This document shows positions 1-64,000 of a DNA stretch of 64,000 nucleotides, in pieces. The translations under genes and the position numbers were made by a program. Location of the stretch: positions 62,001 to 126,000 of the forward strand of contig NZ_JADOTV010000004.1 in assembly GCF_015767245.1 (NCBI RefSeq), read 5' to 3'. The notes beneath the pieces were generated by a model. The model was not told the origin of the DNA, ran no database searches, and saw only the letters and a list, made by a program, of their open reading frames with translations. The DNA comes from Aureivirga sp. CE67 (GTDB lineage Bacteria > Bacteroidota > Bacteroidia > Flavobacteriales > Flavobacteriaceae). Within the stretch, counting starts at the first letter, position 1; the number at the start of each line of letters is the position of its first letter.

Positions 1-75
1 CTCTGTTTAATATTAAGATGCATGAATTGAATTTTACCCCTACTCATTTTTCAAAAAAAAATAAAAATTTAAAAA

Positions 76-96
76 AAGAGGTCGATAGGACCTCTT
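76..96 (-). terminator. Intrinsic terminator downstream of cobT
   Basis: An 8-bp perfect stem (76-83 with 89-96) closes a 5-base loop. Read on the minus strand it is followed by a run of T. It lies about 40 bases past the cobT stop, and nothing else is visible in the first 135 bases. Confidence 0.75.
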
Positions 97-135
97 AATT
101 CATTTATATTCTTGTGTTTAAATTTTATAATATTT

Positions 136-1173
136 TTAATTTTTTTCTGAAACACCCGCAGATTCGAAACTTGCCATTCTATTAAAAAAAGCAATACTTG
201 TTCTTATAATCGGTACAGAAAGTGCTGCTCCAGTTCCTTCTCCAAGTCTTAATCCTAAGTTTAATAATGGTTTTTGGTTTAAAAAAGCCAACATTTTTTC
301 ATGTCCTTTTTCTTCAGAATTATGAGTAAAAATACAGTAGTCTAAAATATTTGAATCTATTTTTGCAGCAATTAATAAGGCTGAAGTACAAATAAAGCCG
401 TCTATCAAAATGGTCATTTTTTGTTTTGCAGCTTCTAACATTGCGCCACACATCATTGTAATTTCAAAACCGCCAACAGTTTGTAAAATTTGAAGAGGAT
501 TTTCAATTTCCCCATGAAATGAAATTACTTCTTTCAGCGCATTTGTTTTCTTCAAAATTCCTTCAGAAGGTAACCCAGTTCCAGCTCCAACACATTTCTC
601 GATGGAAGTTTTGGTTACATAATGCATAATTAAAGAAGCCGCAGAAGTATTTCCAATTCCCATTTCTCCAAAACCAATTGTGTTTGTTCCTTCTTTTTTT
701 TGTTTTAAAACTAATTCGCTACCCAAAGAAATTGCTTTCTGACATTCTTCATTTGTCATCGCAACTCCTTTTTGATAATTTTTAGTTCCAAAGGCAATTT
801 TAGCATTGATTAGTTCAGAGTGATTTTCAAAATCATGATTTACACCAGCATCCACAATTTTTAAATCCACATTATTTTCTTCACAAAAAACATTAATAGC
901 AGCTCCTTTATTCAAGAAATTATAAACCATTTGCGTAGTAACTTCTTGTGGAAAAGGATTTACAATATTTTCTTTCGCAATACCATGATCTCCAGCAAAA
1001 ACCAAAATAGCTGGTTTTTCTATTTTTGGCTCTAAAGTCTGTTGGATTTTAGCAATCTTAAAAGCTATATCTTCCAGTTTTCCTAGAGCTCCAAGAGGTT
1101 TTGTTTTTGTATCTATTTTATGTTGAATATCTTTATCTAAATCCGTGTTTAGTTTTTCAATACCAAAATTCAT
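136..1173 (-). CDS. cobT: Nicotinate-nucleotide--dimethylbenzimidazole phosphoribosyltransferase
   Basis: CobT transfers phosphoribose from nicotinate mononucleotide to dimethylbenzimidazole, making alpha-ribazole phosphate for the lower ligand of cobalamin. It is cytoplasmic. The 345-residue length matches the family. Visible motifs are KTKPLGALGKLE near residue 24, VFAGDHGIA near 58, GEMGIGNTSAASL near 170 and the C-terminal RLGEGTGAAL, which carries the catalytic Glu. No other cobalamin genes lie beside it, so it may serve salvage or lower-ligand remodelling. No cobalamin riboswitch was seen upstream. A palindromic repeat occupies that gap. Confidence 0.95.
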   Translation of the reverse strand: MNFGIEKLNTDLDKDIQHKIDTKTKPLGALGKLEDIAFKIAKIQQTLEPKIEKPAILVFAGDHGIAKENIVNPFPQEVTTQMVYNFLNKGAAINVFCEENNVDLKIVDAGVNHDFENHSELINAKIAFGTKNYQKGVAMTNEECQKAISLGSELVLKQKKEGTNTIGFGEMGIGNTSAASLIMHYVTKTSIEKCVGAGTGLPSEGILKKTNALKEVISFHGEIENPLQILQTVGGFEITMMCGAMLEAAKQKMTILIDGFICTSALLIAAKIDSNILDYCIFTHNSEEKGHEKMLAFLNQKPLLNLGLRLGEGTGAALSVPIIRTSIAFFNRMASFESAGVSEKN

Positions 1174-1250
1174 GTTCTATAAATTATAATTTTTCGAGAA
1201 CGAATATATTGTTTTAGCTAGTAAAAAAAGATTAAATTTTTACTTTTAAC

Positions 1251-1430
1251 GAATTGAACTCATTTAAACTTTTTAACTCAAAATTCGTTTCAAGCATGTT
1301 CATTACTGGCTTGTGAAAAATTTTAACCATAGCTAAGGCTATGCTGAAATTTTTTCTCTTCACCATCAATAAACATCAGATAAAACTCTTAGTTTTGGCA
1401 AAAAAGTTTAAACGAGTTCATTGAAAATTC
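1251..1430. repeat. Long imperfect palindromic element (MITE-like)
   Basis: The outer arms (about 1255-1275 and 1401-1420) are inverted versions of GAACTCATTTAAACTTTTT. The arms continue inward imperfectly to a strong central hairpin at 1313-1362, with CCATAGC/GCTATG around a short loop. There is no ORF inside. The form is that of a non-coding dispersed palindrome. It sits between cobT and the next gene, both on the minus strand. Confidence 0.6.
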
Positions 1431-1444
1431 TACTTTTCTTTTTA

Positions 1445-2290
1445 TTATCTATTCAAAAAAGGATCTTTATTTTTTATTAAAATTTCAATTAGTTCCAAAT
1501 GTTTTTCATCTTGATATAAGCCTACAATTTCATCTTTATAACAAAATTTGACGAAATCTTCAATCTTATTTTCAGGAATTCCAATTCTATCTGTAAAGAA
1601 TGTTTTTCCATACCTTTTCAACATTTCACTTGGTAAGTTTTTGGTTAGTTCTTCATATTCTCTTGCTCTTAGATATTCTTTTTCTCTCACTCTTTGTTTA
1701 AGATCACTTGGTCCTAATACCTTAACTATTGGAGCTGCAATAAAAGCAGCCATTCCTATGACATCTCCACCAATGTTATTTCCTGGAACGGTGTTAACTA
1801 TAGGAGCTCCAGAGTTTTTATCGTTTAAATCATAACCAAAATTACCATATGCAGCAGTAAAATCTAAAGCGTCAGGATTTATCTTGGATAAATCACTCTC
1901 AGGAACTTTTTCGGAGTCGAAACTTAAAGTACCAGTAAGATCATGACTTTTAATTTCTACTTCTTCTAATTCAATTCTATTTTCTAAATCAATAAAATGA
2001 ACTTGATAAGTATTGAAATCATCTGGGATTTTTATTTCTTTTTGTTCAAAATTTACAGCAGAAATTATTAAAATATCCCCCACATTACAAAGAATCTGAA
2101 AATATCCTTTTTCATCAGAAATAGTTACTGTGTTTTTATTTTTATTCACAATATGAATGTTTGCAACACTTTCACCTTCGTTTAAAAGATAAGCTTTATA
2201 ATAATCACCTTGAACTAAAATTGAGTTTTGCTGTGCGAATGCATTTGTAACTCCTAAAAAGAGGAACAAAAAAAGTAATTTTATTTTCAT
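1445..2290 (-). CDS. Secreted protein with carboxypeptidase-D regulatory-like domain
   Basis: The 281-residue product starts with a clear Sec signal peptide (MKIKLLFLFLFLGVTNAFA, then Q). Residues 25-110 look like a carboxypeptidase regulatory-like beta-sandwich (NIHIVNKNKNTVTISDEKGYF, then an ILIISAVNF strand), a fold found at the start of Bacteroidota outer-membrane receptors. The remaining 170 residues are polar, with a short Gly/Pro-rich hydrophobic stretch around residue 180 and a charged C-terminus, and resemble nothing I recognise. The product is probably periplasmic or surface-attached. It is a single gene with no evident partner. Confidence 0.7.
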   Translation of the reverse strand: MKIKLLFLFLFLGVTNAFAQQNSILVQGDYYKAYLLNEGESVANIHIVNKNKNTVTISDEKGYFQILCNVGDILIISAVNFEQKEIKIPDDFNTYQVHFIDLENRIELEEVEIKSHDLTGTLSFDSEKVPESDLSKINPDALDFTAAYGNFGYDLNDKNSGAPIVNTVPGNNIGGDVIGMAAFIAAPIVKVLGPSDLKQRVREKEYLRAREYEELTKNLPSEMLKRYGKTFFTDRIGIPENKIEDFVKFCYKDEIVGLYQDEKHLELIEILIKNKDPFLNR

Positions 2291-2390
2291 ATTTATTTTT
2301 TGATAATTTATTGTAAAAAATTTAACTAAATAGTTTAAAACAAATAAACTAATTAAAGCAAAGCTAGTTTACATCTCAATATGTAAAATT

Positions 2391-2419
2391 TTGTTAAAGA
2401 TTTGAATTGCTTAAATTTG
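2391..2419 (+). promoter_or_regulatory. Bacteroidota-type promoter for pepE
   Basis: TTG at 2391-2393, an 18-base spacer, then TAAATTTG at 2412-2419. This matches the Bacteroidota sigma consensus TTG-N17-23-TAnnTTTG. It overlaps the possible TTG start at 2407, so the ATG at 2437 is the better start for the next gene. Confidence 0.65.
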
Positions 2420-2436
2420 TTCAAAATCAATTTTTG

Positions 2437-3138
2437 ATGAAAAATATTATCATAGCAAGTACATCTACAGTACACGGACAATCTTATTTAGAATATATTT
2501 TACCAACTCTTAAAGAATTTTATAAAGGAATCGAAGAAATTGTTTTCGTTCCATATGCAAGACCGGGCGGAATTACACATGACGAATACACTGAAATTGC
2601 TAGTAAAGGTTTTGCAACTATCGGTATCAAAGTAAAAGGACTACATACTTTTGAAAATCCGATAGATGCGATTGAAAATGCAAAAGGAATCTTCACTGGA
2701 GGAGGTAATACTTTTGTTTTAGTAAATGCTTTGTATGAAAATAATATTATCGAAGCACTTCAAAATGCTGTAAATGGTGGAACACCTTATTTAGGAACAA
2801 GTGCGGGAAGTAATATTTGTGGGCAAACAATTAATAATACTAACGATATGCCAATTGTTTATCCGCCAAGTTTTAAAACTTTAGGATTTATTAATTTTAA
2901 TGTAAACCCGCATTATTTAGACCCAATTCCAGATTCTACACATATGGGAGAAACTCGTGAAACAAGAATTAAAGAATTCCATACATACAATTCATTACCA
3001 GTTTTAGGACTTCGAGAAGGAAGTTGGTTAGAGGTGAAAGGAGAAGAAATCATCCTTCGAGGGGAACATTCCGCAAGATTATTTTTACAAGGAGAAGAGC
3101 CTAAAGAATTAAATACAAATACACTAGTTAGTTTATAA
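2437..3138 (+). CDS. pepE: Dipeptidase E (alpha-aspartyl dipeptidase, S51 family)
   Basis: PepE is a cytoplasmic serine peptidase that releases N-terminal Asp from dipeptides. The product is 233 residues from the ATG at 2437. An upstream TTG in frame at 2407 falls inside the promoter -7 box and is rejected. The N-terminus IIIASTSTVHGQSYLEYILP, the segment KGIFTGGGNTF, and the nucleophile elbow GTSAGSNICG (central Ser) are typical of S51. The final third has NPHYLDPIPDSTHMGETRETRI, which fits the substrate-binding and catalytic His region. It is monocistronic, with a promoter in front and a terminator behind. Confidence 0.92.
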   Translation: MKNIIIASTSTVHGQSYLEYILPTLKEFYKGIEEIVFVPYARPGGITHDEYTEIASKGFATIGIKVKGLHTFENPIDAIENAKGIFTGGGNTFVLVNALYENNIIEALQNAVNGGTPYLGTSAGSNICGQTINNTNDMPIVYPPSFKTLGFINFNVNPHYLDPIPDSTHMGETRETRIKEFHTYNSLPVLGLREGSWLEVKGEEIILRGEHSARLFLQGEEPKELNTNTLVSL

Positions 3139-3141
3139 TTG

Positions 3142-3167
3142 AAGTAGGTTGAGTATTCAACCTACTT
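3142..3167. terminator. Bidirectional intrinsic terminator
   Basis: An 11-bp perfect stem (3142-3152 with 3157-3167) around a 4-base loop, with A and T runs on both sides. It serves pepE on the plus strand and the convergent acyltransferase on the minus strand. Confidence 0.8.
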
Positions 3168-4314
3168 TCTTATTTTCTTTAAAAAAAGCTCCAATTTTAT
3201 TTGCAATTTTTACAGATTTTAAATCTATATATTTTGTGAAAAAGGCCGCTAAAATAAAAGTTGTAGCGATCGTTACAAGTGAGCAAATCAACATATTTTC
3301 GATATAACCTACTTTGTCTTTTAAAAATAAAAACAACCAACTTGTAAGCGAACATAGAATCGGAATATGGATTAGATAAAGACTAAATGATATTTTTCCT
3401 AACCATAGAAAAAAGGGATTAATAAATAATTTTTGAATAGATTTAGTTCTCATCAAAATTAAAATTAATAAGATACTTGTAAGGAAATTAAAAAATGGTT
3501 TAAAATGGAAAATTCCAGATAAAAACACGACTACCATAAAGAAACTTATGTTAATCAATTTTTTAGACAAAACATTTTTCCAAACATTTTCGATAAACGT
3601 ATTTTTAACAAAAGAATTATTATCAAAATCTGATAACATAAATCCTATCATAAATGTTCCAAGCCAGTAAATCTTAAGAGGAATAGATAGAAGAAAGAAT
3701 AAGATGTAAATATAATGTCTTAATTTATGCTTTGAGAATACTGCAAAAATAAAGAAACAAGCGAAAGATCCATATAATTCAGGGTTCATGGTCCATAAAA
3801 CGCCATTATAACTGGAAGAATATTTAAAATCAAAAAAAGTATTCCAAATTCCATCTTTTAGCATCAAAATAAAATTTGGTTCAAAATTATATAAGTCAAA
3901 CAGCCAATCGTTTCTACTATATTCAATTTCAAAATAAGTTGCTAATTCATTATTAAACATTAATCCAAAACTTAATAGAATGAAAGCAAAAATGATGGAG
4001 GAAAAAGCAGGAATCATTAAACGAAAATACCTCTTCATAAAACTTGAGATTAAATAATTTTGATCTCTTAATTGAAAAAGTTTAATTGAAATAACGTAAC
4101 CACTCATCACCCAAAATAAATGAACTGCTAGATTGCCGTTAGTGAAAAAATGAAAAAAAGGATGGATAAAGTATTTGGAAAAAGGTATGTCTACAAAATT
4201 TAAAAGAAGATTTTTATAAATTTCTACATTAAACATCTCTTTAAGATGAGAAATTAGAACAATAAAAGCAGCAATTCCTCTAAAACCTTCAAGATATAAT
4301 ATTTTTTTATTCAT
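3157..4314 (-). CDS. Acyltransferase 3 family membrane protein
   Basis: The 385-residue protein has about ten predicted membrane spans and belongs to the acyltransferase-3 family, which O-acylates glycans and other envelope molecules. The N-terminal motif LEGFRGIAAFIVLISHL, with Arg and the active-site His, is diagnostic. The segment NLAVHLFWVMSGYVISI is the conserved second motif. The acceptor cannot be told from sequence because no polysaccharide genes sit beside it. The start is an ATG at 4314. The 3' end overlaps the shared terminator with pepE. Confidence 0.88.
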   Translation of the reverse strand: MNKKILYLEGFRGIAAFIVLISHLKEMFNVEIYKNLLLNFVDIPFSKYFIHPFFHFFTNGNLAVHLFWVMSGYVISIKLFQLRDQNYLISSFMKRYFRLMIPAFSSIIFAFILLSFGLMFNNELATYFEIEYSRNDWLFDLYNFEPNFILMLKDGIWNTFFDFKYSSSYNGVLWTMNPELYGSFACFFIFAVFSKHKLRHYIYILFFLLSIPLKIYWLGTFMIGFMLSDFDNNSFVKNTFIENVWKNVLSKKLINISFFMVVVFLSGIFHFKPFFNFLTSILLILILMRTKSIQKLFINPFFLWLGKISFSLYLIHIPILCSLTSWLFLFLKDKVGYIENMLICSLVTIATTFILAAFFTKYIDLKSVKIANKIGAFFKENKKVG

Positions 4315-4396
4315 TGATTTTCATTTGATTCGGCAAATTTAACAAAAAGACAACGTTTTTTTAGGAAAAAATATTACACTAATTTATTAAAAAGTC

Positions 4397-4426
4397 TTGC
4401 AGATATTAAAAATGATTGTATATTTG
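4397..4426 (+). promoter_or_regulatory. Promoter of SRP RNA gene copy 1
   Basis: TTG at 4397-4399, a 19-base spacer and TATATTTG at 4419-4426, a perfect Bacteroidota -7 element. The RNA begins about five bases downstream. SRP RNA copy 2 has the same -33, spacer length and -7 box. Confidence 0.8.
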
Positions 4427-4430
4427 CACT

Positions 4431-4525
4431 CGGCAAGTCCTACACAACTAGCTCCCTTTGAATCCCCCAGGGCGGGAACGCAGCAAGGGTATTAGGTTGA
4501 GCAGTGTGATGTAGGTCGCTTGCCG
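4431..4525 (+). ncRNA. ffs: Bacterial small signal recognition particle RNA, copy 1
   Basis: About 95 nt. The ends pair as CGGCAAG (4431-4437) with CTTGCCG (4519-4525), followed directly by seven T. The centre carries the universal SRP domain: CCAGG, a three-pair stem GCG/CGC closing a GGAA tetraloop, then AGCAAGGG. This hairpin binds the M domain of Ffh, and the RNA guides nascent membrane and secreted proteins to the membrane. A diverged second copy lies on the minus strand at about 48.1 kb. Confidence 0.93.
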
Positions 4526-4554
4526 TTTTTTTGTTTATATACTTCACATAAGCT

Positions 4555-5361
4555 ATGGCAAAAACAGTCTTAATCACAGGAGGATCTTCAGGAATTGGAA
4601 AGTCAATCGGAGAATACTTATCCTCAAAAAACTACAAAGTTTACGGTACCAGCAGAAATCCAAAACAAGAAAAATTTAACGACAATTTTCATTTAGTAGC
4701 ATTAGATGTATCTGATGTTGATTCTATTGAAAAAGCAGTAAATTTTATTGTGGAAAAAGAAGGTAAAATCGATATCTTAGTAAATAATGCGGGAATTGGA
4801 ATAACAGGACCTGTAGAAGAAACACCAATGGAAGAAATCAAAAAAGCATTTGATACTAATTTCTTTGGTTTGTTGAATGTTTGCAAAGGAGTTTTACCAA
4901 CAATGCGTAAACAAAGAGATGGAATTATCATCAATGTAAGTTCTATCGCTGGATATATGGGACTTCCATATCGTGGCGTGTATTCTGCAACAAAAGGAGC
5001 AGTTTCACTAATTACGGAAGCGATGAGCATGGAAGTAAAACAATTTGGAATCAAAATGGTAGATGTTGCTCCAGGTGATTTTGTCACAAATATTGCAGCA
5101 GGAAGATATCATACTCCAGTATTTAAAGGTTCGGATTACGAAGAAAAATACGGAGAAGTACTTCGCCAAATTGATGAAGAAGTAGACACTGGATCAGATC
5201 CAATTTTGATGGCAAAAGCAGTGCATCATATTATTGAAAACAAGAATCCTAAAATTCATTATAAAGTAGGTGTTTTTATGCAGAAATTTTCTATCGTATT
5301 GAAGAGAATTTTACCAGACAGAATGTATGAAAAATTACTAATGAATCATTATAAATTGTAA
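4555..5361 (+). CDS. Short-chain dehydrogenase/reductase (SDR family)
   Basis: A 268-residue classical SDR. It has the nucleotide-binding TGGSSGIG at residues 8-15, NNAGIGITG near 80, a Ser in NVSSIAGY and the catalytic YSATK near 155, so it should be an active NAD(P)H-dependent oxidoreductase. The C-terminal half is longer and basic (KFSIVLKRILPDRMYEKLL), which may help it associate with membranes or a lipid substrate. The substrate is not deducible. It starts 30 bases after the SRP RNA and is followed by the aldolase gene 27 bases on. Confidence 0.88.
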   Translation: MAKTVLITGGSSGIGKSIGEYLSSKNYKVYGTSRNPKQEKFNDNFHLVALDVSDVDSIEKAVNFIVEKEGKIDILVNNAGIGITGPVEETPMEEIKKAFDTNFFGLLNVCKGVLPTMRKQRDGIIINVSSIAGYMGLPYRGVYSATKGAVSLITEAMSMEVKQFGIKMVDVAPGDFVTNIAAGRYHTPVFKGSDYEEKYGEVLRQIDEEVDTGSDPILMAKAVHHIIENKNPKIHYKVGVFMQKFSIVLKRILPDRMYEKLLMNHYKL

Positions 5362-5388
5362 TTTTACAAAAATTTAAAAACAACACAA

Positions 5389-6042
5389 ATGAAATTTTTT
5401 ATTGACACAGCAAACTTAGAGCAAATTAAAGAAGCGCAAGCTCTAGGAATTTTAGATGGTGTAACAACAAACCCATCATTAATGGCTAAAGAAGGAATCA
5501 CGGGGCAAGATAATATCTTAAAACACTATGTGGATATTTGTAACCTAGTGGATGGAGATGTAAGTGCGGAAGTTATTTCTACAGATTTCGAAGGAATGAT
5601 TAAAGAAGGAGAGGCTTTAGCTGCTTTACACCCTCAGATTGTTGTGAAAGTTCCTATGATTAAAGAAGGAATCAAAGCAATAAAATATTTTTCTGACAAA
5701 GGAATCCGTACAAATTGTACTTTAATTTTCTCTGCAGGACAAGCACTTTTAGCTGCAAAAGCTGGAGCTACTTATGTTTCTCCATTCATCGGAAGATTAG
5801 ATGATATTTCTACAGATGGATTAAACTTAATCCAAGAAATTCGTATGATTTTTGATAACTACGGATTTGATACTGAAATCTTAGCTGCTTCTGTTCGTCA
5901 CACAATGCACATTATTGATTGTGCTAAGATTGGAGCAGACGTAATGACTGGGCCATTAAGTGCTATCGAAGGATTATTAAAGCACCCTTTAACAGATATC
6001 GGTTTAGCAAAATTCTTAGAAGATTACAAAAAAGGAAACTAA
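5389..6042 (+). CDS. fsa: Fructose-6-phosphate aldolase / transaldolase-like protein
   Basis: A 217-residue short transaldolase of the TalC/FSA type, a class I Schiff-base aldolase in sugar-phosphate metabolism. The N-terminus [16 protein letters not shown] and [13 protein letters not shown] are the family signature. The Schiff-base Lys lies in [10 protein letters not shown] near residue 86. Members of this size act either as F6P aldolases or as true transaldolases of the pentose phosphate pathway, and sequence alone does not decide. A strong terminator follows. Confidence 0.9.
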
Positions 6043-6065
6043 AATCCTTTTCTGATATAAAATTT

Positions 6066-6092
6066 AAAAGCTCTGATTTTTTCAGAGCTTTT
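6066..6092 (+). terminator. Intrinsic terminator after fsa
   Basis: Stem AAAAGCTCTGA (6066-6076) pairs with TCAGAGCTTTT (6082-6092), followed by more T. Confidence 0.85.
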
Positions 6093-6196
6093 TTTATGTT
6101 TTGAACTTTTATAATAGGTGTTTATGTCTAAAGAAATTTAACATTTTATCGTCTTAAATTTCTCTAAATTTGCAGTCTCTTAATTATTTATAAAAG

Positions 6197-7465
6197 ATGA
6201 AAATCAAAACAACATTTTTACTAAGCTTCTTTGCGATTACTTTTTCTTTTTTCGCATGTAGCAAAGACGACTCAAGCCCTTCGAGTCAGAATCCAGATCC
6301 AAAACCACCTTATGAGAAACAACATGTTATTTTAGTTTCTGTAGATGGATTTAGATTTGATTATACAGATAAAATTAATACACCAAATTTTGATAGAATT
6401 GTAAATGAAGGAATGAAAGCAGAAAGATTAATTCCTGTTTTTCCTTCAAAAACTTTCCCAAATCACTTATCATTAGTGACAGGTCAGCATCCAGAAAATC
6501 ATGGAATTATTATGAATACTTTTTATGATGAAAATGGAGATAAGTACAGTATTTCTTCAGATGCTGTAAAAGATCCAAAATGGTATCTTGGAGAACCAAT
6601 TTGGGTAACAGCTGAAAAGCAAAATGTAAAGGCAGCTACTTATTTTTGGCCAGGTTCAGAAGCTCCAATTCAAGGAGTTCGTCCTTCTATTTGGAAAGAA
6701 TATAATGGAAATATCGCAAATACTACAAGAGTTGATACAGCTTTAGATTGGTTAGATTTACCAGAAGAAGAGCGTCCACAATTTATAAGTTTATATTTCA
6801 GTATTGTAGATAGTGCAGGACATAAATATGGGCCAAATTCAGATGAAGTTAAAAATACAATTAGCCAAATTGATTTTCTTTTAGGAAGATTATACGATGG
6901 AATAAAAGAACATGAATTAGCAGAAAATGTACAGCTTATCATTGTGTCAGATCATGGAATGTCTGAATTGTCAAGAGATAGAGCGGTTTTCTATGATGAT
7001 TATATTGATACGGATGAGGTTTCTTTTAATAGTAATTATACACCAGTTGGAACAATTACAGTAAATGATCCAGCTAAAAAAATGGAGATTTATAATCAGT
7101 TAAAAGATGCAAATCCTCATATGGATGTTTATTTAAAAGAGGAAGTTCCAGAAAGATTACATTATTCAAATCATCCTTATATCGCAGATATTATTACTGT
7201 AGCAGAAGAAGGTTGGACAATGTCAACAAGAAGTTTTTTTGAAAATAATCCTAATAGTGCAAACGGAACAGGAACGCATGGATATGATCCTTTCAAAGGG
7301 GAAGATATGCATGGAATTTTCATAGCGAACGGAACGAAATTTAAAAAAGAAAATATAGATTCTTTTAATACTGTTGATTTGTATGAATTAATGTGTTCAA
7401 TTATCGGAATTGAACCGTCATCAAACGATGGAGATAAAGAAAAAGCTTTAGAAGTTTTAAAATAA
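6197..7465 (+). CDS. Ectonucleotide pyrophosphatase/phosphodiesterase-like lipoprotein
   Basis: A 422-residue alkaline-phosphatase-superfamily enzyme. The signal peptide ends in the lipobox FFAC (Cys 21), so it is lipid-anchored in the envelope. VILVSVDGFRFDY carries the first metal-binding Asp, and PSKTFPNHLSLVTG carries the Thr nucleophile typical of nucleotide pyrophosphatases/phosphodiesterases. IVSDHGM and GTHGYDP supply further metal ligands. It probably cleaves phosphodiester or pyrophosphate bonds of extracellular nucleotides or lipids. A TAAATTTG box at 6165-6172 lies just upstream without a clear TTG partner. Confidence 0.88.
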   Translation: MKIKTTFLLSFFAITFSFFACSKDDSSPSSQNPDPKPPYEKQHVILVSVDGFRFDYTDKINTPNFDRIVNEGMKAERLIPVFPSKTFPNHLSLVTGQHPENHGIIMNTFYDENGDKYSISSDAVKDPKWYLGEPIWVTAEKQNVKAATYFWPGSEAPIQGVRPSIWKEYNGNIANTTRVDTALDWLDLPEEERPQFISLYFSIVDSAGHKYGPNSDEVKNTISQIDFLLGRLYDGIKEHELAENVQLIIVSDHGMSELSRDRAVFYDDYIDTDEVSFNSNYTPVGTITVNDPAKKMEIYNQLKDANPHMDVYLKEEVPERLHYSNHPYIADIITVAEEGWTMSTRSFFENNPNSANGTGTHGYDPFKGEDMHGIFIANGTKFKKENIDSFNTVDLYELMCSIIGIEPSSNDGDKEKALEVLK

Positions 7466-7486
7466 TATTTTTTAAAATGTGAATTT

Positions 7487-7516
7487 AAAAGACTATCTAT
7501 TTTTAGATAGTCTTTT
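7487..7516 (+). terminator. Intrinsic terminator
   Basis: A 13-bp stem (7487-7499 with 7504-7516) followed by T, 22 bases past the phosphodiesterase stop. Confidence 0.85.
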
Positions 7517-7653
7517 TTTGTTTTATAAAATACTGATAGATAGTGTTAGTACAATATTTGTCATAATAAGTTTTATAATTTTTATTTTTTTGGCACATGA
7601 ATTGTAAATGCTGATTCAAAATTTAATTATAAATCAAAATTATTTAAATTATT

Positions 7654-8082
7654 ATGAAAAAAGTATTACTAGGAGTATTAGCATTAGGTTTATCATTTAC
7701 TTCATGTTCAAGCGATGACGATAATGGATCAGTAGCTACTGTAGTAGGAAAATGGGATCCAGATTATAATATTGTCAATGGTGTTAAGTTTCTTGATCCA
7801 GATCAGGATTGTGATAATCTTTATATTGAGTTTTTAAATAATGGAAACATTGTATCTCATGATTATACAGATTGTGAATTAGAAGAATCTTATGAAGAAG
7901 GAACTTGGAAAGTTGATGGTAATACGCTTTCTCTATCTTATGTTTATGGAGAAGATGTAGAAACTGATGTGTTTGAGATTCGAAAATTGACAAATTCTGA
8001 AATAGAATTGTTTATTAAAGCAGATTTTGATGAAAATGGAGTAGAGGATGAAATCGGATCTCACTTAACTAGAGTTAACTAA
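7654..8082 (+). CDS. Lipocalin-like lipoprotein
   Basis: A 142-residue lipoprotein. The signal peptide ends at TSC (Cys 20) followed by SSDDDNG, a typical Bacteroidota export tail. The rest has the WDPD...GTWKVDGNTLSLSY pattern of the small lipocalin-like families that are abundant in this phylum. Its function is unknown. It is a single gene with its own terminator. Confidence 0.75.
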   Translation: MKKVLLGVLALGLSFTSCSSDDDNGSVATVVGKWDPDYNIVNGVKFLDPDQDCDNLYIEFLNNGNIVSHDYTDCELEESYEEGTWKVDGNTLSLSYVYGEDVETDVFEIRKLTNSEIELFIKADFDENGVEDEIGSHLTRVN

Positions 8083-8103
8083 TTAGTAAATCTTCAAAAA
8101 ATG

Positions 8104-8133
8104 AAAAAGGTAAGTTGAAAAACTTACCTTTTT
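8104..8133. terminator. Bidirectional intrinsic terminator
   Basis: A 13-bp stem AAAAAGGTAAGTT (8104-8116) with AACTTACCTTTTT (from 8121) around a GAAA loop. It lies between the convergent lipocalin and phoH genes. Confidence 0.85.
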
Positions 8134-9081
8134 TTATTCTGATTCAATGCTTTTATAAGCTTTGATAATTTCTTTTACTAATTTATGACGAACAACGTCT
8201 TTATCATCTAAAAATAGCATCCCAATTCCTTTTACATCTTTCAGACTCAGTAATGCTTCTTTTAATCCAGAAACTTGTTTTCTAGGTAAATCAATCTGTC
8301 CTGGATCTCCTGTAATGATGAACTTTGCATTTTTTCCCATACGTGTCAAAAACATTTTCATCTGCGCATGTGTTGTATTTTGAGCTTCATCTAAAATTAC
8401 AAAAGCATTATCCAAAGTACGCCCACGCATAAATGCTAGTGGTGCAATCTGAATGACACCTTTTTCAATATAAGAGTCTAATTTTTCAAACGGAATCATA
8501 TCACGTAGCGCATCATATAGTGGTTGCATATACGGATCTAATTTCTCTTTTAAATCTCCAGGAAGGAAACCTAAATTTTCTCCAGATTCTACAGCAGGTC
8601 TCGTTAAAATGATTCTACGAACCGTTTTTTCTTTTAAAGCTCTTACAGCTAAAGCTACTGCAGTGTACGTTTTTCCAGTTCCAGCAGGACCTGTAGCAAA
8701 TAACATATCATTCTTTTCCATCAATTTTACCATCAAACGCTGATTTTCTGTTTGTGGCTTGATTTGATTTCCTCCAACGCCATGTACAAGAACTTCACTA
8801 CGAAGTTGCATATTTTTTTGCTCTTTCCCTGTAGAAGTTAGAATTCTTTCAATACTATTTTCATCAAGTTTATTATACTTGTTCAAGTATTTGACTAGCA
8901 TAGAGATACGTTTTTCAAATTCATCAAGTATCTCAGGAGAACCATAAGCTTTTAACTTATTACCTCTAGCAATTATTTTAAGTTTTGGAAAATATGTCTT
9001 TAATATGGTAACGTTTGAATTTTCCGCACCATATAAGTCCATAGGGTTAATTTCCAAAAGTTCTATTATTCTTTCGTTCAA
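8134..9081 (-). CDS. phoH: PhoH family ATPase
   Basis: A 315-residue PhoH-like P-loop protein, thought to be an RNA-associated ATPase or helicase-like nuclease cofactor. Walker A is GPAGTGKTYTAVALAV near residue 138, Walker B is FVILDEAQNT near 230, and GRTLDNAF precedes it. An N-terminal domain of about 110 residues resembles the KH-like PhoH extension. The following gene set on the plus strand (SAM hydrolase, monooxygenase, gldFG) is divergent from it, which is common gene order in flavobacteria. Confidence 0.93.
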   Translation of the reverse strand: MNERIIELLEINPMDLYGAENSNVTILKTYFPKLKIIARGNKLKAYGSPEILDEFEKRISMLVKYLNKYNKLDENSIERILTSTGKEQKNMQLRSEVLVHGVGGNQIKPQTENQRLMVKLMEKNDMLFATGPAGTGKTYTAVALAVRALKEKTVRRIILTRPAVESGENLGFLPGDLKEKLDPYMQPLYDALRDMIPFEKLDSYIEKGVIQIAPLAFMRGRTLDNAFVILDEAQNTTHAQMKMFLTRMGKNAKFIITGDPGQIDLPRKQVSGLKEALLSLKDVKGIGMLFLDDKDVVRHKLVKEIIKAYKSIESE

Positions 9082-9225
9082 ATGTTAATAATTTTAAGTT
9101 ATTAATCTAAAATTCAGCTTAAAAGTACTAAATTATAATATATAATTATATACCTTTGCGCTTGGATTATCAATTTAATAACAAAACAAAGTAATAATCA
9201 ATTATTTATAAGTCAAAAATTGTCA

Positions 9226-10062
9226 ATGTCCCTAATTACACTTACTACAGATTTTGGAATAAAAGACCATTTTGTTGGAGCTTTAAAAGGAATGATATTT
9301 AAACAATTACCTGATGTAAATATCGTGGATATTTCACACCATATATCTCCTTTTAATATTACAGAAGCGTCCTATGTTGTGAAGAATGCTTATAAAAGCT
9401 TTCCGGAAGGAAGTGTGCACATGATTGGAGTGGACTGTGAACCAAATCCTGAAAATAAACATATAGCTTTAAAACTAGACGGGCATTATTTTGTTTGTCC
9501 AGATAATGGAGTGATTTCTATGATTGTTTCTGATATTAAACCAGAGCAAATTGTAGAAATTAATGTTCCTGAGTTTCAAAAAACTTCTAATCATATGTTG
9601 ACAGACTTTGTACAAGTTGCTTGTCATATTTTAAGAGGAGGAAAGTTAGAAGTAGTTGGGAAACCATTGGAGAATTACAAAGAATTGACAGAGCTACAAC
9701 CTGTAGTTCAGAAAGGAAATAATCAAATTACTGGAAGTGTTATTTATATTGATAATTACGGAAATGTAGTGACAAATATTAGTAGAAAACTTTTCGAGAA
9801 AATCGGAAATGGAAGACTATATGAGATTGTTGCAAAGAAATATAAGTTTAAAAAAATCTTTGAAAAATATAGTGATATTGTTGATTTTTCTCTTCCTGCA
9901 GAACAACAATATAAAGACGGAAGTCGATTAGCGATATTTAATTCTGGAAATTTCTTGGAACTTGCCATCTATAAAAGTAATTTAGCGACCGTCGGAGGAG
10001 CAAACAGTCTTTTAGGGCTGCGATACCGAGATCATATAGTCGTTAATTTTTTAGAAGAATAA
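9226..10062 (+). CDS. SAM hydroxide adenosyltransferase (DUF62/SAM hydrolase family)
   Basis: A 278-residue DUF62 enzyme that splits S-adenosylmethionine to adenosine and methionine using water or hydroxide. The N-terminus LITLTTDFGIKDHFVGALKG carries the conserved Asp, and YFVCPDNGVIS and IDNYGNVVTNI are family signatures. The C-terminal barrel ends in the usual GLRYRDHIVV region. An in-frame TTG at 9220 gives two more residues, but the ATG at 9226 is preferred. The monooxygenase-like gene follows after 3 bases. Confidence 0.9.
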   Translation: MSLITLTTDFGIKDHFVGALKGMIFKQLPDVNIVDISHHISPFNITEASYVVKNAYKSFPEGSVHMIGVDCEPNPENKHIALKLDGHYFVCPDNGVISMIVSDIKPEQIVEINVPEFQKTSNHMLTDFVQVACHILRGGKLEVVGKPLENYKELTELQPVVQKGNNQITGSVIYIDNYGNVVTNISRKLFEKIGNGRLYEIVAKKYKFKKIFEKYSDIVDFSLPAEQQYKDGSRLAIFNSGNFLELAIYKSNLATVGGANSLLGLRYRDHIVVNFLEE

Positions 10063-10065
10063 AGC

Positions 10066-10374
10066 ATGTTTGTACGTATTGTCAAAATGACTTTTCAAGA
10101 AGATAAAATTGAAGAATTTTTATCAAGATTTGAAAAAAATAGAAATAAAATACGAAATTCAGAAGGTTGTCGTTTTTTAGAATTGTATAGAGATAAGAAA
10201 AATCCAAATATATTTTTTACTTATAGCTATTGGGAAAGTGAGTTTTATTTAGACCAATATCGAAATTCAGAGCTTTTCAAAGGAGTTTGGGCAGGAGTAA
10301 AACCTCTTTTTGATGCCAAACCTGAAGCTTGGAGCGTTGATAAAGTTTTTAGTTCAGAACCTATTTTTGTTTAA
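10066..10374 (+). CDS. Antibiotic biosynthesis monooxygenase (ABM) fold protein
   Basis: A 102-residue dimeric alpha-beta-barrel protein. MFVRIVKMTF, GCRFLELYRDKKNP and FFTYSYWESEFYLDQY fit the ABM family, which includes haem-degrading and quinol-oxidising enzymes and many proteins of unknown function. It lies 3 bases after the SAM hydrolase and 19 bases before gldF, so the four genes probably share a transcript. The substrate is unknown. Confidence 0.85.
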   Translation: MFVRIVKMTFQEDKIEEFLSRFEKNRNKIRNSEGCRFLELYRDKKNPNIFFTYSYWESEFYLDQYRNSELFKGVWAGVKPLFDAKPEAWSVDKVFSSEPIFV

Positions 10375-10393
10375 TAAATATTTTTAATTTTCT

Positions 10394-11119
10394 ATGGTTG
10401 CAATTTTAAAAAAGGAAATAAATTCTTTTTTTTCTAGCCCAATAGGATACCTCGTTATTGCGATATATTTAATAATGAGCGGTCTTTTTCTTTGGGTGTT
10501 TAACGATAATTTTAATATCCTAAATGCAGGATTTGCAGATTTGACCAGCTATTTTTTCTTAGCACCTTGGTTTTTAATATTTTTAATTCCTGCAATAACA
10601 ATGCGAAGCTTTTCAGATGAGTATAACGCTGGAACAATTGAGATTTTAAAAACGAAACCAATTTCAGATTGGGGAATTATTTTAGGGAAATATCTAGCAT
10701 CGCTTATTTTAATTATTACTGCAATTCTTCCAACAATTGTATATGTATACAGTATTTATGAATTAAGTAATCCTATTGGAAATATCGATTTCGGAAGTAT
10801 TATCGGATCTTATATTGGACTTCTGTTTTTAGCAAGTTCTTTTTCTGCAATAGGTATTTATACTTCTACTTTAACAAAAAATCAAATTGTTTCTTTTATA
10901 ATAAGTATTTTCATTTCGTTCTTTTTGTTTTATGGTTTCGAAGGATTAGCAAATTATAATCTTTTTGGAAATATGGATTATGTGATCCAGCAAATTGGAA
11001 TGAATGAGCACTTTAAGAGCATTAGTCGTGGTGTGATTGATTCTCGTGATTTGATTTATTTTATCAGTATCACACTTTTCTTTTTAGTATTAACAAACTT
11101 TAGATTGAAAAATGAATAA
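10394..11119 (+). CDS. gldF: Gliding motility ABC transporter permease GldF
   Basis: A 241-residue integral membrane permease with six predicted spans. The N-terminus MVAILKKEINSFFSSPIGYL and FSDEYNAGTIEILKTKPISD are typical of ABC-2 permeases of the GldF type. In flavobacteria GldF, GldG and the ATPase GldA form an ABC transporter that some species need for gliding. GldA is not in this window. It overlaps gldG by 8 bases, which indicates translational coupling. Confidence 0.93.
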   Translation: MVAILKKEINSFFSSPIGYLVIAIYLIMSGLFLWVFNDNFNILNAGFADLTSYFFLAPWFLIFLIPAITMRSFSDEYNAGTIEILKTKPISDWGIILGKYLASLILIITAILPTIVYVYSIYELSNPIGNIDFGSIIGSYIGLLFLASSFSAIGIYTSTLTKNQIVSFIISIFISFFLFYGFEGLANYNLFGNMDYVIQQIGMNEHFKSISRGVIDSRDLIYFISITLFFLVLTNFRLKNE

Positions 11120-12761
11120 GAAACAAACCCCTATAAAAATTGTCATTCTATTAGTTGCTGTTATTCTTATCAATGTTGTAGGAAGTAAAATTCATGAAAG
11201 ATGGGATTTGACACATGATAAAAGATACACACTTTCAGAAGCATCAGAAAATATAATTGCTGAGGTAAAAGAACCAATTCAAATCAATGTTTACTTACAA
11301 GGAGATTTTCCTGCGGAGTTTAAAAGATTACAGATTGAAACAAAACAACTTCTGGAAGAGTTAAAATCTGAAAACTCTAACATTCATTTTCGTTTTGTAA
11401 ATCCAACAGGGCATGAAAAAGATTTGATTGCAAAAGGATTGGAACCAAGTAATCTTCAAGTGCAGGAAGACGGAAAAATGACTCAGGCTATTATTTTTCC
11501 TTGGGCAATTGTAAAGTTTGGAAACAAATCGGAGAATGTAAATTTATTACAAACTGCAATTATCAATGCAGAAGAAGATCAGATAGAAAATTCAATTCAG
11601 GCTTTGGAATATAATTTTATGAATGCAATTCATAGAATAATAAATACGAAAGTAAAGAAAATTGCCATTTTAAAAGGGAATGGAGAATTGGATGATGTTT
11701 ACATTGCAGATATGCTTCGAAAAGTAAAAAACTATTATCATTTAGGAGTTTTTACTCTAGATTCAGTTCAAGCAAATCCGCAAAAAACCGCAAAAGATAT
11801 TCAAGGGTACGATTTAGCAATTATTGCAAAACCATCAGAGAAATTTACAGAAGCCGAAAAATATACAATGGATCAATACATCATGAATGGTGGAAACACA
11901 TTGTGGATGGTTGATAATGCTTATGCGGAATTGGATAGTTTAATGCAAACAGGAGAATCGATGCTTTATCCAAGAGATTTAGGGTTAACGGATTTATTTT
12001 TCAATTACGGAGTTCGAATCAACGCAGATGTTGTAAAAGATCTTTATGGTTCAAAAATATTATTACAGACAGGAACTAAAGGAGGGCAACCTCAGTTTAG
12101 TCAGTTTCCTTGGAAATACCATCCTTTGGTGCTTCCAAACGGAGATAATCCAATTTCTAAGAATACAGAACCAGTTCGCCTACGTTTTCCAAATAGTATG
12201 GATACTTTGAAAAATGGAATTTCTAAAAGAGTTTTATTACAAAGTTCGAAGCTTTCAAAGATTGTAGGTTTACCAAAGATTATTTCTTTAACTGAACTTT
12301 CTAAAAAACCAAATCCAAAACAATTTGAAGGTGAAAAATCTAAAATATTTGGAGTTTTATTAGAAGGAGAGTTTAAATCTGCTTATGCAGATAGAGTAAA
12401 ACCTTTCTCGTTCGAAAATGCAAAAGATAAGGGAGTAAATTCTAAAATGGTTGTAATCTCGGATGGTGATTTTATTCGAAACCAAGTACGAAATAACCAG
12501 CCTACACCATTAGAAGTAGATAAATGGACGAAAGAACGTTTTGGAAATAAAGAGTTTTTGATGAATTCGATTAATTATCTTTTAGATGATTCTGGATTGA
12601 TAAATATTCGTTCGAAAACAATAGATTTAAAACTCTTAGATAAAGAAAAAGCTTTTAAAGAAAGATCAAAATGGCAAATTATAAATATTGTATTGCCACT
12701 TGTTTTACTAGCCATTTTCGGTTTCCTTTTCTATTTTATTCGAAAGAAAAAATATCAATAA
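11112..12761 (+). CDS. gldG: Gliding motility ABC transporter substrate-binding-like protein GldG
   Basis: The 549-residue partner of GldF. It has one N-terminal membrane span (about residues 8-24), a large periplasmic domain of the ABC_transp_aux type starting with RWDLTHDKRYTLSE, and a C-terminal span (LPLVLLAIFGFLFYFI) followed by a basic tail. ISDGDFIRNQV is the conserved end of the periplasmic domain. The gldF overlap confirms the start. In relatives dnaN often follows, but here a terminator and a pseudogene follow instead. Confidence 0.93.
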   Translation: MNKKQTPIKIVILLVAVILINVVGSKIHERWDLTHDKRYTLSEASENIIAEVKEPIQINVYLQGDFPAEFKRLQIETKQLLEELKSENSNIHFRFVNPTGHEKDLIAKGLEPSNLQVQEDGKMTQAIIFPWAIVKFGNKSENVNLLQTAIINAEEDQIENSIQALEYNFMNAIHRIINTKVKKIAILKGNGELDDVYIADMLRKVKNYYHLGVFTLDSVQANPQKTAKDIQGYDLAIIAKPSEKFTEAEKYTMDQYIMNGGNTLWMVDNAYAELDSLMQTGESMLYPRDLGLTDLFFNYGVRINADVVKDLYGSKILLQTGTKGGQPQFSQFPWKYHPLVLPNGDNPISKNTEPVRLRFPNSMDTLKNGISKRVLLQSSKLSKIVGLPKIISLTELSKKPNPKQFEGEKSKIFGVLLEGEFKSAYADRVKPFSFENAKDKGVNSKMVVISDGDFIRNQVRNNQPTPLEVDKWTKERFGNKEFLMNSINYLLDDSGLINIRSKTIDLKLLDKEKAFKERSKWQIINIVLPLVLLAIFGFLFYFIRKKKYQ

Positions 12762-12769
12762 AAAATACC

Positions 12770-12796
12770 AAAGCACTTCAAAAAGAAGTGCTTTTT
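12770..12796 (+). terminator. Intrinsic terminator after gldG
   Basis: Stem AAAGCACTTC (12770-12779) with GAAGTGCTTT (from 12785), then T, eight bases past the gldG stop. Confidence 0.85.
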
Positions 12797-12843
12797 TGTT
12801 TTAAAAAAGATGTTTATTTCATTTCTAAATTTGTAGAACGATC

Positions 12844-13388
12844 TTATATATTGTTAAATAGTTCTATCCAAATTTTATCATCATCCGTTTTATGAATGAT
12901 AAAATAGTTTACATGTTTTATAGTTTTCCCATCTTTTATACTTGAAATATAAAGTAAAGGCGATTTATTTAGCTGAAAGAAATCTAAAGTCGTTAGATAT
13001 CGTTTAAAAAAGTAGTGACTCCTGGTGTATAATTTTTTCCATTTAATTCTAAGTAAACTATGTCAGATTTTATTTTAAATGCTTTTAGTTGTCCGAACAT
13101 TTCTAAAGAAATTTCAGGATCCCCTTCTCCATAAAACTCAAAGGATGTTTCACCATAAATATAATGAATAGAGTGATTAGGTTTTTCTCCATAATTTGAT
13201 CCTATAACATCCCAACTCTCTTCAGTCTCATCAGGATTTTCTAATAGTTCAACAATATTTGTAGTGGTAACATTATGAATTTTGTGTTGCCTATTAAGTT
13301 TAATATTGTTATAATCACAATGGTTTTGTGCAAATGTTGTAAAAGTGCTTACGACTAGTGTTAGTGTAAAAAGTATTTTTTTATTTAT
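12844..13388 (-). pseudogene. Broken gene for a small secreted protein
   Basis: On the minus strand, codons from 13388 read a perfect signal peptide (NKKILFTLTLVVSTFTTFAQ), but the first codon is ATA where ATG is expected, with a TAA directly before it. The frame runs 131 codons and stops at 12993-12995. One base shift at the A6/T6 run at 13006-13011 opens a second frame that continues in the same style (LDFFQLNKSPLLYISSIKDG, then KHVNYFIIHKTDDDKIWIELF) and stops at 12844. It therefore carries two lesions: start loss and a one-base deletion. The family was not recognised. A sequencing error could explain the shift but not easily the ATA. Confidence 0.75.
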
Positions 13389-13582
13389 TTAAATTATAGT
13401 TTTTGTTATAGTTAAAATAAATCTTTTTTTATGTAAATAGTTGTATTTTAAACCGATGGAAGAGCTCTATTAATAAATAGATAGGATTGTGAATAAATGG
13501 TATATTAAGGCAATAAAATATAATACCTTATATATTACTTATATTATCAATATTAGAAAAATAATTCACCTTATAATATAAA

Positions 13583-13610
13583 AAAAGCCTACTTAATTAA
13601 GTAGGCTTTT
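13583..13610 (-). terminator. Intrinsic terminator after the DUF349 gene
   Basis: A near-perfect palindrome GCCTACTTAATTAAGTAGGC at 13587-13606 flanked by A and T runs, 20 bases past the DUF349 stop. The 13389-13580 stretch beside it holds nothing else I can support. Confidence 0.8.
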
Positions 13611-13629
13611 CAATTTGTATAAATTAAAA

Positions 13630-15546
13630 TTAATAATCTAAAGTTCTTATATAAGCTAATTTCTTTTTCCAAATAGCTAAATAATCTTCTTGTTTTGCAA
13701 TGTTTCTTCTAACATTTTTGATTAATGGATTATCTTCAGAAGCATTTGAAATAAAATTGATATTATTATCTAATTGTTGAATTTCCTTCACAATTTCATC
13801 AATTTTCTTTCTGATGAACATTATTTCATTATTAAGTTTTCTAGTGTCATTTTGTTCTAAATAACTATCCACCATATTCTTAAACTTAACCATTTCAAAT
13901 TCATTTCTATCTTCAGAAATTTCGTTGAATACTTTATCTAAAAGCTTGTTAAATTTAATATCAATATGACGTAAGTTTTGAGGAACTCTTCCAAATTGAC
14001 GCCAATCATTAATGATTTCTTTAGCTCTATTTAAATCAATTTTTTCTGAAGAAGTAACTTCCTCTTTAATTTTCTCTAAATATTCTTTCTTTTGGTTAAA
14101 AACTTCTAATTGCTTCTTGTTATCCTCATCCTGATTATCTCTTAATCTATCAAAGAAATGGTTACAGGCATTTTTAAAATCTTTCCAGATTTTGTCAGAT
14201 TGACTTCTTGGTACGTGTCCGATTTTCTTCCAATCCATTTGGATTTTCTTCATCTTCTCCGTTGTAGATTGCCACTCTTCGCTATCTTTTAACGACTCTG
14301 CTAAAGCAATTAATTCTAATTTTTTAGCCAAGTTGTTTTGTTGCTCCGATTTTACATTTTTGTAGAATGCATTCTTTGCATGGTTAAAAGATTTTGTAGC
14401 TGTTTTGAAAAGATTCCAGATTTCTTCATTTCTAGCTTTAGGTACATTTCCAATTTTAAAGAAATCCTCTCTTAAACTCTCTAATTTTTTGATATTTTCT
14501 TGCCAATCAGAGTGCGAAGTAGGTTTTTCTTCTGCTAGAAGTTTAATATCGTTAATTACAGCAAGTTTCTTTTCAATATTTTGCTCAAAAGACTCTTTTA
14601 AGTTTTTATAATACTCGTGTCTTTTATCATGAATTGCTTTTGTGATATCACTAAATTCTTGCCAGATTTCTTCTCTGTGCTCTCTAGAAACAGGTCCAAT
14701 ATCTTCTTTCCAAATTCTGTGAAGATCTTGTAAGTTTTTAAACGCTTCGTTAATATCTTCTAGCTGAGAAAGCTCTCTAGCTCTTTCAATTAATTTCCTT
14801 TTTTCATCAAGGTTGTGTTTAAAGTCTAAATCTCTTAAGTCATTTGAGATGTGAAGTAAATCGTAGAAACGCTCTACATGGAAGTGGTAAGTTTGCCAAG
14901 TATTGTTATACTTATCTTTTGGTACAGGTCCAATTGCTTTCCATTTTTCTTGAATCTTCTGGAAATCGTTAAACATGTTTTTCTCACCATGTGCTTCTTC
15001 TACTAAGTTTTTCAACTCTTCGATAGTCTCCAAGCGAAGCTTTAAATTATCATTTAATCTTTTCTCGATCGCTTGATAATGAGCATCTCTTTTTTCTCTA
15101 TAGCTCCCATAAGCTACATTGAAATTCATCTTGATAGGACTAGAATAATGGAAATCAATAATGTTTCCACCTTCAGCAAGAAACTCCTCTTTTTTCTTCT
15201 CAACTAAAGCATTAAATTTAGAATTAAACGAATTTTTAATTGCATTTACGTGCTTACTAATCAATTGAACAGGATGATTTTTGACAAGCTCTTCTAATGC
15301 CGAAACAAGTTCTTCTTGTGACATTGCATCGTAATCTTGCATTTCGATTTCTTGCTTTTCTTCAGTATCCTGAGATTCTTCAGCCAAGTTTTGGCTTATT
15401 TCTTCTACTGCAGCATTTGTTTCCGCTTCTGCTTCTGACACTTTTTCTTCTACTTGTTCGTTATTCATCATAGTATTTTCCTGTTCTTTTTCGTTAGAAG
15501 TATTTTCTACTTCGTTTGATAAGTTTTCATTTTTTTCGTCTAACAT
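13630..15546 (-). CDS. DUF349 repeat protein
   Basis: A 638-residue cytoplasmic, highly charged, helical protein. The first 75 residues are acidic and low in complexity (rich in Glu, Asn and Gln). After them come five DUF349-type helical repeats, each marked by a W-x-IG-x-VP-like centre: KWKAIGPVPKDKYN, WKEDIGPVSREHRE, DFFKIGNVPKARNE, DWKKIGHVPRSQSD and DWRQFGRVPQNLRH. The role of the family is not settled. Flavobacterial homologues usually sit next to aroE and DUF368 genes, as here. It has no signal peptide or membrane span. Confidence 0.85.
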   Translation of the reverse strand: MLDEKNENLSNEVENTSNEKEQENTMMNNEQVEEKVSEAEAETNAAVEEISQNLAEESQDTEEKQEIEMQDYDAMSQEELVSALEELVKNHPVQLISKHVNAIKNSFNSKFNALVEKKKEEFLAEGGNIIDFHYSSPIKMNFNVAYGSYREKRDAHYQAIEKRLNDNLKLRLETIEELKNLVEEAHGEKNMFNDFQKIQEKWKAIGPVPKDKYNNTWQTYHFHVERFYDLLHISNDLRDLDFKHNLDEKRKLIERARELSQLEDINEAFKNLQDLHRIWKEDIGPVSREHREEIWQEFSDITKAIHDKRHEYYKNLKESFEQNIEKKLAVINDIKLLAEEKPTSHSDWQENIKKLESLREDFFKIGNVPKARNEEIWNLFKTATKSFNHAKNAFYKNVKSEQQNNLAKKLELIALAESLKDSEEWQSTTEKMKKIQMDWKKIGHVPRSQSDKIWKDFKNACNHFFDRLRDNQDEDNKKQLEVFNQKKEYLEKIKEEVTSSEKIDLNRAKEIINDWRQFGRVPQNLRHIDIKFNKLLDKVFNEISEDRNEFEMVKFKNMVDSYLEQNDTRKLNNEIMFIRKKIDEIVKEIQQLDNNINFISNASEDNPLIKNVRRNIAKQEDYLAIWKKKLAYIRTLDY

Positions 15547-15728
15547 CTTTTATAATGTTTAAGTTCCTTACTGTAATATTGTTTGAAAGATAACAATAGC
15601 ACCGAAATTAACAAAAATATCTTACATCAGAAGATTTTTTTTGAAATTATCTTTTTTTTGAAGAATGCTAAATAATCTCTCTTACAAGTATTGTTTTTTG
15701 TTTATGTTTTAAAGAATGAAGCGTTAAT

Positions 15729-16460
15729 TTACTGATTCCAAATCTCCCACGATTTTTCAGCTTGTAAAATCAACATATCATGTCCGTTTTTTATAATTGA
15801 ATTCTTTGATTTTCCTTCTTTTAAAAAGGCAGTTTCTTCTGGATTGTAGACCAAATCATATAATAAGTGATTTTCTGTCAGGTATTTATAAGGTAAATTC
15901 GGTTTTTCTTCAATGTTTGGAAAAGTTCCAATTGGAGTACAATTTATAATTATTTCGAATTCTTCCATAATTTTTTGGTCAATCTCTTCATAAATAAAAT
16001 TGTTCTCAGATTTATTTCTAGAAACAAATTTGTGAGAAATTCCCATTTTATTCAAAGCAAAAACTACAGCCTTCGAAGCTCCACCAGTACCAAGAATCAA
16101 AGCTTTTTTCTGATTTTTAATTAAAGGTTTTATAGAATTTTCAAACCCATATGCATCTGTGTTAAAACCAAATAATTTTCCATCTTTGACTTTAATTGTA
16201 TTTACAGCACCAATTTCTTTCGAAACTTCATCTAAAGCATCCAAATATGGAATTATTTCTTGTTTGTAAGGAATTGTCACATTACAACCTACTAACTTTT
16301 TATTTTCTTCTATTATGGAAGGAAAAAGTTCAATTTGCTCAATATCAAAATTTCTATAAGAGAAATCATTTTCCAAATGTAGCTTTTCAAATTTCTCCTT
16401 AAAATATCCTCTTGAAAATGAATAAGAAATATTTCTTCCTACTAAACCTAACAATTTCAT
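15729..16460 (-). CDS. aroE: Shikimate dehydrogenase
   Basis: A 243-residue NADP-dependent enzyme that reduces 3-dehydroshikimate to shikimate in the aromatic amino acid pathway. The shikimate-binding NISYSFS is at residues 9-15, the catalytic Lys is in NVTIPYKQEI, and GAVNTIKV and the dinucleotide motif GTGGASKAVVFAL are intact. The length is at the short end of the family, as usual for Bacteroidota. The start ATG at 16460 directly abuts the stop of the upstream DUF368 gene, so the two are co-transcribed. Confidence 0.93.
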   Translation of the reverse strand: MKLLGLVGRNISYSFSRGYFKEKFEKLHLENDFSYRNFDIEQIELFPSIIEENKKLVGCNVTIPYKQEIIPYLDALDEVSKEIGAVNTIKVKDGKLFGFNTDAYGFENSIKPLIKNQKKALILGTGGASKAVVFALNKMGISHKFVSRNKSENNFIYEEIDQKIMEEFEIIINCTPIGTFPNIEEKPNLPYKYLTENHLLYDLVYNPEETAFLKEGKSKNSIIKNGHDMLILQAEKSWEIWNQ

Positions 16461-17474
16461 TTATTTCGTTTTTCTATTTCCTAAATAATCAATTAAAAGT
16501 ACCACACCGATTCCTACTAAAATATAGAAAATTGCAAGCCAAGTTTGTCCTTCTCCCAAGTTCGGTAAAAAACGCTCATAATTTTCTACAACATAATTTC
16601 CTTTAGCATCAATCATTGGTTCTCCGTTCTGAGTTCTATAAATCTCATTTTTCCATGGCCAAACAATTCCAAGCGAACCAGTAATAAATCCTATAATCAC
16701 AGAAATAACGATTCCGTGCCAACGTTTTAAAACATAACCTAAAATATGAGAAAGAGAAACCAAACCAAAAGCAGAACCAGCGGTGAACATTCCAGCAATT
16801 TTTAAATATTTAATTAAATGAGGATCATTAAAAGCTTCCCAATTTGCTGTAAATACTGCCGAAATAGCTTTAGACAAGGCATTTACAGAATCTACTAAAA
16901 GAAGTACATAATTTCCTAAAAGAATTAAAATAAAAGAACCTGAAAGTCCAGGAAGTGTCATCCCAGAAACTCCAATAATACCACAGAAAAATACAAACCA
17001 AAGATTGTCATTTTCCTTTGCTGGGTTCATAAAACTAATTGCAATACCAATTCCAACTCCAATTAACATCGAAATAATATTGACGACATTCCAATCCTTA
17101 AAACCTTTACTTATGTAAATTATAGAACCGATAATTAAACCAAAAAACCAGCTCCAAACATATAGTTCGAAATGTGTGATAAAATAATCTAAAACCAGAG
17201 AGACACTGAAGTAACTAAAAGTACTTCCTCCCATGATTAATAAAAGGAAAGGTGCATTTATATATTGAAAAAAGCTCTTAAACCTTCTACTTAGAAGTAA
17301 TTTAAGAGCTTTTCCGTTAAATTTTTTGAATGAATATATTAGTTCTTCATAAAAGCCAAGCACAAATGAAACTGTTCCCCCAGAAACTCCAGGAACTTTG
17401 TTTGCTGCTCCCATTGATAATCCTTTTATGAATAATCCGAAATAGTCTAAAAATTTTCGTTCTTTTCTAGCCAT
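16461..17474 (-). CDS. DUF368 membrane protein (undecaprenyl-phosphate translocase family), copy B
   Basis: A 337-residue multi-span protein of the DUF368 family, whose members (PopT) were shown to return undecaprenyl phosphate across the membrane for reuse in envelope synthesis. The conserved re-entrant motifs are GAANKVPGVSGGTVSFVLG near residue 22 and GLSGSFILILLGNY near 180. A polar loop near the C-terminus (residues 280-310) is longer than in the neighbouring paralogue. It starts 2 bases after the other DUF368 gene ends. Confidence 0.87.
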   Translation of the reverse strand: MARKERKFLDYFGLFIKGLSMGAANKVPGVSGGTVSFVLGFYEELIYSFKKFNGKALKLLLSRRFKSFFQYINAPFLLLIMGGSTFSYFSVSLVLDYFITHFELYVWSWFFGLIIGSIIYISKGFKDWNVVNIISMLIGVGIGIAISFMNPAKENDNLWFVFFCGIIGVSGMTLPGLSGSFILILLGNYVLLLVDSVNALSKAISAVFTANWEAFNDPHLIKYLKIAGMFTAGSAFGLVSLSHILGYVLKRWHGIVISVIIGFITGSLGIVWPWKNEIYRTQNGEPMIDAKGNYVVENYERFLPNLGEGQTWLAIFYILVGIGVVLLIDYLGNRKTK

Positions 17475-17476
17475 GA

Positions 17477-18415
17477 TTACGCTGCTGTTGCTTCTTTTTT
17501 AACTGAAATTCTTTCTAAAAGAAGAATTACTAAAAACCCGACGAAAGCCAAACCGATTGCAAACAGCAACTGATTGTCACCTTCAAAATGGAAAGGAGAA
17601 ATACTTTCTTCCAAAAATGGAACTTTTTCACCTTTAGAGTTCTCTCTCCAAGATAATACTTTTTTCCAAGGCCAAATTTTATTTAACGAACCAATAATAA
17701 AACCAGTTAAGATTGCTAAAGTTGCATTTCTTTGATGGTTAAAACACCATTTTAAAACTCTTGAAAAAGTTAGTAAACCAAAAATTGCACCAGATCCTAC
17801 GATTGCTATAATTTTAAGATTTCTTTCATGAATTGCTTCTAATATAGGTTTGTAAGCTCCAAGAAGAACTAAAATAAAAGAACCAGAAATACCTGGAAGA
17901 ATCATAGCGCAAATAGCCAAAGCTCCTGCAAAGAATAAAAATATTGTAGAATGCGCATCACTTGCTACAGGTTCTAATGTTGTAATAAAATACGCCAAAA
18001 ACCCACTGATAAGTGCTAGAGGAATAGTTACAGCATTCCATTTTTTTACTTGTTTTCCTACAAAAAGAATACTTGCAAGTACTAATCCGAAAAAGAAAGA
18101 CCAAACTAAAACGGGTTTATTTTCTAAAAGCCATGAAATTGTTTTAGCCAAAGAAACCACACTAATTCCAATTCCTAATAAAAGCGCAACTAAGAAATTT
18201 CCGTTCACGGCTTTCCAAGCACTTTTGATTCCTTCTTCTTTTAATGTTTTTAAAAGATTTAGATTTATACTATTTATAGATGAAAGAAGTTCTTCGTAAA
18301 TTCCTGAAATAAAAGCAATTGTTCCTCCTGAAACTCCAGGAACTACATCTGAAGCTCCCATTGCAATTCCTTTAAGAGAAATAATTACATATTGTAAAAA
18401 AGTCCTGTTTTGCAT
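17477..18415 (-). CDS. DUF368 membrane protein (undecaprenyl-phosphate translocase family), copy A
   Basis: A 312-residue paralogue of the next gene downstream, with the same GASDVVPGVSGGTIAFISG and GISGSFILVLLGAY motifs and about eight spans. A TTG at 18439 would add eight residues, but the ATG at 18415 gives an N-terminus that lines up with copy B and is chosen. As the first gene of a likely operon (this gene, copy B, aroE), it faces tgt across a 130-base divergent region. Confidence 0.87.
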   Translation of the reverse strand: MQNRTFLQYVIISLKGIAMGASDVVPGVSGGTIAFISGIYEELLSSINSINLNLLKTLKEEGIKSAWKAVNGNFLVALLLGIGISVVSLAKTISWLLENKPVLVWSFFFGLVLASILFVGKQVKKWNAVTIPLALISGFLAYFITTLEPVASDAHSTIFLFFAGALAICAMILPGISGSFILVLLGAYKPILEAIHERNLKIIAIVGSGAIFGLLTFSRVLKWCFNHQRNATLAILTGFIIGSLNKIWPWKKVLSWRENSKGEKVPFLEESISPFHFEGDNQLLFAIGLAFVGFLVILLLERISVKKEATAA

Positions 18416-18576
18416 GTATTTATTAATTGTTACGGACAAATGTACTATTTTCTAGGTACAATAAATACGGATAAGAAATTAAAAATGTTATAGATTTTTA
18501 AAAACAAAAAGAATCTTCTTTAGGATTCATAATATTATAACTACCACAATTAAAATCTTTCTTATCTTTGCCGACT

Positions 18577-19707
18577 ATGAAGTTTGATTTAAAAATTAAA
18601 GATCCGTTAAGTAAGGCAAGAGCAGGAGTTGTAACTACTGATCATGGTGAAATAGAAACACCTATTTTTATGCCTGTAGGAACAGTAGGTACCGTAAAAG
18701 GAGTACATCAAAGAGAATTAAAAGATGATATCAATCCTGATATTATTCTTGGAAATACATATCATTTATATTTACGTCCAAAAACTGATATTTTAGAGCA
18801 AGCAGGAGGTTTGCATAAATTTATGGGTTGGGATAGAAATATTTTGACAGATAGTGGAGGATTTCAAGTATATTCTTTATCTGGAAGAAGAAAAATTAAT
18901 GAAGAAGGTGTGAAGTTTAAGAGTCACATTGATGGATCTTATCATTTCTTTTCTCCTGAGAGTGTAATGGAAGTTCAGCGTTCTATCGGAGCAGATATTA
19001 TTATGGCTTTTGACGAATGTACACCTTATCCTTGTGATTATAATTATGCAAAACGTTCAATGCATATGACACATCGTTGGTTAAAAAGATGTATCAATCA
19101 CTTGGAGAAAGTTCCGCCAAAATATGATTATAATCAAACACTTTTTCCAATTGTTCAAGGAAGTACTTTTAAAGACTTAAGAAAACGATCTGCAGAGTTT
19201 ATTGCTTCTGTAGAGGCAGAAGGAAATGCAATTGGAGGATTGTCAGTAGGAGAGCCAGCTGAAGAATTATATGAAATGACAGATATCGTTTGTGGTATTC
19301 TTCCAGAAGACAAGCCAAGATATTTAATGGGAGTTGGAACGCCAATCAATATTTTAGAAAATATTGCGTTAGGAGTGGATATGTTTGATTGTGTAATGCC
19401 AACTAGAAACGCTAGAAATGGTATGTTATTTACAGCACACGGAACAATTAATATCAAAAATAAGAAGTGGGAAAATGATTTTTCTCCAATTGATGATATG
19501 GGAATTACGTATGTAGATACACAATATTCGAAAGCATATTTACGTCATCTATTTGTTGCAAATGAATTATTAGGAAAACAAATTGCAACTATTCATAATT
19601 TAGGTTTCTATCTTTGGTTAGTAAGAGAAGCTAGAAAACATATTATTGCTGGTGACTTTACGACTTGGAAAAATAGAATGGTTCAACAAATGAATAAACG
19701 ATTATAG
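18577..19707 (+). CDS. tgt: Queuine tRNA-ribosyltransferase (Tgt)
   Basis: A 376-residue tRNA-guanine transglycosylase that replaces G34 by a queuosine precursor in tRNAs for Asp, Asn, His and Tyr. LTDSGGFQVYSL and FDCVMPTRNARNG carry the two catalytic Asp residues. The usual zinc ligands (CxCxxC before the RAYLRHL segment) are missing. The same place reads MGITYVDTQYSKAYLRHLF, and only the His in TIHNL remains. A TTG at 18568 lies inside a TATCTTTG box (18563-18570), so the ATG at 18577 is used. If that box is the promoter, the transcript would be nearly leaderless. Confidence 0.93.
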   Translation: MKFDLKIKDPLSKARAGVVTTDHGEIETPIFMPVGTVGTVKGVHQRELKDDINPDIILGNTYHLYLRPKTDILEQAGGLHKFMGWDRNILTDSGGFQVYSLSGRRKINEEGVKFKSHIDGSYHFFSPESVMEVQRSIGADIIMAFDECTPYPCDYNYAKRSMHMTHRWLKRCINHLEKVPPKYDYNQTLFPIVQGSTFKDLRKRSAEFIASVEAEGNAIGGLSVGEPAEELYEMTDIVCGILPEDKPRYLMGVGTPINILENIALGVDMFDCVMPTRNARNGMLFTAHGTINIKNKKWENDFSPIDDMGITYVDTQYSKAYLRHLFVANELLGKQIATIHNLGFYLWLVREARKHIIAGDFTTWKNRMVQQMNKRL

Positions 19708-19711
19708 TTAG

Positions 19712-20803
19712 GTGAAAATACTTGATAAATATATATTAAAGAGATATCTAGGGTCTTTTATCTTTACACTTTTGATTTTAATTCCAATTGCAATTGCGAT
19801 TGATATTTCACAAAAAGTAGATAAATTTTTACGCTGGCCAGAGTTAACAACAATGCAGATAATAGAGGAATATTATTTGAATTTCACTATTTATTATGCA
19901 AATACTTTTATGCCACTGGCACTGTTTATTTCTATTATATTTTTCACCTCAAAACTAGCAGCAAATACAGAAATTATTGCTATAAATAGTGCAAAAATAT
20001 CTTTTACTCGTATGCTTCGTCCATATATGATTGGGGCAACGATTGTGACAATTTTTGCACTATCTATGAATCATTATATAGTACCGAAAAGTAGAAAAGT
20101 TTTCGAAGAATTTAATGATAAATATATGCGTAGTAAAAAGAAACGCGCAGGAGCTGATTATGTAAGAAATGGAACACTTCAACTATCAGACGGAGATTAC
20201 GTATTTATCAAAAATTTTAATTTAAAAAATAATAGAGGGCAAAGTTTTACATTTGAACATTTTGATGGTCATAAATTAAAATATAAAATTTTTGCTGATG
20301 CTATTCGTTGGAATACAAAAGATAGTACTTATGAGCTAACAAATTATCGAAAAAGAACACTTTTAGCAAAAAAAGATCTTATTGAAGTAAAGAAAAAGTT
20401 TGATACAGTTTTTGATTTCAAACCTTCAGATTTATTAGTAATGGATTATATTTCCATGGAAAAATCAACACCAGACTTGGTAGATTTTATTGATAAGTCA
20501 AAAGCAAGAGGAGTGAAGAACTTAAATACACATTTAGTAGAGTTATATAAACGAACTAGTTTACCATTGTCATCTTATATATTGACAATTATTGCAGTAG
20601 CACTTTCTTCTAGAAAGAAAAGAGGAGGAACAGGAGTGAATCTTGCAATTGGTATTTCGTTAATGTTTACCTATGTATTCTTTATCAGAATTGCAGAAGT
20701 ATTAGGTTCTGTTTCTGGTGCAAATTCTTTATTATATGTTTGGTTCCCAAATATTGTTTTTGGAGCCGTAGCAATATACCTTTATATCAATGCCAAAAAG
20801 TAA
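19712..20803 (+). CDS. LptF/LptG family permease
   Basis: A 363-residue YjgP/YjgQ permease of the LPS transport ABC system, which extracts LPS from the inner membrane. It has three N-terminal spans, a periplasmic beta-jellyroll region (about residues 130-270, with DYVFIKNFNL and KLKYKIFADAIRW) and three C-terminal spans. The start is GTG, five bases after the tgt stop. Sequence does not tell LptF from LptG with confidence. It overlaps the next gene by 14 bases. Confidence 0.88.
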   Translation: MKILDKYILKRYLGSFIFTLLILIPIAIAIDISQKVDKFLRWPELTTMQIIEEYYLNFTIYYANTFMPLALFISIIFFTSKLAANTEIIAINSAKISFTRMLRPYMIGATIVTIFALSMNHYIVPKSRKVFEEFNDKYMRSKKKRAGADYVRNGTLQLSDGDYVFIKNFNLKNNRGQSFTFEHFDGHKLKYKIFADAIRWNTKDSTYELTNYRKRTLLAKKDLIEVKKKFDTVFDFKPSDLLVMDYISMEKSTPDLVDFIDKSKARGVKNLNTHLVELYKRTSLPLSSYILTIIAVALSSRKKRGGTGVNLAIGISLMFTYVFFIRIAEVLGSVSGANSLLYVWFPNIVFGAVAIYLYINAKK

Positions 20804-21695
20804 CTTAAAACATTTTCTTCACCTTCATTTAATTGTTTTTATTTGGGGATTTACAGCTTTATTAGGTGATTTAATAAGTTTAGAAGCACTGCCATTAGTA
20901 TGGTTTCGAATGTTTCTAGCTGTAGGATTTATTTATATATATTTTTTATATAAGAAGAAAAAAATTGCGATTGATAAAAAAGCTTGGATTAAATTTTTAA
21001 TTGGGGGAATTATTATTGCCCTTCATTGGATTACTTTCTTCCATGCTATAAAGGTTTCAAATATTTCAGTTGTATTAGTTACACTTAGTACCGGAGCATT
21101 TTTTGCCTCTATTTTAGAACCCATTTTTTTTAAGAGAAAAATACAACCCTTAGAATTATTCTTCGGATCGGTTGTGATTTTGGGTCTGTATGTGATTTTT
21201 AATTTAGATACAGATTATACTTTAGGAATTATTTACGCTTTGATTTCTGCATTTCTTTCCGCTTTGTTTTCAGTAATAAATGGTTTATACGTTAAAAAAT
21301 ACGAACCATCGATCATTTCTTTCTATCAATTATTGTTAGGAGTAGGGTTTGTAACCATATTTCTAGGTGTTACAGGTGGATTTCATTCAGAATTTTTTGC
21401 ATTAGAAGTATCAGATTGGATATATTTGTTCATTCTAAGTAGTGTATGTACTGCTTATGCATTTATCGGATCTGTAAAAGTGATGCAATTTTTAACTCCT
21501 TACACAGTAATGCTAACTATTAATTTAGAACCTGTATATGGAATTATATTAGCTGTATTAGTTTTTCCAGAAAAAGAAAAAATGGACGCTTCGTTTTATA
21601 TTGGAGCAGCAATTATTATATTAGTCGTTTTATTAAACGGAATTATTAAGAATCGAAAAGAAAAGGCGATACAAAAAAAGCAAATAAGTTTATGA
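20790..21695 (+). CDS. EamA/DMT family transporter
   Basis: A 301-residue protein with ten predicted spans in two EamA repeats (LHLHLIVFIWGFTALLGDL at the start of the first, LGIIYALISAFLSALFSVIN at the second). Such drug/metabolite transporters export amino acids, metabolites or drugs. The substrate is unknown. It is translationally coupled to the Lpt permease by a 14-base overlap. The basic tail ends QKKQISL. Confidence 0.85.
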   Translation: MPKSNLKHFLHLHLIVFIWGFTALLGDLISLEALPLVWFRMFLAVGFIYIYFLYKKKKIAIDKKAWIKFLIGGIIIALHWITFFHAIKVSNISVVLVTLSTGAFFASILEPIFFKRKIQPLELFFGSVVILGLYVIFNLDTDYTLGIIYALISAFLSALFSVINGLYVKKYEPSIISFYQLLLGVGFVTIFLGVTGGFHSEFFALEVSDWIYLFILSSVCTAYAFIGSVKVMQFLTPYTVMLTINLEPVYGIILAVLVFPEKEKMDASFYIGAAIIILVVLLNGIIKNRKEKAIQKKQISL

Positions 21696-21743
21696 TACTT
21701 TTTCAAAGTTGCTATATTTGTATTTCCACTCAAATATTATAGT

Positions 21744-22697
21744 ATGGAATATTTAGATTTTGAATTACCTATAAAAGAACTTGAAGATCAATTAGAAAAG
21801 TGCGTTGTTATTGGAGAAGAAAGCAATGTAGATGTTTCTGAAACATGTAAAAATATTGAAGAAAAACTACAAAAAACTCGTGAAGAGATTTATAAAGACT
21901 TGACTCCTTGGCAAAAAGTTCAATTATCACGTCATCCTAATAGACCATATACATTAAACTACATTAATGCATTTGCAGGAGATACTTTCATGGAACTTCA
22001 CGGAGATAGAAATGTAAGTGATGACAAAGCAATGGTAGGTGGTTTAGGTAAAATTGGGGACCAGAGCTTCATGTTCATAGGACAACAAAAAGGACACAAC
22101 ACAAAAACTCGTCAATATAGAAACTTCGGGATGGCAAATCCGGAAGGATACCGTAAAGCTTTACGTTTAATGAAAATGGCTGAAAAGTTCGGTATTCCTG
22201 TAGTAACATTCTTAGATACACCTGGAGCATTCCCAGGATTAGAAGCCGAAGAAAGAGGACAAGGAGAAGCTATTGCAAGAAATATTTTCGAAATGGCTCG
22301 TTTAAAAACTCCTATTATTTCAATCGTTATTGGAGAAGGAGCTTCAGGAGGAGCAATCGGAATTGGAGTTGGAGATAGAGTTTACATGATGGAAAATACT
22401 TGGTATACAGTAATTTCTCCAGAATCATGTTCTTCAATCTTATGGAGAAGCTGGGAGCACAAAGAAAAAGCTGCTGAAGCATTAAAATTAACTGCTGAAG
22501 ATATGCTTGATCTTAAGATTATTGACGGAATCATTAAAGAACCAGTTGGAGGAGCTCACTACAATAGAGAAGAAGCTTACAACGCAGTTCAAGAGCAAAT
22601 CTTAAAAGCATTTGATGAGTTAAAAGATTTATCTGATGAAGAGTTAGTAGCTCAAAGAATGGATAAATACTCTAAAATGGGAGTTTACGAAGAATAA
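21744..22697 (+). CDS. accA: Acetyl-CoA carboxylase carboxyltransferase subunit alpha
   Basis: A 317-residue subunit that, with AccD, moves the carboxyl group from biotin carrier protein to acetyl-CoA, the first step of fatty acid synthesis. [45 protein letters not shown] and [13 protein letters not shown] are the classic AccA signatures. TATATTTG at 21713-21720 is a likely -7 element with a 23-base leader, though no TTG partner is clear. AccD and biotin carrier genes are not in the window. Confidence 0.96.
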
Positions 22698-22718
22698 GAT
22701 TTTTCAAAAATATAGAAC

Positions 22719-22753
22719 AAAAAAATCGCACTTAGTAAAGTGCGATTTTTTTA
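22719..22753. terminator. Bidirectional intrinsic terminator
   Basis: Stem AAAAATCGCACTT with AAGTGCGATTTTT around AGTA, between convergent accA and rluD. Confidence 0.85.
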
Positions 22754-22783
22754 TATTATAATTTCTGATTTTAAACGAAATAA

Positions 22784-23806
22784 TTAATCTCTTTGATTAA
22801 CAGTATACGTTCTCCATTTTTCTAAACATTGCTGAATATCTTCTGGAATTTCAGAATTAAATTGCATTTTTTCTCCAGTAACTGGATGAATAAAACCTAA
22901 AGTTTTTGCATGTAGCGCTTGTCTTGGTAAAACTTTGAAACAGTTTTCTACAAATTGTTTGTATTTTGTAAAAGTTGTTCCTTTTAAGATAGCATCTCCA
23001 CCATATCTTTCATCATTAAATAATGTATGTCCAATATGCTTCATATGCGCTCTAATTTGATGCGTTCTACCAGTTTCTAGTCTACATTCAACAAGTGTCA
23101 CATAAGTTAATCTTTCAAGAACTTTATAATGTGTAACAGCTGGTTTTCCAAATTCTCCATCAGGGAAAACAGACATTTGAAGTCTATTTTTTAAACTTCT
23201 TCCGATATGTCCTTCAATAGTTCCAGAATCTTCTTCAATATTTCCCCAAACTAAAGCATAGTACAATCTTTCTGTTGATTTATCAAAAAATTGTTTTGCC
23301 AAATGAGTCATTGCAGATTCTGTTTTTGCAACTACTAATAATCCACTTGTATCTTTATCAATACGGTGAACTAAACCAGGACGTTCATTACTATTTGTTG
23401 GTAAGTTTTCAATATGATGAATTAAACCATTAACTAAAGTTCCGCTGTAGTTTCCATGTCCCGGGTGTACAACCATTCCTGCTGGTTTGTTTACAACTAA
23501 TAAACTATCATCTTCAAAAACAATATCAATAGGAATGTCTTCTGCTACTAATAAATTCTCATGTGGAGGATGCTCTAAAACAACTCTTACAACATCATGA
23601 GGTTTTACTTTATAATTTGATTTAACAGCAATTTCATTCACTAAAATGTTTCCAGATTTTGCTGCTTGTTGAATTTTATTTCTTGTAGCATTTTCAATAA
23701 AATTCATTAAAAATTTATCTACACGTAAAGGCTCTTGCCCATCTGACGCTACAAATCTATAATGTTCGTATAACTCTTCGTTATCTATTTCTTCTACTAT
23801 ACTCAT
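22784..23806 (-). CDS. rluD: Ribosomal large-subunit pseudouridine synthase RluD family
   Basis: A 340-residue RNA pseudouridine synthase. An S4-like RNA-binding domain lies at residues 25-95 (LRVDKFLMNFIENATRNKIQ). The catalytic motif RIDKDTSGLLVVAK holds the active Asp near residue 150. GRTHQIRAHMKHIGHTLFNDERYG is the conserved later motif. RluD modifies helix 69 of 23S rRNA, and the family fit is strong although the exact target is inferred. The start ATG is three bases past the PASTA gene stop, suggesting one operon. Confidence 0.92.
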   Translation of the reverse strand: MSIVEEIDNEELYEHYRFVASDGQEPLRVDKFLMNFIENATRNKIQQAAKSGNILVNEIAVKSNYKVKPHDVVRVVLEHPPHENLLVAEDIPIDIVFEDDSLLVVNKPAGMVVHPGHGNYSGTLVNGLIHHIENLPTNSNERPGLVHRIDKDTSGLLVVAKTESAMTHLAKQFFDKSTERLYYALVWGNIEEDSGTIEGHIGRSLKNRLQMSVFPDGEFGKPAVTHYKVLERLTYVTLVECRLETGRTHQIRAHMKHIGHTLFNDERYGGDAILKGTTFTKYKQFVENCFKVLPRQALHAKTLGFIHPVTGEKMQFNSEIPEDIQQCLEKWRTYTVNQRD

Positions 23807-23809
23807 TTT

Positions 23810-24439
23810 TTACTGCACTTCATTTTCATTTCCCTCAGAATCTGTGTCAGAGTTTTGTTTTACCTCTTGCTCACTAGATTTTCCATTTCCTTTTCCGTCT
23901 CCTAATTTCAACTCAATTACAGAGTTTTTAGGTAACAAATCTCCAACATTAATTGGCTTTCCATCATAATAAACCCCTCTTACAACATCTTTTGCAATAT
24001 CGTAAACATACACAGGTTTATTTCCTACTTGCAATCCTCTAGCTTTTAAAAGAGCCAAAGCATTTCTCTTTGAAATTCCAACAATCGGAGGTAATTCCAC
24101 ATTTCTATACCCTGAAGGATTTACTGTCAGATATATTTGTCTGTTTTCTTTTACATTGTCATAAGCTTCAGGCGTTTGCTCAATGATAGAATATGGAGGA
24201 TATTTTGGATTAAAGTTCGCTGTATCACGAATCTTAAATCTTAAATTTCTTTCTGTTAATAATTTTTCAGCTTCCTCTAACGACTTCTTTTCAAGATTTG
24301 GTACCTGAATTTTTTGATCATGATTTGTAGTGAAATCTAACCACTTCAAAACGATGAAAATTAATAAAATAACCCCCACAATTGCGATTGCAAGGTGTTT
24401 AAAAAAAGTTTTTGATTTTAAAAAATTTACTAAACTCAT
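23810..24439 (-). CDS. Single-span PASTA domain protein
   Basis: A 209-residue protein from the ATG at 24439. A 15-residue upstream extension is possible from 24484 but unlikely. One membrane span (IAIVGVILLIFIVLKWL) is followed by two or three extracytoplasmic PASTA modules (VPNLEKKSLEEAEKLLTERN, then PPIVGISKRNALALLKARGL), which in other proteins bind peptidoglycan or beta-lactams. The tail is low complexity. There is no kinase domain. Homologues beside rluD and ddl are common in flavobacteria, which suggests a role in the cell wall. Confidence 0.87.
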   Translation of the reverse strand: MSLVNFLKSKTFFKHLAIAIVGVILLIFIVLKWLDFTTNHDQKIQVPNLEKKSLEEAEKLLTERNLRFKIRDTANFNPKYPPYSIIEQTPEAYDNVKENRQIYLTVNPSGYRNVELPPIVGISKRNALALLKARGLQVGNKPVYVYDIAKDVVRGVYYDGKPINVGDLLPKNSVIELKLGDGKGNGKSSEQEVKQNSDTDSEGNENEVQ

Positions 24440-24513
24440 ATAAATTTTATTTTCAGCAAAGATATAAAACGTATTTTTATGCATTGAATTATTTTAAAAA
24501 ATTCTGAAATACA

Positions 24514-25506
24514 ATGCAAAAGAACAACAAAATAAGTGTTGGGATCCTTATGGGAGGGTATTCTTCTGAATATCAGATCTCTTTAAAAAGTGGTAATGTT
24601 GTTTATGAACATTTAGATAAAGAAAAATTTAACGTTTATAAAGTTCATATTTTAAAAGAAAAATGGGTTGCTGTCATAGATTCGGAAGAATATCCGATAG
24701 ATCGAACAGATTTTTCGTTTGAAATGAACGGTGAAAAAATAAATTTTGATATAGTTTTCAATGCAATTCATGGAACTCCAGGAGAAGACGGAAAGATTTT
24801 GGCATATTTAGAACTTTTAAATATTCCTCATACTTCTGCTCCTTTTTACCAGATGGCATTGACTTTTAATAAACGAGATACACTTGCAGTATTAAAAGCA
24901 CACGGAATTAAAACTGCGACTTCTTGTTATATTTATGAAAATGAAAATTATTCTATTGATGAAATTTTAGAAACTGTTGGTTTACCTTGTTTTGTGAAGC
25001 CAAATAGAGCTGGTTCTAGTTTTGGAATTTCGAAAGTGAATAAAAAAGAAGAAATGCAGAAAGCTTTAGAAGTTGCTTTTAAAGAAGATCATGAAGTAAT
25101 TGTTGAAGCATTTTTGGACGGACCTGAAGTTTCTGTTGGAGTAATTGAATATAAAGGAGAAGTAAAAGTATTGCCTTTTACAGAAATTGTTTCAGAAAAT
25201 GATTTCTTTGATTATGAAGCAAAATATTTAGGAAAATCTCAGGAGATAACTCCGGCAAGAATTTCGAAAGAAATAGAAGCTGTAACTTCTGAAATTGCCA
25301 AAAAAGCTTATCAGATATTGAATATGAAAGGATTTTCTCGTTCGGAATTTATTATTGTAAACGATGAACCTTTCTTTTTAGAAATGAATACAGTTCCAGG
25401 TTTGACAGCAGAAAGTATCTTGCCACAACAAGCAAATTGTGCAGGAATTTCGTTGAAAGAATTATTTGGAAATGCTATTGAAATGAATTTAAACCCTAAG
25501 AAATGA
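24514..25506 (+). CDS. ddl: D-alanine--D-alanine ligase
   Basis: A 330-residue ATP-grasp enzyme that joins two D-Ala for peptidoglycan precursor synthesis. SVGILMGGYSSEYQISLKSG is the N-terminal signature. NAIHGTPGEDGKI, CFVKPNRAGSSFGISKV and FLEMNTVPGLTAESILPQQA carry ATP and magnesium ligands. It overlaps coaD by 4 bases (ATGA). The divergent promoter region shared with the PASTA gene is only 70 bases. Confidence 0.95.
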   Translation: MQKNNKISVGILMGGYSSEYQISLKSGNVVYEHLDKEKFNVYKVHILKEKWVAVIDSEEYPIDRTDFSFEMNGEKINFDIVFNAIHGTPGEDGKILAYLELLNIPHTSAPFYQMALTFNKRDTLAVLKAHGIKTATSCYIYENENYSIDEILETVGLPCFVKPNRAGSSFGISKVNKKEEMQKALEVAFKEDHEVIVEAFLDGPEVSVGVIEYKGEVKVLPFTEIVSENDFFDYEAKYLGKSQEITPARISKEIEAVTSEIAKKAYQILNMKGFSRSEFIIVNDEPFFLEMNTVPGLTAESILPQQANCAGISLKELFGNAIEMNLNPKK

Positions 25507-25979
25507 GAAAAGCAATCTTCCCAGGATCATTTGATCCAATTACCGTAGGACACATTGATGTTATTGAAAGAGCAATTCCGCTTTTTGATGAGATAATTAT
25601 TGCTATCGGAACGAATTCTACAAAAAAATACATGTTTTCTCTTGAAGAAAGAAAAATGTTTATTGAAGAAGCTTTTAAAAATGCTCCGAGTGTAAAAGTG
25701 AAAACTTATGAAGGTTTGACAATAGATTTTTGCAAAGAAGAAAATGCAGAATTTTTATTGAGAGGTTTAAGAAATCCTGCTGATTTTGAGTTTGAAAAAG
25801 GAATTGCACAAACAAATAGAAAGCTTTCAGGAATTGAAACAGTGTTTTTATTGACTAGTGCGGAAACTTCTTTTATCAGTTCAAGTATTGTAAGAGATTT
25901 AATCAAAAATGGAGGAGATGTAAAATTGTTTACTCCAGAAATTATTTCAAAAACACTGAAAGAGAAGAAAAATATTTAA
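25503..25979 (+). CDS. coaD: Phosphopantetheine adenylyltransferase
   Basis: A 158-residue nucleotidyltransferase that makes dephospho-CoA from 4'-phosphopantetheine and ATP. The (T/H)xGH motif is in FPGSFDPITVGHIDVIERA. LLRGLRNPADFEFE and the C-terminal SSSIVRDLIKNGGDV complete the active site. It is translationally coupled to ddl by a 4-base overlap. Confidence 0.96.
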   Translation: MRKAIFPGSFDPITVGHIDVIERAIPLFDEIIIAIGTNSTKKYMFSLEERKMFIEEAFKNAPSVKVKTYEGLTIDFCKEENAEFLLRGLRNPADFEFEKGIAQTNRKLSGIETVFLLTSAETSFISSSIVRDLIKNGGDVKLFTPEIISKTLKEKKNI

Positions 25980-26044
25980 CAAATTAAAAGCTTTTTAGAA
26001 GTATTATTTTTTCTTATCTTTTATAACCTTAAAAGAATGTAACC

Positions 26045-26803
26045 ATGAAAATCGTAATATCTCCAGCAAAGTCTTTGGATTTTGAAACAGAAACACCATC
26101 GGATTTCTATTCAGATCCAATTTTTATACAAAAATCAGAAAGAATCCAGAATACTTTAAAACAAAAAAGTCCGAAGGAACTTTCAGATTTAATGAATATA
26201 TCTGCCAATTTAGCAAACCTAAATTGGCAAAGAAATCAAGATTGGTCTTATCCTTTTACATTAGAAAATTCTCGTCAAGCTCTTTATGCTTTTAAAGGAG
26301 ATGTGTATCAAGGATTGGATGCATATACTATTGCAACTACCAAAATTCCGATGCTTCAAGATAAAGTAAGAATTCTTTCTGGGCTTTATGGAATTTTAAA
26401 ACCTTTTGATTTAATCCAGCCATATCGTTTGGAAATGGGAACAAAATTAGAAGTGGGAACGCATAAGAATTTATATGATTTTTGGGGAAATTATATCACA
26501 GAATCTTTAAATCATGAATTAAATGATGGAGATGTGTTGATAAATTTGGCAAGTAATGAATATTTTAAAGCGATTAAACCAAAAGAATTAAAAGCAGAAA
26601 TCATTACTCCAGTTTTTAAAGATTATAAAAACGGAAAGCTTAAAGTGATTAGTTTTAATGCTAAAAAAGCTAGAGGAATGATGGTGAGATATATTATTGA
26701 AAATCATGTAGAACAACCTTGTGATTTGAAAAACTTCACAGAAGGAGGTTATGCTTATGATGAAAATTTATCTTCAGACAAAGAATTTGTTTTTACAAAA
26801 TAA
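26045..26803 (+). CDS. yaaA: Peroxide stress protein YaaA (DUF328/UPF0246)
   Basis: A 252-residue cytoplasmic protein. KIVISPAKSLDFETETP at the start and KARGMMVRYIIENHVEQPCDLKNFTEGGYAY at the end are the YaaA family marks. In E. coli YaaA lowers free iron and protects DNA and proteins during peroxide stress. It sits 65 bases past coaD with a short leader. A dispersed repeat follows its stop. Confidence 0.93.
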   Translation: MKIVISPAKSLDFETETPSDFYSDPIFIQKSERIQNTLKQKSPKELSDLMNISANLANLNWQRNQDWSYPFTLENSRQALYAFKGDVYQGLDAYTIATTKIPMLQDKVRILSGLYGILKPFDLIQPYRLEMGTKLEVGTHKNLYDFWGNYITESLNHELNDGDVLINLASNEYFKAIKPKELKAEIITPVFKDYKNGKLKVISFNAKKARGMMVRYIIENHVEQPCDLKNFTEGGYAYDENLSSDKEFVFTK

Positions 26804-26851
26804 ATTAAAGAAAAAGCGAAGGCAAAGTATATTTCTACTCAAGTTATTGAT

Positions 26852-26871
26852 GACTTCTACTTCGCTCAGTC
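26852..26871 (-). repeat. Short dispersed repeat, copy 1
   Basis: On the minus strand it reads GACTGAGCGAAGTAGAAGTC. Related copies are at 59951-59969 and 62517-62536. Part of a weak inverted repeat (AAGCGAAG/CTTCGCT), so it may also end transcription from yaaA and birA, which converge here. Confidence 0.6.
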
Positions 26872-26881
26872 TTTAAAAAAA

Positions 26882-27622
26882 TTATAGAAATTGTGCGAAT
26901 TTGATTTGCTTTAATTCAAATTCGTACAGTTTTTCATCTTCTTTTTCCAATTGTAGAATTCCATCTTCAGAAACTCCAACAATTTTACCCATAAAACGCT
27001 CTTCATTTGAAATAAACATGGAAGGTTTTTGATATCTGAATAATAAGTTCAAATAATCGTTGGTAATTTGTTCTTCTTCTTGATTATAGATTTGTTGTAT
27101 TCTTTTCTCTATATTTTCTACTATTTTTTCAAGCAAAACATCTTTATCTATTTTCTCTTTTTTTAATAAAATACTCAGAGAAGAAGCGTGTTTTAAATCA
27201 GAATCAAAGACTTTTTGGTTGACATTTAAACCAATTCCGATAATACTAGAATGAATTTTTCCTTTTCTGAAAATATTTTCAATTAGAATTCCTGCTATTT
27301 TCTTATTCTGTGACAAAATGTCGTTTGGCCATTTGATGGAATTTTTAAGTCCAAAATACTGTGAAATTGTGTCAGAAACTGCCAAAGAAACTGCTTTACT
27401 AATGACAAAAAGATGTTTAATATTTAACTCGGAAAAATCAACGTATGTGCTAAAAGTCAAGTTTTTACCCTCTTCTACTTCCCATGTAGTGCCCATTTGC
27501 CCTTTACCTGCGTACTGATGCTCTGCTACAACGGTTGTGAAATTTTTCAAATTATCCGACTGACACAAATTTTTTAGAAAAATGTTAGTAGAATCGATGG
27601 CATTAAGTTTGATTATATTCAT
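26882..27622 (-). CDS. birA: Biotin--[acetyl-CoA carboxylase] ligase
   Basis: A 246-residue monofunctional biotin protein ligase that attaches biotin to the acetyl-CoA carboxylase carrier protein. KGQMGTTWEVEEGKNLTFS replaces the usual GRGRxGRxW-type loop and still has the Gly, Trp and Asn positions. SIKWPNDIL and KKIAGILIEN are diagnostic. The N-terminal DNA-binding domain of bifunctional BirA is absent, so it is not a repressor. Confidence 0.93.
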   Translation of the reverse strand: MNIIKLNAIDSTNIFLKNLCQSDNLKNFTTVVAEHQYAGKGQMGTTWEVEEGKNLTFSTYVDFSELNIKHLFVISKAVSLAVSDTISQYFGLKNSIKWPNDILSQNKKIAGILIENIFRKGKIHSSIIGIGLNVNQKVFDSDLKHASSLSILLKKEKIDKDVLLEKIVENIEKRIQQIYNQEEEQITNDYLNLLFRYQKPSMFISNEERFMGKIVGVSEDGILQLEKEDEKLYEFELKQIKFAQFL

Positions 27623-27712
27623 AACTTTACATTCATATTAACTAAGTTATTAACTTAGGGTGAAATACTCATAAAAAAACAATAACTTTGCAAAAAAACT
27701 AAATAATTTTTA

Positions 27713-28084
27713 ATGGTTAAAGATAATATTAGTACGGACGAACTTATTGCTGTGATTTTAAAAGGAATCGAAGAAGTTAAAGGAGAAGATATTCAAATAC
27801 TAGATTTACGTGACATCGAAAATACAGTATGCGATTACTTTATCATCTGTAGTGGAACTTCTAATACACATGTAAGCGCACTTTCTGGTTCAATACAAAA
27901 AATGGTAAGTAAAGAGTTAAAAGACAAACCATGGCACGTGGAGGGAGAAAATAATGCAGAATGGATTTTGATGGACTATGTAAACCTAGCTGTACATATA
28001 TTCCAAAAGCAAACAAGAGAATTCTATGATTTAGAGAATTTATGGGGTGATGCAAAAATCACAAAAATCTCTACAGATTACTAG
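27713..28084 (+). CDS. rsfS: Ribosomal silencing factor RsfS
   Basis: A 123-residue member of the Iojap/RsfS family, which binds ribosomal protein L14 and prevents subunit joining in slow growth. DYFIICSGTSNTHVSALSGS, HVEGENNAEWILMDY and VHIFQKQTREFYDLE are the family signatures. TAACTTTG at 27683-27690 is a likely -7 element in the divergent region with birA. It lies 40 bases before ftsH, as in many Bacteroidota. Confidence 0.94.
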   Translation: MVKDNISTDELIAVILKGIEEVKGEDIQILDLRDIENTVCDYFIICSGTSNTHVSALSGSIQKMVSKELKDKPWHVEGENNAEWILMDYVNLAVHIFQKQTREFYDLENLWGDAKITKISTDY

Positions 28085-28124
28085 AATTTGATTATTTTTA
28101 AGTAACACAATGAAATTTGTATAA

Positions 28125-30131
28125 ATGAACCAAGATAAAAATCAAAAAAAAGATAATAATCCATTTAACAATAAAGGAAAAGGTGGTGGTTCAAAATTTA
28201 ATTATTTTTGGATTTACGGTATTCTTTTCGCTTTACTGATTGGATATCAATTGCTAAACGGTAACGGAGCATACTCTTCTAAAGAGTTGACTTATAATGA
28301 ATTTTCTGAGATTTTAAAAGATAATGATATCAAAACGATTCTTATCGTAAATAAAAATGAAGCAGAAATTTTTATTAAAGAAGATGCTCTTAAAAAAGAT
28401 AAGTATAAAGATGTAAAATCGGACAACTTCTTCAGTAAGAATGCTCCAGTTTATACATTTAACATTGGAGACTTACAAAATTTTGAGAAGCATATAGCAG
28501 AGGAAAAAAAGGCTCATAACCTTGAGTTTGATGTTAGAAACGAACCAAGAACAAGTATTTTTGATACGCTTATAACATTATTACCTTTCATTTTCATTAT
28601 TGGACTTTGGATTTTCTTCATGAGAAGAATGTCTGGAGGTGGTGGAGGAGGCCCAGGTGGTCAAATTTTCAATATTGGAAAATCGAAGGCAAAACTTTTT
28701 GATAATGACCAAAAAGTAAAAGTAAACTTTAAAGATGTTGCTGGGTTAGAAGGAGCAAAAGAGGAAGTAACAGAGATTGTAGATTTCCTTAAAAATCCTA
28801 AAAAATATACTTCATTAGGAGGTAAAATTCCAAAAGGAGCATTATTAGTAGGACCTCCAGGAACAGGTAAAACATTATTAGCAAAAGCAGTTGCTGGTGA
28901 GGCAGGAGTACCATTCTTCTCTCTTTCAGGATCTGATTTCGTAGAAATGTTTGTTGGAGTTGGAGCATCTCGTGTTAGAGATTTATTTAAACAAGCACAA
29001 CAAAAATCACCTTCTATTATTTTCATCGATGAGATTGATGCAATTGGTAGAGCTAGAGGGAAAAATAATTTTACAGGAGGAAATGACGAACGTGAGAATA
29101 CATTAAACCAGTTATTAACTGAAATGGATGGTTTCGGAACAGATACTAACGTAATTGTTATTGCTGCAACAAACCGTGCAGATGTATTGGATAAAGCGTT
29201 AATGCGTGCTGGACGTTTTGATCGTCAAATCTATGTGGATTTACCAGATTTAAATGAGCGAAAGCAAATATTCAAAGTTCACATTAAGCCATTAAAAATG
29301 GATTCAGATGTGGATATTGATTTCTTATCACAACAAACTCCAGGATTCTCAGGAGCTGATATTGCAAACTTATGTAATGAAGCTGCTTTGATTGCTGCAA
29401 GAAATGGTAAGAAAGCTGTTCATCATCAAGATTTCATGAGTGCTGTTGATAGAATTATTGGTGGTCTTGAGAAGAAGAATAAAATTATTACACCTCTTGA
29501 GAAAAGAACAATTGCTTTCCACGAAGCTGGTCACGCTACTGCAAGTTGGTTATTAAGACATGCTGCACCTTTAGTAAAAGTAACAATTGTACCTAGAGGG
29601 CAATCTTTAGGAGCTGCTTGGTATCTTCCAGAAGAGAGAATGATTGTGAAAACAGACCAAATGCTAGACGAAATGTGTGCTGCATTGGCTGGTAGAGCTG
29701 CTGAGAAAATCATTTTTAATGAAATTTCAACTGGTGCATTAAGCGATTTAGAAAAAGTAACAAAACAAGCAAAATCAATGGTAAGTATCTATGGTTTAAA
29801 TGATACTATTGGAAATATTACTTACTATGATTCTTCTGGTCAGAGTGAATTCTCTAAACCTTATAGTGAGCAAACAGCTCAGAAAATTGATGAAGAGATT
29901 TCTAAAATTGTAGAATCTCAATATCAGAGAGCAATCCAAATTTTAACAGATAACAAAGATAAATTAACATCTTTAGCTGAAAAGTTATTAGAAAAAGAAG
30001 TAATTTATAAGGACGATTTGGTACACATTTTTGGAAAAAGACCATTCGAAGACAAAGCAGAAGAAATTATCGAGAGTTCATCTAACGAAATAGAAAACAA
30101 TTCTACTTCTGAGGATGAGAAATCAGAATAG
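28125..30131 (+). CDS. ftsH: ATP-dependent zinc metalloprotease FtsH
   Basis: A 668-residue membrane AAA+ protease that degrades misfolded membrane proteins and some regulators. There are two membrane spans (about residues 26-44 and 145-165), a Gly-rich linker, Walker A GPPGTGKTLLAKAVAG, Walker B IIFIDEIDAIG, the second region of homology (NVIVIAATNRADVLDKALMR), and the zinc motif HEAGH near residue 466. The acidic, Ser- and Asn-rich tail of about 30 residues is usual in this phylum. Confidence 0.97.
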   Translation: MNQDKNQKKDNNPFNNKGKGGGSKFNYFWIYGILFALLIGYQLLNGNGAYSSKELTYNEFSEILKDNDIKTILIVNKNEAEIFIKEDALKKDKYKDVKSDNFFSKNAPVYTFNIGDLQNFEKHIAEEKKAHNLEFDVRNEPRTSIFDTLITLLPFIFIIGLWIFFMRRMSGGGGGGPGGQIFNIGKSKAKLFDNDQKVKVNFKDVAGLEGAKEEVTEIVDFLKNPKKYTSLGGKIPKGALLVGPPGTGKTLLAKAVAGEAGVPFFSLSGSDFVEMFVGVGASRVRDLFKQAQQKSPSIIFIDEIDAIGRARGKNNFTGGNDERENTLNQLLTEMDGFGTDTNVIVIAATNRADVLDKALMRAGRFDRQIYVDLPDLNERKQIFKVHIKPLKMDSDVDIDFLSQQTPGFSGADIANLCNEAALIAARNGKKAVHHQDFMSAVDRIIGGLEKKNKIITPLEKRTIAFHEAGHATASWLLRHAAPLVKVTIVPRGQSLGAAWYLPEERMIVKTDQMLDEMCAALAGRAAEKIIFNEISTGALSDLEKVTKQAKSMVSIYGLNDTIGNITYYDSSGQSEFSKPYSEQTAQKIDEEISKIVESQYQRAIQILTDNKDKLTSLAEKLLEKEVIYKDDLVHIFGKRPFEDKAEEIIESSSNEIENNSTSEDEKSE

Positions 30132-30173
30132 TTTGAACATTATTTTTGAATAAATTCAATCACTTATTACATA

Positions 30174-30755
30174 ATGAATTTTTTTAAAAAATTATTTAAT
30201 ACAAAAGAATCATCATCAAAGGAAAATTTTTCAGAAGAACCTGAAGAAAAATTATCCTTGGATGATTTTTTTGTTAAAAATTTTATTGAAAAAGGTGGAA
30301 AGTTTATATACTGTACACACGCAAATGAAGTTCGTGAGAACTTGGGAAATATTTTAGCAGAAAATAATTGGGAGAGAATAACTTGTATGGATAACCATTT
30401 GGTATCCCTTATTCCAGAAAAAGAAATAAATTTTGAATATCATAAAGACTCACCTATCTTTACAGCTTGTGAGCAATTAATTGCACATGATGGTAGTATT
30501 CTTTTATCTTCAAATCAATTGAAGGATAATAAAATAGATCAACTACCAAATAATTTTATCGTCTATGCAAGAACTAGTCAAATAGTACAGAATAGCGGTG
30601 AAAGCTTAACAAGTATCAAAAACAAATATAAAAACAACATCCCTTCAAACATTAGTGCTATAAAAAATTATAAGCCTATTGATGTAAATGAAGACGATTT
30701 AACAAGAAGTAATAACTCTAAGAATCTTTATTTGTTATTATTTGAAGACCTTTAA
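30174..30755 (+). CDS. LUD domain protein (LutC-like)
   Basis: A 193-residue LUD (lactate utilisation) domain protein. GGKFIYCTHANEVRENL and DGSILLSSNQLKDNKI match the C-terminal half of LutC-type proteins. Iron-sulfur partners LutA and LutB are not here. In flavobacteria a stand-alone LUD gene usually lies between ftsH and cdsA, as it does here, so its job there may not be lactate oxidation. It lies 42 bases after ftsH and 3 before cdsA. Confidence 0.82.
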   Translation: MNFFKKLFNTKESSSKENFSEEPEEKLSLDDFFVKNFIEKGGKFIYCTHANEVRENLGNILAENNWERITCMDNHLVSLIPEKEINFEYHKDSPIFTACEQLIAHDGSILLSSNQLKDNKIDQLPNNFIVYARTSQIVQNSGESLTSIKNKYKNNIPSNISAIKNYKPIDVNEDDLTRSNNSKNLYLLLFEDL

Positions 30756-30758
30756 TTT

Positions 30759-31571
30759 ATGAATAATATGATAACACGAGCTATTTCAGGGCTCGTTTTT
30801 GTAGTTCTTTTAATTTCACTGATTTTATTAAATAGATATACGCTTTTTGGACTTTTATTGGTTTTAATGCTTTTTTGTATCTATGAATTTAAGAATCTTG
30901 TTAAACTAAAAAATAATTGGATTTATGTTTCTTCAATATCTCTTTTATTGACTGTAAGTTCTCCAATTATCAATTTTGAGAAAAGTGAAACTATCTTCAG
31001 ATCTATTTTCTTTATTTCTTTATTTATACCACTACTTCAGCATTTATTTTCAGAAAAAAACATTCAAGATGTTCTTGGTAAATATTTTTTAACCATTGTT
31101 TATATTGCAATTCCATTTTGTAGTTTAATGTTGATTCCTTTTGTGAATCTTGGTATTGATTCTAATGAAACATTTATTCCAGAGTTAGTTTTAGGATTAT
31201 TTATTCTTATTTGGTCAAATGATACTTTTGCTTATTTGGTTGGAAGAACTTTTGGTAAACATAAATTATTCGAAAGAGTTTCGCCAAAGAAAACAATCGA
31301 AGGATTTTTAGGAGGATTTATATTTACAATTATTGCAGGAATAATATTATCATATTCATTTGATACTATTAATGTTTTTCACTGGATTGTAATTTCAATC
31401 ATAACTAGTTTTACAGGAGTTTTAGGAGATTTAATAGAATCTAAGTTTAAAAGAGAAGCAAATATCAAGGATAGTTCTAATTTTATTCCAGGGCATGGAG
31501 GCTTTTTAGATCGTCTTGATAGTATCATATTTACTGCTCCATTTATTTATATTTACTTACAAATATTTTAA
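30759..31571 (+). CDS. cdsA: Phosphatidate cytidylyltransferase
   Basis: A 270-residue membrane enzyme that makes CDP-diacylglycerol from CTP and phosphatidate, the entry to phospholipid synthesis. There are about seven spans. The C-terminal signature runs SKFKREANIKD, then FIPGHGGFLDRLDS. SPKKTIEGFLGGF comes earlier. A downstream ATG at residue 4 is an alternative start. It is followed after 3 bases by the psd-like gene. Confidence 0.95.
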   Translation: MNNMITRAISGLVFVVLLISLILLNRYTLFGLLLVLMLFCIYEFKNLVKLKNNWIYVSSISLLLTVSSPIINFEKSETIFRSIFFISLFIPLLQHLFSEKNIQDVLGKYFLTIVYIAIPFCSLMLIPFVNLGIDSNETFIPELVLGLFILIWSNDTFAYLVGRTFGKHKLFERVSPKKTIEGFLGGFIFTIIAGIILSYSFDTINVFHWIVISIITSFTGVLGDLIESKFKREANIKDSSNFIPGHGGFLDRLDSIIFTAPFIYIYLQIF

Positions 31572-31574
31572 AAA

Positions 31575-32162
31575 ATGTTTCATAAAGAAGGATATACAAC
31601 AATAGTAATCTCCATGTTTATTATTGGGATTTCTATATTGGCATTAGATAAATTTGTTACAAATGAAATAGTAAACCGTATTATTTCTTTTTGTCTACTA
31701 GTAGTTTTTTTACTTATTTTATTTATTTACAAAATACCTAAAAGAAGATTTAGACGAGATGACACCACTGTTTTAGCTCCTTTTGATGGAAAAGTTGTGA
31801 AAATTTCTGAAAATGAATATTCAGAAGAACTAGGAGAGAAAGTTAATAAGATTACAATTCAAAGAGGTTTTTGGGATTATAGAATGATTTTATATCCAAT
31901 ATCTGGAGAAATTGAAGAAAATCAAAATGAAAAAGGAAAAATAGGGTTGAAAATCAATAATATAAATATAATCATAGATAATGAACAAGATGTAATTTTT
32001 TATGATAATGTAGGAAAAAACATCAAACAAGGAGAGGATGCTGGTTTTATAAAAAAATGTAGAAAAATTGATATTTATTTACCGTTAAATTCAAAAATTA
32101 ATGTACATTTATATAGTAAAATAAAAGGAGGTCAAGACTCTATTGCTTCATTATCAATATAG
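31575..32162 (+). CDS. Degenerate phosphatidylserine decarboxylase-like protein (active site lost)
   Basis: A 195-residue relative of the short (about 215-residue) flavobacterial PSD. It keeps the start MFHKEGYTTI, two spans, LAPFDGKVV at residues 67-75, YPISGEI and the end GFIKK..IDIYLPL. The self-cleavage Gly-Ser (normally GFIKFGSRVD) reads GFIKKCRKID here, with Cys 162 and Arg 163, so no pyruvoyl group can form. The MSP(L/I)NVHV(H/N)R stretch with its His is replaced by QRGFWDYRMILY, and about 20 residues of the following loop are gone. The reading frame is open and in normal operon position. It is probably a former PSD kept for another role, or decaying. Confidence 0.8.
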   Translation: MFHKEGYTTIVISMFIIGISILALDKFVTNEIVNRIISFCLLVVFLLILFIYKIPKRRFRRDDTTVLAPFDGKVVKISENEYSEELGEKVNKITIQRGFWDYRMILYPISGEIEENQNEKGKIGLKINNINIIIDNEQDVIFYDNVGKNIKQGEDAGFIKKCRKIDIYLPLNSKINVHLYSKIKGGQDSIASLSI

Positions 32163-32176
32163 TAAAAAATGTAAAA

Positions 32177-32446
32177 ATGACAGATTTAGATAGAAGATTT
32201 AATGAGGCATACAAAATAGCAAGTGAGACAAAATCAAAATTACCTGCTGATGTAATGTTAGAGTTCTATGCATATTATAAACAAGCTACGGAAGGAGACG
32301 CAGGAACAGAAGAGGAGGTTATGACAAAGGGAGTGAGAAATGCTTTTAAGTTTAATGCTTGGCTTCAATTAAAGACCATTAGCAAGGAAGAGGCTAAAAT
32401 TGGTTACATTAATTTAGTTGAAAAGTATATAACAAAAATTAAATAA
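32177..32446 (+). CDS. Acyl-CoA-binding protein
   Basis: An 89-residue four-helix ACBP that binds long-chain acyl-CoA. LDRRFNEAYKIASETKSKLP, LEFYAYYKQATEGDA and the Trp in FNAWLQLKTIS are typical, including the Tyr and Lys ligand residues. It lies 14 bases after the PSD-like gene, the usual flavobacterial position, and 2 bases before the first YceI lipoprotein. Confidence 0.93.
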   Translation: MTDLDRRFNEAYKIASETKSKLPADVMLEFYAYYKQATEGDAGTEEEVMTKGVRNAFKFNAWLQLKTISKEEAKIGYINLVEKYITKIK

Positions 32447-32448
32447 CA

Positions 32449-33135
32449 ATGAACAAAAAAGTACTCTTGAATTTACTACTAGTTGTAGTAACTCTTTTTT
32501 TCGCCTCATGTGAAGAGGAAAATACATCACAAGAAAATTCAAAACAAATTTCTCATCGTGAAGATGGTGAATTTTTACAACCAAGGATTACAAATATAAC
32601 TTGGACAGCTTTTAAAACAGAAGAAAATATTCCATTATCTGGAATTTTTAAAAAAAGTTGTATTTCTAATTCAAATACTGTGACTGACATAAAAAGTGCA
32701 GTAAATGGTTCAAAATTTAGTGTTCCAGTATCTAGTTTATTTACAGATCATGAAGTTCGTGATTTTAGAATTGTAAATTATTTCTTCAAAATGCTTGATG
32801 ATACAGAAGCTTTAAGTGGATATATTTATCTTGATGATGACACTACTGGTTTTATTGAATTAAAAGCAAATGGTGTTACAAAAGATTTACCATTTACATA
32901 CGAAATTCAAGATTCTAAATTTAAATTGACAGCGATGATGAATGTATCAGATTGGGGAATGAAATCTTCACTTGATTACTTTATCAGTAGAACTTACCGT
33001 GAGCATAGCAAATATGGTGTTAGTGGTGTTGATGAAGAAGTAGAAGTAGAAGTAGAGATTACAGCAGATCCAGGTGTTCCTCAAGATGAGGATGAAGATG
33101 ACTGTAATACTCAAGAAGAAGGGGAAGGAAATTAA
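32449..33135 (+). CDS. YceI-like lipoprotein, copy 1
   Basis: A 228-residue lipoprotein with lipobox FASC (Cys 21). The YceI-like lipocalin domain spans about residues 45-205 (ITWTAFKTEENIPLSGIFK at the start). Such domains bind isoprenoid or amphiphilic ligands. The last 30 residues are a very acidic tail with one Cys, absent from copy 2. It lies 2 bases after ACBP, so it should be co-transcribed with the lipid genes. Confidence 0.82.
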   Translation: MNKKVLLNLLLVVVTLFFASCEEENTSQENSKQISHREDGEFLQPRITNITWTAFKTEENIPLSGIFKKSCISNSNTVTDIKSAVNGSKFSVPVSSLFTDHEVRDFRIVNYFFKMLDDTEALSGYIYLDDDTTGFIELKANGVTKDLPFTYEIQDSKFKLTAMMNVSDWGMKSSLDYFISRTYREHSKYGVSGVDEEVEVEVEITADPGVPQDEDEDDCNTQEEGEGN

Positions 33136-33166
33136 ATCTTAAACAATAATTTTTAAAATAATCAAA

Positions 33167-33799
33167 ATGAAAAAACGAATACTAATCGGTTGTCTTTTTG
33201 CTGCTACATTAACTTCATTTGTTGCTTGTAAAAACGAAGTAACAAAAAAAGTTGAAGGAGAAAACACAGAACAAAGAGAAGAATCAAATGTTCAACTAGA
33301 TCCTTCGAAAACTAAAATTACTTGGACAGCTTATAAGACTACAGAAAAAAAACCTGTTTCAGGAACATTTAAAGAAATTACGATTAGTAATAACAATAAA
33401 GCAACAAATGTTCGTGAAGCTTTAAATGGTGCTCATTTTAGTATTCCGGTGAGTAGTATTTATAGTAAAGATAGTATACGTGATAGTAAATTACAGAAAT
33501 TCTTTTTCAATGTAATGGAAAATACAGAATTATTAAGTGGAGATATCACTGTAGAAAATGATTCAATGGGTTACATTGCTTTAAAAATGAATGGGATGTC
33601 TGAAAAATTACCATTTCATTATGTTGCAGAAAATAAAGATAATGCTGAATTACATGCGACATTAGATTTAAATAAATGGAATGCTCAAGCTGCTGTTGAA
33701 GCTTTAAATAAAGCTTGTTTTGATTTACATAAAGGTGCAGACGGAGTTAGTAAAACTTGGTCTGAAGTAACAATCAAAGCTTCAACATCAATTAAATAG
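33167..33799 (+). CDS. YceI-like lipoprotein, copy 2
   Basis: A 210-residue paralogue of the previous gene (ITWTAYKTTEKKPVSGTFKE; NGAHFSIPVSSIYSKDSIRD), with lipobox FVAC (Cys 21). It lies 31 bases downstream and ends the operon at a strong terminator. The two share length, fold and order but are well diverged, so the duplication is old. Confidence 0.82.
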   Translation: MKKRILIGCLFAATLTSFVACKNEVTKKVEGENTEQREESNVQLDPSKTKITWTAYKTTEKKPVSGTFKEITISNNNKATNVREALNGAHFSIPVSSIYSKDSIRDSKLQKFFFNVMENTELLSGDITVENDSMGYIALKMNGMSEKLPFHYVAENKDNAELHATLDLNKWNAQAAVEALNKACFDLHKGADGVSKTWSEVTIKASTSIK

Positions 33800-33821
33800 A
33801 ACTTATAAAATTTAAGGATAA

Positions 33822-33856
33822 AAAAAGAGGATTAAATTATTTTTAATCCTCTTTTT
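33822..33856. terminator. Bidirectional intrinsic terminator
   Basis: A 15-bp stem AAAAAGAGGATTAAA with TTTAATCCTCTTTTT, between the convergent YceI gene and the gene at 33862. Confidence 0.85.
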
Positions 33857-33861
33857 GCTTT

Positions 33862-34242
33862 TTATTGTTTGGTAAGCTTAAATATATCAGTATGATCACC
33901 ATTAGCATCATCTGTAAATTTCCCTGGATGCTTGTCTACATTAAAGAAAAATTCTAGTTTAATTTCATTGTCAGAAACAAATTCTACTAAACCAAATACT
34001 TTCATTTCACTTCCTTCGATTGTAGCACTTAAATCAATCCAATGTGGATTTTTTTCATCATCAACAACAAAAGTAAATTCTGGAAAATCTGGTAGAATCT
34101 TTACTTTATTATCTTGTGTAAATTCAAATTCAGTTGGTAAATTATTTTTATCTTTTCCTGCCCATTTTCCTACTATTTTTGATTGAGAAAATGCAGATAT
34201 TCCCATTAGAAAGAATAGAAATACAAATAAATTTTTTGTCAT
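33862..34242 (-). CDS. Small secreted protein of unknown function
   Basis: 126 residues with a signal peptide (MTKNLFVFLFFLMGISAFS, then Q). The mature part opens KIVGKWAGKDKNNLPTEFEF and has alternating strands, similar in style to small lipocalin-like families, but I do not recognise it. It is a single gene. The 34243-34500 stretch upstream is AT-rich with no other gene. Confidence 0.65.
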   Translation of the reverse strand: MTKNLFVFLFFLMGISAFSQSKIVGKWAGKDKNNLPTEFEFTQDNKVKILPDFPEFTFVVDDEKNPHWIDLSATIEGSEMKVFGLVEFVSDNEIKLEFFFNVDKHPGKFTDDANGDHTDIFKLTKQ

Positions 34243-34529
34243 GTGTTAGTAATTTTAGGTAGCCAAAAATATTTATTAGATAAAAAATAAAGAATGATAA
34301 ATATCAATGTAAAACTCAAAAAAAATACATATGTTAACATAAATGTTTAATAATTAACTTGAAAAAGATGTTAATATTAAGTATTGTGTAAGATATTGTT
34401 TTAAAAAATGTTTTTATCTTATTCTAAGATTGTTTTAGATGAAGATTTTTCTGTTTAACAAATAGACGGATTTTTATTTAAAATTTATTTATACTATTTT
34501 GATTACATTTGCTTCTTATTTATAGAAAC

Positions 34530-34952
34530 ATGTTGATAGAAGATAGATTTGTACAGAGTATTAGAGTAGGTGTGGAGGATTTAGACGATTTGAATCACGT
34601 GAATAATGTTAGATATGTAAAATGGATGCAAGACGTTGCAATTGCACATTGGGATTATCTAGTTGCTATTAATAACTTTAAATCAGAATATATTTGGGTG
34701 GTGATGAATCATTCTATCGATTATAAAAGAGCAGCTTTTTTGGGTGATGAAATTTCATTAGAAACACATATCGAAGGTTTTGATAAATTTACATGCTATC
34801 GAATCATTGAAATTAAGAATGCTAAAACAGGAAAACTAATCACAAAATCAAAATCAAAATGGTGTCTTATTGATCCTGAAACACACAGACCAATGATGAT
34901 TCCTAGTGAAATCAAGAATATTATTTTAGAAGAAAATGCAGTTTATTCGTAA
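34530..34952 (+). CDS. Acyl-CoA thioesterase (hotdog fold), first copy
   Basis: 140 residues from the ATG at 34530. An in-frame TTG at 34509 lies inside TACATTTG (34504-34511), a likely -7 box, so it is rejected. VEDLDDLNHVNNVRYVKWMQDVA carries the active-site Asp/Asn region of the 4HBT family, and the chain fits an acyl-ACP/acyl-CoA thioesterase. The substrate is unknown. It is a single gene. Confidence 0.82.
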   Translation: MLIEDRFVQSIRVGVEDLDDLNHVNNVRYVKWMQDVAIAHWDYLVAINNFKSEYIWVVMNHSIDYKRAAFLGDEISLETHIEGFDKFTCYRIIEIKNAKTGKLITKSKSKWCLIDPETHRPMMIPSEIKNIILEENAVYS

Positions 34953-34988
34953 TTAGTTTTTAAAGTTATATTCGTTTATTAATATTAT

Positions 34989-35525
34989 TTAAACTACCTG
35001 TTTTTCTTTTTTTAATTCTTCCAAAGCTTGTTTTGCTTCTGCAACTAAGTTTTCATTCAATTTTTGTTCAATTTCTTCTAAACTTAAATTTTGAAAATTA
35101 GATTTGAATCGGTTTACTTGTTTCTTCGTGTAATTTGATTTCACTTCCTCCTTTTCTTTTTTAGAAATTTCAAATAATTTCATGAATTTCTCATGCTTTT
35201 TATAGAATAGTATAATCAAAAATAAGAAGGAAACGAAGTTGAAATTAAATCCATTAAAGCTTAAATGCAAGTCAAATATTCCTGTAAAAGATATTAAACC
35301 AAAAGAAGAAAGTAATAGAACTATTCCAAGAGCCAGATAAGATTTTTCAGGTTTGAAAAAAATGAAAAAATAAATTACTACAAAAAAAATTAAAGGGATA
35401 ACAATATTAAAAAGATATGTTTTCTGGTACCCTCCTAAAAGAAAGAAAAATAAGAATATTCCAAATAAAATATTGGTTAAAATAAATTCTGATTTGATTG
35501 TTTTGTTTATTGATTTAAGGTTCAA
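34989..35525 (-). CDS. Membrane protein of unknown function
   Basis: 178 residues with four predicted spans (about residues 15-35, 40-57, 66-85, 95-107), then a charged cytoplasmic helical tail of about 65 residues rich in Lys and Glu. I do not recognise the family. It is unlike its two downstream neighbours except in strand and in being lineage-specific in feel. Confidence 0.6.
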   Translation of the reverse strand: MNLKSINKTIKSEFILTNILFGIFLFFFLLGGYQKTYLFNIVIPLIFFVVIYFFIFFKPEKSYLALGIVLLLSSFGLISFTGIFDLHLSFNGFNFNFVSFLFLIILFYKKHEKFMKLFEISKKEKEEVKSNYTKKQVNRFKSNFQNLSLEEIEQKLNENLVAEAKQALEELKKEKQVV

Positions 35526-35570
35526 GGTTAGGTTGTATTTTTTAGTTTTTAAATGTATCTCAGATTTATG

Positions 35571-36536
35571 TTATTTTAAATCCAAACGATTTTTTGAATA
35601 AGTTTTAATTTTCATTTCTTCCCAATCAATTCCAATTAGAGAATCCCAAAAAACATCTGAATTTGGAACAAAAGAAAAAGAAACAAAAATATCTTCATTC
35701 TGTTTATTCACAGGAACTGTTATTAATCTATTATATGTAAAATCATTTATTAAAGAATCGACTGGCTGATGATTTTTTAGTAAATAAAATCGAAAACTAT
35801 AGTTTTTTTCATATCTAGGAAAGTAAGTTAAAATTGAAATAGTGTCTTTACCTTTTACAGCTCTTGAGTGAAAACTGATATAATTAGAATCAAATGAAAG
35901 TTTTTTTGCTGTTTTTGTCATGTAAAGAGAGTCTTTTTCAAACTGCATAGAATTCTTTTGAAATAGATCATTTTTACTCATTACAATATAATTTTCTTCC
36001 GAATTAATTTTATCTGATTTATTATAAATAGCAATAAAATCTTCATCTAAAGGATTTTGATAATGGGCATATTTCTCCCTATAAATTGTATCAATTAAAA
36101 CCTGATTTTCATTAAAAACTAACAAAGTATCTAAACCATTTGTATTAAAATATTTTGAAACATATGATTCTTCTAAATTTGTGATAATTTCCTCATCAAC
36201 TACAGTAATATCTGATGAAATTTTAGCTACATTAGAACAAACTTTCTTTACAATCGAATCAGGAATTGATTCTTTAAAAAATAAAGAAACTGATAATTTA
36301 TTTTGTACCCTAGATGAGTTTAATTTATTGATATAGATTTTAGAATCTAATTTTTCTTTAGGAATTTGAACTTTTTTTATTTCAGATATCTTTTCTTTTT
36401 CAGCAGAATTTATGTGTTTTTTTATTTGCTCTTTAACTTCTTTTTTTTCTTCAGTTTTACATGAAAAAAATACTATTGAAATTAAAATAATACTTAATTT
36501 CAATAAATGATTTTTGTTTATTCTTTTTGGTAGCAT
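35571..36536 (-). CDS. Lipoprotein of unknown function, 321 residues
   Basis: The signal peptide ends in lipobox FFSC (Cys 26), then a charged linker (KTEEKKEVKEQIKKHINSAEK). The rest is rich in Ser, Asn, Lys and Ile and has two domain-like halves: residues 80-160 and 200-320. No catalytic motif is evident. It lies 29 bases from the next lipoprotein gene on the same strand, so the two are probably co-expressed. Confidence 0.6.
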   Translation of the reverse strand: MLPKRINKNHLLKLSIILISIVFFSCKTEEKKEVKEQIKKHINSAEKEKISEIKKVQIPKEKLDSKIYINKLNSSRVQNKLSVSLFFKESIPDSIVKKVCSNVAKISSDITVVDEEIITNLEESYVSKYFNTNGLDTLLVFNENQVLIDTIYREKYAHYQNPLDEDFIAIYNKSDKINSEENYIVMSKNDLFQKNSMQFEKDSLYMTKTAKKLSFDSNYISFHSRAVKGKDTISILTYFPRYEKNYSFRFYLLKNHQPVDSLINDFTYNRLITVPVNKQNEDIFVSFSFVPNSDVFWDSLIGIDWEEMKIKTYSKNRLDLK

Positions 36537-36565
36537 AATTATAGGGTTGAAAACTTTTTATATTT

Positions 36566-37159
36566 TTATTTGATTTTAAAGAAGTGAAAACATTTTCCAA
36601 TAATAATTTGATGTTCAATATCTGTACTTAGATTCACATTAACTAAATATCGTATCTTAAAATCACGAACTCCTATTTTATATTTTTCATTTAACTCTTT
36701 AAACTTTTCTATAATTTCTTTATTACAATTGTATTCATTGAAAAAAGAATCTAATTCAGAATTTTCTATAGAAATAATTTCATCTCCTTCAGCAAAATGA
36801 ACCATATTAATAATTCCTAAATTTTCATTTGAATCACTCTTAAACTCATACCTTTTTCTAAACTCATTATAAATATCTGTTTCATTTAACCATGTTTTTT
36901 TGGTAAATAAAGTGTAGATTTCATTTTTAAATTCTGATTGTTCTTCTTCAGAAATAGGGTAATTTTTATTTAAGTCTTCTACAGTTATTGAAGGAATATC
37001 TTTTTCAATAAAATAAATTGAATAGGAATCATTTGATATATTTTTGAATTCTTCAATAATTTTATCATCACATACAGATTTTTTAGGTAAGTAACCTTCA
37101 GTAAAACTACATGAGATTAAACAAAATATTAGAATAAAATAATAAATAATCTTTTTCAT
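36566..37159 (-). CDS. Lipoprotein of unknown function, 197 residues
   Basis: The signal peptide ends in LISC (Cys 17). The mature part is acidic with a HFAEGDEIISIEN segment near the middle. Family not recognised. It lies 15 bases past prmC on the same strand and before the longer lipoprotein, making a possible prmC-lipoprotein-lipoprotein transcript. Confidence 0.6.
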   Translation of the reverse strand: MKKIIYYFILIFCLISCSFTEGYLPKKSVCDDKIIEEFKNISNDSYSIYFIEKDIPSITVEDLNKNYPISEEEQSEFKNEIYTLFTKKTWLNETDIYNEFRKRYEFKSDSNENLGIINMVHFAEGDEIISIENSELDSFFNEYNCNKEIIEKFKELNEKYKIGVRDFKIRYLVNVNLSTDIEHQIIIGKCFHFFKIK

Positions 37160-37174
37160 ATTTTTTTAAACTAA

Positions 37175-38026
37175 TTATTTCTTCTCCGCTTTCAGCATTC
37201 GATCATTCTGAAAAATATCTTTATGAAGTTCCACATTTTTAAATCCTAATTTTTCAACCAATTTAATTGTTTCTTTTCCTAAATATTGATTGATTTCGTA
37301 GTATAAAAATCCATTTTCTTTCAAATTATCTTTTGCTAATTCTGCAATTTTTCTATAAAAAATCAAAGGATCATCATCTGAAACAAACAAAGCTAAATGT
37401 GGTTCGTACTCTAAAACATTCTTTTTAATTTCCACTTTTTCAAGATTTCGAACATAAGGTGGATTACTGATGATAATGTCAAAATCAGTATCTAATTTTT
37501 CTGTTTCTAAAATATTTACTTTCTGAAAATGTACAGTTACTTCATTTCTTTCTGCATTTTTCTTCGCCATTTTTAAAGCTTCTTCCGAAATATCATAAGC
37601 ATGAATTTCTGCATTTGGAAGATTTTTCGCTAAAGAAATTGGAATACAACCAGTTCCTGTTCCGATGTCTAAAATTTTTAGTTTTTTCGTAGAATCTTGA
37701 AAATCATTTAAAATCCATTGTACTAATTCTTCTGTTTCTGGACGAGGAATCAAAGTGTTTTCATTCACAAAAAAATCTAAACCAAAAAAAGAAGTTTCTC
37801 CAATAATATATTGTACAGGAAATTCAGTTTTCAGTTTTTCAATACTTTCTTTAAATAGATTTAATTTTTCTTTTGCAATTTCAAAATTTGGATCTAGAGC
37901 AATGTCAATTCTACGAAGTTGTAAAAAATGTTCTGTCAATAAATAAAAAAAGGATTGTATTTCTGTTTCTGGATAAACAGATTTTAATTCATCAAAAAAA
38001 TATTTTTTAAAAACAGAAATCTCCAT
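37175..38026 (-). CDS. prmC: Peptide chain release factor N5-glutamine methyltransferase
   Basis: A 283-residue PrmC/HemK enzyme that methylates the GGQ glutamine of release factors. The N-terminal helical domain (residues 1-90), then ILDIGTGTGCIPISLAK for SAM binding and DIIISNPPYV with the catalytic NPPY motif, are all present. FPVQYIIGETSFFGLDFFV and IPRPETEELV are the usual linker. It faces ribD divergently. Confidence 0.95.
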   Translation of the reverse strand: MEISVFKKYFFDELKSVYPETEIQSFFYLLTEHFLQLRRIDIALDPNFEIAKEKLNLFKESIEKLKTEFPVQYIIGETSFFGLDFFVNENTLIPRPETEELVQWILNDFQDSTKKLKILDIGTGTGCIPISLAKNLPNAEIHAYDISEEALKMAKKNAERNEVTVHFQKVNILETEKLDTDFDIIISNPPYVRNLEKVEIKKNVLEYEPHLALFVSDDDPLIFYRKIAELAKDNLKENGFLYYEINQYLGKETIKLVEKLGFKNVELHKDIFQNDRMLKAEKK

Positions 38027-38207
38027 ACTTAATTGTATTTTTATTTAAAGGACAAAATTAGTTTTAATATTTGAATATTCTGAGAGAATAAAGAGAAAAT
38101 CGATTAAAATAGATCTTATCTAAAACATCTAATTGTAACTCAGAATAAGAAATATTTATAGAAAAAAATAATTTTATTGTTTTTCATAATATAAGTACTT
38201 TTACGCC

Positions 38208-39263
38208 GTGAAAAATCAAGAGAAATATATCAGACGCTGCATAGAGCTTGCGAAAAATGGTTTAGGAAAAACATATCCAAATCCAATGGTTGGAAGTGTT
38301 ATTGTACATAATGGAAGAATTATAGGAGAAGGCTGGCACAAAAAAGCAGGGCAACCACACGCAGAAGTAAATGCTGTGAACTCTGTAAAGGAAGAATATA
38401 GACATCTTCTGAAAGATTCTACGATTTTTGTGAGCTTAGAGCCTTGTTCTCATTTTGGAAAAACGCCACCTTGTGCGAATTTAATTGTCAATCATGGAAT
38501 AAAAAAAGTGGTGATTGGAATTATTGATTCTAATAGTTTGGTAAGTGGAAGAGGAGTTTCGATTTTAGAAGAAAATGGCCATGAAGTTGAATTTGGTTCT
38601 TTACAAGAAGAATGTTATGATTTGAACAAGCGATTTTTCACGTTTCAAAATAAAAAACGTCCATACATTATTTTAAAATGGGCTGCTTCAGAAGATGGAT
38701 TTTTAGACCAAAACAGAGAAGTTAATTCGAAAGAAGAAGCAAAACCAAATTGGATTACAAATGCTTATTCTCGTCAGCTAGTTCACAAATGGCGAACAGA
38801 AGAACAAGCGATTTTAGTTGGAACAACAACAGTTTTGAAAGATAATCCTTCTTTAACTTCTAGAGATTGGAAAGGAAATAATCCAGTTCGTGTGGTTTTA
38901 GATAGAAGTTTGAAAATTCCACAGGATTATCAGGTTTATAACCGAGAAGTGAAAACAATTATTTTGACTGAAAAAGAAAAAGAATCGGATGAAATACTTT
39001 GTTTTGAAAAAATAGATTTTGATCAACCAATTGCAAAACAAATTTGCGATATTTTATATAAGCACAATTTACAATCCTTAATTGTAGAAGGAGGAAAACG
39101 AACTTTAGAAACTTTTGCAAAAGAAAATCTTTGGGATGAAACAAGAATTTTTCATGGGGAAGTACAGTTTTTTGATGGTGTAAAAGAAATTGAAATTAAA
39201 GGAAAATTGATGGAGGAGAGAATGATTGATGAAGATAACCTTAAAATTTATTATAATAAATGA
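38208..39263 (+). CDS. ribD: Bifunctional riboflavin biosynthesis deaminase/reductase RibD
   Basis: 351 residues. The N-terminal deaminase has the zinc motif HAEVNAV near residue 46 and EPCSHFGKTPPCANLI. The C-terminal NADPH-dependent reductase runs from about residue 150 (RPYIILKWAASEDGFL) to the end, with LIVEGGKRTLETF. Together they turn the pyrimidine intermediate of riboflavin synthesis into ribitylaminouracil phosphate. It overlaps the next gene by 4 bases. The start is a GTG at 38208. Confidence 0.94.
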   Translation: MKNQEKYIRRCIELAKNGLGKTYPNPMVGSVIVHNGRIIGEGWHKKAGQPHAEVNAVNSVKEEYRHLLKDSTIFVSLEPCSHFGKTPPCANLIVNHGIKKVVIGIIDSNSLVSGRGVSILEENGHEVEFGSLQEECYDLNKRFFTFQNKKRPYIILKWAASEDGFLDQNREVNSKEEAKPNWITNAYSRQLVHKWRTEEQAILVGTTTVLKDNPSLTSRDWKGNNPVRVVLDRSLKIPQDYQVYNREVKTIILTEKEKESDEILCFEKIDFDQPIAKQICDILYKHNLQSLIVEGGKRTLETFAKENLWDETRIFHGEVQFFDGVKEIEIKGKLMEERMIDEDNLKIYYNK

Positions 39264-40117
39264 TACACTTATTACTTAGTATTATTCTTAGCAGTTTTTT
39301 GTTTGTAATTTTTAAATATTTTGAAAAATTCAGAATTGATAATTTACAAGCAATTGTTGTAAACTATTTTGTTGCATTTTCGATTGGATATGCAACAACA
39401 ACAGAAAATGTACATTTTACAGAAATTCCTGCGCAACCTTGGTTTTATGGTGTATTGTTTTTAGGTTTTCTGTTTATTTTCTTATTTAATGTAATGGCAT
39501 TAACTGCTCAAAAAGCTGGGATGTCAGTGGTTTCTGTAGCAGGAAAAATGAGTGTTGTGATTCCAATTACTTTTGGAATTATTGTTTACAATGAATCTTA
39601 TGGAGTTGTAAAAATTCTAGGAATTTTACTGGCATTACTTTCGGTGTATCTGACTTCTAGAAAAGATAGTTCTGATTTTGATCAAAAATATCTTTATTTA
39701 CCAATAATTCTTTTTGTTGGTTCCGGAATTTTAGATACAACAATTAAATATGTAGAAAATAATTATGTTTCAGATGGTGGATTAGAGCTATATTCCGCTT
39801 CGATATTTTTAGTAGCAGGAATGCTTGGTGTTTTACTTCTATCTATTTTGTTTATTATGGGTAAAGTAAAGTTTCAATTCAAAAATATTATTGGAGGAAT
39901 TGTACTAGGAATACCAAACTATTATACGATTTTCTATCTTTTAAAAGCTTTAGAAATGGACCATATGGAAACTTCTACTATTTTTACAGTCAATAATGTT
40001 GCTACGGTTTCCTTTTCAACACTTCTTGGAATTATGATTTTTAAAGAAAGATTGAACAAAAGAAATTGGATTGGAGTAGTACTTTCCATTATTGCAATTA
40101 TTTTAGTTACCCTATAA
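39260..40117 (+). CDS. DMT/EamA-type membrane transporter
   Basis: 285 residues, about ten spans, two repeats. VVSVAGKMSVVIPITFGIIVYNESYG ends the first repeat. TSTIFTVNNVATVSFSTLLGIMIFKERLN ends the second and is typical of DMT carriers. The substrate is unknown. Coupling to ribD by a 4-base overlap is common in flavobacteria and could hint at a flavin-related cargo, but nothing proves it. Confidence 0.8.
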   Translation: MIHLLLSIILSSFLFVIFKYFEKFRIDNLQAIVVNYFVAFSIGYATTTENVHFTEIPAQPWFYGVLFLGFLFIFLFNVMALTAQKAGMSVVSVAGKMSVVIPITFGIIVYNESYGVVKILGILLALLSVYLTSRKDSSDFDQKYLYLPIILFVGSGILDTTIKYVENNYVSDGGLELYSASIFLVAGMLGVLLLSILFIMGKVKFQFKNIIGGIVLGIPNYYTIFYLLKALEMDHMETSTIFTVNNVATVSFSTLLGIMIFKERLNKRNWIGVVLSIIAIILVTL

Positions 40118-40132
40118 ATCTGAGTTAAAAAA

Positions 40133-40741
40133 TTGGAAATAAAAGATACTTATAAAACAATAGAAGGACCTTCAGAAGAAACATTGTTTAAAGATAGAGG
40201 AAGTAAATTTTTCGGTTATGCTTTCCCTGTTTCAAATGAAGATGAAATAAAAGAACATCTGCATAGATTAAAAAAAGAACATCATACTGCAAGACATTGG
40301 TGTTATGCTTGGCAACTAGGTACGGATAAAATTCGTTTTCGTGCAAATGATGACGGAGAACCGAGTAATAGTGCAGGACAACCAATTTATGGACAAATTC
40401 TTTCAAAAGAAATTACAAATGTTTTGATAGTAGTTGTTCGATACTTTGGAGGAACAAAATTAGGAGTTGGAGGATTGATTAATGCTTATCGAACAGGTGC
40501 GCAAATGGCTTTAGATGCTTCTTCGATTGTAGAAAGAACGATTGATGTTCATTTTCAACTGACTTTTGATTACCCACATATGAACAAAGTAATGCGAGTA
40601 ATTAAAGACAGAAAACTCGACATTGTAAATCAAAAAATGGAGTTACAATGTGAGTACATAATTTCTGTTCGAAAAAAAGATGCTGAAAATGTTAAAATTC
40701 AGTTTGAAGAGCTAAGATGTTTAAAAATTATTGAGATTTAA
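40133..40741 (+). CDS. YigZ/IMPACT family protein
   Basis: 202 residues. TYKTIEGPSEETLFKDRGSKFFGYAF and the IMPACT signature GGTKLGVGGLINAYRTGAQMAL near residue 110 are typical. The bacterial members are of unclear function, and the eukaryotic IMPACT protein regulates translation. The start codon is TTG at 40133. No ATG fits, and the N-terminus MEIKDTYKTI agrees with the family. The gene ends one base before a convergent thioesterase. Confidence 0.9.
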   Translation: MEIKDTYKTIEGPSEETLFKDRGSKFFGYAFPVSNEDEIKEHLHRLKKEHHTARHWCYAWQLGTDKIRFRANDDGEPSNSAGQPIYGQILSKEITNVLIVVVRYFGGTKLGVGGLINAYRTGAQMALDASSIVERTIDVHFQLTFDYPHMNKVMRVIKDRKLDIVNQKMELQCEYIISVRKKDAENVKIQFEELRCLKIIEI

Positions 40742-41146
40742 TTAAAAAAAATTTTTAACTTTATTTAAGAAATAATTAGGAGCTTTTATTGGTCTATTTT
40801 TTTTCATATCGATGAAAACTAAAGTAGTACTTCCCGTTGTTAAAAGTTCTTCATTTTCGTTAAATATTTCATACTGAAAAACGATCTTAGCAGTAGGTAA
40901 TTTCTCTAAAGTTGTTTTTACAGTAAGAAGATCATCATATCTTGCCGGCTTAAGATATTTTACATTTAAATCAAGAACAGGAAGCATTACCCCAGATTCT
41001 TCCATGGCTTTGTAGGATATACCTATGTTACGAAGCCATTCGATTCTACCTGTTTCGAAGTATTCGGCGTAATTGCCGTAATATACGTAGCTCATTTGAT
41101 CCGTTTCGCCATAGCGAACGCGAATCTGTGTTTGATGTGTTATCAT
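40742..41146 (-). CDS. YbgC-type acyl-CoA thioesterase (hotdog fold)
   Basis: 134 residues. QIRVRYGETDQMSYVYYGNYAEYFETGRIEWLRN carries the catalytic Asp-type motif of YbgC thioesterases, with RYGETDQM close to the family consensus. The related thioesterase at 34530 is distant. The 3' ends of this gene and the YigZ gene meet with no room for a terminator. Confidence 0.88.
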   Translation of the reverse strand: MITHQTQIRVRYGETDQMSYVYYGNYAEYFETGRIEWLRNIGISYKAMEESGVMLPVLDLNVKYLKPARYDDLLTVKTTLEKLPTAKIVFQYEIFNENEELLTTGSTTLVFIDMKKNRPIKAPNYFLNKVKNFF

Positions 41147-41679
41147 GTTTGTTTCAAATATGAGTGGTTTTAGAGAAGTCTAAACTTCCAACAAATGTAA
41201 TTAGCTTTATTGAAAATTTAGTTATTAAATGAAATGATTTTTTTTGTGATAGAAAGAAATAATTTAAATTTTTAAAACCAAGATTTGATTTAGAATTTAG
41301 TTCGAGTAAAAAATAATATATGACATTGAATTTTTAGAAAGTAATTGTCCAAAATTATCGGATATTTTATTGTTAGAAATTCTATACTCCAAAGTTTATT
41401 TTTGAAAAAAAAAGATTACGAAAAATTTTAATTAGAGGTTTAAATTATCTTCCAAAATTATACCGAAAAAAATACGTTTAGTAAGTGAAAAAGATACGCA
41501 AGTTAATTGCTACAAGTTTTTTAGGCTTCAGTATCAGTTTACGGAAAAAAAAAATAAGAAGCAATAGCAATTCAATTTTTTTATCCTAAAATATATTAGC
41601 ACTTTTGTAGCCTTAAATCTTTGATAAAAACTTTATTAAGTTGCAATTAAATTTAACTCAAAATACCAGTACAGATAGA
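41147..41679. other. AT-rich region upstream of dnaA, no gene seen
   Basis: No ORF, RNA or repeat that I can support. I looked for clusters of the DnaA box TTATCCACA and saw none. Only a partial TTATCC at 41581 appears. The dnaA promoter and leader must lie in the last part, but I cannot fix a TAnnTTTG box with a partner. Confidence 0.5.
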
Positions 41680-43152
41680 ATGACTAAAACTGCATCTTCA
41701 GTTTGGGAAAAGTGTTTGTCTTTTATTAAAGATAATATTAAACCTCAAGCCTATAAAACATGGTTTGAGCCCATAAAACCTATGAAACTTTCTGGAGTAG
41801 CCTTGACAATTCAGGTACCTAGTAAGTTTTTCTATGAATGGTTGGAAGAGCATTATATAAAATTATTGAGAGTAGCTCTTGTAAAGGAGCTTGGGAGAGA
41901 TGCGAAATTGGTGTATGATGTTAAAATGGAAAATGTATACAGTAGTAATAATCCACATACTGTAAAAATTCCGAGTTCAAACAGAAATCCTTTAAATAGA
42001 CAACAAGGAGTTACAGTTCCTTTAGAAGTAACTAGAGGAGGAGGGAACATAGCAGCCAATAATTCTATGGGAGATAAAAGAGAATTGAAAAATCCTTTTA
42101 TTATTCCAGGAATTCAGAAAGTAAAAATTGAATCGCAACTTAATCCTAATTACAATTTCGATTGTTTTATAGAAGGAGAGTCAAATAGATTAGCAAGATC
42201 TGCAGGTTTAGCTGTTTCAAACAAACCTGGAGGAACGTCATTTAACCCACTTTTAGTTTATGGAGGTGTAGGTTTAGGAAAGACACATTTAGTTCATGCA
42301 ATAGGAGTTGATATCAAAGACAAATATCCTGACAAGACAGTTCTTTACTTATCTTCAGAAAAATTTACACAACAATATATTGATTCTGTAAAAGGAAATA
42401 CAAGAAATGATTTTATTCATTTCTATCAAATGATTGATGTATTGATTATTGATGATGTACAATTTTTATCTGGTAAGACAGGAACGCAGGATGTATTCTT
42501 TCATATTTTTAATCATCTTCACCAAAATGGAAAACAAGTAATTCTTACTTCTGATAAAGCGCCAGTAGATATGCAAGATATCGAACAGAGACTTTTGTCT
42601 AGGTTTAAATGGGGATTATCAGCAGAATTACAAGTTCCAAATTTTGAAACTCGTATTTCAATTCTTCAAAACAAATTATTTAGAGATGGAGTTGAAATGC
42701 CTATCGAAGTTATTGAATACGTTGCAAAGCATGTAAAATCTAATGTACGTGAGTTGGAAGGAGTATTAATCTCAATGATTGCTCAAGCTTCTTTTAACAA
42801 AAAAGAATTTTCTTTATCACTTGCTAAAAGTGTTGTAGAAAAATTTGTAAGAAGTACAAAAAGAGAAATTTCCATAGAATATATTCAGAAAATTGTTTCG
42901 AATTATTTTGATATTGATGTAGCTACTTTACAATCAAAAACAAGAAAAAGACAAATAGTTCAAGCAAGACAATTAGCAATGTATTTTGCAAAAAGATTGA
43001 CTAAATCTTCTTTAGCAAGTATCGGAGCTCAAATAGGAAAACGTGATCATGCAACTGTATTACATGCTTGTAAAACTGTTGATAACTTGATAGATACGGA
43101 TAAGCAATTCAAGAAATACGTGGATGAGCTTACTAAGAAACTTTCATATTAA
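41680..43152 (+). CDS. dnaA: Chromosomal replication initiator DnaA
   Basis: 490 residues from the ATG at 41680. A TTG at 41641 would add 13 residues that do not resemble known flavobacterial N-termini, which begin MTKTA.SVW as here. Domain I comes first, a Gly/Asn-rich linker near residue 110-125, then AAA+ with Walker A GGVGLGKTHLVHA and Walker B VLIIDDVQF, and domain IV with the DNA-binding signature GKRDHATVLHACKTV. The neighbours (phosphatase, rsmI-like) are the usual flavobacterial set. Confidence 0.96.
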   Translation: MTKTASSVWEKCLSFIKDNIKPQAYKTWFEPIKPMKLSGVALTIQVPSKFFYEWLEEHYIKLLRVALVKELGRDAKLVYDVKMENVYSSNNPHTVKIPSSNRNPLNRQQGVTVPLEVTRGGGNIAANNSMGDKRELKNPFIIPGIQKVKIESQLNPNYNFDCFIEGESNRLARSAGLAVSNKPGGTSFNPLLVYGGVGLGKTHLVHAIGVDIKDKYPDKTVLYLSSEKFTQQYIDSVKGNTRNDFIHFYQMIDVLIIDDVQFLSGKTGTQDVFFHIFNHLHQNGKQVILTSDKAPVDMQDIEQRLLSRFKWGLSAELQVPNFETRISILQNKLFRDGVEMPIEVIEYVAKHVKSNVRELEGVLISMIAQASFNKKEFSLSLAKSVVEKFVRSTKREISIEYIQKIVSNYFDIDVATLQSKTRKRQIVQARQLAMYFAKRLTKSSLASIGAQIGKRDHATVLHACKTVDNLIDTDKQFKKYVDELTKKLSY

Positions 43153-43160
43153 ATTAATAC

Positions 43161-43622
43161 ATGATTCGAATATTAATGGTTTGCTTAGGGAACATTTGTA
43201 GATCCCCTTTAGCACATGGAATTTTAGAATCCAAAGTTGATAGCTCTAAAATTTTTGTTGATTCAGCAGGAACAAGTGGTTATCATTCTGGAGAATTACC
43301 AGATTCTAGATCTATTGATGTTGCCAACAAGAACGGGATTGATATTACTGAGCAAAGATCTAGAAAATTTAGAGAAGAAGATTTTGAAAAGTTTGATATT
43401 ATTTATGTAATGGATAAATCAAATTATCAAAATGTAATTTCTTTAGCAAATACAAAAAGTCAAGTTGATAAAGTTCGTTTGATTTTAAATGAACTTTATC
43501 CTAATGAAAATAAAGAAGTTCCAGACCCTTATTATGGAGGAGCTTCAGGTTTTGATGATGTTTTTGAAATGTTGGATAAATCTTGTGATGTAATTATTTC
43601 TAAATTAGAAAACAATGAATAA
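43161..43622 (+). CDS. Low-molecular-weight protein tyrosine phosphatase
   Basis: 153 residues. The P-loop CLGNICRSP (C-x5-R-S) is at residues 8-16 and the general-acid loop is VPDPYYGG near 120. Catalyses phosphotyrosine removal. The partner kinase is not in the window. It lies 8 bases after dnaA and overlaps the next gene by 8 bases. Confidence 0.93.
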   Translation: MIRILMVCLGNICRSPLAHGILESKVDSSKIFVDSAGTSGYHSGELPDSRSIDVANKNGIDITEQRSRKFREEDFEKFDIIYVMDKSNYQNVISLANTKSQVDKVRLILNELYPNENKEVPDPYYGGASGFDDVFEMLDKSCDVIISKLENNE

Positions 43623-44337
43623 TATTGGTAAACTTTATTTAATTCCTACAACTTTAGGAGAAACAGAACCGTTGGAAGTTTTACCACTTTCTGTGAAAAA
43701 AGTTGTTTCTATGATAGATCATTTTATTGTAGAAAATGAGAAAACTTCAAGAAAGTTTATCAAAAAAATTACACCGAGTAAATCACAACCATCCTTAGTG
43801 ATGATGTCTTTAGGAAAATATGCAGATCCTCTAGAAGTACAACATTATTTAGATGTTTGTATGGAAGGAAAATCTGTAGGTTTAATTTCTGAAGCGGGAG
43901 TTCCTGCAATTGCAGATCCTGGAGCTGAGGTAGTAAAGCTTGCACATCAAAAAGGAATTCAAGTAGTTCCTTTAGTTGGTCCTTCATCGATTATTATGTC
44001 TATGATGGGATCAGGAATGAATGGACAAAGTTTTGCTTTTAATGGTTATTTACCAATTGATAAATCAGAAAGAAAGAAGAAAATTAAACAATTAGAAAAA
44101 CTTTCTTTTGATCACGATCAATCGCAGATTTTTATTGAAACTCCTTATCGTAATGACAAAATGTTAGCTGACTTGAAAGAAATTTTATCACCAAAAACTA
44201 GATTATGTGTCGCTTGTGATATTACGCTTCCTTCAGAATACATTAAAACATTTACGGTGAAGGAATGGAAATCAAAAACACCAGATTTACATAAAAGACC
44301 AGCAATTTTCATTATTCATAAAGAAAATACTTTTTAA
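43615..44337 (+). CDS. RsmI-like SAM-dependent methyltransferase (tetrapyrrole methylase fold)
   Basis: 240 residues. GKLYLIPTTLGETEPLEVLP at the start and the glycine-rich SEAGVPAIADPGAEVVKLAHQKG near residue 98 match the 16S rRNA cytidine-1402 2'-O-methyltransferase family, though this short Bacteroidota form diverges from E. coli RsmI. It overlaps the phosphatase gene, so both follow dnaA translation. Confidence 0.85.
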   Translation: MNNIGKLYLIPTTLGETEPLEVLPLSVKKVVSMIDHFIVENEKTSRKFIKKITPSKSQPSLVMMSLGKYADPLEVQHYLDVCMEGKSVGLISEAGVPAIADPGAEVVKLAHQKGIQVVPLVGPSSIIMSMMGSGMNGQSFAFNGYLPIDKSERKKKIKQLEKLSFDHDQSQIFIETPYRNDKMLADLKEILSPKTRLCVACDITLPSEYIKTFTVKEWKSKTPDLHKRPAIFIIHKENTF

Positions 44338-44344
44338 AAAATAC

Positions 44345-44373
44345 AAAAGCCAACTAATTTAAGTTGGCTTTTT
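44345..44373. terminator. Bidirectional intrinsic terminator
   Basis: Stem AAAAGCCAACT (44345-44355) with AGTTGGCTTTT (from 44362), between the convergent rsmI-like gene and msrB. Confidence 0.85.
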
Positions 44374-44382
44374 TTATGAATT

Positions 44383-44778
44383 TTATTTTTTATCAAGTTT
44401 GATCGAAACAGAATTGATACAATATCTAGTTCTAGTTTCAGTAGGACCATCATCGAAAACATGTCCTAGATGTCCTCCACAATTTGCGCAAAGAACTTCT
44501 ATTCGATACATTCCATGTGATCTATCTTTTTTATATTCAATTGCACCTTCAATCGATTCGTCAAAAGAAGGCCAACCACAATTGGAAGCAAATTTATGTC
44601 CTGATTCAAATAATTTTGAATGACAACCAGCACAACAATAGATTCCGTCTTCAAAAGACAGATTGTATTCTCCAGTATTAGGATATTCCGTTCCTTTTTC
44701 TCTTAAAATTCGATATTCTTCAGGAGAAAGAATTTTTTTCCATTCTTCTTCTGATTTTCCTTTTGGGTAATTTTCCAT
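44383..44778 (-). CDS. msrB: Peptide-methionine (R)-S-oxide reductase, cytoplasmic
   Basis: 131 residues, no signal peptide. Zinc cysteines are complete: CAGC near residue 49 and CANC near 97. The catalytic Cys lies in RYCINSVSI and GGHLGHVFDDGP holds active-site His residues. It reduces methionine-R-sulfoxide in proteins. It follows the secreted paralogue directly with a one-base overlap. Confidence 0.95.
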   Translation of the reverse strand: MENYPKGKSEEEWKKILSPEEYRILREKGTEYPNTGEYNLSFEDGIYCCAGCHSKLFESGHKFASNCGWPSFDESIEGAIEYKKDRSHGMYRIEVLCANCGGHLGHVFDDGPTETRTRYCINSVSIKLDKK

Positions 44779-45287
44779 TATTTTTTTTCTAAAATAGATT
44801 CATCATCTTTTGGTATAAATTGCAGAGCAGCCGAATTGATACAATATCTAATACCTGTAGTGTTTATTGGTCCATCATCAAATACATGACCTAAATGTCC
44901 ACCACAAGTTGCACAAAGAACTTCATCTCTACTTAAACCATAACTATTATCCTTGGCAATATAAATATCTTTTCGAATTGCTGTATCAAAAGCTGGCCAT
45001 CCACTTCCTGAATCATATTTATGTTCTGACAGAAATAACTTTGTACTATCTGCAGCACAAACATAGACTCCATCTTTATAGAACTTATCATACTTATTGT
45101 TAAAAGGTTTTTCTGTCCCTTTTTGTCTTAACACAAAATATTGTTCAGGAGTTAGTATTTTTTTCCATTCTGCATCGGTTCTTTCTAAAGGGAATTTAGG
45201 TTTTGCTTCTTCCTCTTTTTTCTGCTGTGCATTTCCCGAGCAGCCTACTAACATAATCATTGCAAAAAGAACTACTATTTTTCTCAT
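44778..45287 (-). CDS. msrB: Peptide-methionine (R)-S-oxide reductase, exported lipoprotein
   Basis: 169 residues with lipobox VGC (Cys 16), so it acts in the envelope. The catalytic RYCINSAAL and GGHLGHVFDDGP are intact. Of the two zinc pairs, the second (CATC) is intact, but the first reads CAAD, so one Cys is replaced by Asp. It may bind zinc weakly, use Asp, or lack metal. It forms a pair with the cytoplasmic msrB, giving repair on both sides of the membrane. Confidence 0.93.
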   Translation of the reverse strand: MRKIVVLFAMIMLVGCSGNAQQKKEEEAKPKFPLERTDAEWKKILTPEQYFVLRQKGTEKPFNNKYDKFYKDGVYVCAADSTKLFLSEHKYDSGSGWPAFDTAIRKDIYIAKDNSYGLSRDEVLCATCGGHLGHVFDDGPINTTGIRYCINSAALQFIPKDDESILEKK

Positions 45288-45351
45288 CTCTAAATATTTT
45301 AATGTTTTATGAAGTTAGTAAGTTCTTTTTGTATTTATATTTAAAATCTTA

Positions 45352-46221
45352 CTAATCTTCTACTATAAATTTGCTAATTCTTTCAATAACTTGTTTATCT
45401 CTTAAGATTTTTCGGTGACCTAGGTTGTTTGTTATTAAAAGTTCTCCATTTTCCAAATTCTGTCGAATGCTATGAGCACAACTTACAGGAACATCATTAT
45501 CTTCTGTATCATGAACAACTAATGTTGGTATTTTTACAGACTTGGCAGAAACACTACTTGAAAAATCATCTAAGTTTAGGTTGAACTTTTTATCAATTGC
45601 TTTTTTCATCAGTGGAGCAATTTTCTTTTTTAGTTTTAATTTATCGATAAACATTTCAATGATATCCGAAATTACATCTCCACTTCCAACAGTAACAAGT
45701 TTTTTAATATTCAATCCTTGTTTAACATTATTTAAAAGAGCCATTCCTCCTAAAGAGTGACCAACAGCAGCATCAAAAGGTCCGAATTTTTGTTTCATAA
45801 AAGCAATTACATCGATGAACTCTTTCATCATTGTGCTTTTTCCTGGAGATTTTCCGTGTGCAGGAGCATCAAAAGTATATACCATATAGCCTTTTTCTAA
45901 AAGTTTATCCGCTACAGCATATAGCTGTGTTCCTCTTCCTGACCAACCATGAACCAAAAGCGCTCTTTTTTTTGAATATCCATAAGTATAAACAGCAACT
46001 TCTTTGTTTAAGCCTGGCACCATAATTGTCTCCATTTTTGCACTTTTTCGCATCATTTTCTCTCTGTCAGGAGTTTTGAAGCGAATAGGAGTGAAAAATA
46101 TTTTTATAGCGAAGTTTACTGCTGCTTTTGTAGAAATAAACTGTAAAAATTTTCCAGTATTTGTAATACTTTTTGGGATATCAAAAACGTTTTTGGATTG
46201 ATTCTCAACTTTTGTCTCCAT
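45352..46221 (-). CDS. Alpha/beta hydrolase
   Basis: 289 residues. LLVHGWSGRGTQLYAV forms the oxyanion region, GHSLGGMA has the nucleophile Ser near residue 140, the acid is in VVHDTEDNDVP and the His in NLGHRKIL. The N-terminal 60 residues hold an amphipathic segment without a clear signal peptide. The substrate is unknown. Confidence 0.85.
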   Translation of the reverse strand: METKVENQSKNVFDIPKSITNTGKFLQFISTKAAVNFAIKIFFTPIRFKTPDREKMMRKSAKMETIMVPGLNKEVAVYTYGYSKKRALLVHGWSGRGTQLYAVADKLLEKGYMVYTFDAPAHGKSPGKSTMMKEFIDVIAFMKQKFGPFDAAVGHSLGGMALLNNVKQGLNIKKLVTVGSGDVISDIIEMFIDKLKLKKKIAPLMKKAIDKKFNLNLDDFSSSVSAKSVKIPTLVVHDTEDNDVPVSCAHSIRQNLENGELLITNNLGHRKILRDKQVIERISKFIVED

Positions 46222-46295
46222 TCTTCTATCTAAAATTATTTTAAAACGTAAAGATAGAATTTGTAGATTTAATCTTTTAAAAATTATAGTAAATA

Positions 46296-47099
46296 ATGAT
46301 GAAGAAAAAAATCTTTGTTTCCATGGCAGCCGTTGGTTTAGCTATTGGATGTTCTACAGTACCGATTACAAATAGGTCAAGAGTAAATTTCGTGAGTGAT
46401 GCGAAAGTTTTGCCAATGAGTTTTCAACAGTATGATGAATTTTTAGCAAATAATCCTAAATCTAAGGATGTTGCTAAAACAAATGAAATTAAAGAAGTAG
46501 GAAGAAGGATTTCTGAAGCAGTAGATAAGTTTATGCGAGCGAATAATATGGCTTCTGAAGCAGATAGTTATCGTTGGGAATTTAATCTTATCGAAGATCA
46601 AACAATTAATGCTTGGTGTATGCCAGGTGGAAAAGTTGTATTCTATACAGGAATTTTACCAATTGCTGAAAATACAGATGGAATTGCAGCAATTATGGGG
46701 CATGAAGTTGCACATGCTTTTGCAAAACACGGACAAGAAAGAATGACTACAGGACAGTTGCAACAATATGGAGGGTTAGCTGTAGCTTTTGCAACTTCTG
46801 GAGAAAGTCAGAAAAAGCAAGAAATGTGGAATATGGCTTATGGAGTAGGTTCTCAATTAGGTGTTTTAAAATATAGTAGAGTACACGAAGATGAAGCGGA
46901 TAAACTAGGAATGGTTTTTATGATTATGGCAGGGTATGAGCCAGAAGAAGCTGTGCAGGTTTGGGTTCGTATGAAAGAAAAAACAGGAGGAAGTAGTACG
47001 CCAGAGTTTATGAGTACGCATCCTTCAAATGATTCTCGAATTAAAGCTTTGCAAGCATATCTTCCAGAAGCAAAACGTTTGGCAGCTCAGTATAAATAA
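46296..47099 (+). CDS. M48 family metallopeptidase lipoprotein
   Basis: 267 residues with lipobox AIGC (Cys 19). The zinc motif HEVAHAFAKH (HExxH) is near residue 140 and the third ligand is in EDEADKLGMVFM. MPGGKVVFYTGIL is the conserved M48 strand. It belongs to the small envelope proteases akin to LoiP/YcaL. The STHPSNDSRIKAL end is typical. A terminator follows. Confidence 0.92.
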   Translation: MMKKKIFVSMAAVGLAIGCSTVPITNRSRVNFVSDAKVLPMSFQQYDEFLANNPKSKDVAKTNEIKEVGRRISEAVDKFMRANNMASEADSYRWEFNLIEDQTINAWCMPGGKVVFYTGILPIAENTDGIAAIMGHEVAHAFAKHGQERMTTGQLQQYGGLAVAFATSGESQKKQEMWNMAYGVGSQLGVLKYSRVHEDEADKLGMVFMIMAGYEPEEAVQVWVRMKEKTGGSSTPEFMSTHPSNDSRIKALQAYLPEAKRLAAQYK

Positions 47100-47116
47100 T
47101 ATTATAAACATAGAGT

Positions 47117-47152
47117 TAAAAAAGAGGTCTTAATTTAAGGTCTCTTTTTTTG
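47117..47152 (+). terminator. Intrinsic terminator after the M48 gene
   Basis: Stem AAAAAGAGGTCTTA with TAAGGTCTCTTTTT (two G-U pairs), followed by T. Confidence 0.75.
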
Positions 47153-47380
47153 TTTTATGAAAAATATGTTTTTAAATAGGTGTTAAAACTATAAGATTTA
47201 TTCTAGATATTCAGAAAGAAAGAATATAAATTGTAAGTAAATATGGAATAAATTCGTTTTATGTTTAAAGTTTTTATAACTTTAAAACGAGTCGAAAGAT
47301 TGTTTTTAAAACAAAGCAATTTTAATAGCGTAAAATCTCATTTTTACTTAGAAAATAACTAGAAAATCAGAATATCATAA

Positions 47381-47992
47381 ATGAATTATTTAGCACATAC
47401 TTTTTTATCTTTTAACAATGAAAATATTTGTATTGGAAATTTTATAGCAGATGCTGTAAAGGGAAAACAGTATTTGGATTTTGAAGAAGAAATTCAGTTA
47501 GGAATATTGTTGCATAGAGCTATTGACGAGTTCACTGATGCGAATCCGATATTTAAAAGAAGTAAAAAAAGATTAGATGAAAAGTATAGGCATTATGCTG
47601 GAGTAATTATTGATATTTTTTATGATCATTTTTTGGCAAAAAACTGGGAATCTTATTCCTCTATAAAATTGAATGATTATTCACAAAGAGTTTATGATTT
47701 ATTAGAAAAAAATAAAGAAATTTTACCAGAAAAAGCGCAGCAGTTTTTAGTTTATTTAAAACGAGAAGATATGTTGTTTAATTATCAAAATGTAGATAGT
47801 ATTGAAAAAGTGCTGATTGGGATGAGTAAGCGTACCAAGCATGATTCTTTAATGGAAGAAGCTATCCAGGATTTAAAAGATAATTATTCTAGTTTTGAAA
47901 ATGATTTTCATGAGTTTATGACAGATGTAATCCCTTTTTCTAGAGATCGACTGAAATTAATCAAACAGCAACAAAAATTATTAGAATTATAA
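47381..47992 (+). CDS. Acyl carrier protein phosphodiesterase-like protein (DUF479)
   Basis: 203 residues. MNYLAHTFLSFNNENICIGNFIADAVKG and LLHRAIDEFTDANPIF, YRHYAGVIIDIFYDHFLA are the AcpH/DUF479 signatures, including the HD-type metal ligands. AcpH removes phosphopantetheine from ACP, but many family members are untested. It is a single gene. Confidence 0.87.
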   Translation: MNYLAHTFLSFNNENICIGNFIADAVKGKQYLDFEEEIQLGILLHRAIDEFTDANPIFKRSKKRLDEKYRHYAGVIIDIFYDHFLAKNWESYSSIKLNDYSQRVYDLLEKNKEILPEKAQQFLVYLKREDMLFNYQNVDSIEKVLIGMSKRTKHDSLMEEAIQDLKDNYSSFENDFHEFMTDVIPFSRDRLKLIKQQQKLLEL

Positions 47993-47995
47993 GAG

Positions 47996-48020
47996 AAGCC
48001 AATCGAAAGATTGGTTTTTT
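47996..48020 (+). terminator. Intrinsic terminator
   Basis: Stem CCAATC (47999-48004) with GATTGG around GAAA, then T6, directly past the AcpH-like stop. Confidence 0.75.
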
Positions 48021-48055
48021 GTTTCCAAAAAGAAGTGAAGTATAGAAACAAAAAA

Positions 48056-48152
48056 TGGCAAGCTATTTACATCACACTGCTACAACCTAATACCCTTGCT
48101 GTCTTCCGACCCTGGGGGATTCAAAGGGAGCTAGTTGTGTAAGACTTGCCGC
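48056..48152 (-). ncRNA. ffs: Bacterial small signal recognition particle RNA, copy 2
   Basis: About 95 nt on the minus strand. The ends pair as GGCAAG/CTTGCC. The SRP domain hairpin is GTC/GAC closing the same GGAA loop, then AGCAAGGG. Against copy 1 (GCG/CGC) this is a compensated change, so both hairpins are conserved. The rest of the helix is also close, including the ACACAACTAGCTCCCTTTGA strand. A T6 tail follows the end. Confidence 0.92.
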
Positions 48153-48154
48153 TG

Positions 48155-48184
48155 CAAATATACGTAGGTTTTCGTTTTTTGCAA
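48155..48184 (-). promoter_or_regulatory. Promoter of SRP RNA gene copy 2
   Basis: On the minus strand TTG (48182-48184), 19 bases and TATATTTG (48155-48162). It has the same three elements and spacing as the copy 1 promoter, though the spacer sequence differs. Confidence 0.8.
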
Positions 48185-48395
48185 GAGTTTTTGCAATAAA
48201 TTTTAATTTTTCTTTGAGGTTTTGTTTTAAGTTGTTTAAAGTTAGTTTCTTAAAGCTTACATTTTTTTTGTTTTGAAATTAAAATAATATTATTGAAAAA
48301 GAATTTGTGGAAGATTTTTAATAAATCCTTTAAATAAAAAAAATAATAATTGAAAAAAAGTATCTTTGCTATCTTTAAATAAAAGATAAAGAATA

Positions 48396-48989
48396 ATGAA
48401 TAAAGTAATTAAGAAAAAAGGAGTCACTTTTGGTATTATATTAGGAGCTTGCCTATCCTTGTTAACAATTTATAGCTACACAATAAATATTGGGTTATTA
48501 GTATCTCAATGGTTGTTTTTATTAACATTTGCAATTGTTTTAGTTGTAGGAATTTTAGCTATTGCATCAACAATTAAAGGGTTAGAAGGATTTATCACAT
48601 TCAAACAAGCTTTTTCATCTTATTTTATAACAATTGTGATTGGTTTTCTTATTCATATTTTAACTATTTCTTTAGTAGCTAAAATATTTCCAGAAAAAGA
48701 AATGGAGGTTATTGAATTGAGAATTTCTAGTTTAGATAAAATCAAAGAAGATAATTTAGCAAATCAAGCAAAGGCTTTGGAAACTGCAAAATCTGACGAA
48801 GAGAAAGAGCAAATTAAAGAAAGTTTCGGAAAACAGAGAACTGAAATAGAAACAATGAAAAAGAATAGTAGAAAAAGCCCTGGATTTAAAACATACATTC
48901 AAGCTTATGCTTCTTATTTAACTATATATTCTATTTTAGGATTGTTATTATCATTGATTTTAAGAAGAAAAAGACCTGAATTAAACTAA
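48396..48989 (+). CDS. DUF4199 membrane protein
   Basis: 197 residues with four spans, two near the N-terminus (residues 10-30, 36-58), one at 72-95 and one near 165-190. Between them is a charged helical stretch. DUF4199 proteins are common in Bacteroidota and untested. It lies 10 bases before the glycosyltransferase gene. Confidence 0.75.
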   Translation: MNKVIKKKGVTFGIILGACLSLLTIYSYTINIGLLVSQWLFLLTFAIVLVVGILAIASTIKGLEGFITFKQAFSSYFITIVIGFLIHILTISLVAKIFPEKEMEVIELRISSLDKIKEDNLANQAKALETAKSDEEKEQIKESFGKQRTEIETMKKNSRKSPGFKTYIQAYASYLTIYSILGLLLSLILRRKRPELN

Positions 48990-48999
48990 TTTTCTATTT

Positions 49000-49950
49000 A
49001 TGAATTTATCAATCGTTATTCCACTTCTTAATGAAGACGAATCTTTAAAGGAATTACATGATTGGATTGTGAAAGTAATGCAAGCCAATCAATATTCGTA
49101 TGAAATTATCTTCATAGATGATGGAAGTACGGATGATTCTTGGGAAGTGATTACGAAGCTTAAAGAAAAAAATCCGAATGTGAGAGCAATTCGCTTTTTA
49201 CGAAATTTCGGAAAATCTCAAGCTTTGCATGCAGCGTTTAAAGAAACAAGAGGAGATGTGATCATTACTATGGATGCAGATCTTCAAGATAGTCCAGATG
49301 AGATTCCAGAACTTTATGATATGATTGTAAAAGATGGGTATGATTTAGTTTCTGGGTGGAAGAAAAAACGTTATGATTCAGTTATTCGAAAAAATTTACC
49401 ATCTAAGTTATTTAATTGGGCAGCAAGAAAGACTTCAGGAGTACAATTAAATGATTTTAATTGTGGATTGAAATCATATCATAAAGATGTAGTGAAAAAT
49501 GTTGAGGTTTATGGAGAGATGCATCGATATGTCCCTGTACTTGCCAAAAATGCTGGTTTTTCTAAAATAGGAGAAAAGGTGGTAATTCATCAAGCTAGAA
49601 AATACGGAGTTTCTAAATTTGGAATAGATCGTTTTATCAATGGTTTTCTAGATTTAATCTCTATTTGGTTTTTAGCACGCTTTGGAAAAAGACCAATGCA
49701 TCTTTTTGGATTGATGGGAACAATTATGTTTATTGTAGGTTTGTTTGCAGCAGGTTTTATAGGAGCATTGAAGCTTTATAAACTATTTATAGGAGAAAAA
49801 GCAATTCTTATCACTGAGAATCCTTGGTTCTATATTGCATTAACTACAATGATTATAGGAACACAGTTATTCTTAGCAGGATTTATTGGAGAATTAGTGG
49901 TGAGAAATAAACCACATGAAACAAGATATAAGATTAAAGAAGTTATTTAA
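49000..49950 (+). CDS. Glycosyltransferase family 2, polyprenyl-phosphate type
   Basis: 316 residues. IVIPLLNEDESLKEL, FIDDGSTDDSWEVI and the DADLQDSPDEIPELY metal motif form the catalytic domain. Two C-terminal spans (about residues 233-255 and 270-297) match GtrB/DPM1-like enzymes, which put a sugar on undecaprenyl phosphate. It shares an operon with the DUF4199 gene. DUF4199-GT2 pairs are usual in flavobacteria. Confidence 0.87.
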   Translation: MNLSIVIPLLNEDESLKELHDWIVKVMQANQYSYEIIFIDDGSTDDSWEVITKLKEKNPNVRAIRFLRNFGKSQALHAAFKETRGDVIITMDADLQDSPDEIPELYDMIVKDGYDLVSGWKKKRYDSVIRKNLPSKLFNWAARKTSGVQLNDFNCGLKSYHKDVVKNVEVYGEMHRYVPVLAKNAGFSKIGEKVVIHQARKYGVSKFGIDRFINGFLDLISIWFLARFGKRPMHLFGLMGTIMFIVGLFAAGFIGALKLYKLFIGEKAILITENPWFYIALTTMIIGTQLFLAGFIGELVVRNKPHETRYKIKEVI

Positions 49951-49972
49951 TAATAACGTTTAATTAATATTT

Positions 49973-50017
49973 AAACCGTCTTTTGATTTATTCATAATCA
50001 AAAGACGGTTTTTTTAT
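49973..50017 (+). terminator. Intrinsic terminator
   Basis: A 16-bp stem AAACCGTCTTTTGATT with AATCAAAAGACGGTTT, then T7. It is the strongest terminator in the window and isolates the peptide locus from the genes before it. Confidence 0.9.
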
Positions 50018-50195
50018 TGTTTTATGTAAGGTTTTCTTGTGTTTTACAACTTTAAGTTATGAAAATGATATTTTAATATAAATAATATTTGTTAAAATAT
50101 AATAAATAGACATGTATTGTAGTTAATATAGTATTATAACATGTAAAAAAATGTTAAAAAAATAAAAATAACTTTTATTATAAAATATTTTATTC

Positions 50196-50203
50196 TATAT
50201 TTG
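50196..50203 (+). promoter_or_regulatory. Possible -7 element for peptide gene 1
   Basis: TATATTTG, 112 bases before the peptide 1 ATG. No clear TTG at the -33 place. The expected transcript would start near 50209 and carry the pseudoknot leader. Confidence 0.45.
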
Positions 50204-50248
50204 GAATAGAAGAAGAGTAAAAAAAAAGAAATTTTAAAATTGAAATGA

Positions 50249-50288
50249 TAAGACATAAAGCTTCAAGTGTCTTTAAATAAATTGAAGT
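50249..50288 (+). promoter_or_regulatory. Candidate pseudoknot leader of peptide gene 1
   Basis: AAGACA (50250-50255) can pair with TGTCTT (50268-50273). Inside that loop CTTCA (50261-50265) can pair with TGAAG (50283-50287). The crossing pairs make an H-type pseudoknot with loops of 5, 2 and 9 bases, and the last loop is TAAATAAAT. It ends 27 bases before the ATG. The same arrangement precedes peptide gene 2. Confidence 0.6.
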
Positions 50289-50314
50289 ATAACCAAAAAA
50301 TTAATATTTTAATT

Positions 50315-50467
50315 ATGAAAAAATTACAAAAATTATCAGGAGCTAAAACGTTAAACAAAAACGCTCAAAAGCAAATTAATGGTGGGAACTCTAACAGATG
50401 TATTGGAGGATGGTGTCCATCAACTGGAAATTGTGCACCATGTTTTGGTGAAGATCCAATCGGATAG
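50315..50467 (+). CDS. Double-glycine leader peptide precursor, four-Cys core, copy 1
   Basis: 50 residues from the ATG at 50315. A longer frame from 50267 lies in the leader and has no support. Residues 1-24 are a leader (MKKLQKLSGAKTL, then ...QINGG) of the kind cut by C39 exporters; it matches the Bacteroidota GG-leader family in style (TIGR04149-like). The 26-residue core has cysteines at core positions 5, 10, 16 and 19 (C-x4-C-x5-C-x2-C), is rich in Gly and Pro, and ends FGEDPIG. It is likely to be an exported disulfide peptide, a bacteriocin or signal. The exporter and an oxidase are downstream. Confidence 0.85.
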   Translation: MKKLQKLSGAKTLNKNAQKQINGGNSNRCIGGWCPSTGNCAPCFGEDPIG

Positions 50468-50487
50468 TATAATTTAAAATATTAAAC

Positions 50488-50519
50488 AAAATCTCTTACT
50501 GAAAAGTAAGAGATTTTTT
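50488..50519 (+). terminator. Intrinsic terminator after peptide gene 1
   Basis: Stem AAAATCTCTTACT with AGTAAGAGATTTT around GAAA, then T, 20 bases past the stop. Peptide 1 is therefore its own transcription unit. Confidence 0.85.
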
Positions 50520-50605
50520 AATTATATAATATTGTTAAAAATACAGTATTGATTTAAGATTAAAACTAAAAAACAATAAATAATGTATTTAAAATGTTAA
50601 AATAA

Positions 50606-50636
50606 TTGTTTTTTAATCTTTTTGTTTATATGTTTG
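50606..50636 (+). promoter_or_regulatory. Promoter of peptide gene 2
   Basis: TTG at 50606-50608, a 20-base spacer and TATGTTTG at 50629-50636, a full match to the Bacteroidota consensus. It predicts a leader of about 95 bases containing the pseudoknot. Confidence 0.65.
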
Positions 50637-50670
50637 TCAATATAAAATTGATTAGAATATCTAATTGCTA

Positions 50671-50713
50671 TAAGACATAAAACACTTCAGGTGTCTTAAA
50701 ATAAATTGAAGTG
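50671..50713 (+). promoter_or_regulatory. Candidate pseudoknot leader of peptide gene 2
   Basis: TAAGACA (50671-50677) pairs with TGTCTTA (50692-50698). Inside the loop CACTTCA (50683-50689) pairs with TGAAGTG (50707-50713). Compared with copy 1 both stems are longer, and the third loop keeps 8-9 bases rich in A. It ends 22 bases before the ATG. Confidence 0.6.
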
Positions 50714-50735
50714 AATTTCAAACTATATTTTAATT

Positions 50736-50888
50736 ATGAAAAAATTACAAAAATTATCAGGAGCTAAGACGTTAAACAAAAATGCTCAAAAAGAAATTAA
50801 TGGTGGGAACTCAAACTACTGTACAGGAGGATGGTGTCCTTCTACTGGAAGATGTTCACCTTGTTTTGGAGAAGACCCAATCGGATAA
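50736..50888 (+). CDS. Double-glycine leader peptide precursor, four-Cys core, copy 2
   Basis: 50 residues, too short to have been listed by simple ORF calling. The leader is identical to copy 1 except Gln 20 to Glu. The core has the same cysteine spacing and length with four substitutions (core R4Y, I6T, N15R, A17S). All four lie between or beside cysteines while the GGWCPSTG and PCFGEDPIG blocks are unchanged. The two genes are a tandem duplication with a period of 421 bases that includes leader and terminator. Confidence 0.85.
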   Translation: MKKLQKLSGAKTLNKNAQKEINGGNSNYCTGGWCPSTGRCSPCFGEDPIG

Positions 50889-50901
50889 CATAAAATTATT
50901 C

Positions 50902-50933
50902 AATATCCCTTGCTTTTAGTAAGGGATATTTTA
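50902..50933 (+). terminator. Intrinsic terminator after peptide gene 2
   Basis: Stem AATATCCCTT (50902-50911) with AAGGGATATT (50921-50930), then T. It differs in sequence from the peptide 1 terminator. Confidence 0.75.
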
Positions 50934-50957
50934 TTTAACAGTTATATCTAAAATTAA

Positions 50958-51116
50958 ATTGAAAAAATACAAAAATTAGCAGGAGCTAAGACTTTAAGTT
51001 GAGATGCTAAGAAAAAAATCGGTGGAGGTTAAACTACAATTTGTAGAAATGGTAAATGTCCTAATGGAGAATGTCAACCATGTTACCTAATGCCAATTGA
51101 AGATGTATTCGATTAG
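50958..51116 (+). pseudogene. Decayed third copy of the double-glycine peptide gene
   Basis: Reading from 50958 gives KIQKLAGAKTLS, a TGA (51000-51002), DAKKKIGGG, a TAA (51030-51032), then a core with cysteines spaced C-x4-C-x4-C-x2-C and an end VFD before TAG at 51114. There is no ATG: the start area reads ATTGAAAAAATA, as if ATG became TTG and one base was lost. The Cys spacing and leader show common origin with copies 1 and 2. It has no pseudoknot leader. Confidence 0.8.
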
Positions 51117-51397
51117 TAAAATTTAACTCATTTTTTTATTTCTGAAGGAATTATAAGAGTTCTTAGAAAGAAATGAAATTTGAATTTTAGAGCCTTTTCA
51201 AAATTAGAATAAGATATTTTTTTACTTAAGTTTAAATTATTATAATTTTATTTCAAATAGAATTGTATAATTTGCAAATATGTAAAATAGTATGATATTT
51301 TAACTTTGGTAAGGCTCTGTGTGATTATTATATACTATATTTTTCAATAATATTTTATTTATTAACAAACAATTTATTTTTAATATAGAAGTGCAAA

Positions 51398-52999
51398 ATG
51401 GAAGAAAATATTTTTAATTTGATTTATAAATTTTTAGAAATTTATGACATAAAAGTAGATAAAGAGGAAGTAAAGATGCAATTAATGACACATCCTGACT
51501 ATCCTTCTTTGTTTTCAATTACAGATTTATTTAATCATTTTAAGATAGAATCCAGTGCTTTTGAAGTTCCTGTGGAGCCAGAAACTCTTGATTATTTTGA
51601 AGATTCATTTTTAGCTCAGTTTAACAAAGGTCAAGATAAAATAATTGTACTTGTTAAAATAGAAAATGATGATTGGGAAGTATCAACAGATGGGAAAAAA
51701 TTTAAAAAAATAACTAAAGAAGTATTCCTAAAAATGTGGACAGGTATCTGTTTATTAATAGAGAAACCTGAATCTTTAGATATTTCTTCAAATAAAAAAA
51801 GTCTATTACCACTTTCTATAGCTTCTATTTTAATTCCTTTAGTATTAGTTTTTTCTTTTGGATTTAATTCAGGAATAGAATTTATAAATTTTGCTTTATT
51901 ACTTCTCGGAACTACACTTTCTGTGCTGATCGTTTTTCAAGAGTTGGAAATCAATTCTTACTTGGGAGATAAAATTTGTAATTCAGAAGATAATGTAGGT
52001 TGTAATTCTATTATTAAATCAAATTCAAAATTATTAGGTTTAAAATTAAGTGATCTTACTATTTTATTTTTCTCATCGTATTCACTTTTTTGGATAGCAA
52101 CGTCTTTTTTAGGTTTTGCTAATTATACTTTTCCACTAATTGTTGCTTTTTTAGGAATTCCTATTTCTCTTTATTCTCTATATGTTCAAAAGTTTGTTTT
52201 AAAAGATTGGTGTAAACTGTGTTTAGGAACTGTTGCAATATTATTTGCTCAAGCAGGATTATTTTATTTCATGTTTGGTGAATTTGTTTTTAATAAAGAA
52301 TTCTTTACATCAACATTAATCTTCGGAGTTTTCGGAATTATAAGTGCGGGAATCTGGTTTCCATTGAAAAAATTAATCAAGGACAAACAAGAATTGAAAA
52401 AAGCTTATATCTCAAATGCTAGATTTAAAAGAGATCATGAGGTATTTGATACTATATTTAAGCGTGAAGACGAATTACCAAAAGAAAATATTTCTAATGA
52501 AATTGTTTTAGGAAACCCAAATGGTTCTTTTGAGATTATGATGGTTACACATCCATTGTGTAAATATTGTAAGGAAAAACACGAGATTTTAGATAAAATT
52601 CTAGAACTAGATAATGAAAACATCAAAATCATTTTAAGATTTAATTCCTCAGCAGAATCTTTAACGCATGTCAGAGATATTATTCCTTTGAGATTGTTAG
52701 AAATTTATCATGAGCAACCAAATGATATAATGGAAGCGTTACATGATATTTTTGGTTATGATCATGAGCAAAATTATTGGGTTGAGAAATGGAATAAACC
52801 ATCAAAACCTCAATATTTACAAGTTTTAAAAGATGAAAAAGCTTGGTGTGATCAAAATGAGATCAACTTTACACCACTTCCAGTTATAAATGGTAGAAAA
52901 TTTCCTGAAAAATATGAATTTGAAGATATGTTGTACTTCATTGATGAAATGATTGAAGAAAGAGAAAATGAAGTTTCGCAATTATTATTTGTTTCTTAA
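51398..52999 (+). CDS. Pseudo-C39 / VKOR / thioredoxin fusion, probable thiol oxidase of the peptide locus
   Basis: 533 residues. Residues 1-125 look like a C39-like domain (HPDYPSLFSITDLFNHF) without the catalytic Cys. Residues 135-325 are a membrane VKOR domain with Cys 194 and 202 and a CKLC active site at 272-275. Residues 365-533 are a thioredoxin fold with CKYC at 388-391. VKOR-Trx fusions make disulfides in exported proteins using quinone. The place beside four-Cys peptides suggests it oxidises them, and the dead C39 domain may hold the leader. It lies 91 bases before the ABC exporter. Confidence 0.88.
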   Translation: MEENIFNLIYKFLEIYDIKVDKEEVKMQLMTHPDYPSLFSITDLFNHFKIESSAFEVPVEPETLDYFEDSFLAQFNKGQDKIIVLVKIENDDWEVSTDGKKFKKITKEVFLKMWTGICLLIEKPESLDISSNKKSLLPLSIASILIPLVLVFSFGFNSGIEFINFALLLLGTTLSVLIVFQELEINSYLGDKICNSEDNVGCNSIIKSNSKLLGLKLSDLTILFFSSYSLFWIATSFLGFANYTFPLIVAFLGIPISLYSLYVQKFVLKDWCKLCLGTVAILFAQAGLFYFMFGEFVFNKEFFTSTLIFGVFGIISAGIWFPLKKLIKDKQELKKAYISNARFKRDHEVFDTIFKREDELPKENISNEIVLGNPNGSFEIMMVTHPLCKYCKEKHEILDKILELDNENIKIILRFNSSAESLTHVRDIIPLRLLEIYHEQPNDIMEALHDIFGYDHEQNYWVEKWNKPSKPQYLQVLKDEKAWCDQNEINFTPLPVINGRKFPEKYEFEDMLYFIDEMIEERENEVSQLLFVS

Positions 53000-53090
53000 A
53001 TTTTTGAAATAATTTTAATAAGTGTGAAAAAATAATAAATTTGTTCTTATATAAAGTTAATTTATATTTTAAAGATAATAAATAAGATTT

Positions 53091-55298
53091 TTGAAAAGAT
53101 TTCCCCATTATACACAAGCTGAAAGAAAAGATTGTGGACCTACTTGTTTAAAGATTATCGGAAAACATTATGGTAAAACAATCCAGATTGAAAAACTTAG
53201 AGAATTAGCCAAAACAAATCGTGGAGATGGAAGTTTGTTATTTGGTTTAAGTGATGCAGCAGAAAAAATTGGTTTTAAAAGTACAGTTTATCAGCTTGAT
53301 TTTAATACTTTACTAGATGCACCTTTCCCTTTTATTGTTCATTGGGATAAGAAACATTATGTTGTAGTTTATGACATAAAGAAAAAAAGAAATGGTTATA
53401 AAATTTACATTTCCGATCCAGCTATTGGAAAATATACAGTAACAGAAAAGGAATTTATTAATCATTGGATTGATAGACATGCGGATGAAAATACAGAAGA
53501 CGGAATTTTACTTTTAATAGAGCCTTCGGAAGAATTTTATAAAATGAATTCGGAATATGAAAAAAGAAGTAAATCCGATTTTTCATTTGTTACTAGATAT
53601 TTCTTCAGATATAAAAAATATTTATTTCAGTTACTTCTTGGGTTGATGGTAGCGAGTATTCTACAAATAATCCTTCCTTTTTTAACGCAAAGTATTGTAG
53701 ATATTGGAATTCAAAACCAAGATATTAGTTTTGTATATTTAATGTTGATGGCTCAATTAGCAATCTTTTTAGGAAGAAGCTCAATTGAAATAATACGAAG
53801 CTGGCTTTTATTAAATATTGGTTCCAGAATTAATATTTCTATGATTTCGGACTTTATTTATAAATTAATGAAGCTTCCGATTTCTTATTTCCAAAAAGCT
53901 GCAATTGGAGATATGATTATGAAAATTAATGATCATGAAAGAATCAAAAAGTTAATTACAACTTCATTTTTAGATGTAATTCTTTCTATTTTCAATTTGT
54001 TAATCTTCGGATTTATTCTAGCATTTTTTAACTGGAAGATTTTTACAATATTCTTAATAGGAAGTATTTTCTATTTCCTATGGATTACTTTTTTCCTAAA
54101 ACGAAGAAAAAAATTAGATTATCTACTTTTTGCTCAAAGAAGTAGTGAACAAGATAAAGTTCATGAACTTTTATACGGAATGCAAGAAATAAAACTTCAC
54201 AATGCAGAAACAAAAATGCGTTGGAAGTGGGAATTTCAACAAGCAATTCTTTATAAAACAGCCATGAAAAGTTTGGTTTTAGAACAAACACAAAGTACTG
54301 GTTCTTCTTTTATAAATGAATTAAAAAACCTTTTGATTACGGTAGTTTCTGCTGCATTGGTGATTGAAGGAGAATTAACGCTGGGAACAATGTTGGCAAT
54401 TGCAAGTATTGTTGGTCAATTAAATGTTCCTGTTTTAAATCTGATTAATTTTATAAAAGATGCTCAAGATGCAAAGATTGCAATGGAACGACTTTTGGAA
54501 ATTCACAATACGCCAAATGAAACTCCAGATAACATGGAGCGAAATTTAGAGCTTCCAGAAAAAACAGATATCACGCTGAATAATATTACTTTTCAATATC
54601 CGAATAGTTATGATCCTGTAATTGAAAATTTGAACCTAAACATTCCTGCGAATAAAATTACTGCAATTGTAGGAACGAGTGGAAGTGGAAAAACAACATT
54701 ATTGAAACTACTTTTGAGTTTTTATAAAGTAAATAAAGGAAAGATTAAAGTTGGAGACATTGATTTAGAAAATATTGATCCGAAAGTTTGGAGAGAAAAC
54801 TGTGGAGTTGTAATGCAAGAAGGTTTTGTTTTTGATGAATCGATTGCCAAAAATATTGCGATTGGAGAAAATTATATTGATAAAAAACGATTAATTGAAG
54901 CTGTTACAGTTGCAAATATTCGAGAGTATATCGAAAGTCTTCCGTTAAATTATAACACCACTTTAGGTAGAGAAGGAGGAAGTTTGAGTACAGGACAAAA
55001 ACAACGATTATTGATTGCGAGAGCTGTTTATAAAAATCCAAAAATCTTATTTTTCGATGAGGCAACTTCTGCTTTAGATGCAAATAATGAGCGAATTATT
55101 ATGGATAATCTAAATCGTTTTTTTACAAATAAAACGGTAATTGTGATTGCACACAGGCTTAGTACGGTTAAAAATGCAGATCAGATTGTGGTTCTTGAAA
55201 AAGGAAAGATTGTAGAAGTAGGAACGCATGATGAGTTAGTTTATGCAGAAGGAAATTATTATCATTTAGTTAAAAATCAATTAGAGTTAGGAAGTTAA
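53091..55298 (+). CDS. Peptidase C39 ABC exporter (PCAT)
   Basis: 735 residues. The N-terminal C39 peptidase has Gln 9, Cys 15 (DCGPTC), His 89 (KKHYVVVY) and Asp 109 (ISDP), so the double-glycine protease is intact. Six spans follow (about 175-450). The ATPase has Walker A GTSGSGKTTLL, a signature LSTGQ in place of LSGGQ, Walker B ILFFDEATSALD and the H-loop IVIAHRLSTV. It should cut the GG leaders and export the cores. The start is TTG at 53091, chosen for N-terminal fit. It abuts the HlyD gene. Confidence 0.93.
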   Translation: MKRFPHYTQAERKDCGPTCLKIIGKHYGKTIQIEKLRELAKTNRGDGSLLFGLSDAAEKIGFKSTVYQLDFNTLLDAPFPFIVHWDKKHYVVVYDIKKKRNGYKIYISDPAIGKYTVTEKEFINHWIDRHADENTEDGILLLIEPSEEFYKMNSEYEKRSKSDFSFVTRYFFRYKKYLFQLLLGLMVASILQIILPFLTQSIVDIGIQNQDISFVYLMLMAQLAIFLGRSSIEIIRSWLLLNIGSRINISMISDFIYKLMKLPISYFQKAAIGDMIMKINDHERIKKLITTSFLDVILSIFNLLIFGFILAFFNWKIFTIFLIGSIFYFLWITFFLKRRKKLDYLLFAQRSSEQDKVHELLYGMQEIKLHNAETKMRWKWEFQQAILYKTAMKSLVLEQTQSTGSSFINELKNLLITVVSAALVIEGELTLGTMLAIASIVGQLNVPVLNLINFIKDAQDAKIAMERLLEIHNTPNETPDNMERNLELPEKTDITLNNITFQYPNSYDPVIENLNLNIPANKITAIVGTSGSGKTTLLKLLLSFYKVNKGKIKVGDIDLENIDPKVWRENCGVVMQEGFVFDESIAKNIAIGENYIDKKRLIEAVTVANIREYIESLPLNYNTTLGREGGSLSTGQKQRLLIARAVYKNPKILFFDEATSALDANNERIIMDNLNRFFTNKTVIVIAHRLSTVKNADQIVVLEKGKIVEVGTHDELVYAEGNYYHLVKNQLELGS

Positions 55299-56603
55299 AT
55301 GCCATTACAAGAAGACGACATAGAGTTAAGAAGCGAAGAAATTCGTGAGATATTAGAAGATGTTCCACATGCTTTTCTTAGGTGGGGAAATTCTATTTTA
55401 TTTATTACAGTGTTTCTTTTGTTGGCACTGACTTGGTTTATAAAATATCCAGATAAAATTGCTGGAGAAGCAACGCTTACAACGGAAATTCCACCAGAGA
55501 AAATTTACACAAAAATTACGTCGAATATTGATACGATTTTTGTTTCTAATAATAGCGAAGTTCAGAAAAATAGTGTGCTTGCTGTTTTAGAAAATAGTGG
55601 AGATTATCATGATATTTTTAAACTTAAAAAAATAGTAGATACTGTAAAATCGAACAAAGCACATTTTTATTTTCCTTTTGAAAGATTAGATCCAATGTTG
55701 TTGGGTGAAGTAAATAATGCTTTCGAGGTTTTTGAAACGAATTATACTAATTATATTCTTCATCAAAAATTACATCCTTATGAAGGTGATTTTCTTGCCA
55801 TAAAAGAAGAGATTTTTCAAGCAAATCAACAGTTGAACACTTTTTACACACAAAAAGAATTGCAACAAAAAGAGTTGAATTTTCAGAAAAAAGAATTGGA
55901 AAGAAATAAAAAACTTCATGATAAAGGAATTATTTCTACACAAGAATATGAGAAAAAACAATTGGAGTTTTTAAATTTTGAAAAGCAGTTTAAATCAATA
56001 AATAACGACATTTCAGCTGTAAAACAAAGATTGGCTACTATTGATAAAAACTCAAAATCTACTGAAATTCGTAAAATTCAAGATGATACGCAGCTGCGTA
56101 AAAAAGTTGTACAATCTTTCAATAATTTAAAAAGAGCAATTAAAGATTGGGAACTAAAATATGTGTTGAAATCTTCGATTCACGGACAAGTTTCTTTTTT
56201 AAATATTTGGCATGAAAATCAGAATTTAAAACAAGGAGATTTGGTTTTCCATATTTTACCAATCGAAAAATCTGTGTATATCAGTAAGATTCAGATTCCA
56301 AGAAGAAATTCTGGTAAAATTAGAATTGGTCAGAAGGTTTTGATGAAATTGGATAATTTTCCTTATAACGAATTTGGAATGTTGATCGGAAATGTACAAT
56401 CGATTTCTAAAATTCCGGATAACTCTGGGAATTACCATATTGATGTAGTTATTGCTAATGATAAACTGATTACAAACTATAAAAAAGAGATTCCTTTTCA
56501 GCAAGAAATGAAAGGAACTGCGGAAATTATTACAGATGATTTACGTCTTTTAGAAAGAGTTTTTTATCAGTTCAAAAAATTAACATCGAATAACAATATT
56601 TAA
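55299..56603 (+). CDS. HlyD family secretion adaptor
   Basis: 434 residues. A short cytoplasmic N-terminus, one span (about residues 30-49), a lipoyl-like half (TKITSNIDTIFVSNNSEVQKNSVLAVLENSG), a long coiled coil (about 165-270) and a beta-barrel end with VFHILPIEKSVYISKIQIP. It bridges the ABC exporter to an outer-membrane channel. The start directly abuts the exporter stop. No TolC-type gene is in the window, so that partner must be shared or elsewhere. Confidence 0.92.
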   Translation: MPLQEDDIELRSEEIREILEDVPHAFLRWGNSILFITVFLLLALTWFIKYPDKIAGEATLTTEIPPEKIYTKITSNIDTIFVSNNSEVQKNSVLAVLENSGDYHDIFKLKKIVDTVKSNKAHFYFPFERLDPMLLGEVNNAFEVFETNYTNYILHQKLHPYEGDFLAIKEEIFQANQQLNTFYTQKELQQKELNFQKKELERNKKLHDKGIISTQEYEKKQLEFLNFEKQFKSINNDISAVKQRLATIDKNSKSTEIRKIQDDTQLRKKVVQSFNNLKRAIKDWELKYVLKSSIHGQVSFLNIWHENQNLKQGDLVFHILPIEKSVYISKIQIPRRNSGKIRIGQKVLMKLDNFPYNEFGMLIGNVQSISKIPDNSGNYHIDVVIANDKLITNYKKEIPFQQEMKGTAEIITDDLRLLERVFYQFKKLTSNNNI

Positions 56604-56621
56604 GCTTATTCAGTTTAAGTA

Positions 56622-56652
56622 TTGTTTATTTTTCAAAATCATACTACATTTG
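56622..56652 (+). promoter_or_regulatory. Promoter of the Cys/His-rich protein gene
   Basis: TTG at 56622-56624, a 20-base spacer and TACATTTG at 56645-56652, a full consensus match. It lies 24 bases before the ATG, so this gene starts a new unit after the secretion genes. Confidence 0.65.
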
Positions 56653-56676
56653 CGTGCTTTTATTTTTGAATAAACA

Positions 56677-57072
56677 ATGAAATCACAAATAGCAGGAATT
56701 TTTTTTTACATACTTTATTTTGTCGCAATGGTTCGACCAATTGTGCCTGTATTGGAGTATCATGTAAATAAAGATTATATTGTTTCTGTTTTGTGTGAAA
56801 ACCGAAATAAGCCAGCTTTGGCTTGTAATGGAAAATGTTATTTGAAAAAGCAGATGCACAAAGCTTATCATGTAGATCATGATGAAGATAATCATAATCA
56901 TGATCACACAGGGTTACCTGAAATTGATATGTCAAAGTATCCTGTAAGTCTTCTAGATTTTGCTATAATTCAAATAAAAAGACCTAAAACATCTCTTGAA
57001 AACCCCAGTTTCGCAAGAGAACTAGCCTATTTTAATCTCATTTACGATTTAGACAAACCACCAATTTCTTAA
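56677..57072 (+). CDS. Small Cys/His-rich membrane protein, probably metal-related
   Basis: 131 residues. One N-terminal span (about residues 5-25, with RPIVPV) and then an extracytoplasmic part with Cys 40, Cys 50 and Cys 54 (LACNGKCYLKKQMHK) and a His cluster at 61-77 (VDHDEDNHNHDH). The CNGKC motif followed by a TonB receptor is a pattern I know from other Bacteroidota, where a link with copper or other metals is suspected. No enzyme motif is seen. Confidence 0.7.
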   Translation: MKSQIAGIFFYILYFVAMVRPIVPVLEYHVNKDYIVSVLCENRNKPALACNGKCYLKKQMHKAYHVDHDEDNHNHDHTGLPEIDMSKYPVSLLDFAIIQIKRPKTSLENPSFARELAYFNLIYDLDKPPIS

Positions 57073-57138
57073 TATAGATTTATTTTCAAGATTAAACATT
57101 ATCACGATTGATTTTGTATAATAGCATTCAGTTTATCA

Positions 57139-57171
57139 AGTTCCCCTCTTGAGAGGGGTTAGGGGTGTGTT
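57139..57171 (+). repeat. GC-rich dispersed repeat, copy A
   Basis: TTCCCCTCTTGAGAGGGG then TTAGGGGTGTGT. It is palindromic in its first half (CCCCTCTTGAGAGGGG). Copies B (57349-57378) and C (59981-60015) are related. Its GC content is far above the surroundings. Confidence 0.7.
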
Positions 57172-57348
57172 TTTTATGAAACAAAATTCCCTCATAAGAT
57201 TTTAATCGTGATAATGACTATTATAAATTAGAAGTATTTTCCTATTTCTAAGAATAGTTATGCCTTGAAATTAACATCTATAATCTACAAAATGGGAAGT
57301 TTACAAGTGAATTAAATTTAATATTACAATTATTTACAGACTTACAAA

Positions 57349-57378
57349 TTCCCCTCTCGAGAGAGGCTAGAGGTGTGT
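57349..57378 (+). repeat. GC-rich dispersed repeat, copy B
   Basis: TTCCCCTCTCGAGAGAGG then CTAGAGGTGTGT. Same layout as copy A with changes in the stem (CTCTCGAGAG) and loop. Confidence 0.65.
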
Positions 57379-57631
57379 AATTCAATAAATAACCTACTTT
57401 GTAAAAAGACAAATTTCCCAAACAACTACAAAGAAATTTTAATTAAAAAACAATAAAACCATATTGATTTTTTTAAAGTGAAAATTAATTGCTGTCGCGA
57501 GTTTGTAACTCGTGACTATACTAATATGAATGTATTTTATAAAAGTATTCTAGATTATTTTTCTGAAAATCGATAACGGTTATAAATATTGAAAACAAAA
57601 AGATTTTCAATACGTCAAATCGTACTCAAAA

Positions 57632-59938
57632 ATGAGAAATACAATTTTATCTCTAGTAACAATTTTACTAATGGGATTAACAACATATGCCCAAAATATC
57701 ACTGTAAAAGGAAAAGTAACAAATGAAAAAAATGGAAATCCTTTACTTGGTGTTACACTGATTGTCGAAAATTCTGAAGAATGGACAACAACTGATGAAC
57801 AAGGAGAATTCACACTTGAAAATGTAAAAGAAAAGCAATTTGTAGAAGTTTCTATGATTGGATTTATTTCTAAAAAAGTACAAATTACAGGTGAAGTTTT
57901 AGAAATAAAATTAAAAGAATCTACGCTAGAATTAGAAACTGTTGTTGTTTCTGCTTCAAGAACCACACAAAATAGAAAAGAAGTTCCGATTGCAATTTCT
58001 GCGATTTCGGCAAAAACAATCGAAGAAGAAGAACCGAATACTGCCGATCAAGTATTAAATCAGGTTGCTGGAGTAAACATGGTTGATTTAGGAAACGAAC
58101 AACACATGATGTCGATTCGTCAACCAATTTCTACAAAAAGTTTGTTTTTATACTTAGAAGATGGAATTCCAATTCGTCCGACTGGGGTTTTCAATCATAA
58201 TGCACTTTTAGAAATGAATCTTGCAGCAACAAGACAAATCGAAGTAATTCGAGGACCATATTCATCATTATATGGAAGTGAAGCAGTTGGTGGAGCGATT
58301 AATTTTTTAACAGCAAATCCAACAAAAGATTTATCTGGAGCAATTTCAGTTCGTGGGAACTCTAACGGATATGAAAGAGCAGATGTAAATATTTCTAAAA
58401 CTTTTGGAAAAACTGGAGTTTATTTAGGAGGATATAGAGCTCGAATTACCGATGGTTATAGAGAATATGGAGATTTTAATAAGACTGCTTTATCAGGAAA
58501 AATCAATCATGAATTTTCAGAGAAATTAAAATGGACAACTACTTTTTCGCATATCAAATATCGTAGTGATATGAGTGGAAGTATCGGTGAAGATAAGTTT
58601 TATGACAAAGATTTTTCTTCAAATCACACATTTACTTTTCGTGATGTGTTAGCTTTTCGTCTTCGTTCTACTTTGTCAAATCTGTGGAATGAAAACAATT
58701 TAACTTCTTTCACTTTTGTTTATAGAGATAATTCGATTCAGCAAAATCCTTCTTATAGAATTGATAATGGAGCGGAAAATGATTCTTATACTTTTGGAGA
58801 ATTAAATGAAAACCGTTTTAATAGTTATGGAGCAATTGTACAACACAATTTGAGCATTCCTTCAGCTAGATTAAAATTCAATATTGGAGCGAGTTTAGAT
58901 TTTAGTCCAAATACTTTTAAAGCAGAAGAAATTGAAGTTTACAGAAATGCAGAAGGACAATTTGCATCGTATACACAGACTGGAAATTTCCGTTCAAATT
59001 ATGCCGTAGATTTAATCAATATTGGTAGTTATCTGACTGTAGAATACGCACTTTTAGAGAATTTAATTATCAATGGAGGTCTTCGTTTTGATTCTTTTAA
59101 TTATGATTTTACAAATAGATTAGAAGATGCCGCAAACTTCAAAGCGCCAAATACTGTAACAACTTTTAATACTCTAACACCAAGAATTGGTTCAGTTCTG
59201 AATTTGAAAAATAATTTAAATATTTATGGAAACTTCAGTAAAGGATTTGTTCCGCCAAGTGTTGGAGAATTATACAAAAGATCTTTTGTGCCAGAATTAG
59301 ATCCAGCGAAATTTACGAACTACGAAATTGGTTTTTGGAAAACATTTTTCAATGAAAAAGTTTATATCGATATCGCTGCTTATTATTTAAAAGGAAAAGA
59401 TGAAATCGTTTCTGTAACTGTAAAAGATGGAGATAAAAAGCTTTTTGAGAATAGAAATGCAGGAGAAACGAAACATTATGGTTTAGAATATTCTTTCCGT
59501 TTTGCACCAACCAAACAAGTACATTTCAGAACAAGTGGAGCTTTTTCACAACATGAATTTGTAGATTATGTGACACAGATTCAAAATGGAGCTCCAGCAA
59601 AAGATTATAGTGGGAAAATAATGCCAACAGCTCCAAGCTGGGTTTCTAATACGGAGATTGCTTATACTCCAAATTACTTAGAAGGTTTTCGTATTGCAAT
59701 GGAGTGGCAACACATCAATCATTATTATACAGATGAAGCAAATACAAACGAATATGCAGGATATGATTTATTCAACTTGAGAACAAGTTATAAATTCAAA
59801 AATGTAAAAGTTTGGGCAAACTTCATCAATGTATTTGACAAATTATATTCTACAAGAACTTCAACAAGATGGGGAAGAACTTCTTTCACACCAGGAGCTC
59901 CATCAACAGTTGATTTAGGAATAAAATACCAATTTTAA
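57632..59938 (+). CDS. TonB-dependent outer-membrane receptor
   Basis: 768 residues. Signal peptide to MGLTTYA, then a carboxypeptidase-like domain (ITVKGKVTNEKNGNPLLGVT, residues 23-110), a plug domain (EEEPNTADQVLNQVAGVNM, about residues 130-230) and a C-terminal beta-barrel ending in Phe (DLGIKYQF). It takes up a large or scarce ligand, using energy from TonB. Given the flanking Cys/His protein and the CxCC propeller lipoprotein, a metal or metal chelate is a reasonable guess. It is not a SusC type, because no SusD follows. Confidence 0.92.
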   Translation: MRNTILSLVTILLMGLTTYAQNITVKGKVTNEKNGNPLLGVTLIVENSEEWTTTDEQGEFTLENVKEKQFVEVSMIGFISKKVQITGEVLEIKLKESTLELETVVVSASRTTQNRKEVPIAISAISAKTIEEEEPNTADQVLNQVAGVNMVDLGNEQHMMSIRQPISTKSLFLYLEDGIPIRPTGVFNHNALLEMNLAATRQIEVIRGPYSSLYGSEAVGGAINFLTANPTKDLSGAISVRGNSNGYERADVNISKTFGKTGVYLGGYRARITDGYREYGDFNKTALSGKINHEFSEKLKWTTTFSHIKYRSDMSGSIGEDKFYDKDFSSNHTFTFRDVLAFRLRSTLSNLWNENNLTSFTFVYRDNSIQQNPSYRIDNGAENDSYTFGELNENRFNSYGAIVQHNLSIPSARLKFNIGASLDFSPNTFKAEEIEVYRNAEGQFASYTQTGNFRSNYAVDLINIGSYLTVEYALLENLIINGGLRFDSFNYDFTNRLEDAANFKAPNTVTTFNTLTPRIGSVLNLKNNLNIYGNFSKGFVPPSVGELYKRSFVPELDPAKFTNYEIGFWKTFFNEKVYIDIAAYYLKGKDEIVSVTVKDGDKKLFENRNAGETKHYGLEYSFRFAPTKQVHFRTSGAFSQHEFVDYVTQIQNGAPAKDYSGKIMPTAPSWVSNTEIAYTPNYLEGFRIAMEWQHINHYYTDEANTNEYAGYDLFNLRTSYKFKNVKVWANFINVFDKLYSTRTSTRWGRTSFTPGAPSTVDLGIKYQF

Positions 59939-59950
59939 TTTTAAAAAATA

Positions 59951-59969
59951 GACTGAGCGAAGCGAAGTC
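59951..59969 (+). repeat. Short dispersed repeat, copy 2
   Basis: GACTGAGCGAAGCGAAGTC, related to copies at 26852-26871 and 62517-62536 with one base fewer. Confidence 0.6.
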
Positions 59970-59980
59970 AGAATCACTCA

Positions 59981-60015
59981 TTCCCCTCCTTATAAAAGGT
60001 GGGGCTAGGGGTGGT
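59981..60015 (+). repeat. GC-rich dispersed repeat, copy C
   Basis: TTCCCCTCCTTATAAAAGG then TGGGGCTAGGGGTGGT. Shares the CCCCTC and TAGGGGTG ends with copies A and B while the middle is longer. It sits 15 bases before the lipoprotein start. Confidence 0.6.
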
Positions 60016-60030
60016 ATAAAAACTAAAAAC

Positions 60031-61254
60031 ATGTTCAGAAAAACAATCCTAATAACCATCTTTTCCTTACTAATTATTTCTTGTACAGAAAAGAAAAAAT
60101 CAGTTGTGAAAACATCTGATTTTGAAGTGAAAGTTTTAGAAAAAGAAATTATTTCTAAAAATAAGTACAATGCTTCCGGACCTTATTTTTCTAAGAAAGG
60201 AAGTGAAATAACTTTAAATTGGTCAGAAGAAATTGATTCCAATTATACTACAATTTTAAAATATAAAAATATAAATCAACCAAAAATCAAAACCGTTCTT
60301 CCATCAAAAGGAATGCAATCTCATGGGGAGAGTATGGCGAAAATAATCCAAGATACTTTTGGAAATACAATTGCAATTTTTCGAATCAAGGCTGCTACTA
60401 AAAAGAATAAATATGGAGGTTTTATTTATTATTCGATTTCCAAAGATCAAGGGGAAACTTGGACAGAGAAGCAAAAATTAGTGAAAGATGAAACTTCTGG
60501 AAGTCAGAGTTTTTATGACGTAGCACTTTTAGGTTCTGGGAATGTTGGAATTATTTGGTTAGACAATCGAAAACCAAAAGAAATCAAGCAGGGAAGTAGT
60601 TTGTATTTTGCTAAAACAAATCAGAATGGAGAATTTACAAATGAAAAAGTGCTTTCTACAGGAACTTGCCAATGTTGTAGAACGGATTTGTTTGTCAATA
60701 AAAATGGGAAAATCGACATTGCTTTTCGAAATATTGTAGCAGAAAAATATCGTGATATTTACAATATTACTTCTGAAGATCATGGCGAAAACTTTTCTGT
60801 TGCAAAACGAATTTCTCCAGATAATTGGAAATTAAAAGGTTGTCCACACACTGGTCCTTCGATTGCTTTTAATGGGAAAACTACAGGGATCATTTGGTAC
60901 ACGGCAGCAGATGGAAAGCAAGGAGTGAATTTTGTAGAAAAAGTAAATGAATCTTTTGATTTTTCGCAATCCAACCTTCTAACTTCTATTGCAAAACATC
61001 CACAAATGATTGCTGATAATTTCGGAAATTATTTTGCAACCTATGAAGAAATCACGGAAGATGGACAACAAAGAATAGTTTTACACATCATTTATAACAA
61101 TGGAAAAATGGAAATTATCCCAATTTCTGATGCTAAAGGTTTAAATCGTTATCCTGTAATCACCAAAAAAACAGACAAAGATTTAATGATCGCTTGGATT
61201 AAAGATTTTGAGGAGGTTTCTAAGATTATAAAAGTGGATGTGGAGTTGAGATAA
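60031..61254 (+). CDS. Sialidase-like beta-propeller lipoprotein with CxCC motif
   Basis: 407 residues with lipobox IISC (Cys 18). The BNR/Asp-box style repeats (YYSISKDQGETWTEKQ, YNITSEDHGENFSVAK) give a six-bladed propeller like sialidases, but the sialidase Arg triad is not evident, so the sugar-cleaving role is doubtful. Cys 213, 215 and 216 (TCQCCRTD) and Cys 271 with His 273 (GCPHTG) form a possible metal site. It lies 92 bases after the TonB receptor and is probably its surface partner. Confidence 0.72.
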   Translation: MFRKTILITIFSLLIISCTEKKKSVVKTSDFEVKVLEKEIISKNKYNASGPYFSKKGSEITLNWSEEIDSNYTTILKYKNINQPKIKTVLPSKGMQSHGESMAKIIQDTFGNTIAIFRIKAATKKNKYGGFIYYSISKDQGETWTEKQKLVKDETSGSQSFYDVALLGSGNVGIIWLDNRKPKEIKQGSSLYFAKTNQNGEFTNEKVLSTGTCQCCRTDLFVNKNGKIDIAFRNIVAEKYRDIYNITSEDHGENFSVAKRISPDNWKLKGCPHTGPSIAFNGKTTGIIWYTAADGKQGVNFVEKVNESFDFSQSNLLTSIAKHPQMIADNFGNYFATYEEITEDGQQRIVLHIIYNNGKMEIIPISDAKGLNRYPVITKKTDKDLMIAWIKDFEEVSKIIKVDVELR

Positions 61255-61261
61255 ATTAATT

Positions 61262-61420
61262 TGGGACTTTCCCTAACGGGTCGGGCTTTTCGTTTCAAGT
61301 TTTTTGTTTAAAAAAAAGAATTTCTAAGCAATCCGTGGGCTTCTTAGGTCGCCTCCTTTTGCTAAGAAATTCTAATTTTTTAATTCAAAAAAGCTTTCCA
61401 CTACAATCCCTAAGCTTTTT
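61262..61420. repeat. Composite palindromic repeat element
   Basis: The left end reads CCCTAACGGGTCGGGCTTT (from about 61271) and the right end CTTTCCACTACAATCCCTAA (from about 61394), which are often paired in flavobacterial dispersed elements. Nested inside is a hairpin with GAATTTCTAAGCA (61318-61330) and TGCTAAGAAATTC (61360-61372). No ORF. It lies between a plus-strand lipoprotein and a minus-strand gene. Confidence 0.6.
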
Positions 61421-61715
61421 TATTTCTTTTTTTAAATCTAATTTCTCTACTAAAAAGAATTAATAATAGAATGAGAACAAGTAAACCAATATTGATGAGA
61501 ATTTTTTCGTTGGATTCATCAACCTGCTTTCTCCATAATTCCATTAAATTATTTATAGCTTCCGAATCTTCGATTTTAAATTCAGTTCTATATTTTTCAC
61601 GCATTAAATGACTAGATTTTATTCTAGTGATGTTTAAATTTAAAATATTATAGATGATTGTAATTGCAGTAACAATTATAGAATAGTCATAAACTATTTG
61701 GATGTGATTCTTCAT
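61410..61715 (-). CDS. Small membrane protein of unknown function
   Basis: 101 residues from the ATG at 61715. A longer frame to 61778 gives 21 further residues with a Cys that could be a signal or lipobox, so the start is uncertain. Two spans (about residues 8-28 and 76-94 from 61715) flank a charged middle (EKYRTEFKIEDSEAINNLMELW). No family recognised. The 3' end overlaps the repeat element. Confidence 0.55.
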   Translation of the reverse strand: MKNHIQIVYDYSIIVTAITIIYNILNLNITRIKSSHLMREKYRTEFKIEDSEAINNLMELWRKQVDESNEKILINIGLLVLILLLILFSREIRFKKRNKKA

Positions 61716-61771
61716 GTTATTTTTTCGTGAAGATAAGAAAGAACATCCATTAATAAAACTGCAAAAAAACA

Positions 61772-61797
61772 AAAGCACACTAAGTAAAGTGTGCTTG
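61772..61797 (-). terminator. Intrinsic terminator
   Basis: Stem AAGCACACT with AGTGTGCTT around a short loop, with T-rich DNA on the minus strand side, 40 bases past the stop of the gene at 61837. Confidence 0.7.
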
Positions 61798-61836
61798 CAA
61801 AATTTTGAATAAAAAATATATTATAAGTTATAAAAA

Positions 61837-62346
61837 TTAACAAGGGACAAAGAAGTCAACAATTACTTTTCCTTGCGAATCTTCAAAGAAAATGATATGA
61901 CTATCATAAACTGTATCGCCATCTCTTATGTATAATCTCCACAAATTATTTTCATCATCTCTTTCAACTTTCAATTTTTTAAGTACTTCTGAAATAGGTG
62001 TGATTTTCGTTCGAACTTCAAAATCTCCAAATTTTAAACGAAGATCATGACCTTTAATTTGAAAAGAAGAAAGAGTTAAGATTCCCTCATTATTATTACT
62101 GAAAATAAATTCATGATTTGTATAAGAATAAGTAGTGTAAAGTTCATCATCAAAACTACCAATCTCTTTCGATATTTTATCTGGTTTTCCAAGTCTTTTT
62201 ATAACTTGTTCTGGAATTACTTCATGTAAAGTTTCATTAAATATTTTAAAATCTTGATAAGGAATGCTATGTTCAAAATATTTGTTTTGAGAGTAGCAAA
62301 ATAAAACTGTCATTAGAAAAACAGTAAGTAATATTGACTTTTTCAT
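61837..62346 (-). CDS. Small secreted protein of unknown function
   Basis: 169 residues with a signal peptide (MKKSILLTVFLMTVLFCYS, then Q). The mature part is charged with a beta-rich centre (ELYTTYSYTNHEFIFSNNN) and ends DFFVPC. A Cys at the very end is unusual. I do not recognise it. It lies alone between two repeat-bearing regions. Confidence 0.6.
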   Translation of the reverse strand: MKKSILLTVFLMTVLFCYSQNKYFEHSIPYQDFKIFNETLHEVIPEQVIKRLGKPDKISKEIGSFDDELYTTYSYTNHEFIFSNNNEGILTLSSFQIKGHDLRLKFGDFEVRTKITPISEVLKKLKVERDDENNLWRLYIRDGDTVYDSHIIFFEDSQGKVIVDFFVPC

Positions 62347-62516
62347 AAAATTTGAAATTTAGATGTGTTAATGTAGTGATTTTTAGGATGAAATATGTAG
62401 TTGTTGAATTATTTTTTTAATGAAAATTTAAAACATTAGTAGCTGAAAATCAATATCGATATTCTCAACAAAATAATATTCGAATGATTAATTAAAATAA
62501 CGAAAAACAACCTGGT

Positions 62517-62536
62517 GACTGAACGTAGTCGAAGTC
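62517..62536 (+). repeat. Short dispersed repeat, copy 3
   Basis: GACTGAACGTAGTCGAAGTC. Consensus with the other two is GACTGAGCGNAGTCGAAGTC. It lies in the 290-base gap before the metal-dependent hydrolase. Confidence 0.6.
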
Positions 62537-62640
62537 CAAAAAATCAAAAGTCAAGAAAGAAAAATTAAACAAGCTTTTACTTTATGTTAAAATATTTCTT
62601 AGTTTTAAATTTGACGGTTTAATAAAGAAAAACAGAAATT

Positions 62641-63327
62641 ATGAAAGTAACATACTTAGGGCACGCATCCTTATCTATAGAAACAAACGGAAAACATATC
62701 ATTGTAGATCCATTTATTACTGCAAATGAATTAGCAAAAGATATTGACATAAATACTTTAGAAGCAGATTATATTTTAATCACACACGCACACCAAGATC
62801 ACATTTTAGATGTAGAAGCAATTGCAAAAAGAACAGGAGCTAAGGTGGTTTCAAATTTTGAAATTGTAAATCATTTTGGACAAAAAGGAATTGAAGGACA
62901 TCCAATGAATCATGGAGGATCTTGGGAATTTGATTTTGGAAAAGTGACTTATACAAATGCAGTGCACACAAGTTCTTTCCCTGACGGAAGCTATGGAGGG
63001 CAACCAGGAGGATTTATTATTTCAAATGATGATGCAACAATTTACATCGCTGGAGATACAGCATTGACAATGGATATGAAATTAATTCCGATGCGTCATG
63101 AGTTGGATTTAGCAATTTTACCAATAGGAGATAATTTTACAATGGGAGTAGAAGATGCGATTATTGCAGCAGATTTCTTAGAGTGTACAAATATTCTTGG
63201 TTATCATTATGATACTTTTGGTTATATCGAAATTGATCATGATGCAGCAGTACGAAAATTTATCGATGCACACAGAGATCTACATTTGCTAAAAATCGGA
63301 GAAGATTTAGAAGTGAAAAAAGGATAA
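62641..63327 (+). CDS. Metal-dependent hydrolase, UPF0173 family (beta-lactamase fold)
   Basis: 228 residues. The N-terminus MKVTYLGHASLSIETNGKHIIVDPFI and THAHQDHILDVEAIAK carry the HxHxDH metal motif. VHTSSFPDGSYGGQPGGFII and AGDTALTMDMKLI supply later ligands. UPF0173 hydrolases act on unknown substrates in the cytoplasm. It converges on ettA at the shared terminator. Confidence 0.9.
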   Translation: MKVTYLGHASLSIETNGKHIIVDPFITANELAKDIDINTLEADYILITHAHQDHILDVEAIAKRTGAKVVSNFEIVNHFGQKGIEGHPMNHGGSWEFDFGKVTYTNAVHTSSFPDGSYGGQPGGFIISNDDATIYIAGDTALTMDMKLIPMRHELDLAILPIGDNFTMGVEDAIIAADFLECTNILGYHYDTFGYIEIDHDAAVRKFIDAHRDLHLLKIGEDLEVKKG

Positions 63328-63340
63328 AATAAAACATAAA

Positions 63341-63365
63341 AAAAGCCGACTCAAAGTCGGCTTTT
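63341..63365. terminator. Bidirectional intrinsic terminator
   Basis: Stem AAAAGCCGACT (63341-63351) with AGTCGGCTTTT (63355-63365) around CAA, between the convergent hydrolase gene and ettA. Confidence 0.85.
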
Positions 63366-63371
63366 CTAATA

Positions 63372-64000
63372 TTATCCTCTAATTAATTTCTTGTATTTGA
63401 TACGTTTTGGCATTAAATCACCACCAAGACGTTTTTTCTTGTTTTCTTCATATTCTGTGAAACTTCCTTCGAAGAAATAAACTTGAGAATCTCCTTCAAA
63501 AGCAAGAATATGCGTACAAATTCTATCTAAGAACCAACGATCGTGAGAAATCACTACCGCACATCCAGCAAAGTTTTCTAAACCTTCCTCTAATGCACGA
63601 AGTGTATTTACATCTAAATCATTCGTAGGCTCATCCAGTAAAAGAACGTTTCCTTCCTCACGAAGCGTCATCGCAAGGTGAAGTCTGTTTCTTTCTCCTC
63701 CAGAAAGTGTACTTACTTTTTTGTTTTGCTCAGAACCAGAGAAATTAAAACGAGAAAGATAAGCTCTAGAGTTTACCATTTTTCCTCCCATCATAATTTG
63801 CTCTTGCTCATCAGAGAAGTTTTGCCAAATTGTTTTCTCAGGATCAATATTAGCGTGTTTCTGATCTACATAAGCTAATTTTGCAGTTTCTCCAAGATTG
63901 AAAGTACCTTTGTCTGGAGTTTCTTCTCCCATAATCATTTTGAAAATCGTCGTTTTACCAGCACCATTTGGTCCAACAATACCAACGATTCCCGCTTGTG
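63372..64000 (-). CDS. ettA: Energy-dependent translational throttle protein EttA (3' part, cut by window edge)
   Basis: The open frame runs to the right edge, giving 209 residues of the C-terminal ABC domain. Walker A GPNGAGKTT lies in the last 60 bases. GETAKLAYVDQKHANIDPEKT, the signature LSGGERNRLHLAM and Walker B VLLLDEPTNDLD follow, and the end LGGDLMPKRIKYKKL is the EttA tail. EttA is an ABC-F protein that gates ribosome entry into elongation by ATP/ADP ratio. The internal ATG at 63938 is not a real start. Confidence 0.93.
   Translation of the reverse strand, partial: QAGIVGIVGPNGAGKTTIFKMIMGEETPDKGTFNLGETAKLAYVDQKHANIDPEKTIWQNFSDEQEQIMMGGKMVNSRAYLSRFNFSGSEQNKKVSTLSGGERNRLHLAMTLREEGNVLLLDEPTNDLDVNTLRALEEGLENFAGCAVVISHDRWFLDRICTHILAFEGDSQVYFFEGSFTEYEENKKKRLGGDLMPKRIKYKKLIRG

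Follow-up and report, generated by a model that had tools for sequence, protein, structure and literature searches.

The question raised by positions 50196 to 56603 of a 64,000-nucleotide stretch of the Aureivirga sp. CE67 genome (contig NZ_JADOTV010000004.1; the whole stretch is called the window here) is whether the small cysteine-containing peptides, the oxidase and the exporter encoded there belong to one system, and what that system would make. The peptide/oxidase/exporter locus was confirmed on the sequence as real and larger than first noted, and we consider it likely to be a dedicated system that makes and secretes small disulfide-rich peptides by means of a leader-docked oxidase, a C39 exporter and pseudoknot-led messages. 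Its genes and 3' hairpins are:

50315 to 50467, forward strand: precursor 1, stop included; leader 50315-50386 ending in GG, core 50387-50464 with four cysteines
50488 to 50517, forward strand: terminator-like hairpin 3' of precursor 1
50736 to 50888, forward strand: precursor 2, stop included; leader 50736-50807 ending in GG, core 50808-50885 with four cysteines
50902 to 50930, forward strand: terminator-like hairpin 3' of precursor 2
about 50961 to 51118, forward strand: decayed third precursor, with two in-frame stops and no ATG in place
51398 to 52999, forward strand: fusion oxidase; C39-like residues 1-126, VKOR 158-299 and DsbA-like 357-522, from Pfam, model and fold matches
53091 to 55298, forward strand: C39 peptidase-containing ABC exporter, with a mechanically assigned TTG start
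55299 to 56603, forward strand: HlyD-type periplasmic adaptor, starting at the base after the exporter stop

Both precursors are 50 amino acids long, consisting of a 24-residue leader ending in GG and a 26-residue core with cysteines spaced C-x4-C-x5-C-x2-C, as the earlier note had described; the stop-to-start junction of exporter and adaptor was also found as described, and so was the decayed third copy, whose alignment showed one TGA and one TAA in frame and no match to the ATG of the other two. The cores begin with NSN(R/Y)C(I/T)GGWC and have calculated average masses of about 2656 and 2709 Da, and the two precursors share 90% identity as proteins and 88% over 169 nt. The class IIa motif YGNGVxC near the N-terminus was not found in the window cores, and the precursors scored below the curated cut-offs of both PF14406 Bacteroid_pep (16.8 and 19.5 bits; cut-off 25) and NF047798 leader_Chryseo (12.4 and 12.6 bits; cut-off 23.5). 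A congener carries a diverged four-cysteine precursor immediately upstream of its own fusion. The word TAnnTTTG occurs in the window at 50196, 50629 and 51301. Upstream of precursors it was not enriched (13 of 345, vs. a shuffle mean of 34), so no promoter is claimed; for this count and that of upstream stops one fusion was kept per locus, which leaves some coordinates of loci L065 and L091 off. The same effect placed an exporter fragment among the 44 sequences of alignment A7.

The oxidase had been read as a VKOR/thioredoxin fusion. Both of these parts stood (the VKOR match to PF07884 reached 42.7 bits, with a cut-off of 27.5, and the best fold matches of the DsbA-like domain were ScsC, BdbD and DsbA), but an N-terminal domain had been missed, and the protein is a triple fusion. 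Residues 1-126 resemble C39 domains in fold, including that of LahT with bound leader (6mpz, Z 13.3), yet the domain aligns to the exporter only past Gln9 and Cys15, the Gln/Cys segment being missing, and has neither a His at the place of His89 nor a conserved Cys; it reads as a peptidase-dead C39-like domain. The four VKOR cysteines, the second CxxC and the cis-Pro are kept in 112 of 112 aligned fusions (duplicates included). In the window exporter, catalytic Gln9, Cys15, His89 and Asp109 are all present in the alignment, as claimed before, and among its relatives Gln and Cys were found in 74 of 75 rows (one being gapped) and His and Asp in all 75, duplicates included.

A scan of genome contigs with the window fusion alone as query returned no relative. 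For the family search alignment A1 was replaced by a tighter one, A2, because A1 was too diverse for patterns, and 106 distinct fusions (the window's included) were obtained at 104 loci in Bacteroidota, after six duplicates had been dropped; L065 and L091 hold two fusions each. A same-strand C39 exporter lies downstream of 70 of the 106, accompanied by HlyD in 68, and the remaining 36 showed no such exporter within the available stretch. GG precursors were found at 93 of the 104 loci. Even cysteine counts characterized 303 of the 336 distinct cores with at least two cysteines (51% expected; the other 33 were odd), and the window pattern is therefore more than chance. The cores are otherwise hypervariable, many relatives carry several different ones per operon, and precursor cassettes have been gained or lost between near-identical operon copies within one genome. 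A strict fixed cysteine framework was rejected, 90 spacings being present among 132 four-cysteine cores. The leaders are far more uniform: 329 of 339 distinct precursors have leaders of 22-25 residues, with Leu at -12 in 307, Ile or Val at -4 in 322 and Gln at -7 in 287, the last unlike the Leu of LahT. LahT itself binds leader positions -12 and -4, according to PMC6363468.

Twenty exporter loci that lack the fusion served as controls: the 16 same-strand GG peptides found there all had fewer than four cysteines, and a single locus (L232) had the pseudoknot RNA described below. There, beside the exporter, the pseudoknot leads a five-cysteine precursor whose variant GYG leader was missed by the search pattern; no fusion lies nearby, and that genome holds fusions elsewhere. 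Another control locus, L231, has a GG candidate with eight cysteines on the opposite strand. Widespread precursor homologues apart from exporter and oxidase had been named beforehand as evidence against the system; only stray copies were seen, one orphan elsewhere in the window genome and others scattered in other genomes, and setting this census beside that of the fusions presupposes that both sampled the same 149 genomes. The roles proposed earlier, disulfide formation by the oxidase and cutting and secretion by the exporter, are well backed by comparison (the even-cysteine rule and the kept active sites), whereas the dead C39 domain, the orientation of the fusion and the RNA had escaped the earlier note.

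In the mechanism that we propose, the precursor leader would dock on C39-type domains. The dead one would tether the leader-bearing precursor to the membrane VKOR-DsbA fusion, which would pair the cysteines and deliver electrons to the quinone pool. The active exporter would then cut after GG, and the 26-residue core would leave through it, through HlyD and through an outer-membrane channel whose gene would lie elsewhere (a scan of the genes around the window operon recognised none). Leader and machinery are conserved, and cores are swapped as cassettes. Six membrane helices are predicted in the fusion, placing the N-terminal domain on the DsbA side, and an excess of K+R lies on the active-site side in 105 of 105 fusions, the opposite of the pattern in 12 of 13 parsed non-fusion VKORs (15 were taken and two unparsable ones dropped). 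Given these helices and the reversed charges, the leader-binding domain and the active sites probably face the cytoplasm, a placement drawn from charge counts and hydropathy. Disulfides would therefore form before one-step export, and such oxidation would need protection, the cytoplasm being reducing. An inverted VKOR has a precedent in the archaeon Aeropyrum pernix.

An ordinary orientation appears somewhat unlikely; in it the fusion would act on the cores in the periplasm, once they are exported, and its C39-like domain would lie there too and have no part in docking leaders. It agrees with the VKOR-thioredoxin fusions already characterised, which face the periplasm, and with ScsC, BdbD and DsbA, which act outside the cytoplasm; against it stand the predicted helices, the reversed charges and the export route, as a C39 exporter with HlyD would send its cargo past the periplasm, and such exporters take the leader off at the cytoplasmic face.

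The peptides are most likely bacteriocin-like. It is unlikely that they are signals (pheromones) and the operon one for peptide communication, even though a LytTR-type regulator family and a TPR sensor-like family, both named from sequence, occur at 21 and 20 of the 104 loci, respectively, and the scanned neighbourhood of the window operon yielded no recognisable immunity gene. No regulator was recognised beside the window locus, and the several different cores per operon of many relatives fit weapons better.

Each window precursor is preceded in its 5' UTR by a pseudoknot, and both belong to the 45 seeds of the model R1 that scores them:

50250 to 50287, forward strand: H-type pseudoknot of precursor 1; R1 match 50229-50294, 39.9 bits, E 1.7e-6
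50251 to 50255 with 50268 to 50272, forward strand: its stem P1, AGACA with TGTCT
50261 to 50266 with 50282 to 50287, forward strand: its stem P2, CTTCAA with TTGAAG
50672 to 50713, forward strand: H-type pseudoknot of precursor 2; R1 match 50654-50718, 37.7 bits, E 6.9e-6
50673 to 50677 with 50692 to 50696, forward strand: its stem P1, AGACA with TGTCT
50683 to 50689 with 50707 to 50713, forward strand: its stem P2, CACTTCA with TGAAGTG

Folding energies of the UTRs alone were unconvincing (z-scores -1.71, -0.94 and -0.21), and the RNA claim therefore rests on covariation, which the interleaved stems display. Counts from alignment A4 (the 45 seeds) are not independent, since these were picked partly for P2 pairing, and alignment A5 was found by a model without P2, with 123 of its 150 rows not seeds. 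R1, run on 100 of the 104 non-duplicate loci (L062, L063, L066 and L067 left out), gave 244 matches, counting one place on both strands (L143). Among the best 150, 137 lie in front of precursor start codons, both window ones included, at a near-fixed distance (10th to 90th percentile, 17-21 nt), and 64 are at most 30 nt from an upstream stop codon. A pattern of P1 plus an A-rich stretch matched four times in 40 relatives, three being precursors of the window's genus and the fourth G015. The Rfam 15 matches listed did not overlap the motif, either in window positions 49000-57500 (E up to 10) or at four relative loci (E up to 5). The pseudoknot probably controls the translation or stability of the precursor message. 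That it is instead a DNA element, a recombination site or an operator, seems clearly unlikely: the turnover of cassettes seen when near-identical operon copies of the same genome are compared would suit it, but interleaved covarying stems, the near-fixed distance to the start codon and the upstream stops speak for RNA. A role of the cysteines in metal binding or thioether formation is very improbable: although four would also fit a metal site, a complete oxidase accompanies them, their spacings are too varied to suit one such site, and no modification enzyme other than the oxidase was recognised beside the window operon, as previously stated, nor was a lanthionine synthetase.

The system does not stand alone: the fusion is present in 21 of 149 Flavobacteriaceae genomes, the window's own included, and bacteroidetocins (proposed class IIf; Coyne 2019) already combine a Bacteroidota host, a short four-cysteine GG-leader peptide and, in one region with it, genes for a thiol oxidoreductase and for a C39 ABC exporter, as set out in the main text of PMC6671954. 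The latter two adjoin the window precursors as well. Bacteroidetocins and other class II GG bacteriocins are the closest known kind, differing in leader length and gene set; compared by description rather than by sequence, bacteroidetocins have leaders of 15-16 residues (24 in the window) and a five-TM protein gene adjoining the peptide, while the window has a single C39-like-VKOR-DsbA oxidase and an HlyD, a word absent from that main text (PMC6671954). Immediately next to the window precursors no five-TM gene was seen, although a membrane-protein-like frame at 48396-48989 lies past a glycosyltransferase gene from them. Class IIf is further defined by killing of Bacteroidota and targeting of BamA.

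In class II GG bacteriocins and microcins, a C39 exporter cuts after GG, HlyD takes part in Gram-negatives and modification is slight. The window system shares all three, and its family differs in having a dedicated oxidase with a C39-like domain, even-cysteine hypervariable cores and a pseudoknot UTR. Prochlorosins likewise combine one leader type, diverse cores and tolerant machinery, as does the Lah family in the account of PMC6363468; the window family resembles both in leader and cores, but its product would be a disulfide and not a lanthionine. In the C39-like domains of type I exporters a dead C39 fold recruits substrate, according to the same account (PMC6363468), and is joined to the transporter, whereas here it is joined to the oxidase. 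The Synechococcus VKOR (4nv2/4nv6) has the VKOR fold, the four cysteines and a fused thioredoxin-type domain in common with the fusion, which differs by its extra N-terminal C39-like domain and helix, its reversed charge pattern, its DsbA/ScsC-like partner and its link to GG precursors.

Neither a fusion linked to GG peptides nor the pseudoknot RNA was found in an open-access search of the published literature, and the kit of peptides, exporter, fused oxidase and shared RNA, which recurs in many relatives, seems not to have been described before. More tentatively, and with slightly less than even confidence, the family may constitute a new ribosomal peptide class in which the sole modification is leader-guided cytoplasmic disulfides made by an inverted, quinone-linked VKOR-DsbA with its own leader dock, hypervariable cassette cores are oxidised before type I export, and an undescribed pseudoknot RNA controls expression.

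If true, this would explain the folded delivery of peptides exported directly across both membranes, and would supply work on peptide libraries with a tolerant enzyme that forms disulfides under guidance of the leader. The range of the oxidase is directly testable given an even-cysteine rule that extends over hundreds of natural cores. The pseudoknot, backed by covariation, without an Rfam match and clearly associated with one kind of gene, offers an RNA whose ligand or partner can be searched for, and the cores would represent a large pool of candidate antimicrobials or signals.

Re-reading of the window bore out the placement, made in the earlier note, of two GG precursors (50315-50467 and 50736-50888), a decayed third copy, the VKOR fusion oxidase, the C39 exporter and the HlyD adaptor. 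A terminator-like hairpin lies 3' of each precursor (50488-50517 and 50902-50930), and terminator-like sites in the region numbered 5 vs. 1.3 in shuffled sequences. The decayed copy carries two in-frame stops and lacks an ATG where the other two precursors have one. Three Pfam domains were assigned to the oxidase, all above cut-off (C39, 13-125; VKOR, 165-286; Thioredoxin_4, 367-517); in the Pfam and NCBIfam search, the two window precursors fell below cut-off for every model listed. A fourth GG precursor, an orphan with four Cys spaced C-x6-C-x4-C-x3-C (L005:8783-8938, minus strand), is found on a different contig of the same genome, with no exporter or oxidase recognised in the reading frames approximately 4-5 kb to either side and no match to the pseudoknot RNA model.

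The fusion was present in 21 of the 149 genomes searched from the window's own family, Flavobacteriaceae (its genome counted in), and, by profile search, in 41 of 395 Bacteroidota genomes. Named hosts among the best 80 of 152 relatives, retained from a second scan, were Tenacibaculum, Aquimarina, Winogradskyella, Lacinutrix, Dokdonia and others, and these 80 also included assemblies labelled Bacteroidales, Cyclobacteriaceae and Saprospiraceae. In the working set (106 distinct fusions at 104 loci, taken from 110 loci), a same-strand C39 exporter was located downstream of 70 fusions, with HlyD too in 68, and one further fusion had both genes elsewhere on its strand; 35 of 106 had no same-strand exporter, 5 of these having short flanks. 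Opposite-strand GG peptides with YYCANVNP-like cores were found close to fusions without a nearby exporter at L059, L062 and L063. In a Parabacteroides distasonis plasmid record (L212:3238-5789), separate C39-domain and thioredoxin-domain genes follow a six-bladed beta-propeller gene, and this pair may be a relative of the fusion in split form. Three families, with names read from sequence, were mostly located 5' of the fusion: a LytTR-type regulator (21/104 loci), a TPR sensor-like family (20/104) and a second response regulator (12/104); a lipoprotein-like family was found near -950 at 11 of 104 loci.

Invariant positions in the alignment of 112 fusions (the window's and 111 more, counting duplicates) were C272-x-x-C275, C388-x-x-C391, Pro493 and the loop cysteines 194 and 202. 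The AlphaFold2 model, obtained with 35 sequences (mean pLDDT 81.4, pTM 0.52), matched C39 domains over residues 1-126 (PCAT1, Z 13.9; ComA, Z 13.3; LahT with leader, Z 13.3), VKOR over residues 158-299 (Z 12.5) and ScsC over residues 357-522 (Z 17.8). The N-domain is devoid of conserved Cys, and its alignment with the exporter's own C39 domain (96% probability) starts at exporter residue 31, after Gln9 and Cys15. A dead C39 fold is described, in the abstract of PMC6363468, as a known route to substrate recruitment without cleavage. The leaders carry the residues bound by a groove of this type, Leu-12 (307 of 339) and Ile/Val-4 (322 of 339), but depart from this at -7 (Gln in 287 of 339).

Averaged hydropathy of the fusions gave six helices, one above the five of canonical VKOR, which would therefore place the N-domain and the DsbA-like domain on one side of the membrane. 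Mean K+R was 2.25, 4.71, 2.04 and 7.20 in the four active-site-side stretches vs. 0.22, 0.16 and 0.28 in the three opposite loops, and was greater on the active-site side in 105/105 distinct fusions, the stretches being unequal in length. Because of this inequality, K+R in the six residues before CxxC was compared, as a fairer test, with that in loops 2/3 plus 4/5: means were 1.90 and 0.64, respectively, in the 105 fusions (CxxC flank larger in 88). For the phylum's non-fusion VKORs that could be parsed (n = 13), the corresponding means were 0.23 and 5.38, the CxxC flank being larger in 1. In the Synechococcus VKOR, as aligned, loops 2/3 and 4/5 contain Lys and Arg. Read by the positive-inside rule, this charge pattern suggests that the fusion active sites probably face the cytoplasm, a predicted orientation consistent with a docking site for leaders and with an exporter expected to skip the periplasm.

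Precursors were searched as GG-leader open frames on the fusion's strand, between 1.5 kb before and 7.5 kb after the start of the fusion, resulting in 348 frames at 93 of 104 loci; at 11 loci the pattern found no GG precursor. The 339 distinct cores contained 0 (2 cores), 1 (1), 2 (3), 3 (2), 4 (132), 5 (13), 6 (146), 7 (18) or 8 (22) Cys. An even number was found in 303 of the 336 cores with at least two Cys, vs. 51% in composition-matched draws, and in 79 of 92 when one core per locus was taken. On the other strand, these loci yielded just 19 distinct core candidates. Similarity clusters numbered 149, and the window's two cores matched none of the others collected. At E 0.1, the best-covering models touched 8/44 (NCBIfam) and 6/44 (Pfam) of the sequences profiled, which come from many loci and include one exporter fragment. 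Twenty control loci with the same exporter type (43-62% identical) and no adjoining fusion, 8 of which belong to genomes that carry fusions at other loci, contained 16 same-strand GG peptides with 0 (8), 1 (2) or 2 (6) Cys. Since none of these had four Cys, the Cys-rich kind of precursor associates mainly with the oxidase, and not with the exporter, with two blemishes among the controls: a five-Cys precursor behind a pseudoknot, with a variant GYG leader and missed by the pattern, beside a C39 exporter (L232:7727-7791, minus strand), and an opposite-strand candidate with eight Cys (L231).

The architecture 5' of the precursors comprises a hairpin with a YTCGCGA-type loop, followed by an H-type pseudoknot in which P1 is AGACA/TGTCT and P2 joins the P1 loop to a downstream arm. 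By pattern search, both stems preceded 173 of 345 precursors with at least two Cys, at 78 of 92 loci. The covariance model R1, built without P2 from 45 seed sequences, gave 244 matches over the 100 loci searched, the window's two included. Among the best 150 of these 244 (145 distinct), P2 was paired in 96.0% of cells, with two-sided changes at 6/6 pairs. The whole-structure covariation score was 0.316 vs. 0.156 when shuffled (0/500 reaching 0.316) and at most 0.095 when slid. Distinct matches outside the seeds (n = 111) had six, five, four or two P2 pairs in 88, 16, 5 and 2 cases, respectively, and 25 of 42 distinct P2 arm pairs were fully paired vs. a shuffled mean of 6.6. The window copies have a weak outer hairpin, with P1 and P2 both preserved; the congener pseudoknot has a different P2, with pairing kept. 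Rfam 15 gave no match at the motif (window 49000-57500, E up to 10; four relative loci, E up to 5).

Downstream of the best 150 matches there was a GG precursor in 137, frames without the GG pattern in 6 and no clear frame in 7; the model end lay 17-21 nt from the start codon in the 137 (10th-90th percentile; range 1-24). As 64 of the 150 pseudoknots begin at most 30 nt from an upstream stop codon, there is little space for a promoter. Within the 149 Flavobacteriaceae genomes, the RNA (E 0.001) was detected in 24 and the fusion in 21, with both in 17, RNA alone in 7 and fusion alone in 4 (Fisher p 1.8e-13). At 30 loci examined of 79 RNA matches, the RNA preceded a GG-type precursor in 28 (2 broken, 6 with variant motifs) and a lipoprotein-like gene in one, and one was ambiguous. 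At L196:1500-2106, in place of a GG precursor, the RNA (54.2 bits) precedes a lipoprotein-like gene, whose product is possibly an immunity protein. Pseudoknot-led precursors are followed at several loci by a protein of roughly 290-390 aa with a carboxypeptidase-regulatory-like, outer-membrane look:

L183:1873-2763, carboxypeptidase-regulatory-like protein
L200:1859-2767, carboxypeptidase-regulatory-like protein
L201:1823-2716, carboxypeptidase-regulatory-like protein
L204:980-2164, minus strand, carboxypeptidase-regulatory-like protein

Set against the published description of bacteroidetocin systems, the window system would work alike; it differs from them in leader length, and no gene for the transmembrane protein of those systems adjoins the window precursors. 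Judged from sequence, the system is best called a candidate variant among disulfide-bearing GG bacteriocin systems. In one genome with three operon copies (L041, L042 and L043), fusion genes were 97.6-99.7% and exporter genes 96.4-99.8% identical, and precursor cassettes (pseudoknot, leader, core, often hairpin) were present or absent at three positions: the machinery is retained and the cargo varies. Such near-identical copies with differing cassettes are useful for the study of cargo turnover. Subject to confirmation, two features would be new: a VKOR-DsbA enzyme that bears a C39-like dock and probably faces the cytoplasm, and a pseudoknot RNA tied to the substrates of this enzyme.
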